From NCBI GenBank assembly GCA_015663245.1, contig DQSN01000097.1, positions 1-39,870 of the forward strand: 39,870 nt of DNA. Reading direction: 5' to 3'. Within the stretch, counting starts at the first letter, position 1, and each line of letters begins with the position of its first letter. Origin of the DNA: Leucothrix mucor (GTDB lineage: Bacteria; Pseudomonadota; Gammaproteobacteria; Thiotrichales; Thiotrichaceae). Positions 1-39,870 of the stretch are shown here, one piece after another. A program made the position numbers and the translations under genes. A model generated the notes under the pieces. The model ran no database searches and had not been told where the DNA came from. It saw only the letters and a list, made by a program, of their open reading frames with translations.

Positions 1-363
1 AGTGCCGAAACAGCCGAAACAGCCGAAACAGCCGAAACAGCCGAAACAGCCGAAACAGCCGAAACAGCCGAAACAGCCGAAACAGTTATTCCAAAAATAA
101 AGCCGTCCAATAAAAAAGATAATTTGGCGCGGTTATCAGGTATCGGTCCAAGTATGTTGAAGCGTTTACGGGAAGAGAAAATCGATACTTTTAAGCAGCT
201 TAGTGAAACTAATATTGAAGACTTAAAAGAAAAGTTGATTGCAAATGGCGCGCGAATTAATAATAAAGAAATTATGCTATCTTGGAACGAGCAAGCGAAA
301 TTGGCAGAAGCTGGCAATTTTGATGCTTTAGAGACATTACAAAAGAAACTAAAAAAGTCTTAA
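1..363 (+). CDS. C-terminal end of a helix-hairpin-helix protein with an Ala-Glu-Thr repeat (5' end outside window)
   Basis: The reading frame is open from the first base to the stop at 361-363, so the gene starts upstream of the window. The visible 120 residues begin with nine exact Ala-Glu-Thr triplets, then a short Lys-rich linker, then a domain starting LARLSGIGPSMLKRLREEKI that fits a helix-hairpin-helix fold (hairpin Gly-Ile-Gly followed by a helix and a 'TFKQLSE' segment). Such domains usually bind nucleic acid or act as C-terminal appendages on other proteins; the rest of the protein is needed to say more. An internal ATG would give a shorter protein, but the repeat is in frame with the domain, so I read them as one gene. 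The next gene begins 34 bases downstream on the same strand. Confidence 0.75.
   Translation, partial: SAETAETAETAETAETAETAETAETAETVIPKIKPSNKKDNLARLSGIGPSMLKRLREEKIDTFKQLSETNIEDLKEKLIANGARINNKEIMLSWNEQAKLAEAGNFDALETLQKKLKKS
4..84 (+). repeat. Nine exact copies of a 9-bp tandem repeat (GCCGAAACA)
   Basis: Nine perfect head-to-tail copies of GCCGAAACA occupy 4-84 and are read in frame as Ala-Glu-Thr. The array probably continues upstream of the window. Because the unit is a multiple of three, gain or loss of copies changes protein length without breaking the frame. Perfect identity suggests recent slippage expansion. Confidence 0.95.
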
Positions 364-397
364 TCGACGATTGTGTTCATTACCAAAGGATAAATAC

Positions 398-3300
398 ATG
401 AAAAACCCATTAAAAGTAATTGGTCTGTTTACCTATTTAATGGTTGTCTTTCTAAATGCATTTGTTGATATTGGACACAAAATAATAATTCAGAATACCA
501 TCTTTAAAACTGCTGATGGTCAAGAGCAAATCATTTTAACAGCCATTGTTAATGGGTTGATCTTGCTGCCTTTTATTATGTTGTTTACCCCATCAGGGTA
601 TATTGCAGATAAATACCCAAAAAATAGGGTTATGCGGATAAGTGCGTGGTTTGCTTTGGCTATCACCTTATTGATAACATTAAGTTATTACCAAGGTTGG
701 TTTTGGTTCGCTTTTGGTATGACCTTCTTATTAGCGCTGCAAAGTGCAATGTATTCTCCTGCAAAGTATGGTTTTATTAAAGAGTTGGTTGGCGAACGCC
801 GTTTAGCGCAAGGTAATGCGGCAGTCCAAGCAATAACGATGTTCTCTATTCTTGCTGCAACGTTCTTTTTCTCACTTTTATTTGAGTGGATGCTAAGTGG
901 TTTAACGTGGGAAAATAAAGATGAATTATTACGTTTTGTAGCGCCATTGGCTTGGGTATTAGTTGGTTTGACCTTGATAGAGTTATTTTACGCTTACCGC
1001 TTACCTGAAAAGAAGCCACTGAATCAGCGTATGCATTTTAAGTGGGATGATTATTTCAAAGGCAAGACGCAACTGCGTAACTTACGCTTAGTTTATCGTC
1101 ATCCTTATATCTGGTTATCCATACTCGGCTTAGCAACTTTTTGGGCGATTTCTCAAGTAATGCTGGCAACTTACCCTGAGTTTGCTAAATCACAGTTATT
1201 AATGACAAATACAGCAAAAGTGCAAGGTCTAATGGCGCTAGCGGGTATCGGCATTATGGTTGGCTCCTTTATCGCAGGAAGGTTGTCGCGCAATCATATC
1301 GAAACAGGTTTAATTCCTGTTGGTGCAATTGGAATCACCATTGCATTAGCTTTATTTACTTTCTTTGATTCTATTTTATTCCAAGGGGTTAACTTCCTAT
1401 TTTTGGGTGTGATGGGGGGCTTTTTTGTTGTGCCACTTAATGCACTTATTCAATATCATGCACGTGATAGCCAGCTAGGACGTGTGCTTGCATCGAATAA
1501 CCTTATTCAAAATATTATGATGCTAAGCTTCCTTATTTTGACGGTGGCTTTAGCGGTTGTGGGGGTAAGTAGCGCAAGTATTATCTGGTTCTTGGTTGTC
1601 GTTGGTATAGTTGGAACGATCTACACTATCTTGAAGATCCCCGAATCATTACTGCGTTTTATTATTAGCCGTATTTTTGCTGCACGTTACAGCATGACGG
1701 TATTAGGCTTTGAGAAATTACCCGCATCAGGCGGTGTCCTATTATTAGGTAACCACATCAGTTGGGTTGATTGGGCTTTAGTACAAATTGCTAGTCCAAG
1801 ACCACTGCATTTTGTAATAGAGCGTGGCTATTATGAGCGATGGTATTTGACGTGGTTCCTTGATCTATTTGGCGTTGTACCAATTAACAGTGGTGGTGCA
1901 GCTGCATCTTTAGAGACGATCAATGAGTTGCTAAAAAAAGGCAAGGTTGTTTGTTTATTTCCAGAAGGTGCTATCAGCCATACAGGGCAGTTAGGTGAAA
2001 TTAAACGTGGCTATGAAAAGGCAATTAAAGGAACTAATGCAAAAATAGTGCCCTTTTACCTGCATGGCTTATGGGGAAGTCGTTTCTCGCGTTCAACAGG
2101 ATTCTTTAGAGAAAGTCGTCAGTCTGGTTTTAAACGCGACATCATCGTGGCTTTTGGAGAGCCACTGTCAGGAACAACCTCTGCGGATGAACTAAAGCGT
2201 CGTATGTTCGATCTTTCGTTTAGATCTTGGCAGGATTACTCACACCGCATTCCGCCTATTCCAACACGTTGGTTACAAACTGCGAAACGTATGAGTTTTC
2301 GCATGGCGGCGACAGATGCGACAGGGCAGCCGTTGAGTAATCATAAGTTTATGACAGCAGTATTTCGTTTTTCTAAGTTGATTAAACAGAAAAGCCCCGA
2401 GCAAAATATTGGTTTGTTGATACCTGCCAGCGTTGGTGGAGCTATCACCAATATGGCAGTATTATGTTTGGGCAAGACGGTGGTAAATCTCAACTTCACT
2501 TCAAGTGCAGAGGCTATTCGTGGTGCGGTCAAAAGTGCAGATATTCAAACTGTTTACACTTCACAGAAATTTCTTAAAAAGTTAGAGCAACGTGGTATCG
2601 ATATTAAAGCGATATTACCTGATACCAAGCTGATTCATTTAGAGGATTTTCGTGCTGAGATTCCTAAAATAAAAATGCTTACAACATTATTATCAGTGAT
2701 GCTGTTGCCAACAAAAATATTACAATGGATGTATCTCACCTCTGTTGATAGAGAAGATACTGCTGCAATATTATTCTCCAGCGGCAGTGAAGGCACACCA
2801 AAAGGTATAGAGCTGAGCCATCGCAACTTAGCAACTAACGCACGCCAAGTGGCTGATATGCTTAATACGCGTGAAAATGATGTGGTGATGTCTACATTGC
2901 CAACTTTTCATGCTTTTGGGTTGCTTGCAACTACCTTTATGCCGTTAACAGAAGGTATTCCGATTGTCTGTCATCCTGACCCTACAGATGCGGTTGTCAT
3001 TGCTAAAGCCGCCGCGCGTAATGAAGCAACTTTACTCTTTGGAACCTCGACCTTTTTACGTTTATACATTATCAATAAACGGATACATCCTTTAATGCTA
3101 CAAAGTCTACGCATGGTGATTGCAGGGGCAGAGCGCTTAAATCCTGATGTACGCGAAGCCTTTAAGATGAAATTTAGTATTGATATATTAGAAGGTTATG
3201 GTGCGACAGAGACTTCTCCTGTTGCCAGTGTCAATATTCCTGATCAACTCGATACAACCTATTGGAAGACACAACAAGGTAATACACCAGGAACAGTTGG

Positions 3301-3847
3301 TATGCCACTACCTGGTACTAGTTTCCGCATTGTTGACCCCGATACGATGGAAGAGTTGGCAACAGGTGAAGATGGCTTGATTCTAATTGGTGGCCCTCAA
3401 GTTATGAAAGGCTATCTGAATGCGCCAGAAAAGACAGCAGAAGTTATTGCTGAGATGGATGGGCAACGCTGGTATAAAAGCGGCGATAAAGGGCATTTGG
3501 ATAAAAATGGATTCCTTGTCATCGTAGATCGCTACTCGCGTTTTGCTAAACTAGGTGGCGAAATGGTGAGCCTAACAGCTGTCGAAGAACTTATCCGTAG
3601 TGCAATTGCTGACCCAGAGCTAGAATTAGTGGCAGTCAATGCTCCTGATGACAAAAAAGGTGAAAAGGTTATTCTGTTAATCTCCAATGACATGACCTTA
3701 AAAGATCTTAAAAAGATATTGCTAGCGGCAGGTATTAATCCATTAATGATCCCTGCAAAAATTCTTAATGTAGAAGAAATTCCCAAGCTAGGAACAGGTA
3801 AAACTGACTTCGCTACTTCACGAAAGGTGGTATTAGCTGGGTTGTAG
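398..3847 (+). CDS. aas: MFS transporter / PlsC-type acyltransferase / acyl-ACP synthetase fusion (LplT-Aas type)
   Basis: A protein of 1149 residues combining three functions that in E. coli are split between LplT and Aas: lysophospholipid flipping across the inner membrane, re-acylation at the glycerol 2-position, and acyl-ACP synthesis. Residues 1 to about 420 are a multi-spanning major facilitator domain. Residues about 425-620 are an acyltransferase with the HX4D motif (GNHISWVDW, 451-459) and FPEG (521-524). Residues about 670 to the end are an AMP-binding synthetase with FSSGSEGTPKG at 793-803, a YGATE motif and YKSGDKG near the C-terminus. I start at 398 because AAAGGA lies seven bases before this ATG; a longer version from a TTG at 371 has no such site. 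The role is membrane phospholipid remodelling and repair by family knowledge. Confidence 0.92.
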   Translation: MKNPLKVIGLFTYLMVVFLNAFVDIGHKIIIQNTIFKTADGQEQIILTAIVNGLILLPFIMLFTPSGYIADKYPKNRVMRISAWFALAITLLITLSYYQGWFWFAFGMTFLLALQSAMYSPAKYGFIKELVGERRLAQGNAAVQAITMFSILAATFFFSLLFEWMLSGLTWENKDELLRFVAPLAWVLVGLTLIELFYAYRLPEKKPLNQRMHFKWDDYFKGKTQLRNLRLVYRHPYIWLSILGLATFWAISQVMLATYPEFAKSQLLMTNTAKVQGLMALAGIGIMVGSFIAGRLSRNHIETGLIPVGAIGITIALALFTFFDSILFQGVNFLFLGVMGGFFVVPLNALIQYHARDSQLGRVLASNNLIQNIMMLSFLILTVALAVVGVSSASIIWFLVVVGIVGTIYTILKIPESLLRFIISRIFAARYSMTVLGFEKLPASGGVLLLGNHISWVDWALVQIASPRPLHFVIERGYYERWYLTWFLDLFGVVPINSGGAAASLETINELLKKGKVVCLFPEGAISHTGQLGEIKRGYEKAIKGTNAKIVPFYLHGLWGSRFSRSTGFFRESRQSGFKRDIIVAFGEPLSGTTSADELKRRMFDLSFRSWQDYSHRIPPIPTRWLQTAKRMSFRMAATDATGQPLSNHKFMTAVFRFSKLIKQKSPEQNIGLLIPASVGGAITNMAVLCLGKTVVNLNFTSSAEAIRGAVKSADIQTVYTSQKFLKKLEQRGIDIKAILPDTKLIHLEDFRAEIPKIKMLTTLLSVMLLPTKILQWMYLTSVDREDTAAILFSSGSEGTPKGIELSHRNLATNARQVADMLNTRENDVVMSTLPTFHAFGLLATTFMPLTEGIPIVCHPDPTDAVVIAKAAARNEATLLFGTSTFLRLYIINKRIHPLMLQSLRMVIAGAERLNPDVREAFKMKFSIDILEGYGATETSPVASVNIPDQLDTTYWKTQQGNTPGTVGMPLPGTSFRIVDPDTMEELATGEDGLILIGGPQVMKGYLNAPEKTAEVIAEMDGQRWYKSGDKGHLDKNGFLVIVDRYSRFAKLGGEMVSLTAVEELIRSAIADPELELVAVNAPDDKKGEKVILLISNDMTLKDLKKILLAAGINPLMIPAKILNVEEIPKLGTGKTDFATSRKVVLAGL

Positions 3848-3908
3848 GTTCTAGTTGCTAAACGTTATTTGAGTGCTTGGGTATGGCTGGAAGTGTGTAA
3901 TAAGTACT

Positions 3909-4562
3909 TTAAAGAATTTCAATCTGTTTACCCAAAAACTTGGGTGATTTATTGATAATCTTGACATCTATCCATGCTTTCACTCGGGCAAGATATTCTC
4001 TTATCTGTAGCTTCAATTTACCCGCATGAGCTATATCTCGTGCTTCAAAAGCGATAGCTTCAATAGCATGGTTATTAGCAATAAAAAGGGCGCGTTGACA
4101 ATGTGTTCGTTGTGAAATTATCGTGACTTGTTTTACGCCAAATACCTTCTTTAGGCGTACCACCGAGTCCAATGTTCTAAAGCCTGCGTAATCCAGATAA
4201 ATATCATCAGGGTGAATTCCTTTTTGAATTAATGCCTGTTCCATATCCGTTGCCTCATCATAACCTAGACGTGAGTTATCGCCACTGGCAACTATCTTCT
4301 CAATTTTCTTTGCATGATATAGCTGTGCAGCTGCATTAATACGAGTGGTAAAATATAAATTATCTCGACCGTTAAATGTTTTTGCGGTCCCTAATAATAA
4401 GGCAACCCGACTGTGTGGGATTTTATCAGTTTGCGTATATATCTTATGGTTGTAGTGATTACTGATATGGTGATTGATAAAGTAAGAAGTAGAGCCTATT
4501 ACTAAGCCTAAACCAATGACTGAAATGAATATTTTATGTTTTGTTATCACTGTTTTGAGCAT
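3909..4562 (-). CDS. sanA: SanA-like envelope protein (DUF218 / YdcF superfamily)
   Basis: 217 residues with one N-terminal membrane segment (about 10-30) and a DUF218 domain. Recognisable family sequence includes ALLLGTAK, TTRINAAAQLYHA, VASGDNSR, YLDYAGFRTLDSVVR and VTIISQRTHCQRAL. E. coli SanA (239 residues) is similar in length and is linked to vancomycin sensitivity and envelope barrier function at high temperature; its biochemical activity is not settled. The gene is convergent with the acyltransferase fusion (61 bases between stops). No clear Shine-Dalgarno sequence precedes the ATG. Family assignment is fairly sure; the exact orthology is inference. Confidence 0.8.
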   Translation of the reverse strand: MLKTVITKHKIFISVIGLGLVIGSTSYFINHHISNHYNHKIYTQTDKIPHSRVALLLGTAKTFNGRDNLYFTTRINAAAQLYHAKKIEKIVASGDNSRLGYDEATDMEQALIQKGIHPDDIYLDYAGFRTLDSVVRLKKVFGVKQVTIISQRTHCQRALFIANNHAIEAIAFEARDIAHAGKLKLQIREYLARVKAWIDVKIINKSPKFLGKQIEIL

Positions 4563-4654
4563 ATCGTTCTAAGAGTTAAGGAAGCTTTAAAGAGATGAAG
4601 GCTGATGAAGTAACTGTTTTATTGGTTCAGACCCATCATTTTAAGCACAACTGA

Positions 4655-4677
4655 AACCCTTGGTAGGGGTAAGGGTT
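4655..4677. other. Small hairpin downstream of the glycosidase-like gene
   Basis: AACCCTT at 4655-4661 and AAGGGTT at 4671-4677 form a seven-pair stem with a nine-base loop. It lies 50-70 bases beyond the stop of the minus-strand gene ending at 4727 and upstream of sanA. There is no T-run on either side, so I do not call it an intrinsic terminator; it may be an mRNA 3' end structure or chance. Confidence 0.35.
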
Positions 4678-4726
4678 CCAGTTTGGCTAGAATGATTTTC
4701 TTATAAACAAAGCAATAAAAATCATC

Positions 4727-6346
4727 TTAGAAAAAACGTTTTAAAGCTCTATATTTGGGTGCTTTATTATCAGGCTGATTGATATGCTCTTTGATTCCCC
4801 AGCTACCATAAAACTGGTAGGTGCGTGGCGATGAGAACACGGTAAACAGTTGGTTGCCTGTAATTCGCCCCCAATTTTGTAGGAATTCAATATACATTTT
4901 TTCCATAGGATGAGCTCGGTTAGCGCCGATCAAAAATGGATTAGGATAATCGCGTGTTGAGCGTGTACCAGCCGCTACCAAATGCTGTCCACCTTCGTAG
5001 GCAATCAATTTTACTTTGTACTTTCTAACTACCTTCATTTGTTTCTCTAGCATTTTATAAACATTATCCAGAGAGTAGGGGTTTTTAGGGTCTTTTAGTA
5101 AGCTAAATACATCAGGTACAGATTTTATGCCTTTTAAATTACGTTGATGAACGTAAAAATAAGGTGCTATCGCAAAAGCATCCACACGCTGGTAGGCATT
5201 CATATACTTTAATAGTAGTTCTGTCATTTTAGGGCTGGCAGAGAAGCCGCCTAAAACACGGGTAATACGTTGAGAACCACCATAAACTTGCTCCCATATC
5301 CGCATGATTTCTAAGCTGCGTTTCACATAAAACTTGTGACCTGCCTGTGCTCTATTGGTATCGAGGCGTTGTTTTACTCCCATTGTTTTTGTGTAATGTG
5401 CTTGGGTAAAGGCGTTATTCCATGTCTCATTGGTATATTCAATATAGGGCTTTAAATGAGGACGCAGATGCTTTTTTACATACAAGGCATATTGACGCAC
5501 TAAATTATTGTCAGCAGCATGGGGGATATTAAACCAAGGGTTTGAATTGAGCTTGTTTGCCAATTTAACCATCACTTCTAAAGGTGCTCCGCGAAGACCT
5601 TCTTTGCCTGCCCATGTCGCCTGAGACATACGAGGCATACGGTTCCATGAAGTAATCGGGTTACGTGTAATTCCCGACATGTTCATAAAACGTATAACGC
5701 GAAAGTTACGCATAAAGTTTAAATAATCAGGATTAAAGAGAATTTGATCGTGGTATTTCTCAAAGGATTGATAATTTCCACCACAAGCGCGCTCATTAGC
5801 AACACGTCTGTAAGGGTTATTAGCACAGATGCCACCAGGAGGAAGTAGGCGTATATTGCGCAAATAATTTTTTGGATTGCTTTTAATAATGCTTAGCGTC
5901 ACTTTAAAAAATTTATCAGCACCAGAGCGTATGCTAACAATTTCTTTGCCAGGTGACTTACTTACAAGCTTGGCATCATCACCGTATTTGAGCGTTCCTT
6001 CACCATCATACAGAACAGTGTAATTGCCATCAGGAATTGTACCCGCAGGTAGCCAATGAATTAAATTTGTACCTGCTACGCCACCATTGAGGCTTCGAGG
6101 CCATCCATCTCTATCGTAAGCAATATTTCCTCTAGTGAGCTGTCGTGATTCTTGGAAGGGTAGGGCTTGTTTAAAGAGATTGATAAAAGGCACGCTGGAA
6201 TCAACCTGCATTACCTCATTAGTATTCATGCCTAATAACGGCTTGCCACCTGCGTAAAGCTGAGAGCTGGCAAATAAGGCGAAAAATAGAGTTATTGAAA
6301 GCGTGCTAGAGCGCGCAATAAGGTGTTTGAGAAAAGTAGATTTCAT
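4727..6346 (-). CDS. Secreted glycoside-hydrolase-like protein (TIM-barrel type)
   Basis: 539 residues with an N-terminal signal peptide (basic start, hydrophobic stretch, cleavage likely after SSQLYA, residue 32). The middle and C-terminal parts resemble clan-A-like glycosidase barrels: PYIEYTNETWN places a Glu at 307 in the usual Asn-Glu acid/base context, and LIAYEGGQH places a second Glu at 451 where a nucleophile would sit. The N-terminal third (PDGNYTVLYDGEGTLKYG) looks like a beta-sandwich carbohydrate-binding part. Substrate is not predictable; a role on cellulose-like or matrix polysaccharide is a guess. I choose the ATG at 6346 because it begins the signal peptide; an in-frame ATG at 6457 would add 37 residues and falls inside a palindromic element. 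The gene stands alone, 391 bases from der. Confidence 0.7.
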   Translation of the reverse strand: MKSTFLKHLIARSSTLSITLFFALFASSQLYAGGKPLLGMNTNEVMQVDSSVPFINLFKQALPFQESRQLTRGNIAYDRDGWPRSLNGGVAGTNLIHWLPAGTIPDGNYTVLYDGEGTLKYGDDAKLVSKSPGKEIVSIRSGADKFFKVTLSIIKSNPKNYLRNIRLLPPGGICANNPYRRVANERACGGNYQSFEKYHDQILFNPDYLNFMRNFRVIRFMNMSGITRNPITSWNRMPRMSQATWAGKEGLRGAPLEVMVKLANKLNSNPWFNIPHAADNNLVRQYALYVKKHLRPHLKPYIEYTNETWNNAFTQAHYTKTMGVKQRLDTNRAQAGHKFYVKRSLEIMRIWEQVYGGSQRITRVLGGFSASPKMTELLLKYMNAYQRVDAFAIAPYFYVHQRNLKGIKSVPDVFSLLKDPKNPYSLDNVYKMLEKQMKVVRKYKVKLIAYEGGQHLVAAGTRSTRDYPNPFLIGANRAHPMEKMYIEFLQNWGRITGNQLFTVFSSPRTYQFYGSWGIKEHINQPDNKAPKYRALKRFF

Positions 6347-6380
6347 TCGTCTCTCGGAGGTTGTTTGAAAAATTAGGGAA

Positions 6381-6597
6381 GTAGGTACTTGGGAGCGTGC
6401 ACGAAACAACTTCCCAATCTCTAACTTACATTTTTGTTCCAGCTTGAATGACCTCATTCGTTGCGTAGAGAGACTGTGAGCCTGCTACGCTTCTAGGTTT
6501 ATTAGACCATTACAAGCTATGAATTCATTCAGTCTGAAACAAAAATTATGCGTTAGAGCTTCGGGAAATTATTCCGCGCACGTTCCTTGGTGGCTAC
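6381..6597. repeat. Large imperfect palindromic element (MITE-like), about 217 bp
   Basis: The left arm read on the minus strand and the right arm read on the plus strand align over roughly 80 bases. Shared blocks, seen on the plus strand from the left end and on the minus strand from the right end, include GTAG, GGA-CGTGC-CG, TCCC, CTCTAAC, TTTTTGTT, CAG, GAATGA and CAT in the same order. The centre (about 6460-6520) is less symmetrical. No reading frame inside looks real. It occupies most of the space between the glycosidase-like gene (start 6346) and der (stop 6739), so the former's promoter must lie in it or beyond it. Boundaries are approximate. Confidence 0.65.
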
Positions 6598-6600
6598 ACT

Positions 6601-6670
6601 GTATCCTTCGATTTTTCTCGTGGAGGCGGCTTATTTCAAGCTAAGCCTCCTGAGCTGAGTCGAAGGGTAC
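6601..6670. repeat. REP-like hairpin of the CCTTCGA...CTCAGG type
   Basis: Arms starting GTATCCTTCGA (left) and ending TCGAAGGGTAC (right) pair imperfectly, and inner blocks GGAGGCGGCTTA and TAAGCCTCC close a short loop around 6634-6640. Motifs of the form ACCCTTCGACTCAGCTCAGG are common dispersed palindromes in proteobacterial intergenic DNA. It lies just past the stop of minus-strand der (6739) and could help end or stabilise that transcript. The rest of 6671-6738 shows nothing else. Confidence 0.6.
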
Positions 6671-6738
6671 AATGCATAATCACCCATAATAAAGATCACA
6701 AACAATAGAGTTTAGTTCAAAACTAATTGATTTACCTG

Positions 6739-8163
6739 CTACTTTTTCTTGCTACTCTTGAGTGATGACTTATGTGGGTTCTTACGTTTTTGACGGTATT
6801 CTTGTGATTTAGAGATACGCGCGCGTTTCTTTGGCACTTCAAAAGGATTATCACCCGTTTTAAATTCTATCCGCACCTGTGTGCCTTTGAGTTTTAAAAC
6901 TTCACGGAAATAATTCATTAAGTAGCGTTTGTAACTATTTGCAATACGCTTGGTTTGGTTGCCATGAATGATGATAGTAAAGGGGTTGCTGCCGCCTTGA
7001 TGTGCATAACGGAGTTTTATACGATGTCCACTACTAATTGGTAGCTGATGCGTTTGCACAGCAGTTTGTAGTATTTTTGTCATGCGTGATGTTGAAACTT
7101 TAATCATCGCAGACTCATAAGCCTCATGCACAGACTTAAACAGATGACCTACGCCCGTACCATGCAGTGCTGAGATAAAGTGCTGATCAGCAAAATCAAG
7201 GAAGGGCAACTTAACGTCGAGTTTTACTTTAATTTGATCGCGCGCATAGGTGTCAAGACCATCCCATTTATTAATTGCTAAGACTAAAGAGCGACCTGCA
7301 TCAATAATTAAACCGAGTAAATGAGCATCTTGCTCTGTAATACTTTCATGGGCATCTAGCAGCATAATCACCACATGCGCTTTTTCGATAGCATCTAGCG
7401 TTTTGATAATGCTAAATTTTTCTATTGCTTCATTTACTTTACTACGGCGACGAACGCCTGCGGTATCAATGAGAGTGTACTTTTGTCCTTCGCGCTCAAA
7501 AGGTACAAAAATGCTGTCGCGTGTAGTACCAGGCTTATCAAACGCGATGACACGCTCTTCACCCATAAGGCGATTAATAAGTGTTGATTTTCCTACATTT
7601 GGACGACCAATAAAGGCAATACGGATGGTATCACCATAAGCTTCATCAAACTCTTCCTCATCTTCATCGTCATCAGGATAATCGTCTAATAAGGCGTTGA
7701 TCATCTTAGCTACGCCACGCCCTTGTACCGCGGCAATGGGAAAAATATTAGCAAATCCTAGTGCGTAAAAATCAGCACAGGCTTGTTCAGGATCAACGGA
7801 ATCTATTTTATTGACGAGCAAATAAACTTTTTTACCTTCACGACGCAAGCGATCAGAAACTAGATGATCTGCTGCTGTTAATCCTTCGCGACCATCAACC
7901 AAGAATAACACTACATCCGACTCATCAACTGCCATCCATGTCTGCGCCGCCATGTACTCGTCAATGCCAACATCGTCACCGCTTAAACCACCTGTATCAA
8001 TGACTAGATAATCACGCTCGCCCACAATCCCTGTACCATATTTACGGTCACGCGTTAAGCCAGGGAAGTCCGCAACTAAGGCGTCGCGGGATCGTGTTAG
8101 ACGATTAAATAGTGTCGATTTGCCCACATTCGGGCGACCAACTAAAGCAAATACAGGTTTCAT
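6739..8163 (-). CDS. der: Ribosome-associated GTPase Der (EngA)
   Basis: 474 residues with the diagnostic tandem GTPase domains: first P-loop GRPNVGKST at 9-17, DTGG at 56-59 and NKID at 118-121; an acidic linker (DDDEDEEEFDE, about 164-174); second P-loop GRPNVGKST at 186-194, DTAG and NKWD; then the C-terminal KH-like domain and a very basic tail ending in KSSLKSSKKK. Der acts in 50S ribosomal subunit maturation and is usually essential. Length is typical of gammaproteobacteria. The gene is transcribed away from the transglycosylase-like gene 111 bases upstream. Confidence 0.97.
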   Translation of the reverse strand: MKPVFALVGRPNVGKSTLFNRLTRSRDALVADFPGLTRDRKYGTGIVGERDYLVIDTGGLSGDDVGIDEYMAAQTWMAVDESDVVLFLVDGREGLTAADHLVSDRLRREGKKVYLLVNKIDSVDPEQACADFYALGFANIFPIAAVQGRGVAKMINALLDDYPDDDEDEEEFDEAYGDTIRIAFIGRPNVGKSTLINRLMGEERVIAFDKPGTTRDSIFVPFEREGQKYTLIDTAGVRRRSKVNEAIEKFSIIKTLDAIEKAHVVIMLLDAHESITEQDAHLLGLIIDAGRSLVLAINKWDGLDTYARDQIKVKLDVKLPFLDFADQHFISALHGTGVGHLFKSVHEAYESAMIKVSTSRMTKILQTAVQTHQLPISSGHRIKLRYAHQGGSNPFTIIIHGNQTKRIANSYKRYLMNYFREVLKLKGTQVRIEFKTGDNPFEVPKKRARISKSQEYRQKRKNPHKSSLKSSKKK

Positions 8164-8274
8164 AGGGGTGATCTTGATTGGGAGTTAATTTATTCTGAGC
8201 ACGGAAAGGGTGGGAGGATAACAAATTTAAAGGTGGGCTTGGGAATAATATTTAGGAGTGTATTCACTAATCCT

Positions 8275-9048
8275 TTATTTTTTGACAAGCAATAATGCAA
8301 TATTCCAAAGATTAGGAATATATTCAACGGCAACCCGCATAGATTTGTCTTCTTTATTTACTTTACTCTGCGCTGCTAAATATTGATAAAACAATGAAAA
8401 TGAAAGGTTTTCTTCTTTAGTATCCATAGCAATTAGCATACGTTTCACATTGCCAGCGCCCCAATTAAAAGCTACCAAGGTAAACATCCAAGCATCTGCT
8501 TCTTCAAAATTTGCGACATGGCGAAAGTAGAAATAATAACGGTGTAGGTGAATAAGTGCCGCTTCGGTACTTAAATTTTTATTACTGCGAATTCTTTTAA
8601 GGCTAGATTTTTTGAGCTTTTCTGAGGACTCAGGGAGCTGGCGGATTTCTTTAACGATCTCGGGGATCATTTGCCAATATCCATAGTCGTGATCGGGGTT
8701 GCCAACTTTTGCTCGCCATCCTGATTCTAAATAAGCGATAAGAAATACAAAAGGGGGCATGTCTTTCCTTGTTTGTTTTTTAAGGTAAGGAATACAACGC
8801 CTATGAGCTTTGAGGTATCGGTTGGTCGTTTTTCCGCTAGACCATTGAATATTATTTTCGACTAGCTGGGTTATTTTATTGAATGTCTCCAAACCTTCGT
8901 CATACAAGCTAGCCTCAATAATAGTTTGTAAGCTGTCATGTTGTTGATGGGAAAAACTAGTTGATTTTTGCTTTGTATACGCAGGGCTGGTATTTAAAAA
9001 TAAGCAGCATCCCAGTAATATTTGGAAAGAAAGAAGAGTTTTTGTCAT
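8275..9048 (-). CDS. Lytic-transglycosylase-like (SLT domain) exported protein
   Basis: 257 residues. The N-terminus (MTKTLLSFQILLGCCLFLN) is a signal peptide; the Cys-Cys pair could also serve as a lipobox but the context is poor. The segment PPFVFLIAYLESGW contains the Glu (108) expected to be catalytic in soluble lytic transglycosylases, followed by a DYGYWQMIPEIV segment in place of the usual 'GlyLeuMetGlnIlePro' and a distal AFNWGAGNVKRM like the family's Ala-Tyr-Asn-Xaa-Gly. It would cleave peptidoglycan glycan strands in the periplasm. The GYWQM variant and lack of extra domains make this a divergent member, and activity is inference. Confidence 0.75.
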   Translation of the reverse strand: MTKTLLSFQILLGCCLFLNTSPAYTKQKSTSFSHQQHDSLQTIIEASLYDEGLETFNKITQLVENNIQWSSGKTTNRYLKAHRRCIPYLKKQTRKDMPPFVFLIAYLESGWRAKVGNPDHDYGYWQMIPEIVKEIRQLPESSEKLKKSSLKRIRSNKNLSTEAALIHLHRYYFYFRHVANFEEADAWMFTLVAFNWGAGNVKRMLIAMDTKEENLSFSLFYQYLAAQSKVNKEDKSMRVAVEYIPNLWNIALLLVKK

Positions 9049-9208
9049 TCCAATAGAATACGGTGTTTACATGAGGCTTTCTAGGTAGTTAGTTGAAATG
9101 TATATAAATAGCACATGATAAGTGTAGTTTGGGAGGGCTGGTGTAAATACTCTTAGAATATAGCTTGCTTCTATTTTCTGAGGTTTGATTATGAGATAGG
9201 GGTAGTGC

Positions 9209-9239
9209 TACGGCATGAAATGAGTAACTTCATGCCGTA
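9209..9239. terminator. Strong hairpin at the 3' end of the outer-membrane protein gene
   Basis: TACGGCATGAA (9209-9219) and TTCATGCCGTA (9229-9239) form a perfect 11-pair stem with a nine-base loop, 19 bases after the stop of the minus-strand gene ending at 9258. There is a short ATTTT on the plus side but no T-run on the minus side, so it may stabilise or end the transcript without being a textbook intrinsic terminator. Confidence 0.55.
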
Positions 9240-9257
9240 ATTTTAACTCAAATATGT

Positions 9258-9881
9258 TTAGAGCGTAGACAACTCAATTCCCACACTTAATATATCAATA
9301 TCAGATTCTTCTGTATTACTGGTTTCAATTGTTGGTAGGCGTTCCCACTCTGCACGTAGCTTCATTGATTCGCTTAGGTTTACTTTTGCTCCAACACCAT
9401 AGGTAAGACCAGTGCCGCTTCTGTCGCTGTCTGTATTTTCACTGGTCCATCGAGAGAAACCTGCTTTGCCGAATATGCCAAATTGATCATTGATAGGTAA
9501 GTTAGCGACACCTGTAACTGATAAGGCAGAAATATCGGATGCAGTCCCTTCTTTGTGTAAGTCTCCAATACTGGTATAGGCTAGCTCTGTACTGAATAGC
9601 TCATTAATTTTATAACCTGCAAATGCTTTCCAAGAGCTGTCTTTATCTGTACAGCCTTTGGTGGTAGTGCAGTAGTCATCTGCTTCGGAGGAGCCAAAAG
9701 AGCCACCAAAGTAAATTTTATCCATCATGCCCATACCTGTGCTAGTGCTAGGGGTGTTGACATAGGCGGCTGCGGCTTTGGCGTAGTTGAAAGTACTTGA
9801 AGGAAGATCTGCAGATACGCTTGAGAATAAAGGTAAAGCAGTAAGTGCAATTAATATTTTCAGATTGTTTTTAGTTTTCAT
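9258..9881 (-). CDS. Small outer-membrane beta-barrel protein (OmpA-type barrel)
   Basis: 207 residues with a signal peptide (MKTKNNLKILIALTALPLFS, cleavage probably after SVSA at residue 24). The mature part has alternating polar/hydrophobic strands, starts of the type FGGSFGSS, a Cys pair (CTTTKGC) in what looks like a surface loop, GYKINELFSTELAYTSIGD, and ends in a strand DILSVGIELSTL with a C-terminal hydrophobic residue. This matches the eight-stranded porin-like/OmpA-like barrel superfamily. It carries no peptidoglycan-binding domain. Function is unknown. It is divergent from exbB with 243 bases between them. Confidence 0.75.
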   Translation of the reverse strand: MKTKNNLKILIALTALPLFSSVSADLPSSTFNYAKAAAAYVNTPSTSTGMGMMDKIYFGGSFGSSEADDYCTTTKGCTDKDSSWKAFAGYKINELFSTELAYTSIGDLHKEGTASDISALSVTGVANLPINDQFGIFGKAGFSRWTSENTDSDRSGTGLTYGVGAKVNLSESMKLRAEWERLPTIETSNTEESDIDILSVGIELSTL

Positions 9882-10051
9882 AATGGGGTCACAAATTTAT
9901 TATTATTTTTAGGGTTTTTGTACAGAGTATTTTATAAAATAGGTAGTGCGACTGTAAATTATAGATGGATAAGAGGAGCGACCAATTATCTGATAAAAAG
10001 GTTTGTATAAAAATAAAACACTACATTTCGTCTGGCGACAAACGGCTAATA

Positions 10052-10080
10052 TTTATTTTGCTGAAAAAATCACGTATAGT
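10052..10080 (+). promoter_or_regulatory. Possible promoter of the exbB-kdsB operon
   Basis: A good -10 hexamer TATAGT lies at 10075-10080, with a weak -35 (TTTATT, 10052-10057) at 17 bases. It is 45 bases upstream of the exbB start and is followed by a plausible Shine-Dalgarno sequence. The -35 is poor, so the call is tentative. Confidence 0.35.
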
Positions 10081-10124
10081 GCGCACAAGCTTTAATTATA
10101 AAAAAACGGAAGAAGGCTAACTAA

Positions 10125-10862
10125 ATGTTCGAATTTATCTCTGCTGGGGGTCTGATGATGATCCCTATTATCTTAATTTCAGTTGTTGCAATGGCGATCA
10201 TAGCAGCATTATTTATTTCATTAAGCAGTAAACGTGTTATTCCTGATGGGGTGACGAATAATGCGCGTAAGCTTGCTATATCTGGGCGCGCAACACCTGC
10301 GCAAATAGAAAAATTGAGGGATAGCTCTTTACTAGGACGTGTTTTAGCAACAGGTTTAGAGAATGCCCATATGCCACGTCATTCGTTAAAGGAAAGTATA
10401 GAAGAAACAGGGCGTCATGTTATTCATGCAATGGATAAGTATATGACCACTTTAGGTACAGTTGCTGCGATTGCTCCTTTGTTGGGTTTATTGGGAACGG
10501 TCGTTGGTATGATTAACGTATTTAGTGTGATTACCAGTCAGGGTGTTGGTAGCCCAACGGAGTTAGCAGGTGGTATATCACAAGCATTAATTACTACTGC
10601 GGCAGGTATCAGTGTGGCTGTACCTGCGTTAATTTTTCACCGTTATTTTCGCGGAAAAATTAATGACTATGCTGTCGAGATGGAAAAGGAAACCATGAAG
10701 TTGATCGAAACGATTAATCGTAAGTCTTCGGCGCCATCAGTAGCAGCTCCTCCAATATCAAACATGGCTCCATCTCAATTAGCAGATAGTCCTAGTGCGG
10801 CAGTTCAAGCGGCTAAGCAGAAACTATTGGCTCAACAGCAAGCAAAAGGTAATTTGGCATGA
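10125..10862 (+). CDS. exbB: MotA/TolQ/ExbB proton-channel family protein
   Basis: 245 residues with an N-terminal membrane segment (about 6-30), a cytoplasmic stretch, and two more membrane segments (about 110-135 and 155-180) in the typical LGTVAAIAPLLGLLGTVVGM and ITTAAGISVAVPALIFHRYF context. With ExbD it forms a proton-driven energy-transducing complex in the inner membrane. In this neighbourhood (ahead of msbA and lpxK) the pair is a standard gammaproteobacterial arrangement, and it is not known from the sequence which outer-membrane process it powers. The stop overlaps the exbD start (ATGA), implying coupled translation. The C-terminal tail is Ala/Gln-rich. Confidence 0.93.
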   Translation: MFEFISAGGLMMIPIILISVVAMAIIAALFISLSSKRVIPDGVTNNARKLAISGRATPAQIEKLRDSSLLGRVLATGLENAHMPRHSLKESIEETGRHVIHAMDKYMTTLGTVAAIAPLLGLLGTVVGMINVFSVITSQGVGSPTELAGGISQALITTAAGISVAVPALIFHRYFRGKINDYAVEMEKETMKLIETINRKSSAPSVAAPPISNMAPSQLADSPSAAVQAAKQKLLAQQQAKGNLA

Positions 10863-11284
10863 ATTTCCGTCAACATGTTAGTGATGACGTTGAGGTTAGC
10901 TTAACACCATTAATAGATGTGGTATTTTTGTTGTTAATATTTTTTATGATTACGACGACGTTTGATCGTGATGCTAAAATTAAACTCGCTTTGCCAACAA
11001 CTAATAGTGCTGTGCCTGTGGCAGAATCAAATACTTTAGAGTTATTGATTGATAGCCAAGGGCGTTACTATGTTGATGGTCTTGAAGTGTTAAATAATAA
11101 GTCTGAGACTTTATTTAAAGCGATGAGTCAGGCGCTGGATAAGCGTGGCAATAACCCGCCATTAGTTATTAGTGCAGATGCTAATTCAAGCTATCAGTCT
11201 GTAGTGACGGCAATGGATATAGCAGGACGACTGGGTTTAACTAATCTTTCGATGGCAACAGCTCAATCAAAGCGTCAAAAATAA
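10859..11284 (+). CDS. exbD: Biopolymer transport protein ExbD/TolR family
   Basis: 141 residues with a short cytoplasmic N-terminus, one membrane segment (LTPLIDVVFLLLIFFMIT, about 16-34) containing the conserved Asp of the proton pathway, and a periplasmic domain. It partners the ExbB-type protein encoded immediately upstream with a four-base overlap. Length and motif are typical of the family. Confidence 0.94.
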   Translation: MNFRQHVSDDVEVSLTPLIDVVFLLLIFFMITTTFDRDAKIKLALPTTNSAVPVAESNTLELLIDSQGRYYVDGLEVLNNKSETLFKAMSQALDKRGNNPPLVISADANSSYQSVVTAMDIAGRLGLTNLSMATAQSKRQK

Positions 11285-11319
11285 TCACCTGTTTTTTCAA
11301 AGACTGAAACAAGGATTGA

Positions 11320-13089
11320 ATGTCTAGCTCTAAAATATCACCTGATAAGTCTGCGAATGGATTTGCAATTTATAAGCGTTTAGCAAACTACGCTTTAGAT
11401 TATCGGCTATTTTTGCTTTTTGCTTTTTGCGGTCTACTTATCAATGCAGCGACTCAACCGATGTTTGCTGCCTATATCAAACCTTTGCTTGACGGTACGT
11501 TTATGGATAAAAATCCTGAAACGATACGTTGGGCGCCTTTCGCCTTGCTATTCATCTTTCTATTGCGTGGTATTTCGGGGTTTATTTCAGGCTATTTTCT
11601 CTCCTTAGTGGGGCGCAATGTGGTCACCAAAATACGCAGCCAACTTTTCAGTCATCTGCTGCACCTTCCTTTAAATTACTACGATAAAAATAACTCAGGG
11701 CAGTTAATTACGCTGTTGATTTTTCAAGTTGAGCAGCTAGCAACAGCTGCAACCAAGGGCTTGAAGGTGTTAGTACAAGATACTGCAACCGTTATTGGCT
11801 TATTAGCATTGATGCTGTATTACAGCTGGGAATTAACCTTGGTTGTACTCCTTACGGGTCCTGTGATTGCGCTTATTATTTCTTATGTATCGAAACGTTT
11901 TCGACGCTTTAGTCGTCAAATACAAGACTCAGTTGGTGAGGTTACGCAAATCAGTAGTGAGGCGCTGTCTGCACCAAGGGAAATTCGTATTTTTGATGGA
12001 TTGTCGAATGAAAAAAAACGTTTTGAAGAAGTTAATGAACGTAATCGTCGCTCCTTTATGAAACGTACAGTTACAGAGCTATTGAGCATGCCAGTCGTGC
12101 ATTTTATCGTGGCAATAGCATTATCAATTATTATTTACATGGCAACTAATGATGGTTTGATCGAGCGTTTTACGCCAGGCACTTTTATGGCGTATATGTC
12201 GGCGATGATGTTATTACTTGATCCTGTGAAGCGTCTTACACAAATCAACTCTACTTTGCAAAGTGGTATTGCAGCAGGGGAGAATATATTTTCCTTGCTT
12301 GATGAAGCAACCGAAACGGATACAGGCTCACGGCATATTAGCACGGTAAAAGGTGATATCGAGTTTAAGCATGTAGGGTTTCGTTATGAGCCAGACTTAG
12401 ATGATGTGATCAAAGATATAAGCTTTACGGTAGAAGCAGGTCAAAAAATTGCCTTGGTGGGTAAATCGGGTAGTGGTAAAACGACCTTGGTAAATATGTT
12501 GCCGCGTTTTTATAATTATTATAAAGGCGAGATATTACTAGATGGAGTACCAATTACGGATATTAAATTGGCTAATTTGCGAGAGCAGTTCGCCTATGTT
12601 GGACAAGATATTACTTTGTTCAATGATACCGTTAGGAATAATTTAGCCTACGGAAAAATGCAGAATGCAAGCGATGAGAAAATCAAACAAGCAGCTTCTG
12701 CAGCCTATGCCCTAGAGTTTATTGAGGCTTTGCCTGATGGTTTTGATACTTATGTTGGTGAGAATGGAACCTTGCTCTCAGGAGGGCAAAAACAACGTAT
12801 CGCAATTGCTCGTGCAATTTTAGCCGATGCGCCTATACTCATTTTGGATGAGGCGACCTCAGCTTTAGATACTCAATCAGAAAAAGCTATCCAAGCAGCA
12901 TTAGAGTCGTTGTTAAAAGGGCGCACTACTTTTATGATTGCGCATCGCTTATCAACCATCGAATCCGCTGATAATATTATTGTGATGGAAGAGGGCGAAA
13001 TCGTGGAAATAGGGACGCACCAAGAATTATTAGATAAAGGTGCGGCTTATGCTAAATTACACCGATTGCAATTTGAGCCGCTAAGCTAA
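11320..13089 (+). CDS. msbA: Lipid A export ATP-binding/permease protein MsbA
   Basis: 589 residues in the usual half-transporter layout: six membrane helices in residues about 30-320, then an ABC ATPase domain with Walker A GKSGSGKT at 381-388, signature LSGGQ at 486-490, Walker B ILILDEATSALD around 505-516 and the switch His in IAHRLST. MsbA flips lipid A-core from the inner to the outer leaflet of the inner membrane. AAGGA sits a few bases before the ATG. The position between exbD and lpxK supports MsbA over other exporters of this family. Confidence 0.95.
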   Translation: MSSSKISPDKSANGFAIYKRLANYALDYRLFLLFAFCGLLINAATQPMFAAYIKPLLDGTFMDKNPETIRWAPFALLFIFLLRGISGFISGYFLSLVGRNVVTKIRSQLFSHLLHLPLNYYDKNNSGQLITLLIFQVEQLATAATKGLKVLVQDTATVIGLLALMLYYSWELTLVVLLTGPVIALIISYVSKRFRRFSRQIQDSVGEVTQISSEALSAPREIRIFDGLSNEKKRFEEVNERNRRSFMKRTVTELLSMPVVHFIVAIALSIIIYMATNDGLIERFTPGTFMAYMSAMMLLLDPVKRLTQINSTLQSGIAAGENIFSLLDEATETDTGSRHISTVKGDIEFKHVGFRYEPDLDDVIKDISFTVEAGQKIALVGKSGSGKTTLVNMLPRFYNYYKGEILLDGVPITDIKLANLREQFAYVGQDITLFNDTVRNNLAYGKMQNASDEKIKQAASAAYALEFIEALPDGFDTYVGENGTLLSGGQKQRIAIARAILADAPILILDEATSALDTQSEKAIQAALESLLKGRTTFMIAHRLSTIESADNIIVMEEGEIVEIGTHQELLDKGAAYAKLHRLQFEPLS

Positions 13090-13094
13090 GGTCT

Positions 13095-13235
13095 GGGAAT
13101 TTAATAAGACGTGGACTTTTTGCTTTAGATAGTTATAGGTAGGGTTTTCTTAAAAGGCGCATAATTATTCTACGCAACGATTGAGAACATTCAAGCTGAG
13201 ATCAAAAGGTAAATTAAGTTTGGTAGATTATTAAA
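13095..13235. repeat. Diverged palindromic element between msbA and lpxK
   Basis: The stretch AAAAGGCGCATAATTATTCT and onward to ACGATTGAG (about 13153-13186) matches the complement of the element at 34146-34305 at nearly every position, including the central GCATA-TTATTCTA-GCAACGA. The following GAACATTCAAGCTGAGATCAAAAGGTAA also resembles an arm of the 6381-6597 element (CATTCAAGCTGGAACAAAAATGTAA). The outer ends are weakly symmetrical (TTTAATAA near both). It accounts for most of the unusual 256-base gap inside this otherwise tight operon. Ends are approximate. Confidence 0.5.
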
Positions 13236-13345
13236 CTCTCAATCCTTAGATAAATGTAAATTACTCCCTTTTTTCAAAAATACGGCTAACTGACATCAAA
13301 GCAGAACTTAGCAAACAGCAAAAAAACCACCACAACACCTCTTGG

Positions 13346-14368
13346 TTGCAACGATATGCGGAAAATATTTGGTATCAAAATGGGCGGGGAAAATGGTTGT
13401 TATTGCCTTTCACCTTTCTTTATTGCGCACTGCACTCTTTTCAGCGTTGGAAATTAAGCCGTAAACGCAGTAAACCCCCGTTGCCTGTCATTATTGTCGG
13501 AAATATTTCGATAGGTGGCACGGGAAAAACACCGCTGGTTATCCATCTTGCAAAGCTGCTGGAAGCGTCAGGGTATAAGCCAAGCATTATAACGCGAGGC
13601 TATGGTGGTAACTCGACTCACTGGCCGAAAACCGTAGATGATCAGAGTAATGCTAAGGAGGTGGGGGACGAGCCTGTATTGATGGCGATGCATACGGGTT
13701 TGCCTGTGGTTGCAGGACCTGATCGCTGTTTAGATATTCAGCTTTTACTTTCTAAATACAATTGTGATGTGATTATTTCAGATGATGGTTTGCAACATTA
13801 TAAATTACATCGAGATATTGAGATTGTACTGGTAGATGGTGAGCGTCAGTTGGGTAACGGTTGGTGTATACCTGCTGGGCCATTGCGAGAAAACTCGCGG
13901 GGCTTAGGCAATGTGGATTTTGTAGTGCTTAATACAGGTAGTCAAAATGAAGTGGCTGGCAAGCAAGCCTTTGTTCGTGATCATCAAATAAAATCACTAT
14001 TCTCAATGGGGTTATCAGGTGGTGTTCTACATTCTTTGGGGGATTCTAAAACACAGGGCTTACATCGTTTAAAAGGTAAATTAGTCCATGCAGTAACAGG
14101 AATTGGTAACCCGCAACGCTTTTATCAGACATTGGAAGCTGCGGGTGTTTGTTTGATAAGACATAGCTTTCCTGATCATCATATTTTCAAGCAAGAAGAG
14201 TTGGAATTCAGTGATGGAAAAATAGTTATTATGACAGAGAAAGATGCAGTAAAATGTAAGGGGTTTTCTCTCAATAGTTGCTGGTACTTACCTGTCGAAG
14301 CTCAATTAGAAGATGGTTTCGATGGGCAACTGCTAGATCGCTTGCGGCTTGTTGTTGAGAATAGATAA
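13346..14368 (+). CDS. lpxK: Tetraacyldisaccharide 4'-kinase LpxK
   Basis: 340 residues. LpxK phosphorylates the 4'-position of the lipid A disaccharide at the inner membrane. Visible family features are an N-terminal hydrophobic stretch (LLLPFTFLYCAL), PVIIVGNISIGGTGKTP with the P-loop at about 57-62, ITRGYGG, GDEPVLMA and DDGLQHYKL. The start is uncertain: there is no ATG in frame, and the frame stays open back to a stop at 13247. The TTG at 13346 gives the expected N-terminus but lacks a good ribosome binding site. The preceding gap carries a palindromic element, so the original start region may have been altered. Downstream, ycaR follows after 15 bases. Confidence 0.92.
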   Translation: MQRYAENIWYQNGRGKWLLLPFTFLYCALHSFQRWKLSRKRSKPPLPVIIVGNISIGGTGKTPLVIHLAKLLEASGYKPSIITRGYGGNSTHWPKTVDDQSNAKEVGDEPVLMAMHTGLPVVAGPDRCLDIQLLLSKYNCDVIISDDGLQHYKLHRDIEIVLVDGERQLGNGWCIPAGPLRENSRGLGNVDFVVLNTGSQNEVAGKQAFVRDHQIKSLFSMGLSGGVLHSLGDSKTQGLHRLKGKLVHAVTGIGNPQRFYQTLEAAGVCLIRHSFPDHHIFKQEELEFSDGKIVIMTEKDAVKCKGFSLNSCWYLPVEAQLEDGFDGQLLDRLRLVVENR

Positions 14369-14383
14369 TCAAAGGAGTTTTAA

Positions 14384-14572
14384 ATGGATAAAAAATTACT
14401 CGATATTTTAGTTTGTCCTGTCACTAAAGGATCACTTAAATACGATAAAAAAACACAAGAACTGTATTCTAAGTCAGCGCGGTTGGCTTACCCTGTGCGT
14501 GAAGGTATTCCTGTTATGTTGGAAGAGGAAGCGAGAGAATTAACCACCGAAGAAATTGAAAGACTAAAATAA
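14384..14572 (+). CDS. ycaR: Trm112/YcaR family small protein
   Basis: 62 residues starting [18 protein letters not shown], with the Trm112-like fold's CPVTKG and [16 protein letters not shown]. Most family members have a CxxC-type zinc site; here only one Cys is present, as in many gammaproteobacterial YcaR proteins. AAGGAG precedes the ATG. It sits in the conserved position between lpxK and kdsB; its precise function is unknown. Confidence 0.93.
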
Positions 14573-14574
14573 AA

Positions 14575-15327
14575 ATGGAAAATACAGTTTTAGTTATTCC
14601 CGCTCGTTTTGCGTCAACACGATTACCAGGAAAGCCATTACGATTAATTGCAGGTAAACCAATGATCCAGCATGTTTACGAGCGTGCGCAGCAATCAAAC
14701 TTTGCAACCATTGTTATTGCAACGGACGATGAACGCATAGAATCATGTTGTGCAGGTTTTGGTGCAGCAGTTTGTATGACCTCGACAGAGCATGAAACGG
14801 GTAGTGATCGTCTTGCAGAGGTCGTCAAGTTGTATAATTGGTCGGATGATACGATTGTCGTTAACCTACAAGGTGATGAGCCGTTAACACCCATTGAGAA
14901 TCTCTATCAAGTTGCTAATAATCTAGCAAATAATACTGGTGCGGCAATAGCCACACTAGCCACACCTTTGCTTAGCAATAAAGAGTATAACGATTTGAAT
15001 GTTGTAAAAGTAGTCATGGATAAAAAGGGTATGGCTTTGTATTTTAGTCGTGCAGCTATTCCTTTTCAGCGTGATATAGGAAAAGTGGAATGCACTGACT
15101 TTGCATTACGCCATATTGGTATTTATGCTTATCGTGCTTCTTATTTAAAAGCTTTCGCGAAAATGGAAGTTTGTCCTTTAGAAGATCTGGAGAAGTTAGA
15201 GCAACTACGCGCCATGTGGTACGGTTCACGTATTCATGTGGAAATTGCCAAAATTGTACCAGGGCATGGTGTTGATAGAGAAGAGGATTTAGCGGCTGTT
15301 GAGAAGGTTATTCTTTTGCAGCTATAG
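14575..15327 (+). CDS. kdsB: 3-deoxy-manno-octulosonate cytidylyltransferase KdsB
   Basis: 250 residues. KdsB activates KDO with CTP to give CMP-KDO for the inner core of lipopolysaccharide. Motifs: VIPARFASTRLPGKPL at the nucleotide-binding N-terminus, ATDDERI, VNLQGDEPL, RHIGIYAYRASYL and EKLEQLRAMWYG. The start codon lies two bases after the ycaR stop, so translation is probably coupled. The operon ends with a good terminator 48 bases downstream. Confidence 0.96.
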   Translation: MENTVLVIPARFASTRLPGKPLRLIAGKPMIQHVYERAQQSNFATIVIATDDERIESCCAGFGAAVCMTSTEHETGSDRLAEVVKLYNWSDDTIVVNLQGDEPLTPIENLYQVANNLANNTGAAIATLATPLLSNKEYNDLNVVKVVMDKKGMALYFSRAAIPFQRDIGKVECTDFALRHIGIYAYRASYLKAFAKMEVCPLEDLEKLEQLRAMWYGSRIHVEIAKIVPGHGVDREEDLAAVEKVILLQL

Positions 15328-15374
15328 TGCTAAGCTGGAGCTATTATCTAGTTGCAAGTGATTAAATTATAACC

Positions 15375-15410
15375 AATAAAAAAGGTGACCATAAAGGTCA
15401 CCTTTTTATT
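15375..15410. terminator. Intrinsic terminator after kdsB (possibly bidirectional)
   Basis: AAAAAGGTGACC and GGTCACCTTTTT form a perfect 12-pair stem around the loop ATAAA (15391-15395), followed by TTTTTATT. The complementary A-run on the other side would also let it end minus-strand transcription arriving from the His/Cys repeat gene at 15584. Confidence 0.9.
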
Positions 15411-15583
15411 AACTCGGATGTTCTCAATCAGCATTTAAGGTGTAATTGTGGCTATTTTCCAGATTAGTCGCGTCGCAACAATAGTAATGACGACTACTCC
15501 TCAACGTGCTTTGTTCTCCTAATAAAAACATCTCAAAACTCCACTCTTGAAGCTAATTGAAAAAACTCCTAACAGATATTAAA

Positions 15584-16582
15584 TTATCTGCGTCCATAAC
15601 TATGTGAATGACTTCTGTCCTGATAAGGATGAGAATGTGTTGTTGCACGAGTTAAAGAATTAGCTGGGTGAGTATGGCGTCCGCCAGCTGCCGAACTACG
15701 ACCGCTAGAAGGGCACTCATGGCGATGGATTTTGTTGCCACCGTTATGTGAATGAGCAATTGCGCTTACACATTGGCTTTTGCCGTGTGTATGCTTAAGA
15801 CTTCCACCATAGTATGTACGTTGTCTTGTAACTTGTTGCTGGCGTCCCTTTCCTTTGCAGCTATAGCTATGTTTATGCCCAGCCTTTGCGCCTGCATGAG
15901 AATGTGAAATAGAGCGCGTACATCGATTTGCAGGATGAGTATGGTTGCCAATATTATTGGTTGTAGCTGCTACTCTGCGATAGTTACCATAAATATCAGT
16001 ATTTGTTCTCGGTGCAGGAGGGTTGTAGGCTACAGGTGCAGGGTTATAGTATTGCTGTTTTGTAGTGCGCGGCTTTGCAGTTTGATTGCTTGCAACTTGT
16101 TGACGTCCATTGCCTTTACAGCTATAACGATGTGAATGACCTGTTGGTCCAGCATGGGTATGCGAGATAGAGCGAGTACATCTGTTAGCAGGATGACTAT
16201 GGGTGGATCCTGCTTTATTGTTCTGTGCGTAATTTACATAAGTATTATTTGATGCAGGGGCAACACTTGCTTCTGCAATGGTTAAGTAGCGTTTATTAAC
16301 CCAGCCTATTTGTCCATCCCATTTGATTTTCACCCAAGTAGAACCATTTACATCTTTCTCATTTCCCGTGAGAGTAATATTGCTACTATTAGCAGGGATT
16401 TCGTTGATAACACGATACCCCGTTCCTGCGCCACTGCGTATGTTTAAAGCATCCCAGTTAGCAATGTTTACAATTTTATAATTTTGATTGTTGCTATAAG
16501 CTACAGCTGTTTGCATTGCTCCAGCACTAAAAGCCAAAGTAGTTGCTAAAACAACTGATTTTAAATGATGTTGTATGTTCAT
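15584..16582 (-). CDS. Exported SH3b protein with four His/Cys-rich repeats, probably metal-binding
   Basis: 332 residues with a signal peptide (cleavage probably after MQTAVA, residue 28). Residues about 34-103 form a bacterial SH3 domain (DALNIRSGAGTGYRVINEIP, GQIGWVNKRYL). The rest holds four modules at 128-155, 214-242, 264-290 and 303-327 with the pattern HxH, four residues, Cys, five residues, HxH, six residues, HxH, then Cys. Modules 1 and 2 share HPANRCTRSISH. Module 3 keeps all ligands with changed intervening residues, and module 4 has lost both Cys (the first to Ser). Paired HxH motifs suggest zinc, copper or nickel binding, and the SH3b domain suggests attachment to peptidoglycan. 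I do not recognise a named family for the repeat. A spaced AAGGA site precedes the ATG. It is a stand-alone gene. Confidence 0.8.
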   Translation of the reverse strand: MNIQHHLKSVVLATTLAFSAGAMQTAVAYSNNQNYKIVNIANWDALNIRSGAGTGYRVINEIPANSSNITLTGNEKDVNGSTWVKIKWDGQIGWVNKRYLTIAEASVAPASNNTYVNYAQNNKAGSTHSHPANRCTRSISHTHAGPTGHSHRYSCKGNGRQQVASNQTAKPRTTKQQYYNPAPVAYNPPAPRTNTDIYGNYRRVAATTNNIGNHTHPANRCTRSISHSHAGAKAGHKHSYSCKGKGRQQQVTRQRTYYGGSLKHTHGKSQCVSAIAHSHNGGNKIHRHECPSSGRSSAAGGRHTHPANSLTRATTHSHPYQDRSHSHSYGRR

Positions 16583-16921
16583 ATAACGATAATCCTTTAC
16601 CTATTTAAAATGTAGAAAACCCAATGAAGACAGTTGTTTAAAGGGGGAGTGTCTAGTCTTGATATGGATATTTTATTGATCAAATAATTAAACATAATTC
16701 TATAAGATAAAACCTATGAAGGTACATATAAGTTTGCTTATAGATGTATCTGTATAATATAGCTCAGATTATAGGAATAAGCTTGAGAATCAAGCTGTTT
16801 TTATTAAATAACTTTCAAAAAGGACTAAAAGGTGTTGTTATTACTAATGTTTTTGAATAAAAAAAATCTATAAAGTGTAGTAAAAAGCAGAATATGTGTA
16901 TTTTTCCACTGAGGATGCTTG
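16583..16921. other. AT-rich gap of 339 bases between two minus-strand genes
   Basis: No credible reading frame. It must contain the promoter of the His/Cys repeat gene (start 16582), but no convincing -35/-10 pair was found on the minus strand. A hairpin with a T-run (see 16780-16803) is the only clear structure. Confidence 0.6.
16780..16803 (+). terminator. Orphan terminator-like hairpin
   Basis: AGCTTGA (16780-16786), loop GAA and TCAAGCT (16790-16796) form a perfect seven-pair stem followed by GTTTTTATT on the plus strand. No plus-strand gene lies upstream between 15328 and here, so either a short unannotated plus-strand transcript ends at it or it is chance in AT-rich DNA. Confidence 0.35.
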
Positions 16922-17293
16922 TTATTTAGTAAATAGAGCCGCAGCCACATGTCTGTCTTCAGATATTAAGATATTAAAGGTTCTGCAGGCAGCTTGCGTA
17001 TCCATAATTTCAAAACCAATTCCTGATTTGATAAACGCTAAATAAATATCTTTAGGAGGGTAGGTTTGCTTTATACCTGTGCCTAATAAAATAACATCGG
17101 GCTTAAAGTCGAACAAAGCTTTTAAATGATGAATTTCTAGTTCAGAGTAGCGTTGTGGTTGCCAATCAGGGATAAAACTATTAGGCGTTACGATAAAACC
17201 TGTATCAAAAGCTTTGTTATTAACATGTACAGATTTATCATTATAGCCAGTGATCTGATATTGATCTTGGTTATGATCTTCGCAAAATTTCAT
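16922..17293 (-). CDS. Mth938-like domain protein (DUF498/NDUFAF3 family)
   Basis: 123 residues. Family marks are the DTGFIVTP strand, PDVILLGTG in the middle, and IMDTQAACRTFNILISEDRHVAAAL at the C-terminal end. Bacterial members are small cytoplasmic proteins of unknown biochemical role; the eukaryotic relative NDUFAF3 is a complex I assembly factor. Length is typical. No operon partner is visible; the next upstream gene is on the opposite strand. Confidence 0.88.
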   Translation of the reverse strand: MKFCEDHNQDQYQITGYNDKSVHVNNKAFDTGFIVTPNSFIPDWQPQRYSELEIHHLKALFDFKPDVILLGTGIKQTYPPKDIYLAFIKSGIGFEIMDTQAACRTFNILISEDRHVAAALFTK

Positions 17294-17430
17294 GGTTTAT
17301 ATTGGTTCCTTTGTATGCGCTATGCCTGCTGCTCTTGGTCAGACTTAGGGGTGTTGTGATTGCCAGCATCCGATTATCATGTTTTTTTATACGCCTGTCT
17401 TGTTAATCAATGGTAAAGAACAGCCTCAGC

Positions 17431-17466
17431 TTGAAAATCTTCTATATATTATTAGAGAATTTTCAA
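17431..17466. other. AT-rich hairpin ahead of the 21-residue-repeat protein gene
   Basis: TTGAAAAT (17431-17438) pairs with ATTTTCAA (17459-17466), with further partial pairing inside (CTTCTA against TTAGAG). It lies 65 bases before the ATG at 17531. A separate inverted pair CTTATGT/ACATAAG occupies 17477-17506. Either could be an operator or a 5' UTR structure; no known regulator motif was recognised. Confidence 0.3.
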
Positions 17467-17530
17467 ATGAGTGTCACTTATGTATAAGCATACTTTGACA
17501 CATAAGCACATTGACCTTTGGAGTTGAATT

Positions 17531-18499
17531 ATGTCACATGGAGTAACTAATAACAGTACAACAGTAGTTCAGCCGCCGAGTCCTTCTACAAATAATTCTA
17601 GCCAGCTACTCTCTAACAGTACCTCCCCACGTAGTGTATTTTCTAATGCATCAAAAAACATGGGTATTCTTAATTCTGGAGGGGGAAGTGAGGCACGAGA
17701 TGATGCAACGTTGAGTATAGGTCTGCTGCTTAATAAAGTTTCTGATGATTTATCATCTGAGGCTAAACATCAAAAGCCTGATGTTGCGTCTACCGCTATT
17801 CAAATAGAGCAGGATATACAAAAAATAAGTGATGATATAGAAGAGCGTTCGGATGGGAGTAATCAGCCTGATGTTTCATTAGTTGCTGCCAAGGTAGAAG
17901 AGGGTATACAAGAAATAGCTAATAACTTAAGTGCAGGTGGTCAAGATATAAAGCAGCTCTCTAAAGAGAGTCGGCTGGTCGAAGTTTCGTCTGTTGTTAC
18001 TAAAATAGAGCAGGATATACAAAAAATAAATGCTAACTTAGAGACTGACTCAGCAGGAGGCTTGGGTGAGTCTAAGAATGCAGAGATAGCTTCAATTATT
18101 TCTAAAATAGAGCAAGATATACAAGAAATAAGCGGTAATTTAGATATGAATAGTGATGGTCAATCAGGAGATACGTTAGCTGATGATTACTTTATTCTTT
18201 CCTTAATATCGAGCTTGCTAGGTGTACTTGAGGAGTTAACAAGTAATAGTAGTGGCGTGTCAAATCCTAGTTCGTACTATACTGTTGGTAGCCCAGTATA
18301 TAGTCAAGAGCTTGTGGATCAGTTTAATTTATTGCTTGAATTTTTAGGTTTATTTGGCGAGGCGTTGCAAGATAAAGGGGATACTAGGGTTGAGGATATT
18401 ATCAGTTTATTTGACCAGCAACTTGAAGAGCAGAGATATAGAGCGAGACAATCTCGCAGTATGATTACTCAAACAGAATATCTGAATCGGAAGAGATGA
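17531..18499 (+). CDS. Protein of unknown function with four 21-residue amphipathic repeats
   Basis: 322 residues, not recognised. No signal peptide. The first 55 residues are Ser/Thr/Asn/Pro-rich and likely disordered. A 21-residue unit of the type EVSSVVTKIEQDIQKINANL recurs at about 84-104, 114-134, 151-171 and 185-205, separated by acidic Ser/Gly-rich spacers of 9-17 residues; a weaker relative may sit at 58-75. Each unit reads as an amphipathic helix. A further hydrophobic helix (FILSLISSLLGVLEELTSN, about 221-239) and another (LVDQFNLLLEFLGLFGEAL) follow, and the end is Arg/Gln-rich. It is very acidic overall before the tail. GGAG lies eight bases before the ATG. The shape suggests a structural or adaptor protein; a substrate of a secretion system is possible but there is no direct evidence. 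Confidence 0.75.
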   Translation: MSHGVTNNSTTVVQPPSPSTNNSSQLLSNSTSPRSVFSNASKNMGILNSGGGSEARDDATLSIGLLLNKVSDDLSSEAKHQKPDVASTAIQIEQDIQKISDDIEERSDGSNQPDVSLVAAKVEEGIQEIANNLSAGGQDIKQLSKESRLVEVSSVVTKIEQDIQKINANLETDSAGGLGESKNAEIASIISKIEQDIQEISGNLDMNSDGQSGDTLADDYFILSLISSLLGVLEELTSNSSGVSNPSSYYTVGSPVYSQELVDQFNLLLEFLGLFGEALQDKGDTRVEDIISLFDQQLEEQRYRARQSRSMITQTEYLNRKR

Positions 18500-18652
18500 T
18501 CATTATTTGAAATACACTATTATCTTTTTGTAAAGACATAAGGTGTTGAATTTAATATAAAAATAATTTTTCAATATCAAAATTTATCAATAAGGAAGTT
18601 TTAAAAAATTGTTTGCTTATACTGAGGTTCTACTTCGAGGATTCTCAGAAAA

Positions 18653-18687
18653 TGTCTCCTTGAAATCACTCTCAAACTAAGGAGATT
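18653..18687 (+). promoter_or_regulatory. Hairpin that would sequester the ribosome binding site of the small membrane protein gene
   Basis: TCTCCTT (18655-18661) is exactly complementary to AAGGAGA (18679-18685), which contains the Shine-Dalgarno sequence of the gene starting at 18691. G-U pairs extend it to nine pairs with a 15-base loop. An upstream CTGAG/CTCAG hairpin (about 18623-18647) lies next to it. Such an arrangement could act as an RNA thermometer or be opened by a factor; that is inference. Confidence 0.5.
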
Positions 18688-18690
18688 ATT

Positions 18691-19020
18691 ATGAGTCATA
18701 TTACTTTGTTCTTTACAGAAATTATCTTGAGTGTTGTTTTAAGCCTATTGATTTCCGCACTTATTTCCCGCCCTTTAGCCAATAATCTAAAAAAATCCTG
18801 TGAAGCAGAGCAGCAAGCTTCTTTCTGGGTGGCTTATACTAAAATGATGTTATTTATATTCCCAATATTGATTGTCTTATTAATAAGTGTCTTTAATCAC
18901 TCCGTAGGCTTGGAGCATATTAAAATATCTTTGATAGGGTCGTTAGGAGGATTATTGCTTGCTTTGCTATTTATTGGTAGAAAGTTGTACTTTAAATCTA
19001 CTAATGCAGTAGTGTCATAA
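18691..19020 (+). CDS. Small three-helix membrane protein of unknown function
   Basis: 109 residues with three predicted membrane segments: about 4-26 (LFFTEIILSVVLSLLISAL), about 50-69 (MMLFIFPILIVLLISVF) and about 78-101 (ISLIGSLGGLLLALLFIG), joined by short loops with a Lys/Glu-rich segment between the first two. A perfect AAGGAG precedes the ATG, but can be base-paired (see 18653-18687). Family not recognised. It follows the repeat protein gene on the same strand with a 191-base gap, so a shared role is possible but unproven. Confidence 0.7.
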   Translation: MSHITLFFTEIILSVVLSLLISALISRPLANNLKKSCEAEQQASFWVAYTKMMLFIFPILIVLLISVFNHSVGLEHIKISLIGSLGGLLLALLFIGRKLYFKSTNAVVS

Positions 19021-19279
19021 CATCAAGCTATTGAAAGATATATGTAAAATTTGTGGGTAAACCTATTGGCTCAATAATAATAGGATTAAGACATATTTTA
19101 CTGCGTTTTATGGGTGAACTTCCTTTTTGTTTCGATTAGAATAGCGAGCAGTTTTAAGATGTCATTAAGGTGAATTTTGGTACGGCTAGCTCATCAGCTT
19201 TTATCTGCTTTACAGCAAGAAAGATGTTTTTGCTTTTTACTAACCTTGTCTATGTATGTTGGCGAGGGAAGAATTTGCT
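19021..19279. other. Non-coding stretch ahead of the carAB leader
   Basis: No credible gene. It should hold the promoter of the carAB leader transcript. TATGTA at 19251-19256 is a possible -10 but no good -35 accompanies it. Confidence 0.5.
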
Positions 19280-19336
19280 ATGAGTGCGCGCCTAAAATAT
19301 CGCCTGATACTCTTAAATTACAAACAAATTATTTAA
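19280..19336 (+). CDS. Putative carAB leader peptide (18 residues)
   Basis: A short frame encodes MSARLKYRLILLNYKQII and has a plausible Shine-Dalgarno sequence (GAGGGAAG, 8-10 bases before the ATG). Its stop codon (19334-19336) overlaps the first bases of the terminator stem at 19335. A translating ribosome closely following RNA polymerase would therefore block the terminator, as in the pyrBI leader of enterics. The peptide has two Arg and several Leu/Ile codons but no long run of one residue. No homologue is known to me; the call rests on position. Confidence 0.45.
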   Translation: MSARLKYRLILLNYKQII

Positions 19337-19365
19337 ACGGGATTTCTTTTTGAATCCCGTTTTTT
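19335..19365 (+). terminator. Intrinsic terminator / putative attenuator upstream of carA
   Basis: AAACGGGATT (19335-19344) and AATCCCGTTT (19353-19362) form a perfect ten-pair stem with an eight-base loop, ending in a run of T to 19365. There is no full-size gene for over 300 bases upstream on this strand, and carA begins 120 bases downstream. It therefore most likely controls carAB readthrough or ends a short transcript. Confidence 0.8.
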
Positions 19366-19378
19366 GTGTCAATAATTT

Positions 19379-19416
19379 TTTGAATATCAACTGGATACTC
19401 TAGTAGGGTATTCATA
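19379..19416. promoter_or_regulatory. Possible degenerate pair of ARG boxes ahead of carA
   Basis: TGAATA (19381-19386) and TATTCA (19409-19414) are an inverted pair spanning 34 bases. Two 18-bp ARG boxes with a 3-bp spacer would place the outer half-sites 35 bases apart, so the outer halves fit while the inner halves are poorly conserved. ArgR control of carAB is well known in enterics; here it is a tentative call. TTGAAT at 19380-19385 could double as a -35 element. Confidence 0.3.
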
Positions 19417-19485
19417 TTTGTTTATCTAAAAGGAGCAGAGTCTCTTAGGTAAATAGTTGTAATAACAACCTTAGTGGAGGTTCGA

Positions 19486-20634
19486 TTGAGAAAGCGCGCA
19501 CTTTTAGTCCTGGAAGATGGCAGTGTTTTTAAGGGTGAATCGATTGGCTGTGAAGGTCAGACGGTTGGCGAGGTTGTCTTTAATACGGCAATGACGGGTT
19601 ATCAAGAGATTTTGACAGATCCTTCTTATGCACAACAAATGGTAACACTTACCTACCCTCATATTGGTAATGTGGGTACTAACCCCGAAGATGAAGAGTC
19701 CTCAGATGTTCATGCAGCGGGGCTAATCGTTAAAGATGTTCCCCGCCTTTACAGTAACTTTCGTGCCACCGAATCATTGCCTGAGTATTTGCAACGTCAT
19801 AATGTTGTTGCCATTTCTGATATTGATACGCGACGTTTAACTCGCATTTTGCGTGTAAAAGGCGCGCAACGTGGTTGCATTATTGCCAATGATGATTTGT
19901 CAGAAGATGAAGTTATCATGCAAGCATCAACAGCGATAGAAGGTTTCGCAGGTCTTAAAGGTACGGACTTAGCGCAGGTAGTAACAACTGCTGAAACTTA
20001 TGCTTGGACAGAAGGTAGCTGGGATATAGACCCTACTGCAATAAAGTCAATTGATGAAGCTTCCGCCAAATTTAAAGTAGTTGCCTATGATTATGGTGTA
20101 AAAAAGAATATTTTACGCATGTTGGTTGATCGTGGTTGTCATGTCACCGTCGTTCCTGCAAAGACTTCTGCTGCGGATGTGTTAGCAATGAAACCTGATG
20201 GGGTTTTCTTATCAAATGGCCCTGGTGACCCTGAGCCATGTGACTATGCAATCGAAGCAATTCAACAGGTATTAGAAACTCAATTACCTACCTTTGGTAT
20301 TTGTTTAGGACATCAATTACTAAGTCTTGCTAGTGGCGCAAAAACAGCCAAAATGAAATTTGGTCATCATGGAGCAAACCATCCCGTGCAAGATTTAGAG
20401 AGCATGCAAGTGATGATTACCAGTCAGAATCATGGCTTTGCCGTTGATGAAGATACCTTGCCTGATAATTTACAAGCAACCTATCGTTCTCTCTTTGATG
20501 CTAGTTTACAAGGCGTAGAACGCACTGACTGTCCTGCTTTTAGTTTCCAAGGTCATCCCGAAGCAAGTCCTGGGCCGCATGATATAGCCCCAATTTTTGA
20601 TAAATTCATTAGCATGATGGAGGCGAATAGTTAA
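19486..20634 (+). CDS. carA: Carbamoyl-phosphate synthase small (glutaminase) subunit
   Basis: 382 residues, the same length as the E. coli enzyme. CarA releases ammonia from glutamine and channels it to CarB for carbamoyl phosphate, which feeds arginine and pyrimidine synthesis. The C-terminal class I glutamine amidotransferase domain shows [25 protein letters not shown] with the catalytic Cys at 273, and the His-Glu pair in [12 protein letters not shown] choose the TTG at 19486: GGAGG lies five bases upstream and the protein then begins [12 protein letters not shown] as in the family. A GTG four codons earlier overlaps that site. Confidence 0.97.
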
Positions 20635-20637
20635 GCC

Positions 20638-23600
20638 ATGCCAAAGCGTACAGATATAGAAAGTGTCTTAATTATTGGTGCTGGTCCAATTGTCATTGGT
20701 CAAGCTTGTGAATTCGATTATTCAGGAGCGCAGGCGTGTAAAGCGTTGCGTGAAGAGGGTTACCGCGTCATTTTAGTCAACTCAAATCCCGCAACGATTA
20801 TGACTGATTCTAAAATGGCAGATGCAACTTACATCGAGCCTATACAATGGCAAACCGTTGCAGAAATAATCAGAAAAGAACGTCCAGATGTTTTGTTACC
20901 TACAATGGGTGGGCAGACAGCATTGAACTGTGCTTTGGATCTTGGTCGTGAAGGTATACTAGAAAAGTATGGCGTTGAGATGATCGGGGCAAAGAAAGAA
21001 GCCATTGATATGGCAGAGGACCGTGAGAAATTCCGTGTGGCAATGGAAGAAATTGGCTTGCCTTCAGCACGTTCTGGTGTTGCTCATAGTTTAGAAGAAG
21101 CTCGTCAAATTCAAGGTGGTTTAGGCTTTCCTACCATTATACGTCCTTCATTTACCATGGGTGGATCAGGTGGCGGCATAGCGTATAACAAAGATGAATT
21201 TGAAGAGATTGTTGCGCGCGGTTTAGATTTTTCTCCTACAACAGAAGTATTGTTAGAAGAATCCCTACTGGGTTGGAAAGAGTATGAAATGGAGGTTGTT
21301 CGAGATACAAAAGACAACTGCATTATCATCTGTGCGATTGAGAACCTTGATCCAATGGGTATACATACGGGTGACTCAATAACCGTTGCGCCAGCACAAA
21401 CTTTGACTGATAAAGAGTATCAAATATTACGTGATGCATCGCTTGCGGTATTACGCAAAATTGGTGTTGATACAGGTGGTTCAAACGTACAGTTCTCGGT
21501 GAATCCAGAAGATGGTCGCTTGATTATTATTGAGATGAATCCGCGTGTTTCTCGCTCATCTGCTCTGGCATCAAAGGCAACGGGTTTCCCCATTGCAAGA
21601 GTTGCAGCAAAACTAGCGATTGGTTATACCTTAGATGAGCTAAGTAACGAAATTACAGGTGGAGCAACTCCTGCATCATTCGAGCCATCTATTGACTATG
21701 TGGTTACAAAAATCCCACGTTTCACTTTTGAAAAATTTCCTAAAGCAGATGCTCGACTAACAACACAGATGAAGTCTGTTGGTGAAATAATGGCGATGGG
21801 GCGTACTTTCCAAGAGTCATTTCAAAAGGCACTGCGTGGTTTGGAAATTGATATTGATGGGATGGATGAGCGTGTTGATCTGAAAGCAGATGACGCTAAA
21901 GACATTATTCGTCGTGAATTAACAGAAGCCTCGGCTGAGCGTATTTTATATGTGGGTGATGCTTTCCGCTTTGGTATGAGTTTAGAAGAAGTATTTGAAT
22001 ACACTGCGATTGATCCTTGGTTCTTGACGCAAATAGAAGAGATCATCGAAATAGAAAAGGATTTATCAGAGCGGTTGATCAGCAATATTAGTGCAGATGA
22101 AATGTATCGCTTAAAGCAAAAAGGTTTCTCCGATAGACGTTTGGCAAAATTATTACATGTCAAAGAAAAGGCATTGCGTAAAGTGCGCCATAATTTAGGT
22201 GTTAAACCTGTTTATAAGCGTGTTGATACCTGTGCGGCAGAGTTCTCTACTGATACCGCTTATATGTATTCTACTTATGAGGAAGAGTGCGAGTCAGATC
22301 CTACCGATAAAGAAAAAATAATGATTCTTGGTGGTGGTCCAAACAGAGTTGGTCAGGGTATTGAGTTTGACTATTGCTGTGTACATGCGGCACTAGCCAT
22401 GCATGAAGATGGTTATGAGACCATTATGGTTAATTGTAATCCTGAAACAGTATCAACTGATTATGACATATCAGATCGTTTGTATTTTGATCCCGTGACC
22501 TTAGAAGATGTATTAGAAATTGTTGCTCTCGAAAAGCCAAAGGGCGTTATTGTTCAGTATGGTGGGCAAACTCCTTTGAAGTTAGCCGAAGGTTTAGAGC
22601 TAGCAGGTGTTCCTATTATTGGTACATCGCCTGATGCAATTGATTTATCGGAAGATCGCGAACGCTTTCAGCAGATGATTATGAAATTAGGCTTAAAGCA
22701 ACCGCCTAACCGCACGACAACGAATGTTGAAGATAGCGCAGGCTTGGCTAAAGAAATTGGTTATCCATTAGTAGTAAGACCATCGTTTGTTTTAGGTGGG
22801 CGTGGTATGGAAATTGTACATACCGAAGAAGATTTGCTCTACTATATGCAAACGGCTGTAAAAGTTTCTAATGATTCTCCCGTACTATTAGATCGCTTCT
22901 TAGATGACGCGATAGAAGTCGATGTAGATGCTATTTGTGATGGCAAAGATGTTTTAATCGGCGGCATTATGCAACATATCGAGCAAGCTGGAGTTCACTC
23001 TGGTGATTCTGCTTGTTCTTTACCGCCTTACTCTTTGAGTAAAGAGCTTCAAGACGAGATGCGTGAGCAAACTGCAAGAATGGCGATTGCATTAAATGTT
23101 ATCGGTTTAATGAATGTACAGTTTGCGATCCAAGGGGACACTATCTATGTATTAGAAGTTAACCCTCGTGCTTCTCGTACTGTTCCGTTTGTTTCTAAAG
23201 CAACAGGAAGACCGTTGGCAAAAATTGCCGCACGCGTGATGGCTGGAAAATCCTTAGCAGAGCAGGGTACACTGGATGAAATTATTCCTGATAAATTTTA
23301 TGTGAAAGAAGCCGTCTTTCCTTTCATAAAATTCCAAGGTGTTGATCCTATTCTAGGGCCTGAAATGAAGTCTACAGGTGAAGTCATGGGTATTGGCAGA
23401 ACCTTTGCTGAGGCTTATAAAAAGTCACAACATGGTGCTAGCGTTGATTTTCCAACTGAAGGAACAGCCTTTATTAGTGTACGTGAAGCAGATAAAAAGG
23501 CAGTGGCTGATGTGGCGAAAATGTTGATCACTCAAGGCTTTAAGCTATGCTCTACACGAGGGACTGCCAGAGTGTTAGAAGCAGCAGGAATTACTTGCGA

Positions 23601-23844
23601 AGTTGTTAAAAAGGTACATGAAGGTCGCCCTCATATTGTTGATTTGATCAAAAATAATCAAGTTGATTTGATTGTTAATACAACCGAAGGCAAAAAAGCA
23701 ATTGAAGACTCTTTCGAGATTCGTCGTGAAGCTTTGCAAGGTAAAGTAACTTATACAACAACTATAACGGGGGCTTGGGCTTTGTGTCAGGCAATGATGC
23801 ATACTGAAAAAGAAGAAGTTTACCGTTTGCAAGATTTGCATTAG
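20638..23844 (+). CDS. carB: Carbamoyl-phosphate synthase large subunit
   Basis: 1068 residues. It has the duplicated ATP-grasp architecture: the first half (phosphorylation of bicarbonate) includes [32 protein letters not shown] and [20 protein letters not shown]; the second half (phosphorylation of carbamate) includes [30 protein letters not shown] and [18 protein letters not shown]. The C-terminal 130 residues are the MGS-like allosteric domain. It begins three bases after the carA stop, so both subunits come from one message. A complete, ordinary enzyme. Confidence 0.98.
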
Positions 23845-23896
23845 ACATTATTATAGTTGGTGATTAGCAGAGTAAGGATTTGGATTTAAATTTGTT

Positions 23897-23931
23897 ACCA
23901 CTCCTTTCGTGGAAAGGTTCTATTGTGGTGG
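23897..23931. other. Hairpin in the carB-greA gap
   Basis: CCTTTC (23903-23908), loop GTG and GAAAGG (23912-23917) form a six-pair stem, with ACCAC and GTGGT outside it in an uneven outer pairing. There is no T-run, so it is not an intrinsic terminator. It could be a processing or regulatory structure between carB and greA. Confidence 0.3.
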
Positions 23932-23999
23932 CTGATTTAATCTCTAAGCCTTGCTTAATTATTACTTAATGTAAAAAATACTAAAAATAGGAAAGAAAA

Positions 24000-24476
24000 A
24001 TGAGTAGAGCACCCATAACAGCAAAGGGAGCTGAAAGATTAAAGGCTGAGCTGGTAAAGCTGAAAACAGTTGATAGACCTAGGATTATTCAAGACATCGC
24101 AACTGCGCGTGAGCATGGCGATTTAAAAGAAAATGCTGAATATCATGCGGCACGTGAGCAACAAAGCTTTGCTGAAGGACGTATCCAAGAGGTAGAAAAT
24201 GCTTTGGCGTTAGCCCAAATTATCGATGTGACAACTTTAGGTATAGAGGGTCGAGTCGTTTTTGGTGCAACCGTGACGCTAGAAGACCTTGAAACTGAAG
24301 AAGAAGTTGTTTACCAGATAGTTGGCGATATAGAAGCGGATATTAAAAAGAACCGTATTGCAGTGTCATCACCTATAGCGCGTGCTTTAATTGGTCAAGA
24401 AGACGGAGATGTAGCCGTTGTGAAAGCACCAAATGGTATACGTGAGTATGAGATTGTTGAGATAGAGTATAAATAG
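24000..24476 (+). CDS. greA: Transcription elongation factor GreA
   Basis: 158 residues, the usual GreA length. The N-terminal coiled coil carries the family's acidic tip region ([20 protein letters not shown]), which reaches into the RNA polymerase secondary channel to stimulate cleavage of backtracked RNA. The C-terminal FKBP-like domain ends in [15 protein letters not shown] and [18 protein letters not shown] lies just before the ATG. The location after carB is common in gammaproteobacteria. Confidence 0.97.
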
Positions 24477-24501
24477 AGCTTTTTGATAAACTTATTTCCA
24501 T

Positions 24502-24532
24502 GAAAAGAGGGCGCAATTAGCGCCCTCTTTTC
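24502..24532 (+). terminator. Intrinsic terminator after greA
   Basis: GAAAAGAGGGCGC and GCGCCCTCTTTTC form a perfect 13-pair stem around the loop AATTA (24515-24519), 25 bases after the greA stop. The T-rich end of the stem supplies the short U-tract. Confidence 0.9.
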
Positions 24533-24558
24533 TGCTGTAGTAATGACTTTGGCTTAAC

Positions 24559-24723
24559 TAGGAGGCTGTCCGAGAACTAGAACCGTAGCGAAAATCACAG
24601 AAAACTTATAAGGTGAGTTTATTGAGTGAGGCGAATAGCAGGGCTATTTAACGATTTCAATAAACTCAGATTATGAGGTTTATGGGATTTGCAGTAGCTT
24701 CTTAGTTCTCGGACAGGCTCCTA
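24559..24723. repeat. Palindromic MITE-like element between greA and cobU, 165 bp
   Basis: The ends TAGGAGGCTGTCCGAGAACTA and TAGTTCTCGGACAGGCTCCTA are near-perfect inverted repeats, and the arms continue to align inward to TGAGTTTATTGA / TCAATAAACTCA. The middle is a short unpaired core. The outermost TA on each side may be a target duplication, as for Tc1/mariner-like and some IS elements. There is no reading frame, so mobilisation would need a transposase supplied from elsewhere. It separates the greA terminator from the cobalamin genes. Confidence 0.8.
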
Positions 24724-24806
24724 GGAGGATGACCGAGAATGGTGAGCCTCGCGAAATACGGGAAATCGAAGCGACACTCTCCCCGTATTATGTAAGGGCT
24801 CTTTAT
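24724..24806. repeat. Diverged single arm of a related element, abutting the first
   Basis: From 24721 the sequence CTAGGAGGATGACCGAGAAT, followed by GCGAAATACGGGAAA, lines up with the left arm of the 24559-24723 element (CTAGGAGGCTGTCCGAGAAC, then GCGAAAATCACAGAAA). The two ends meet at the palindrome TCCTAGGA. It also contains its own hairpin, AATACGGG (24758-24765) with CCCCGTATT (24781-24789). It leads directly into cobU and must carry or transmit the promoter of the cob genes. No cobalamin riboswitch motif was seen. Confidence 0.45.
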
Positions 24807-25334
24807 ATGAATACACTCATTTTAGGTGGTGCCAAGTCAGGCAAGAGTTTATTTGCAGAAACACTAGCGATACAGTCGGGCAAAAAATTAGTCTATATTG
24901 CCACTGCTCAAGCAGGTGATAATGAAATGAAGCAGCGTATTTTATTACATCAACAGCGCCGTGCTGAACAGAATGTGGTGTGGCTGAATATTGAGGAGCC
25001 GACGGCTTTATCCAAGGTTATCAAGCAATACTCTACAAATAATCGTCTGATTTTAATAGATTGTTTGACTTTGTGGCTGAGTAATCTATTGTTCAGCCTC
25101 AATGAAAAGCAGCGACAAATGGAAATTGATGCTTTGCTTGAGTGTTTGCCCAGTTGTCAGGCTGATATGTTTTTTGTAAGTAATGAAACAGGCTTAGGTA
25201 TTGTTCCAATGAACCAATTAAGTCGCCAGTTTATTGATCTGTCGGGTAGTTTACATCAACAGATAGCGCAAGTTTCAGACCGAGTTATTATGACCATTGC
25301 GGGATTGCCGCTAGTATTGAAAGGAAGTCTTTAA
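24807..25334 (+). CDS. cobU: Adenosylcobinamide kinase / adenosylcobinamide-phosphate guanylyltransferase
   Basis: 175 residues. CobU phosphorylates adenosylcobinamide and transfers GMP to give adenosylcobinamide-GDP, the substrate of CobS. It has the P-loop GGAKSGKS near the N-terminus, the R-R-x-E region (HQQRRAEQNVVW), LILIDCLTLWLSNLL and SNETGLGIVPMNQLSRQFID. I start at 24807 because MNTLILGGAKSGKS is the family N-terminus; an upstream ATG at 24729 would add 26 residues translated from the repeat arm. The stop overlaps the cobT start (TAATG). Confidence 0.95.
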   Translation: MNTLILGGAKSGKSLFAETLAIQSGKKLVYIATAQAGDNEMKQRILLHQQRRAEQNVVWLNIEEPTALSKVIKQYSTNNRLILIDCLTLWLSNLLFSLNEKQRQMEIDALLECLPSCQADMFFVSNETGLGIVPMNQLSRQFIDLSGSLHQQIAQVSDRVIMTIAGLPLVLKGSL

Positions 25335-26389
25335 TGTCGTTAGAGTGGTGTGCAGGCTCGGTTTTTCGTTTGGATGAAAAATCAAAAGATGCTGCGGAAA
25401 AAAGACAAGCAATACTGACTAAACCTGCGGGTTCTCTTGGTGTATTGGAAACATTGGCTATCCAATTTTCAGCATGGCAGGGAGTGATAAAGCCTGAGCT
25501 TGAGAATGTATATATTAGTATTTTTGCTGCGGATCATGGTGTAGCCGATGAGGGTGTTTCTGCTTTCCCACAAGTGGTAACTGGTGAAATGGTTAAAAAC
25601 TTTGTTCGTGGTGGTGCAGCAATTAGTGTGCTGGCAAAAGCGAATGGAGCAGCGTTAGAAATTATAGATGTTGGTGTGAAAAACTTGCCGAAGTTAGATA
25701 ATGTAATTTCAGCTTGTGTGGCGAATGGAACACAAAATATCGCTCACCACGATGCAATGACTAAAGAGCAATTGCAGCAAGCATTCCAAGTTGGTAAAGA
25801 GGCTGCGGAGCGCGCCAAAGCTAATCATGCTCAGTTATTTATTGGTGGCGAAATGGGTATTGCCAATACCACCAGTGCAACAGCGGTTAGTTGTCAATTA
25901 TTAGGCTTTCTTAATGTTGAGGAAATGACAGGAGCAGGGACTGGCTTGGATAAGGTGGGTATTCGACATAAGTCAAAAGTCATCAGCTCAGTTATTGCTC
26001 GTTATGCGCAAAAATATGAGCAAGACAAAAATCCACTAACCGTTGTGTGTGTCATGGGCGGCTTTGAAATAGCAGCTTTAGCGGCGAGTTATATACGATG
26101 TGCGCAACTAGGTGTACCCGTATTGGTCGATGGTTTTATTACAACGACTGCCGCTTTGTTAGCCATCAAAATTAATAAAGACGTGGGGCAGTGGATGTTA
26201 TTTTCGCATTGCTCTGCTGAAGTTGGGCATACTAAAATATTGGCTGCTATCAAGGTAAAGCCTCTGCTTAATTTAGAAATGCGTCTTGGTGAAGCAAGCG
26301 GTGCAGCAACGGTTCTCCCTATTATAAAAAATGCACTTGCCTTACATAACAATATGGCGACTTTTGCTGAAGCAGAAGTCTCGAATTAA
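25334..26389 (+). CDS. cobT: Nicotinate-nucleotide--dimethylbenzimidazole phosphoribosyltransferase
   Basis: 351 residues. CobT makes alpha-ribazole phosphate from dimethylbenzimidazole and nicotinate mononucleotide for the lower ligand of cobalamin. Family marks: LTKPAGSLGVLE, AADHGVADEGVSAFPQVVT, GGEMGIANTTSATA, GAGTGLD, and LEMRLGEASGAATVLP, which holds the Glu expected to be catalytic. Translation is coupled to cobU by a one-base overlap. Confidence 0.96.
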   Translation: MSLEWCAGSVFRLDEKSKDAAEKRQAILTKPAGSLGVLETLAIQFSAWQGVIKPELENVYISIFAADHGVADEGVSAFPQVVTGEMVKNFVRGGAAISVLAKANGAALEIIDVGVKNLPKLDNVISACVANGTQNIAHHDAMTKEQLQQAFQVGKEAAERAKANHAQLFIGGEMGIANTTSATAVSCQLLGFLNVEEMTGAGTGLDKVGIRHKSKVISSVIARYAQKYEQDKNPLTVVCVMGGFEIAALAASYIRCAQLGVPVLVDGFITTTAALLAIKINKDVGQWMLFSHCSAEVGHTKILAAIKVKPLLNLEMRLGEASGAATVLPIIKNALALHNNMATFAEAEVSN

Positions 26390-26408
26390 TCGATAGATTT
26401 ATAGAGTA

Positions 26409-27020
26409 ATGATGCCAAAAACAACTATTATAGATCTGCTTCGTCATGGCGAAGTGGAGGGCGGTGAAATTATCCGTGGTAGTACCGATGATAAGCTGAC
26501 AGATGAAGGCTGGTCGCAAATGCAAAATGCCTTGCAAGGTGATGTTAAATGGGACGTTATTATCTCATCATCTCTATTGCGTTGTGCTGAGTTTGCAGAA
26601 TCATTAGCCGATCAAGAAGATGTGAAGTGTGAAATCATTGAAGATTTGGAAGAAATTGACTTTGGTGATTGGGAAGCTTGTACGCGTGACGACCTAATGA
26701 AAGATGATGATGGTCTTCTCAAGCGTTGGTGGACATCCCCGACAAAACAAACGCCACCGCAAGGCGAAGATTTTCATGATTTTCGTGCGCGCGTACTAAA
26801 AAGCTTGAAAAAAATCACGAAAGACCATGAAGGTAAGCGTATTTTAGTGATCACACATGCGGGTGTTATTCGTGTTATTTTAATGCATATACTCGGTATG
26901 CAGGAGGAAAATTTATTTCGTTTGAATGTTGATCATGCCAGTGTTTCCAGCATTCGTATGTTTCAGGACGATACAGGAGAATGGGGTACACTGATTTCCC
27001 ATGGTTGCCCCACGATATAA
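26409..27020 (+). CDS. cobC: Histidine phosphatase family protein, probably alpha-ribazole phosphatase
   Basis: 203 residues with the phosphoglycerate-mutase-like signature LLRHGEVEGGEIIRGSTDDK and the second catalytic His in VITHAGVIRVIL. Position between cobT and cobS supports removal of the 5'-phosphate from alpha-ribazole phosphate, but the superfamily is broad. Two adjacent ATGs (26409 and 26412) could both serve as start. A 265-base gap follows before cobS. Confidence 0.85.
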   Translation: MMPKTTIIDLLRHGEVEGGEIIRGSTDDKLTDEGWSQMQNALQGDVKWDVIISSSLLRCAEFAESLADQEDVKCEIIEDLEEIDFGDWEACTRDDLMKDDDGLLKRWWTSPTKQTPPQGEDFHDFRARVLKSLKKITKDHEGKRILVITHAGVIRVILMHILGMQEENLFRLNVDHASVSSIRMFQDDTGEWGTLISHGCPTI

Positions 27021-27073
27021 CTCAAAGAATATTCATTCTAAAATATAAATATCCGAGTAAGTGATCATACAAG

Positions 27074-27144
27074 GGTCGGTGAAGTTTATATAAGCGATCA
27101 AGTTTGAGCATCAATTATGGTCGGTTTGCAGAGCTGCACCGACC
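27074..27144 (+). promoter_or_regulatory. Competing hairpins in the cobC-cobS gap
   Basis: GGTCGGT occurs twice (about 27074-27080 and 27119-27125), and only one partner, ACCGACC (27138-27144), follows. The downstream copy forms a hairpin GGTCGGT-TTGCAGAGCTGC-ACCGACC whose loop can pair further (TGCA/TGCA). The upstream copy (GGTCGGTG) could pair with CACCGACC instead. Mutually exclusive pairing is typical of attenuators, but only TATTAAAT follows and no U-run is present. The rest of 27145-27285 is AT-rich and should contain the cobS promoter. Confidence 0.35.
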
Positions 27145-27285
27145 TATTAAATAACAAATAGTTTAGAACTGGTACAAACAAAAACAGAGTCCCTAACACA
27201 TTAAAGATACAATATTACTCATATCTACCGAATACTATATTAGTAGGTATCTATATAAGACTATAATAATTCTAGGCTAAAATTC

Positions 27286-28041
27286 ATGTCCCCTTTTATA
27301 AAGCCATTTTTTATCGCGCAGACCTTTTTAACGCGTATACCTACACCCAAAATGTCGAGGATTAGTGAAAAAGAACTTTCACTCTCAATTCTCTATTATC
27401 CTGTCATTGGCTTGTGTATTGGTCTGTTCCTAACGATCCTTAGTTACCTTTTTCCCTTATTTGTTGGTGATGATGCGCTTTCTGTTGTTGCTGTCATTAT
27501 CGTTATGGCTTGGGTTCTAGTCACGGGTGCTTTACATTTGGATGGGTTGGCAGATACTGCTGACGGTTTTCTTGGTGGGCAGGGAAGCACTGAACGAACA
27601 CTAAAAATAATGAAAGACCCTGTTTCTGGTCCCGCAGGTATAGCGAGTATATTTTTAGTTTTAATGCTTAAATACTCCGCGATTTTGGCAATATTAGAAT
27701 CTGATTTAAGCTTATGGGGAATACTTCTAGCCCCCTTCATTGCGAGAGCTTTGGCAATTGGTTTATTAACCTATACGCCAGTTTCTCAAGAGGCAGGTTT
27801 AGCATTCGACTTGAAAAAAATAGATTTTCCTGAACTGGTGGCAACGATTTTATTAGTGGTCTCCGTTGTGGTTTATTTTGCAACGAATATTTATGTTTTA
27901 ATCACACTTGCTTTATTGGTGTATGGAATACGTCACTGGGCAATGTCCCGATTAAAAGGGATTACTGGAGATGTCCTAGGTCTGAGTATTGAAGTAATAG
28001 AAGCCCTATTTTTGGTGATGCTCGTTTTAGCTTTAGTCTAA
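27286..28041 (+). CDS. cobS: Adenosylcobinamide-GDP ribazoletransferase (cobalamin synthase)
   Basis: 251 residues, a polytopic inner-membrane enzyme joining adenosylcobinamide-GDP and alpha-ribazole in the last step of cobalamin assembly. Motifs include FLTRIPTPK near the N-terminus, the acidic DGLADTADGFLGG (about 86-98) that binds metal, RTLKIMKDPVSGPAGIASI and GITGDVLG near the C-terminus. With cobU, cobT and cobC it completes nucleotide-loop assembly; no corrin-ring synthesis genes are in the window, so this looks like a salvage set. It converges on the fthC-like gene 12 bases away. Confidence 0.95.
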   Translation: MSPFIKPFFIAQTFLTRIPTPKMSRISEKELSLSILYYPVIGLCIGLFLTILSYLFPLFVGDDALSVVAVIIVMAWVLVTGALHLDGLADTADGFLGGQGSTERTLKIMKDPVSGPAGIASIFLVLMLKYSAILAILESDLSLWGILLAPFIARALAIGLLTYTPVSQEAGLAFDLKKIDFPELVATILLVVSVVVYFATNIYVLITLALLVYGIRHWAMSRLKGITGDVLGLSIEVIEALFLVMLVLALV

Positions 28042-28053
28042 AAAATGCAGGTC

Positions 28054-28638
28054 TTATGTGAAGTCGATTAACTCTTTATTAGTTGCAAGATAGTCCAAAG
28101 GTACATCCCACTTTTCAGTCATTAAATTATTAACTAGCTGAAAATCATAAGCAAAGCCCATAAGAATAGGTTTAGAGCTTATGGGTAGTTTTTGTTTAAA
28201 TGCAAAGCTACGATCATAATAACCACCTCCCATACCCACTCGATTGCCTTTTTTGTCTGCTGCTACCAGCGGCATGATGACTAAATCTAGATTTTCTGTA
28301 GCGATAATATCTGCCTGTGTGTAAAGAGGCTCAGGGATATTGTAAATATTATTTTCATATTGCGTTGTACCGTCTATTTTCACAAAAAATAAATGATGGT
28401 ATTGTTGAGTGGAAAGTAGCGGTAAGTAAAAACTTTTCTGACTGTTCTTTCGTAAGGGTAGGGGGCTAGCTTCACTTTTGACAGGCGTGTAAAAAGCAAT
28501 ATGCTGAGCTGCTTGGAAAATCGCAGAGTCACTTATCTGTTGACAGATTTGTTGTGACAATAGAAGTTGCTGGGATGTCGTTAAACGTTCGCGTTGTTGT
28601 TGGAGTTGAGATCGAATTTTATCGGTTTGATTTGTCAT
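28054..28638 (-). CDS. fthC: 5-formyltetrahydrofolate cyclo-ligase
   Basis: 194 residues. The enzyme converts 5-formyltetrahydrofolate to 5,10-methenyltetrahydrofolate with ATP. Visible features: basic N-terminal helix, IAFYTPVKSEASPLPL, DLVIMPLVAADKKGNRVGMGGGYYDR (the glycine-rich nucleotide site) and a C-terminal WDVPLDYLAT. Known as ygfA in E. coli, where 6S RNA lies just upstream; here only a terminator for mltD is found there. Confidence 0.93.
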   Translation of the reverse strand: MTNQTDKIRSQLQQQRERLTTSQQLLLSQQICQQISDSAIFQAAQHIAFYTPVKSEASPLPLRKNSQKSFYLPLLSTQQYHHLFFVKIDGTTQYENNIYNIPEPLYTQADIIATENLDLVIMPLVAADKKGNRVGMGGGYYDRSFAFKQKLPISSKPILMGFAYDFQLVNNLMTEKWDVPLDYLATNKELIDFT

Positions 28639-28661
28639 TCCTCCACTATATTTATTTGCAC

Positions 28662-28691
28662 AAAAAAAGCCAACAGGATTTGTTGGCTTTT
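28662..28691 (-). terminator. Intrinsic terminator after mltD
   Basis: AAAAGCCAACA (28665-28675) and TGTTGGCTTTT (28681-28691) form a perfect 11-pair stem with loop GGATT. On the minus strand it lies 38 bases past the mltD stop and ends in a run of seven T. It also separates mltD from fthC. Confidence 0.88.
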
Positions 28692-28728
28692 ATCATTGAT
28701 TTTAAAAAACAGGCCTGCAATGTTGCAT

Positions 28729-30219
28729 TTAGCTGTAGCGCTTTTTAGAGTACCTTTTACTTGCAACCCGTAAGCGTTTTCCTGCTTTTACACGAGAAGA
28801 GCGCATTTTATTCATTCGCATAATACTTTTCACAGTGGTTCCGTGACGCAGGGCAATTCTGTAGAGCGTCTCGCCAGAGCGTACGCGGTGCGTGATGATA
28901 CGCTTACCACCTCGCTTGTAAGATTTAGAATAACGTTTCTTCGCATAGCGCTTCTTAGAGGAGCGCTTTTTATTATATTTCGCATAGCGATATCCAGAAT
29001 CTCGCATACCAGGCATTTTTCTGATGATATGTTGTAAACGCCCCGCATGTCTTGCAGGTAAAATTACACGCTTCGATAAGCGAGGTGTTGTTATACCATG
29101 CAGATAGTTAGGGTTTAACGCTGTTAATGTATGCGCTGGTAATCCTGCGTGACGTGCAACCTTGCGTAAATCAACTGCTTTATTAACCTTGATAGGGATC
29201 AAAGAAGCCTGACTTGTTGCTCTTGGTAAACGCAAGCCATAACGTGCTGGATTACGAATAATCTCTTTATAGGCTAATAAACGTGGCACATATTCGCGTG
29301 TCTCTTTCGGTAGGCGCAAGTTCCAGTAGTTTGTAGGTCGACCTTTACGACGATTTTCTCTAATCGCTCTGCCAACACGACCTTCACCAGCGTTATAAGC
29401 TGCAAGGGCTAAGAACCAATCCCCCTTAAATTCCCTGTGAAGTTTTTGCAGATAATCTAATGCGGCGCGTGTTGACTCGAAACTATCCATGCGCCCATCA
29501 TATCCACGGGTCTGTTTAAGCCCGTAAAGACGACCCGTTGAAGGAATAAACTGCCACATACCTGCTGCTGCAGCATGAGAGCGAGCCGTATTAACATAAG
29601 CACTTTCTACAAAGGGTAATAAAGCGAGTTCGGTGGGCATATTGCGCCGTTCCAGCTCGGCAACAATCATAAAGAGATAATTGGAAGCACGACTAGAAAT
29701 ACGCTGTAGACGAGCACGATCACTCGCATAGTGTCTGATAAAGCGACGTACCGAGGCACGATTAGTGTGGCTTGCCATTGTCTGACCACGATTGAGGCGT
29801 TGCCACATGTCAGAGTGACCACGCGGTGCTTGATGGCGTGATTGTCCTTTAGACTTTGGCTTAGAGTAACGCTGTGGTTTTTGCCACTTTACTTTCTGTG
29901 TAAGGTTTGCAACAGGGTGATAGGTCGCCTTGACAATAGCAGGGCGTGCAGACCTTGCTGGTCGAGCATTATTAATACTCGCAGGACGTTTTGTAATTCC
30001 TAATATTTCCGCAGCATCTTCAAGATCATCAGCAAGGTTAAACTGCTGGGGTTTAGCGGTACGTGTCAGGTGATAGGCAGCCTTTTGAAACTCCACATCT
30101 CCCATCTCATGTTGATAAGATGCAGATTGCTTTATATTGTTACTACCACTACAAGCCGAAAGCACTGAAATAGCGAGTGCCGCAGAAATCGCAAGGCTTA
30201 ATTTCCTTTGATGGTACAT
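28729..30219 (-). CDS. mltD: Membrane-bound lytic murein transglycosylase D-like lipoprotein with LysM
   Basis: 496 residues. A lipoprotein signal ends in the lipobox LSAC with Cys at 23. After a long Arg/Lys/Ser-rich linker comes the transglycosylase domain with LALLPFVESAY (catalytic Glu 205), AAAGMWQFIPSTGRLYGL and ALAAYNAGEGRVGRAI. A single clear LysM domain lies at the C-terminus (THRVRSGETLYRIALRHG, about 443-487), preceded by a tract of Lys-Arg-Tyr-Ser repeats. MltD cleaves glycan strands from the periplasmic face of the outer membrane. E. coli MltD (452 residues) has two LysM domains. Divergent from the yafS-like gene. Confidence 0.93.
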   Translation of the reverse strand: MYHQRKLSLAISAALAISVLSACSGSNNIKQSASYQHEMGDVEFQKAAYHLTRTAKPQQFNLADDLEDAAEILGITKRPASINNARPARSARPAIVKATYHPVANLTQKVKWQKPQRYSKPKSKGQSRHQAPRGHSDMWQRLNRGQTMASHTNRASVRRFIRHYASDRARLQRISSRASNYLFMIVAELERRNMPTELALLPFVESAYVNTARSHAAAAGMWQFIPSTGRLYGLKQTRGYDGRMDSFESTRAALDYLQKLHREFKGDWFLALAAYNAGEGRVGRAIRENRRKGRPTNYWNLRLPKETREYVPRLLAYKEIIRNPARYGLRLPRATSQASLIPIKVNKAVDLRKVARHAGLPAHTLTALNPNYLHGITTPRLSKRVILPARHAGRLQHIIRKMPGMRDSGYRYAKYNKKRSSKKRYAKKRYSKSYKRGGKRIITHRVRSGETLYRIALRHGTTVKSIMRMNKMRSSRVKAGKRLRVASKRYSKKRYS

Positions 30220-30497
30220 ATTTTAACCCCAAATAGCGTTGATTTTTGTTGTTATTAAAGGCAGCCTGACAATAGCTTGTGAAATAAGGATGCCCTGTCA
30301 TCTAAACCATGCTATTTTTATTATTAATTATTGATAGCGTCACAAAGCCTAAATGTTGATTTTTATTGTTGGCGTATTCTATGAATTAGATGTTGAACAT
30401 AAACTGAATCATTGTGACTATCTGTCAGCAAGTATTCATTACTACTCAATGTTTTATTCTTTTTCTGATATGTTTTTAACCACTTGAAGGATTGCAA

Positions 30498-31256
30498 ATG
30501 ACCGCTAAAGACATCAATATAAAAGACTGTGCTTTATGGTATGAAAGCCTTGCAGGGCAGCAGGCTTTATTGAGTTTGGATGACTATATATCTGAGTACC
30601 TATCTGAAATATTTGGTTATTATTGCCTTAATATAGGGGTGCTGAGTGGTCGTAAAGAGTTTCTAAAAGACTCTCGTATCTCTGCTGGCTTCTCTATAGG
30701 TGCAGATGATAATTGTAATGATTTAATTGCCAAACCAGAGCAGTTACCGATTGCCGCTGATAATGTCGATTTAGTCATTGCTAGCCATGTTTTGGAATGT
30801 TCGCAAAACCCTCATCAGGTATTACGTGAAATTGACCGTGTGCTTGTACCTGAAGGACATTGTATTTTGATCGGTTTTAATCCGTATACCTCGTTGGGCG
30901 TAAAGCGTTTTTTAAAATCATCAAGGAAAAAAGATACACGCTATAGAACACGGAGCGCATCGCATGTTCGCGATTGGTTTTCTTTGTTAGGTTTTGAAAC
31001 TTTAGAAGTCAACTATATTGGCTTTCGCCCTAGCCTAAAGAATGAAAAAATCTTCAAAAGTATGGCTTGGATGGAAAAGTGGGGTGAGAAAATATGGCCT
31101 CTACTTGGGAGCCTCTATATTATCCACGCTAAAAAGCAGGTGGTCTCAATGCGCCCCCACAAGAAAGTATGGAAAGCACCTATTCTTCTAACAGGTGGCA
31201 AGGTTGCTTTAAACCGCACCGCTCAACGCGTACGTCGCACAAACTTCTCAAATTAA
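30498..31256 (+). CDS. yafS: Class I SAM-dependent methyltransferase, YafS-like
   Basis: 252 residues. The family pattern LVIASHVLECSQNPHQVLREIDRVLVPEG and ILIGFNPYTSLG marks a methyltransferase-11-type protein. Substrate unknown. Its placement immediately before rnhA and dnaQ and divergent from mltD matches E. coli yafS. I choose the ATG at 30498, with GAAGGA seven bases upstream; a TTG two codons earlier overlaps that site. gloB, which in E. coli lies between mltD and yafS, is absent. Confidence 0.85.
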   Translation: MTAKDINIKDCALWYESLAGQQALLSLDDYISEYLSEIFGYYCLNIGVLSGRKEFLKDSRISAGFSIGADDNCNDLIAKPEQLPIAADNVDLVIASHVLECSQNPHQVLREIDRVLVPEGHCILIGFNPYTSLGVKRFLKSSRKKDTRYRTRSASHVRDWFSLLGFETLEVNYIGFRPSLKNEKIFKSMAWMEKWGEKIWPLLGSLYIIHAKKQVVSMRPHKKVWKAPILLTGGKVALNRTAQRVRRTNFSN

Positions 31257-31267
31257 GATAACAATAA

Positions 31268-31720
31268 ATGGATAATCAAAAAATAGTAGAAATATTCACC
31301 GATGGCGGCTGTCGCGGCAATCCAGGCCCTGGTGGTTGGGGAACCTTATTACGTTATGGACAACACGAAAAAGAGCTGTACGGCTATGAAGCTGAAACAA
31401 CTAATAATCGAATGGAATTGATGGCGGCGATCAAAGGCTTAGAGACTTTAGATCAATCATGCAATATCGTATTAACGACCGACTCCCAATATGTAAGACA
31501 AGGCATTAGTCAATGGATGGACAATTGGAAAAAGCGTGATTGGAAAACAGCCGCTAAAAAGCCTGTTAAAAATAAAGATCTGTGGCAACGCCTAGATGCG
31601 GCAACGCAGAAACATAAGATTGATTGGAAATGGGTAAAAGGGCACAGCGGGCACGCAGAAAATGATCGTGTCGATGCCTTGGCAAATCGTGCAATGGATG
31701 AGAAAGGCGGTAGTGAGTAA
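31268..31720 (+). CDS. rnhA: Ribonuclease HI
   Basis: 150 residues. RNase HI degrades the RNA strand of RNA-DNA hybrids. The catalytic acids lie in [18 protein letters not shown] (Asp 12), [18 protein letters not shown] and the C-terminal ENDRVDALA; the basic handle region ([20 protein letters not shown]) is present. It begins 11 bases after the methyltransferase stop and ends two bases before dnaQ, all on the same strand, so co-transcription is likely. Confidence 0.97.
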
Positions 31721-31722
31721 TA

Positions 31723-32451
31723 ATGAGTAGACAAATTCTTCTGGATACAGAAACCACAGGTCTAGAAACCCGTGATGGACATCGTATTATCGAAATAGGT
31801 TGTGTTGAAATGATCGACCGCAAAATGACGGGTAACGATTATCATCAATATATTCAGCCAGATCGAGAAATAGACGCAGAGGCGCTGGCGGTTCATGGCA
31901 TCACACCTGAATTTCTTGCAGATAAGCCCCGCTTTGCCGAAATTAGTAGCGACTTTATCGAGTACGTTAAAGGCGCAGAGTTAATTATTCATAATGCACC
32001 GTTTGATATAGGTTTTTTGAATTATGAAATTGATCTGTTTAATAAAAAAATGGGGGCGAGCCAAGAGCCATTAGATAGTATTTGCACCATTATTGATTCC
32101 TTGGTGATGGCGCGAGATTTACACCCTGGGCAGCGTAATAGTTTAGATGCTTTATGTAAACGCTACGAAATTAGTAATGAACACCGTGAGCTTCACGGGG
32201 CATTATTAGATTCGCAGATATTGGGTGATGTTTATCTGGCGATGACGGGTGGGCAAGTCGCTTTGTCCTTAATGAATGTACAAGACGCTGCCACAGGGGC
32301 AGGCAATGCCGCAGGTATTCGTCGTGTCACCACAGAGGCATCCGCATTTAAAGTTATTAAAGCCAATGATGAAGAGTTAGCTTCACACCTTGAACGTATG
32401 ACGGATATTGAAAAAACGTCAGGTAATGATAGCTGGAAAAAGCTATATTGA
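31723..32451 (+). CDS. dnaQ: DNA polymerase III epsilon subunit (3'-5' proofreading exonuclease)
   Basis: 242 residues, typical length. Exo motifs: ILLDTETTGLE (Asp 8, Glu 10), IIHNAPFDIGFLNYE, and HRELHGALLDSQIL with the catalytic His-Asp. The C-terminal tail that tethers epsilon to the alpha subunit is present (about 190-242). It starts two bases after rnhA ends, whereas in E. coli the two genes are divergent and overlapping in their promoters. Confidence 0.96.
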   Translation: MSRQILLDTETTGLETRDGHRIIEIGCVEMIDRKMTGNDYHQYIQPDREIDAEALAVHGITPEFLADKPRFAEISSDFIEYVKGAELIIHNAPFDIGFLNYEIDLFNKKMGASQEPLDSICTIIDSLVMARDLHPGQRNSLDALCKRYEISNEHRELHGALLDSQILGDVYLAMTGGQVALSLMNVQDAATGAGNAAGIRRVTTEASAFKVIKANDEELASHLERMTDIEKTSGNDSWKKLY

Positions 32452-32473
32452 GGCAGTTTAAAAGTTTACCTAA

Positions 32474-33165
32474 TTACCCATAACTCTCAGCCAAGCTTAG
32501 CAACCTATTCGGCATAGGAGGCGTTCTGGCTGCTATATAAACAAAACGTGGAAACATATTTTGTAAATCAAAACGACGATTAAAACGATAATAAAACTCT
32601 GCCAAGTATCGAGGCAGATGCTTATGATTAATAGCATGGCAGGTTCCCGTTATCGCATTTTTTATGTTACTTATCATCGTGTTAAACGAATACAACTCTT
32701 CTTTTTCAACAGACTTCCCCCCCCGTCACGATTGGAATATGTTTACATCTCGCATCAGTGACGGCTGAAAAACTGGCTAAAGCATCGGAGACAATGGTAT
32801 TTCCTTCTTGCAGGTGTCGCCTTGCCCAACGTGATATTTCAGCGAGTCGAAACCCTTTAACCACGTTCATATTCATTGCGATTGGGTTGCCTTTTTCATT
32901 CGTGGATACCGCAACAACAAAGGGGGTTTTATTCTCAGAACCCCGTCCTCTAGAGCCACCGTGAAGTTCGCCTCCCCAGTACACATCATCCGATTGAATA
33001 ATGCCTGATAAGGATTTTTCATCATAGCGTTCCTTCATGACTTGCATGATTTTTTGCTTCATGCTCCACGCGGTATGATAGGAAACGCCTAATTGTCGTT
33101 TCAACGCTAAAGCAGAAATCCCTGTTTTTGATTGTGTGATCAAATAAATACATAAAAAACAGCGA
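32474..33165 (-). pseudogene. Truncated and frameshifted IS1595-family (ISXO2-like) transposase
   Basis: Read on the minus strand, the frame ending at 32706 carries the ISXO2-type core: ITQSKTGISALALKRQLGVS, then GIIQSDDVYWGGELHGGSRG with catalytic acids, and GNTIVSDALASFSAVTDA. A separate frame, 32474-32695, supplies the natural C-terminus (NAITGTCHAINHKHLPRYLA and YYRFNRRFD). The two join if one base is removed from a run of eight G at 32717-32724 (C on the plus strand). The N-terminal zinc-ribbon part is missing; homology stops near 33155-33165, where another element begins. It is therefore inactive unless slippage restores the frame, and the truncation makes function unlikely. Confidence 0.85.
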
Positions 33166-33945
33166 GTTATTGATGATATAGGGCATGTTGTTGGCAATGC
33201 ATTGAAAGCAGAGTACGGGCAGTCTAGTGATGACAAGCAATTTACCTCGTTAACGAAAAAATCCTCCGCACGTCTTCGACAAACCAATATGGCTTTTCTT
33301 ATCCCTCCTAAACTACGTCAGAAAGGACGTTTTCAAAGTATTGGAAAGTTAGCAAAATGGGGGGAGAAAATGCTAACAACCTTGGATTTTAACGAGCCAG
33401 CGGAAAAGAGTAGCCCATTAGAAAAGCTACGTGATGTCTTTGCTGAGCTCCCTTCGCTCACCTCCTTTATTAATGGCTTTGCTCTCACCAGCCAAATCGC
33501 CTCAGAGCTGATGAAAAGACTCAAAACTCAAGAATTGAATGCAAATACTTATCTCCAGTGTGAAGCACTACTTGAGCCGCTAGACGATAGTTCCAACGTT
33601 AAAATACGACTACAAACCTGGTTGCAAATACACAAAATTATTCAACAACAATTTCCAGAGGTGTTGTTAGCTGTGAGTAGTGACATCATTGAATCACTTT
33701 TTGGACGCTTTAAACACGTTATTGAAAGAAGTCCACAAGCCGATATGAATCGAACCACATTATTAATTCCAACACTCTGTGGGCAACACGATGAATCTAC
33801 CGTCAGCAATGGGTTGGCAGGTACACCTCATCATGATTTAGTCGTATGTGAGAAAGAAAACATACCCTACACCATGAGAAAGAAACATCAGGATTTTCTT
33901 GTGAATAATAATATCCAAGTAGCGGGGGATATTGTTGTTGATTAG
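33157..33945 (+). pseudogene. C-terminal fragment of a second transposase (family not named)
   Basis: The open frame starts at the junction with the IS1595 remnant and runs to 33945. It reads like the C-terminal half of a DDE-type transposase: DDIGHVVGNALKAEYG, TNMAFLIPPKLRQKGRFQS, and near the end SSDIIESLFGRFKHVIERS, which would hold the final catalytic Glu. The first possible start is the TTG at 33202, an artefact of truncation. The N-terminal half with the first Asp residues is absent. The IS end may be AAGGGGTATTTCGACAGCCT at 33946-33965, right after the stop. I remember similar proteins only as 'transposase' and do not assign a family. Confidence 0.65.
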
Positions 33946-34003
33946 AAGGGGTATTTCGACAGCCTAGCCTGGGGTCTATCTGGAGATTTGGGAGACACTT
34001 CTA

Positions 34004-34036
34004 TTGACGTTTTTATATGTTATGTTATAACATAAC
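34004..34036 (+). promoter_or_regulatory. Zur-type operator overlapping the znuACB promoter
   Basis: GTTATGTTATAACATAAC (34019-34036) is a perfect 18-bp palindrome and matches the general form of gammaproteobacterial Zur boxes (GTTATA-TATAAC core). It overlaps a promoter with -35 TTGACG (34004-34009), a 16-base spacer and -10 TATAAC (34026-34031), so bound Zur-Zn would block RNA polymerase. The start codon of znuA is about 350 bases downstream, with a palindromic element in between. Identification rests on motif and context. Confidence 0.75.
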
Positions 34037-34145
34037 TATTCTGTAATATATTTAGGACGATTTAGGATACTCACTTCAAATAGAGATTGTAATTTTTACC
34101 AAAAAAATGGCAATAGTATTAGCAGCCTGTAGCATACTTATACTT

Positions 34146-34305
34146 AGGGACGTAGTTAAGAATAAATCATCCATCTTACTTGTCTTTTTGCTCCTGCTAA
34201 AACGCTCTCAAATCGTTGCATAGAATAACTATGCACCTTTTGATATCGCTTGAGCAGGAGCAAAAAATCGGTGCAATATGGACGGTTTATTATTACTACC
34301 TCCCT
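34146..34305. repeat. Palindromic MITE-like element between the Zur-type promoter and znuA, 160 bp
   Basis: Left end AGGGACGTAGTTAAGAATAA and the complement of the right end AGGGAGGTAGTAATAATAAA align, and both arms continue through ATCCAT/GTCCAT to GCTCCTGCT/AGCAGGAGC (the TTTTTGCTCCTGCT block at about 34185-34198 is exactly inverted at 34251-34264). The centre is the small palindrome GCATAG-AATAA-CTATGC. It has no reading frame. It is related to the 13095-13235 element. It lengthens the znu 5' untranslated region and could form a very long hairpin in the RNA. Apart from it, 34037-34145 and 34306-34384 show only the znuA ribosome binding region. Confidence 0.75.
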
Positions 34306-34384
34306 TGTTGCATGAGTTTGATGATAAAAATATTTTTTATAAAGTAGACCTGTTTATTTATGTTTACCTTAAAGTGAGAATAAG

Positions 34385-35281
34385 ATGAAACGTTTATTTA
34401 CAATCTTAACAATTTGTTTTTTTAGTCTATTGCTATCAACTCAATGGGCATTTGCCAATGATAAACCAACGGTTTTTGTCAGCATAGTTCCCCAGAAATT
34501 TTTTGTGCAACAAATTGGTAAAGATCATGTCAATGTAGAAGTTATGGTAAAGCCTGGAGCTAGTCCAGCAACCTATGAACCTAAGTCATCCCAGATGAGG
34601 CAACTTGCCTCAGCCAGTGCATACTTTTCTATCGGCGTACCCTTTGAACATGCTTGGCTTGATAAAATCAGCAAAGTCAATCCTGAAATGAAGGTTGTTC
34701 ACACCGATGAAGGAATCACTAAGTTGACTATGAGCAAGAAGAAAAAGAAGGCTAAGGAGAAGGAGCATAAAGAGAAATCACACGACCACAAAACAGGACT
34801 TGATGTACACATCTGGCTTTCCCCTTTATTGGTGAAAATACAAGCAGCTACAGTAACCGATGCGCTTGTTAAAATCCTCCCTGAGAAAAAAGCACTGTTT
34901 CAACAGAACTTTGATTTGTTTGCTAAAAAAATTGATACGCTCGATAACGATTTACACACTATCTTTAAAGAGAAGAAAGGCATGAAGTTCATGGTTTTTC
35001 ATCCTTCTTGGGGATACTTTGCCCATGATTACGGCTTACAACAGGTTGCGGTTGAGGTTGAGGGAAAGAATCCTAAACCTGCACAACTACAAAAAACGAT
35101 TGAAAAAGCAAGGAAAGATGATATTCATGTCATTTTTGTACAACCGCAATTTTCCACCAAAAACGCTACAGTGGTAGCAAGGGAAATCAAGGGAGAGGTT
35201 ATTCCCATTAATCCATTGGCTGAGGATTGGCTTTCCAATATGAGAGTTGTTGCTGATAAATTCCAAAGTGCCTTACGATAA
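34385..35281 (+). CDS. znuA: Zinc ABC transporter substrate-binding protein, ZnuA-like (cluster A-I)
   Basis: 298 residues with a signal peptide (cleavage probably after QWAFA, residue 24). Family marks: FVSIVPQKFFVQQIG, the charged Lys/His loop (KKKKKAKEKEHKEKSHDHK, about 119-138), LDVHIWLSP and FHPSWGYFAHDYGLQ, which supply metal-binding His residues. Odd point: the usual first ligand motif (Asp-Pro-His-Xaa-Tyr-Glu-Pro) reads SPATYEPKSSQ, lacking that His. The same variant is known in part of the family, so zinc rather than manganese is inferred mainly from the Zur-type operator and znuC/znuB. It delivers metal in the periplasm to the membrane transporter. Its stop overlaps the znuC start by one base (TAATG). 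Confidence 0.88.
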   Translation: MKRLFTILTICFFSLLLSTQWAFANDKPTVFVSIVPQKFFVQQIGKDHVNVEVMVKPGASPATYEPKSSQMRQLASASAYFSIGVPFEHAWLDKISKVNPEMKVVHTDEGITKLTMSKKKKKAKEKEHKEKSHDHKTGLDVHIWLSPLLVKIQAATVTDALVKILPEKKALFQQNFDLFAKKIDTLDNDLHTIFKEKKGMKFMVFHPSWGYFAHDYGLQQVAVEVEGKNPKPAQLQKTIEKARKDDIHVIFVQPQFSTKNATVVAREIKGEVIPINPLAEDWLSNMRVVADKFQSALR

Positions 35282-36081
35282 TGTCTACACCTTTGCCAGC
35301 GCCTGCCCCTATTGTTGAAATATCTGATTTATGCTTTTCATATGGTGAGAAAGATATTTTACATAATATCAATCTCACCCTATATGAAGGAGATTTTGTT
35401 GCCATTATTGGGCCAAATGGTGGTGGAAAAACTACACTCTTAAAAATGGTTCTCGGCTTGCTGAATCCAACCCATGGTATGGTCAAAATTCAAAATCAAA
35501 AGCCACGTTCCCATGCCGTTTCCATAGGCTATGTGCCACAATATATTAATCATAATCTTAGCTTTCCAGCAACAGCTCTGGACATTGTTTTAATGGGGAA
35601 GCATGAACCTGCTCGAAGATTCCAGCGTGGCAATGCAAAGCAAGACCGAAAGACTGCCTTAGCAGTCATGGATAAACTTGGGATAGCTAATTACTCCAGT
35701 CGAAAAATAGCGACTCTTTCTGGTGGGCAGAGACAGCGGGTTCTCATTGCTCGGGCGTTGATTTCAGATCCTCAACTGCTCGTACTGGATGAAGCAACGG
35801 CATCCATCGACACGAAGGGGCAGACTGACTTTTATGCGCTTCTCAAAGAGCTGAACAAAGAACTCACCATTCTGATGGTCACCCATGATCTTATGATGGT
35901 TTCATCCTATGCAAAATCAGTTGCCTGTCTCAATCGAACATTGCATTACCATCAGTCATTTGACTCTACTGCAGAAGTACTCAATGCTTATCATTCTTGC
36001 TCCGTCGAGGAGATGTGTCCAGTTGGAGTTGTTGCAGGCATCAAAGAACCTAAAAACCAGCAGGATGAAAAGACATGCTAG
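35281..36081 (+). CDS. znuC: Zinc ABC transporter ATP-binding protein
   Basis: 266 residues, cytoplasmic ATPase of the ZnuABC importer. Walker A GPNGGGKT at 44-51, signature LSGGQRQRVLIARAL, Walker B LLVLDEATASID and the switch His in MVTHDLMM. The C-terminal extension contains a Cys/His cluster (YHSCSVEEMCPVG) as in other members of the family. Translation is coupled to both neighbours: one-base overlap with znuA and seven bases with znuB. Confidence 0.94.
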   Translation: MSTPLPAPAPIVEISDLCFSYGEKDILHNINLTLYEGDFVAIIGPNGGGKTTLLKMVLGLLNPTHGMVKIQNQKPRSHAVSIGYVPQYINHNLSFPATALDIVLMGKHEPARRFQRGNAKQDRKTALAVMDKLGIANYSSRKIATLSGGQRQRVLIARALISDPQLLVLDEATASIDTKGQTDFYALLKELNKELTILMVTHDLMMVSSYAKSVACLNRTLHYHQSFDSTAEVLNAYHSCSVEEMCPVGVVAGIKEPKNQQDEKTC

Positions 36082-36920
36082 ACGTTCTCCAGTTTGAATT
36101 TATGCGTAACGCACTGCTAGCGGGTCTTCTTGCCAGCATTAGCTGCGGCGTTATCGGAACGCTGATTGTGGTTAATCGTCTTGTCTTTTTAGCGGGTGGA
36201 GTTGCACATAGTGCTTATGGAGGTATTGGTTTGTCCTTATATTTCGGCTGGCCTTATATGATTGGAGCAACTTTCTTTTCCCTTGGTTCTGCAATGATAA
36301 TGGCTGCCGTCACACTTAAATCCAAACAGCGCGCTGATACCATTATAGGGGTTATGTGGGCGGTGGGAATGGCGACAGGCATTATTTTGATCGATATGAC
36401 TCCAGGCTATAATGTTGAATTGATGAGTTACCTGTTTGGGAGTATTTTGAGTGTTCCCCAGAGTAATCTTATTGTAATGGCGGGTCTTACAGCGATGAAT
36501 ATAGCCCTTGTTAGCTACTATTATAAAGATTTACTTGTCATGTCCTATGACGAAGAGTTTGCTAGAGTGCGAGGGATACCCGTCAAGGCGCTTTACTTTA
36601 TGCTAATCGGCATGGTTGCCGTGACAGTGGTTATTGTGGTTCAGGTTGTTGGCCTTATTCTTGTTATTGCTCTTTTGACCATTCCTCCTTATATCGCTGA
36701 AAAATATACCTCATCACTACTACAAATGATGGTTGCCTCCAGTATTCTTGGAATGATATTTATCAGTACTGGGCTTTGGATTTCTTATGTTAGCGACCTT
36801 ACTTCAGGTGCGACTATCATTCTTGTCGCAGGGATCGGATTTCTCATGTCGCTCCTGTTTGATAGAGTCATTTTGATGCAACAGAGGAAACTCTGGTTGA
36901 AAGCTCACAGGATTGACTAA
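36075..36920 (+). CDS. znuB: Zinc ABC transporter permease
   Basis: 281 residues with about eight membrane helices and the ABC-3 family sequence: LLAGLLASISCGVIGTLIVV at the start, FLAGGVAHSAYGGIGL, DTIIGVMWAVGMATGIIL, the cytoplasmic coupling region SYDEEFARVRGIP, and VVQVVGLILVIALLTIPP. It forms the inner-membrane channel for znuA-delivered metal. The start overlaps the end of znuC. It ends 88 bases before the convergent DUF3299 gene. Confidence 0.94.
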   Translation: MLDVLQFEFMRNALLAGLLASISCGVIGTLIVVNRLVFLAGGVAHSAYGGIGLSLYFGWPYMIGATFFSLGSAMIMAAVTLKSKQRADTIIGVMWAVGMATGIILIDMTPGYNVELMSYLFGSILSVPQSNLIVMAGLTAMNIALVSYYYKDLLVMSYDEEFARVRGIPVKALYFMLIGMVAVTVVIVVQVVGLILVIALLTIPPYIAEKYTSSLLQMMVASSILGMIFISTGLWISYVSDLTSGATIILVAGIGFLMSLLFDRVILMQQRKLWLKAHRID

Positions 36921-36963
36921 AAATCATTTGGAAGCATTACCTATGCACGAACAATATGATTAT

Positions 36964-36997
36964 GCAGTTACTGAAGACTGCTTGTTTTTGTTATTTT
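36964..36997 (+). terminator. Probable terminator after znuB
   Basis: GCAGT (36964-36968) and ACTGC (36977-36981) make a short stem with an eight-base loop, followed by TTGTTTTTGTTATTTT. The stem is only five pairs, so the call is moderate; the position between convergent operons fits. Confidence 0.5.
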
Positions 36998-37008
36998 GCA
37001 TAACTGTT

Positions 37009-37608
37009 TTATTCCGTGTATGCCTCAATAATAGCGTTTTTGATATTGTAACCCGCCTCACCAATATCCGTTTTTTTATTCTCAATTTCCATTTTCCCCG
37101 AAACCCAGATAGCACCAAAAGAATCTTCTGTTTTTATGCCATGATTTGGCGCTGTCTTAACCAGTACCGTTTGATTGATCGGGGGCGGTGGGGTATGAAT
37201 ACAAGCACCGAAATAAGGGACTAATAAAAATTCAGTAATCGCACCATTGTGTTGACTAAGCGGTGCGATAAAGCCAGGTAGTTTAATGTATTTATTATTG
37301 ATGGCTTCATTAACAGGAGCATTGCTCATCTCTTTGGTGATTTTTTTATAAAGGGCATCTGCTTCTGGACTCATGGAGTCACTGTCTTCAAATTTATCCA
37401 GTTGCTCTTTGTATTTTGCCACAATAGCATCGCCACTGTATTCTTTGGGCATTAGGTCATCCCAGCTCGTTTCTGTAAAGGTTTTAGCCTCTATCTTTTT
37501 TTGTGTGAGCGCGAGATCCGCTTTTTTGGGACTTTGTTGTGCATCATCAGTACAAGCACCTAAAAAGAGTGCAAACAGCAGGAGTATTAAGCTTTTTCTT
37601 ATAAACAT
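37009..37608 (-). CDS. DUF3299 lipoprotein (ZrgD-like)
   Basis: 199 residues with a lipoprotein signal ending in the lipobox LGAC (Cys 19). The DUF3299 domain occupies the C-terminal half: ETSWDDLMPKEY, KLPGFIAPLSQHNGAITEFLLVPYFGACIHTPPPP, and FGAIWVSGKMEIE. Family function is unknown. In vibrios a DUF3299 gene sits in the zinc-regulated zrg operon with a DUF2796 protein and an ABC ATPase and permease; the order here is the same. It begins four bases after the permease stop. Confidence 0.85.
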   Translation of the reverse strand: MFIRKSLILLLFALFLGACTDDAQQSPKKADLALTQKKIEAKTFTETSWDDLMPKEYSGDAIVAKYKEQLDKFEDSDSMSPEADALYKKITKEMSNAPVNEAINNKYIKLPGFIAPLSQHNGAITEFLLVPYFGACIHTPPPPINQTVLVKTAPNHGIKTEDSFGAIWVSGKMEIENKKTDIGEAGYNIKNAIIEAYTE

Positions 37609-37612
37609 AGTT

Positions 37613-38869
37613 TTAAATTTTAACCATTAGACCATCTTGAAGTGAACGCTTGTAGGCAATAAATCCTGGGATGATGCTCAACAATAACCCCGCTAATATT
37701 GCCGCCATTAATATCATCATTTGTTCGCTATCTAAGGCGTTAATTATCAGATGTATCCCATAATTTTCTGCCATAAAAGGCTGTAAAAGATATTGCGCCC
37801 CATACAAAAGGCCGACACCGATTAAACAGCCACCAATAACGACAAATAGACTTTCCAGAATAAAAAGCACAATGACGTGATAAGCATGAGCACCGACTGC
37901 TCGAAGTACTGCCATTTCACGGCGACGTTCATTAAGCGTAGTGAGTAAAGCGGTGAGTAGCGTAATTAAGCCCGCCAATAATACGAGGGCAGAGACTGCC
38001 ATTAACACCTTTTCAAATTGCCCCATGGTTTGCCATAAGTTAGCCAATGTCGAACCTGGCATAATCGCTAATAAAGCTTCATCATTATATTCATTAATTT
38101 TTCGTTGTAGGCGAAAAATACCCACTTTGTTTTTTACCCCTAACATGAAAGCGGTAATGCTTTTGGGTTCTAATCCCATTTGGCGTGCTTTTTTAGCCGA
38201 TATTTTCATGGCAGAGCGTGAGCCAGATTGCCAGTCCACATGAATGGCTTCTATGCCTTCTAAAGAAACTAATACCGTACGGTCAACAGGTGTGTTGGTT
38301 TTATCTAAAATACCGACAATACGAAAAGGCTTATCGGCATGTTCGCCATATTTTGTGGCAATAATGCCATGGCTTAGGGTGACTTTATCATTTAGCTGAT
38401 AGTTGAGTTTTTTTGCAACATCATGACCTACAACCGCATCATAAATATCATCAAAAATAACGCCTTGTTGTAATTGTAAATTTTGCCCATCCGCATAGCG
38501 ATAATAACGAAAATAATCAGTATTTGTGCCCATCACACGAAAACCGCGATGCGAATCACCCAAAGAAATAGGCACAGACCATTTAACTTGTTTCATTGCT
38601 ATTATCTTTTGATAGTTAGCAAAAGAGACATTTTTGGTGGCGTTGCCAATATGGAAGACACTGTATAACAATAAGTTAATGGGGCTACTACGCGCCCCGA
38701 CGATTAAATCGGTTTGTGAAATGGTGGAGATAAAATTATTTTTTGCCTGTTTGCGGATGGTATCGACACCCAATAATAAAAGGATACTAATCGCAATAGA
38801 GAACATAGCTAAAGACAAGCTGACTTTACGATGCAAGGCGCTTTTAAGTGCTATTTTAAAGAGTTTCAC
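37613..38869 (-). CDS. ABC transporter permease of the FtsX/MacB type
   Basis: 418 residues: an N-terminal membrane segment (about 17-37), a large periplasmic MacB-like domain (about 40-280), and three membrane helices in the C-terminal FtsX domain (about 285-410) with TTLNERRREMAVLRAVGAH between two of them. Such permeases usually drive periplasmic mechanical or extrusion work rather than import. The start overlaps the ATPase stop by four bases (ATGA). Context suggests the ZrgC role in a zinc-related system; direct transport of zinc is unproven. Confidence 0.88.
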   Translation of the reverse strand: MKLFKIALKSALHRKVSLSLAMFSIAISILLLLGVDTIRKQAKNNFISTISQTDLIVGARSSPINLLLYSVFHIGNATKNVSFANYQKIIAMKQVKWSVPISLGDSHRGFRVMGTNTDYFRYYRYADGQNLQLQQGVIFDDIYDAVVGHDVAKKLNYQLNDKVTLSHGIIATKYGEHADKPFRIVGILDKTNTPVDRTVLVSLEGIEAIHVDWQSGSRSAMKISAKKARQMGLEPKSITAFMLGVKNKVGIFRLQRKINEYNDEALLAIMPGSTLANLWQTMGQFEKVLMAVSALVLLAGLITLLTALLTTLNERRREMAVLRAVGAHAYHVIVLFILESLFVVIGGCLIGVGLLYGAQYLLQPFMAENYGIHLIINALDSEQMMILMAAILAGLLLSIIPGFIAYKRSLQDGLMVKI

Positions 38870-39591
38870 TTGCTCTCCTTGCTATCAAAATGGGTAGTAG
38901 AATCGCCCTCAACAGCTTGATTAATTTCTGATAATTCAATAACACGAGAAAAATATTTTGCGATAGTGGTGTCATGACTAACAAAGACGACGGTGCTTTG
39001 TTGTTTGTCAGCTTGTTGAAATAATAACTGTAAAAAACGTTGTCGATTACCCTCATCCAGTGATGAGGTTGGCTCATCGGCAATAATAATTTTAGGTGCT
39101 CCAATTAATGCACGAGCGACTGCCACCCGTTGTTGTTGCCCCGTACTCAGGGTATTAACGGGTTTATTAAATAAAGTGGGAGACAAAGACAATTCTTCCA
39201 ATAGACGCTCTGCCGTTTGCTGGGTATTGGTCACTACACGTTGTCGCTTTTTTGAAAACCAACAGGGCAATTTCACATTTTCCAGTAAGGATAAATAGGG
39301 TAATAAATTAAACTGTTGAAAAATAATGCCCAGATAATCCACTCTAAACTGGTCGCGTTGCGTATTGGACAAGTTTTGTAATGACTTATCCAATACCTGT
39401 ACCGTGCCAGAGCTGGGTTGGCTAATGCCTGTGATGATATTCAGCAAGGTGGTTTTACCGCTACCACTTGCACCATGAATCAATAGATGCCCCCCTTGAT
39501 AAATCTGGAAATCGGCAATATTTAACAAATCTTTGTCTTGATCTGGGTAACGAAAATGCACATCACTGAGCTGGATAACAGTTTGTTTCAT
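38866..39591 (-). CDS. ABC transporter ATP-binding protein (LolD/MacB-type), partner of the FtsX-type permease
   Basis: 241 residues. Walker A GASGSGKT near 39-46, signature LSTGQQQRVAVARAL (Thr in place of the usual Gly at the third position), Walker B IIIADEPTSSLD and the switch His in VFVSHD. Closest in type to the MacB/LolD ATPases. It lies six bases after the stop of the DUF2796 gene and overlaps the permease gene, so all four minus-strand genes form one operon. Confidence 0.92.
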   Translation of the reverse strand: MKQTVIQLSDVHFRYPDQDKDLLNIADFQIYQGGHLLIHGASGSGKTTLLNIITGISQPSSGTVQVLDKSLQNLSNTQRDQFRVDYLGIIFQQFNLLPYLSLLENVKLPCWFSKKRQRVVTNTQQTAERLLEELSLSPTLFNKPVNTLSTGQQQRVAVARALIGAPKIIIADEPTSSLDEGNRQRFLQLLFQQADKQQSTVVFVSHDTTIAKYFSRVIELSEINQAVEGDSTTHFDSKESK

Positions 39592-39597
39592 ATAAGC

Positions 39598-39870
39598 TTA
39601 TTGATTAAAGTTAATAACATTATCTTTTTTAGTAATGGTTTTTGCAGATTGTTTATTGTTATGAACCCACTGCACGTTTAGCGTTTCAAAATTGCTAAAA
39701 TGCTTAAACAAACCTGCAATATTAATACTGGCTAACTGTTTATTTTGCTTGCAACGATAAGAATAATTTATCGTAAAGTCTGTATGTGCATCAGCTGCTT
39801 CCTGACTGTGATCATGTTTATCTTCATGATCTTTATCTTCTTTGTGATCTTCATGCTTTTCATGATCTTC
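39598..39870 (-). CDS. His-rich DUF2796 protein (ZrgA-like), C-terminal part; start outside window
   Basis: The minus-strand frame is open to the window edge and ends at 39598, giving the last 90 residues. They begin with a run of His/Asp/Glu/Lys (EDHEKHEDHKEDKDHEDKHD) and continue SYRCKQNKQLASINIAGLF, FETLNVQWVHNN and ITKKDNVINF, matching the C-terminal half of DUF2796 proteins. In Vibrio this protein (ZrgA) is a periplasmic zinc-regulated protein. The His-rich stretch is probably a metal-binding loop. It is the first gene of the operon; its regulator site lies outside the window. Confidence 0.8.
   Translation of the reverse strand, partial: EDHEKHEDHKEDKDHEDKHDHSQEAADAHTDFTINYSYRCKQNKQLASINIAGLFKHFSNFETLNVQWVHNNKQSAKTITKKDNVINFNQ

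Follow-up and report, generated by a model that had tools for sequence, protein, structure and literature searches.

The 39,870-nucleotide stretch of Leucothrix mucor DNA analysed here (contig DQSN01000097.1; hereafter the window) carries on its minus strand, at 15584-16582, a gene for a protein with paired His residues in a recurring arrangement. The locus raises two questions: whether this repeat belongs to a family already described, and what the protein does for the cell. The Thiotrichaceae are sulfur oxidisers, and their surroundings can be low in free metal, which sulfide precipitates.

The SH3b protein and its His-pair modules

The gene, supported by its open reading frame, a Pfam match, and orthologues in the genus, begins with ATG and encodes a predicted exported SH3b protein of 332 amino acids with four His-pair modules; all of its features lie on the minus strand. 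Residues 1-28 (16499-16582; MNIQHHLKSVVLATTLAFSAGAMQTAVA) read as a Sec signal peptide, and AF2 places a helix over residues 4-19. The SH3b domain follows at residues 44-100 (16283-16453), with a match to PF08239 (SH3_3) of 37.1 bits against a gathering score of 27 (E 3.7e-9); solved bacterial SH3b chains match the same domain in a PDB sequence search, and in NCBIfam the score of TIGR04211 on the protein lies far under its cut-off. Upstream of the start codon, a conserved leader with a ribosome-binding site (16583-16606; AATAGGTAAAGGATTATCG) is mainly what the aligned upstream regions of eight orthologues have in common. Elsewhere in the window, 17531-18499 encodes a protein of 322 aa that contains internal IEQDIQKIS-type repeats and matches nothing in Pfam.

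The module spans about 29 residues, with three HxH pairs and one Cys pair, and its consensus is near HxHPANxCTxSIxHxHPNGxxxHxHxYSC; P4, T9, and Y27 are the conserved positions other than His. Module 1 (residues 128-155; 16118-16201; HSHPANRCTRSISHTHAGPTGHSHRYSC; profile match 46.5 bits) and module 2 (residues 214-242; 15857-15943; HTHPANRCTRSISHSHAGAKAGHKHSYSC; 52.9 bits) follow the pattern HxHPANRCTRSISHxH(x6 or x7)HxHxYSC. Module 3 (residues 264-290; 15713-15793; HTHGKSQCVSAIAHSHNGGNKIHRHEC; 22.7 bits) has its second Cys at an earlier place than modules 1 and 2, and the C-terminal module 4 (residues 303-331; 15590-15676; HTHPANSLTRATTHSHPYQDRSHSHSYGR; 47.8 bits) contains no Cys and keeps all three HxH pairs. 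The modules of the window protein thus combine three HxH at fixed spacing with P4, T9, and Y27, at 22.7 to 52.9 bits. The initial annotation had described four such HxH/Cys modules, the fourth devoid of Cys with its His pairs intact; the four modules and the Cys-less fourth agree with the sequence, but the 'HxH-C' ending that it gave is approximate, as the last Cys stands three residues past the last pair in modules 1 and 2 (HxH-x-Y-S-C) and one residue past it in module 3. Both the shifted-Cys variant of module 3 and the Cys-less last module are kept in all orthologues of the gene.

Within the last 225 residues each of the 24 His belongs to one of 12 HxH pairs, versus a mean of 2.4 pairs and a maximum of 10 in 20,000 composition-preserving shuffles, and because of this the array is not due to chance; at least one module appeared in just 0.2% of 20,000 such shuffles. 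Once mature, the protein is strongly basic (pI about 10.4), with three acidic residues in the last 225. In a full-length AF2 model the SH3b domain alone is confidently folded and the array falls below 50; a single module modelled with 82 aligned sequences reaches a pLDDT of 65, with the first two His pairs placed, at low confidence, on two short strands. Metal sites are often built on an HxH carried by a strand, as in cupins, carbonic anhydrase, and amidohydrolases. AF2 ignores metals, and the array is predicted to be disordered in the metal-free state.

Distribution of the module and architectures of its bearers

A profile built from an alignment of 82 modules finds about 280 copies, by addition of the counts for each genome; 51 of 63 Thiotrichaceae genomes have the module, and all eight genera sampled are represented. 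The wider search, with 369 genomes sampled at class level and 398 at phylum level, gave no credible copies in the sampled genomes of other families; the two marginal matches (G184 and G282) are partial, one lying in a frame only 32 residues long and the other in a frame of odd composition in L046, and are dismissed as chance. The module is therefore restricted to one bacterial family within the sampled phylum; beyond the phylum, the restriction refers to one genome scan with the window protein and to exact peptide patterns, which would miss distant copies. Plasmids, phages, and viral contigs gave no matches, and no His-rich repeat from Thiothrix came up in literature searches. Of the records that the genome scan found, two bear Thiotrichaceae titles; another, QOAQ01000105.1 (L009), titled Aquificaceae bacterium MAG 28, is seemingly the same 12,273-base contig as one from the window's own genus (G008:C46), so that its Aquificaceae title looks wrong.

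The initial annotation knew of no named family for the repeat, and this holds across Pfam, NCBIfam, PHROGs, and PDB sequences, in which no model or entry matches the module. The better PDB matches of the whole protein fall on its SH3b domain and the remainder are mostly designed armadillo proteins; a DUF1771 (PF08590) match, which the window protein lacks and only two of 19 relatives show, is spurious and attributed to chance. To judge by these searches, the module forms a separate family that no existing model describes.

Three kinds of protein bear the module: SH3b proteins, lipoproteins, and lipoproteins that also have a peptidoglycan-binding domain; a lipobox-like motif occurs in 36 of 64 module proteins, and PG_binding_1 accompanies the module in five of 19 relatives. 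As read from their sequences, all of these architectures are envelope-directed. The number of modules per protein ranges from one to six with the His pattern unchanged, and the last module is often Cys-less across relatives. One relative (L080:2157-3662, G010) is a 501-aa protein whose three modules are spaced by long Gln/Ala-rich repeats. The initial annotation had the array fixed to the cell wall by the SH3 domain; attachment to the envelope is supported by the SH3b domain together with the lipobox and peptidoglycan-binding domains of relatives, but SH3b alone is no proof of wall binding.

Conservation of the His and Cys residues

Selective conservation of the His pairs, proposed from the single sequence, is borne out among eight orthologues, in which 162 of 164 His comparisons are identical in the presence of 44 synonymous codon differences; the two mismatches probably reflect misalignment of one orthologue at module 1, which it does not have. 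Identity is complete in the 40 Cys comparisons, with 15 synonymous codon differences, and falls to 66% at other module positions and 47% in the linkers. In 64 relatives, 1128 of 1211 His lie within modules, which for this count were located by a His pattern. Since modules were first picked by their His pattern, His invariance in module alignments is partly built in; the orthologue comparison is free of this bias because whole genes were aligned. On this evidence, selection on the module falls almost exclusively on the His and Cys.

The Cys behave as a pair. Both standard Cys occur in 133 of 183 modules, neither in 48, and one alone in two, so that 181 of 183 are consistent with paired behaviour; shuffles give about 72 mismatched modules and never under 52, although the 183 modules are related by descent and do not represent 183 independent events. 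The window protein itself follows this rule, with both Cys in modules 1-3 and neither in module 4. Since they come and go together in this way, the two Cys are very probably joined in a disulfide. In four of the modules that lack the standard pair, Cys stand at two different positions (CHSH and HCH), a related arrangement is found in a degenerate module of the window's own genome (L062), and proteins of genus g2 carry HCH, KCHSH, and HKHVYGC. Relocated pairs of this kind are what a movable disulfide would look like. As the pair is gained, lost, or moved together while the His stay, it looks like a structural disulfide and not a required metal ligand.

Gene neighbourhoods, regulation, and probable function

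The neighbours of the window gene, kdsB and a DUF498 gene, are partly kept within the genus and have no metal link. In genus g5, a DUF4198 gene is followed by a module lipoprotein gene in six genomes (gap of 121-203 bp in the five measured), and in all six this pair is divergent from a gene for a HupE_UreJ_2 protein. The DUF4198 proteins of the six genomes share as little as 42% identity; since all six belong to one genus, the arrangement may go back to one event and have been kept since. The window's own genome has a DUF4198/HupE pair with no module gene adjoining. A DUF4198 protein has been found to bind nickel with a Kd of 18 nM; for the Ang-1 domain of a HupE/UreJ-2 protein, binding is at 74 nM with copper and 220 nM with nickel (PMC12537917). 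By analogy, the g5 gene order suggests nickel or copper for the sister lipoproteins only.

A further association is that of the peptidoglycan-binding module lipoprotein with a secreted DUF4846-like protein, near which it is encoded in 19 genomes, spread over six genera and two genomic settings (for example, L061:7263-8534); the match of this neighbour to DUF4846 (PF16138) is weak and below the cut-off. Two candidate metal links were rejected: CobU beside the SH3b proteins of genus g8, a possible tie to cobalt that occurs in one genus only and is divergently transcribed, and a NiFe hydrogenase, whose large-subunit gene adjoins a single-module SH3b gene in one genome (G013; L079:5758-8326) and is not kept there in another (G030; L092). 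Within the window, genes that by eye are cobU, cobT, cobC, and cobS form a row reading as cobalamin lower-ligand genes (24729-28041).

The window also contains a znuA-znuC-znuB operon (34385-36920; PF01297, 1.7e-66; PF00950, 4e-72), and its one clear Zur-like palindrome (TGTTATGTTATAACA / TGTTATGTTATAACATAAC, at 34018) lies about 350 bp upstream of znuABC. With up to three mismatches allowed, no Zur box was found near the module gene of the window, a box of the E. coli type being assumed; for the same type of box, in about 0.98 Mb of loci a module gene has a site nearby in one case only, a weak one with two mismatches. If the box is of the E. coli type, this speaks against simple zinc-starvation control of the window gene. 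The window and the eight neighbourhoods searched contained no riboswitch or member of another RNA family. A small inverted-repeat element (34192-34266; TTTTTGCTCCTGCT...AGCAGGAGCAAAAA) lies between the Zur-like site and znuA, and a similar stretch (GTTGCGTAGAACAACTATGC) is present upstream of the L066 orthologue, so the genus may possess it as a mobile or repeated element.

The metal site or storage function proposed by the initial annotation is still the best reading, with the gene order of g5 tying sister proteins to metal families, but for the window protein we infer metal binding and regard a metal role as likely. Our preferred account, to which we give somewhat better than even weight, is that the array is an envelope-anchored, disulfide-clamped device for metal capture or buffering. 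The protein would be exported, as its N-terminus suggests, and its SH3b domain probably retains it in the periplasm; the three H-x-H pairs of each module would supply six imidazoles for a divalent transition metal, perhaps for one or two ions per module, and a disulfide would staple the module wherever both Cys are present. Such an array would provide fixed multi-site capture or buffering of periplasmic metal, kept near the wall within reach of proteins for uptake or maturation; the candidate metals are nickel, copper, and zinc. Several points count against this account: the DUF4198/HupE link concerns a sister lipoprotein in one genus and not the window gene, the DUF4198/HupE pair of the window's own genome has no adjoining module gene, the window gene has no Zur-like box nearby, and disorder is predicted for the metal-free array. 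A more specific version, in which an undescribed, family-specific mini-domain, having three His pairs and a disulfide both optional and movable, forms arrays on various envelope anchors that serve as a periplasmic (probably nickel) reservoir loading DUF4198 and HupE-type importers, is offered tentatively and is itself rather doubtful.

Other readings assign the His pairs a different role. The modules could act as a polyanion or wall adhesin, in which basic His-rich repeats bind lipopolysaccharide, polysaccharide of the sheath or wall, polyphosphate, or DNA and hold the envelope together, the charge of the His pairs being pH-dependent and any metals incidental. The pI of the mature protein, the variety of envelope anchors among module proteins, and the possibly wall-acting DUF4846-like protein that is the commonest kept neighbour of the peptidoglycan-binding form all fit this idea; charge alone, however, needs no exact H-x-H spacing, and Lys or Arg would substitute for the His that are kept in 162 of 164 comparisons, and the g5 DUF4198/HupE link is left unexplained, so we consider an adhesin unlikely. 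Metal might instead serve as glue only, folding the module together with the disulfide in the style of structural zinc, and the folded module would bind another partner and neither buffer nor traffic metal. That the module is small and disordered in the metal-free prediction, that it occurs in one to six copies with a constant His pattern like a modular binding domain, and that P4, T9, and Y27 could form a partner surface would suit such a role, which is nonetheless improbable in view of six His per roughly 29 residues, more than one four-ligand structural site employs, of the wide variation at solvent-exposed positions, and of the DUF4198 link, which points to metal traffic in one sister group at least.

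Least probable is a Zur-controlled scavenger for zinc starvation, comparable to AdcA or ZnuA accessory proteins. Periplasmic proteins rich in His often take part in zinc uptake, and the window itself contains znuABC, but, with an E. coli-type box assumed, the Zur-like site at 34018 precedes znuABC and not this gene, and one weak two-mismatch site is all that the loci have near a module gene.

The capture or buffering that we favour has parallels in described systems. Streptococcal Pht proteins are surface proteins with repeated His motifs that are proposed to bind zinc and pass it to a transporter component (PMC3842936). The module proteins are like them in carrying repeated His motifs on surface or envelope proteins; however, the Pht motif HxxHxH is absent from the window protein and present in two of 64 relatives, Pht proteins have no paired-Cys module, and the window protein has no Pht match in Pfam. 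SilE has been described as an intrinsically disordered molecular sponge (PMC5008109), and the window protein resembles SilE and PcoE in being exported, disordered without metal, and furnished with several metal sites per chain, features that in its case are predicted. It differs in having no MxxH or HxxM, its His forming strict pairs in anchored disulfide modules, and searches against the models and sequences of Pfam, NCBIfam, and PDB gave no SilE/PcoE match. DUF4198 and Ang-1-HupE/UreJ-2 proteins share periplasmic metal binding with the proposed array and neighbour module lipoproteins in one genus, but their fold and ligand, an N-terminal His brace, are different; module proteins would be partners at most and not members. 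With SH3b proteins (PF08239) the window protein shares its N-terminal SH3b domain, whereas the His-pair array lies outside any SH3b family model.

His-rich envelope proteins that buffer metal are already known, but the repeat described here lacks a family model; as a small repeatable unit, the module lends itself to experiments on the retention of scarce metals by bacteria outside the inner membrane. Placed by sequence with neither the Pht proteins nor SilE, the window protein may resemble one or the other by function.
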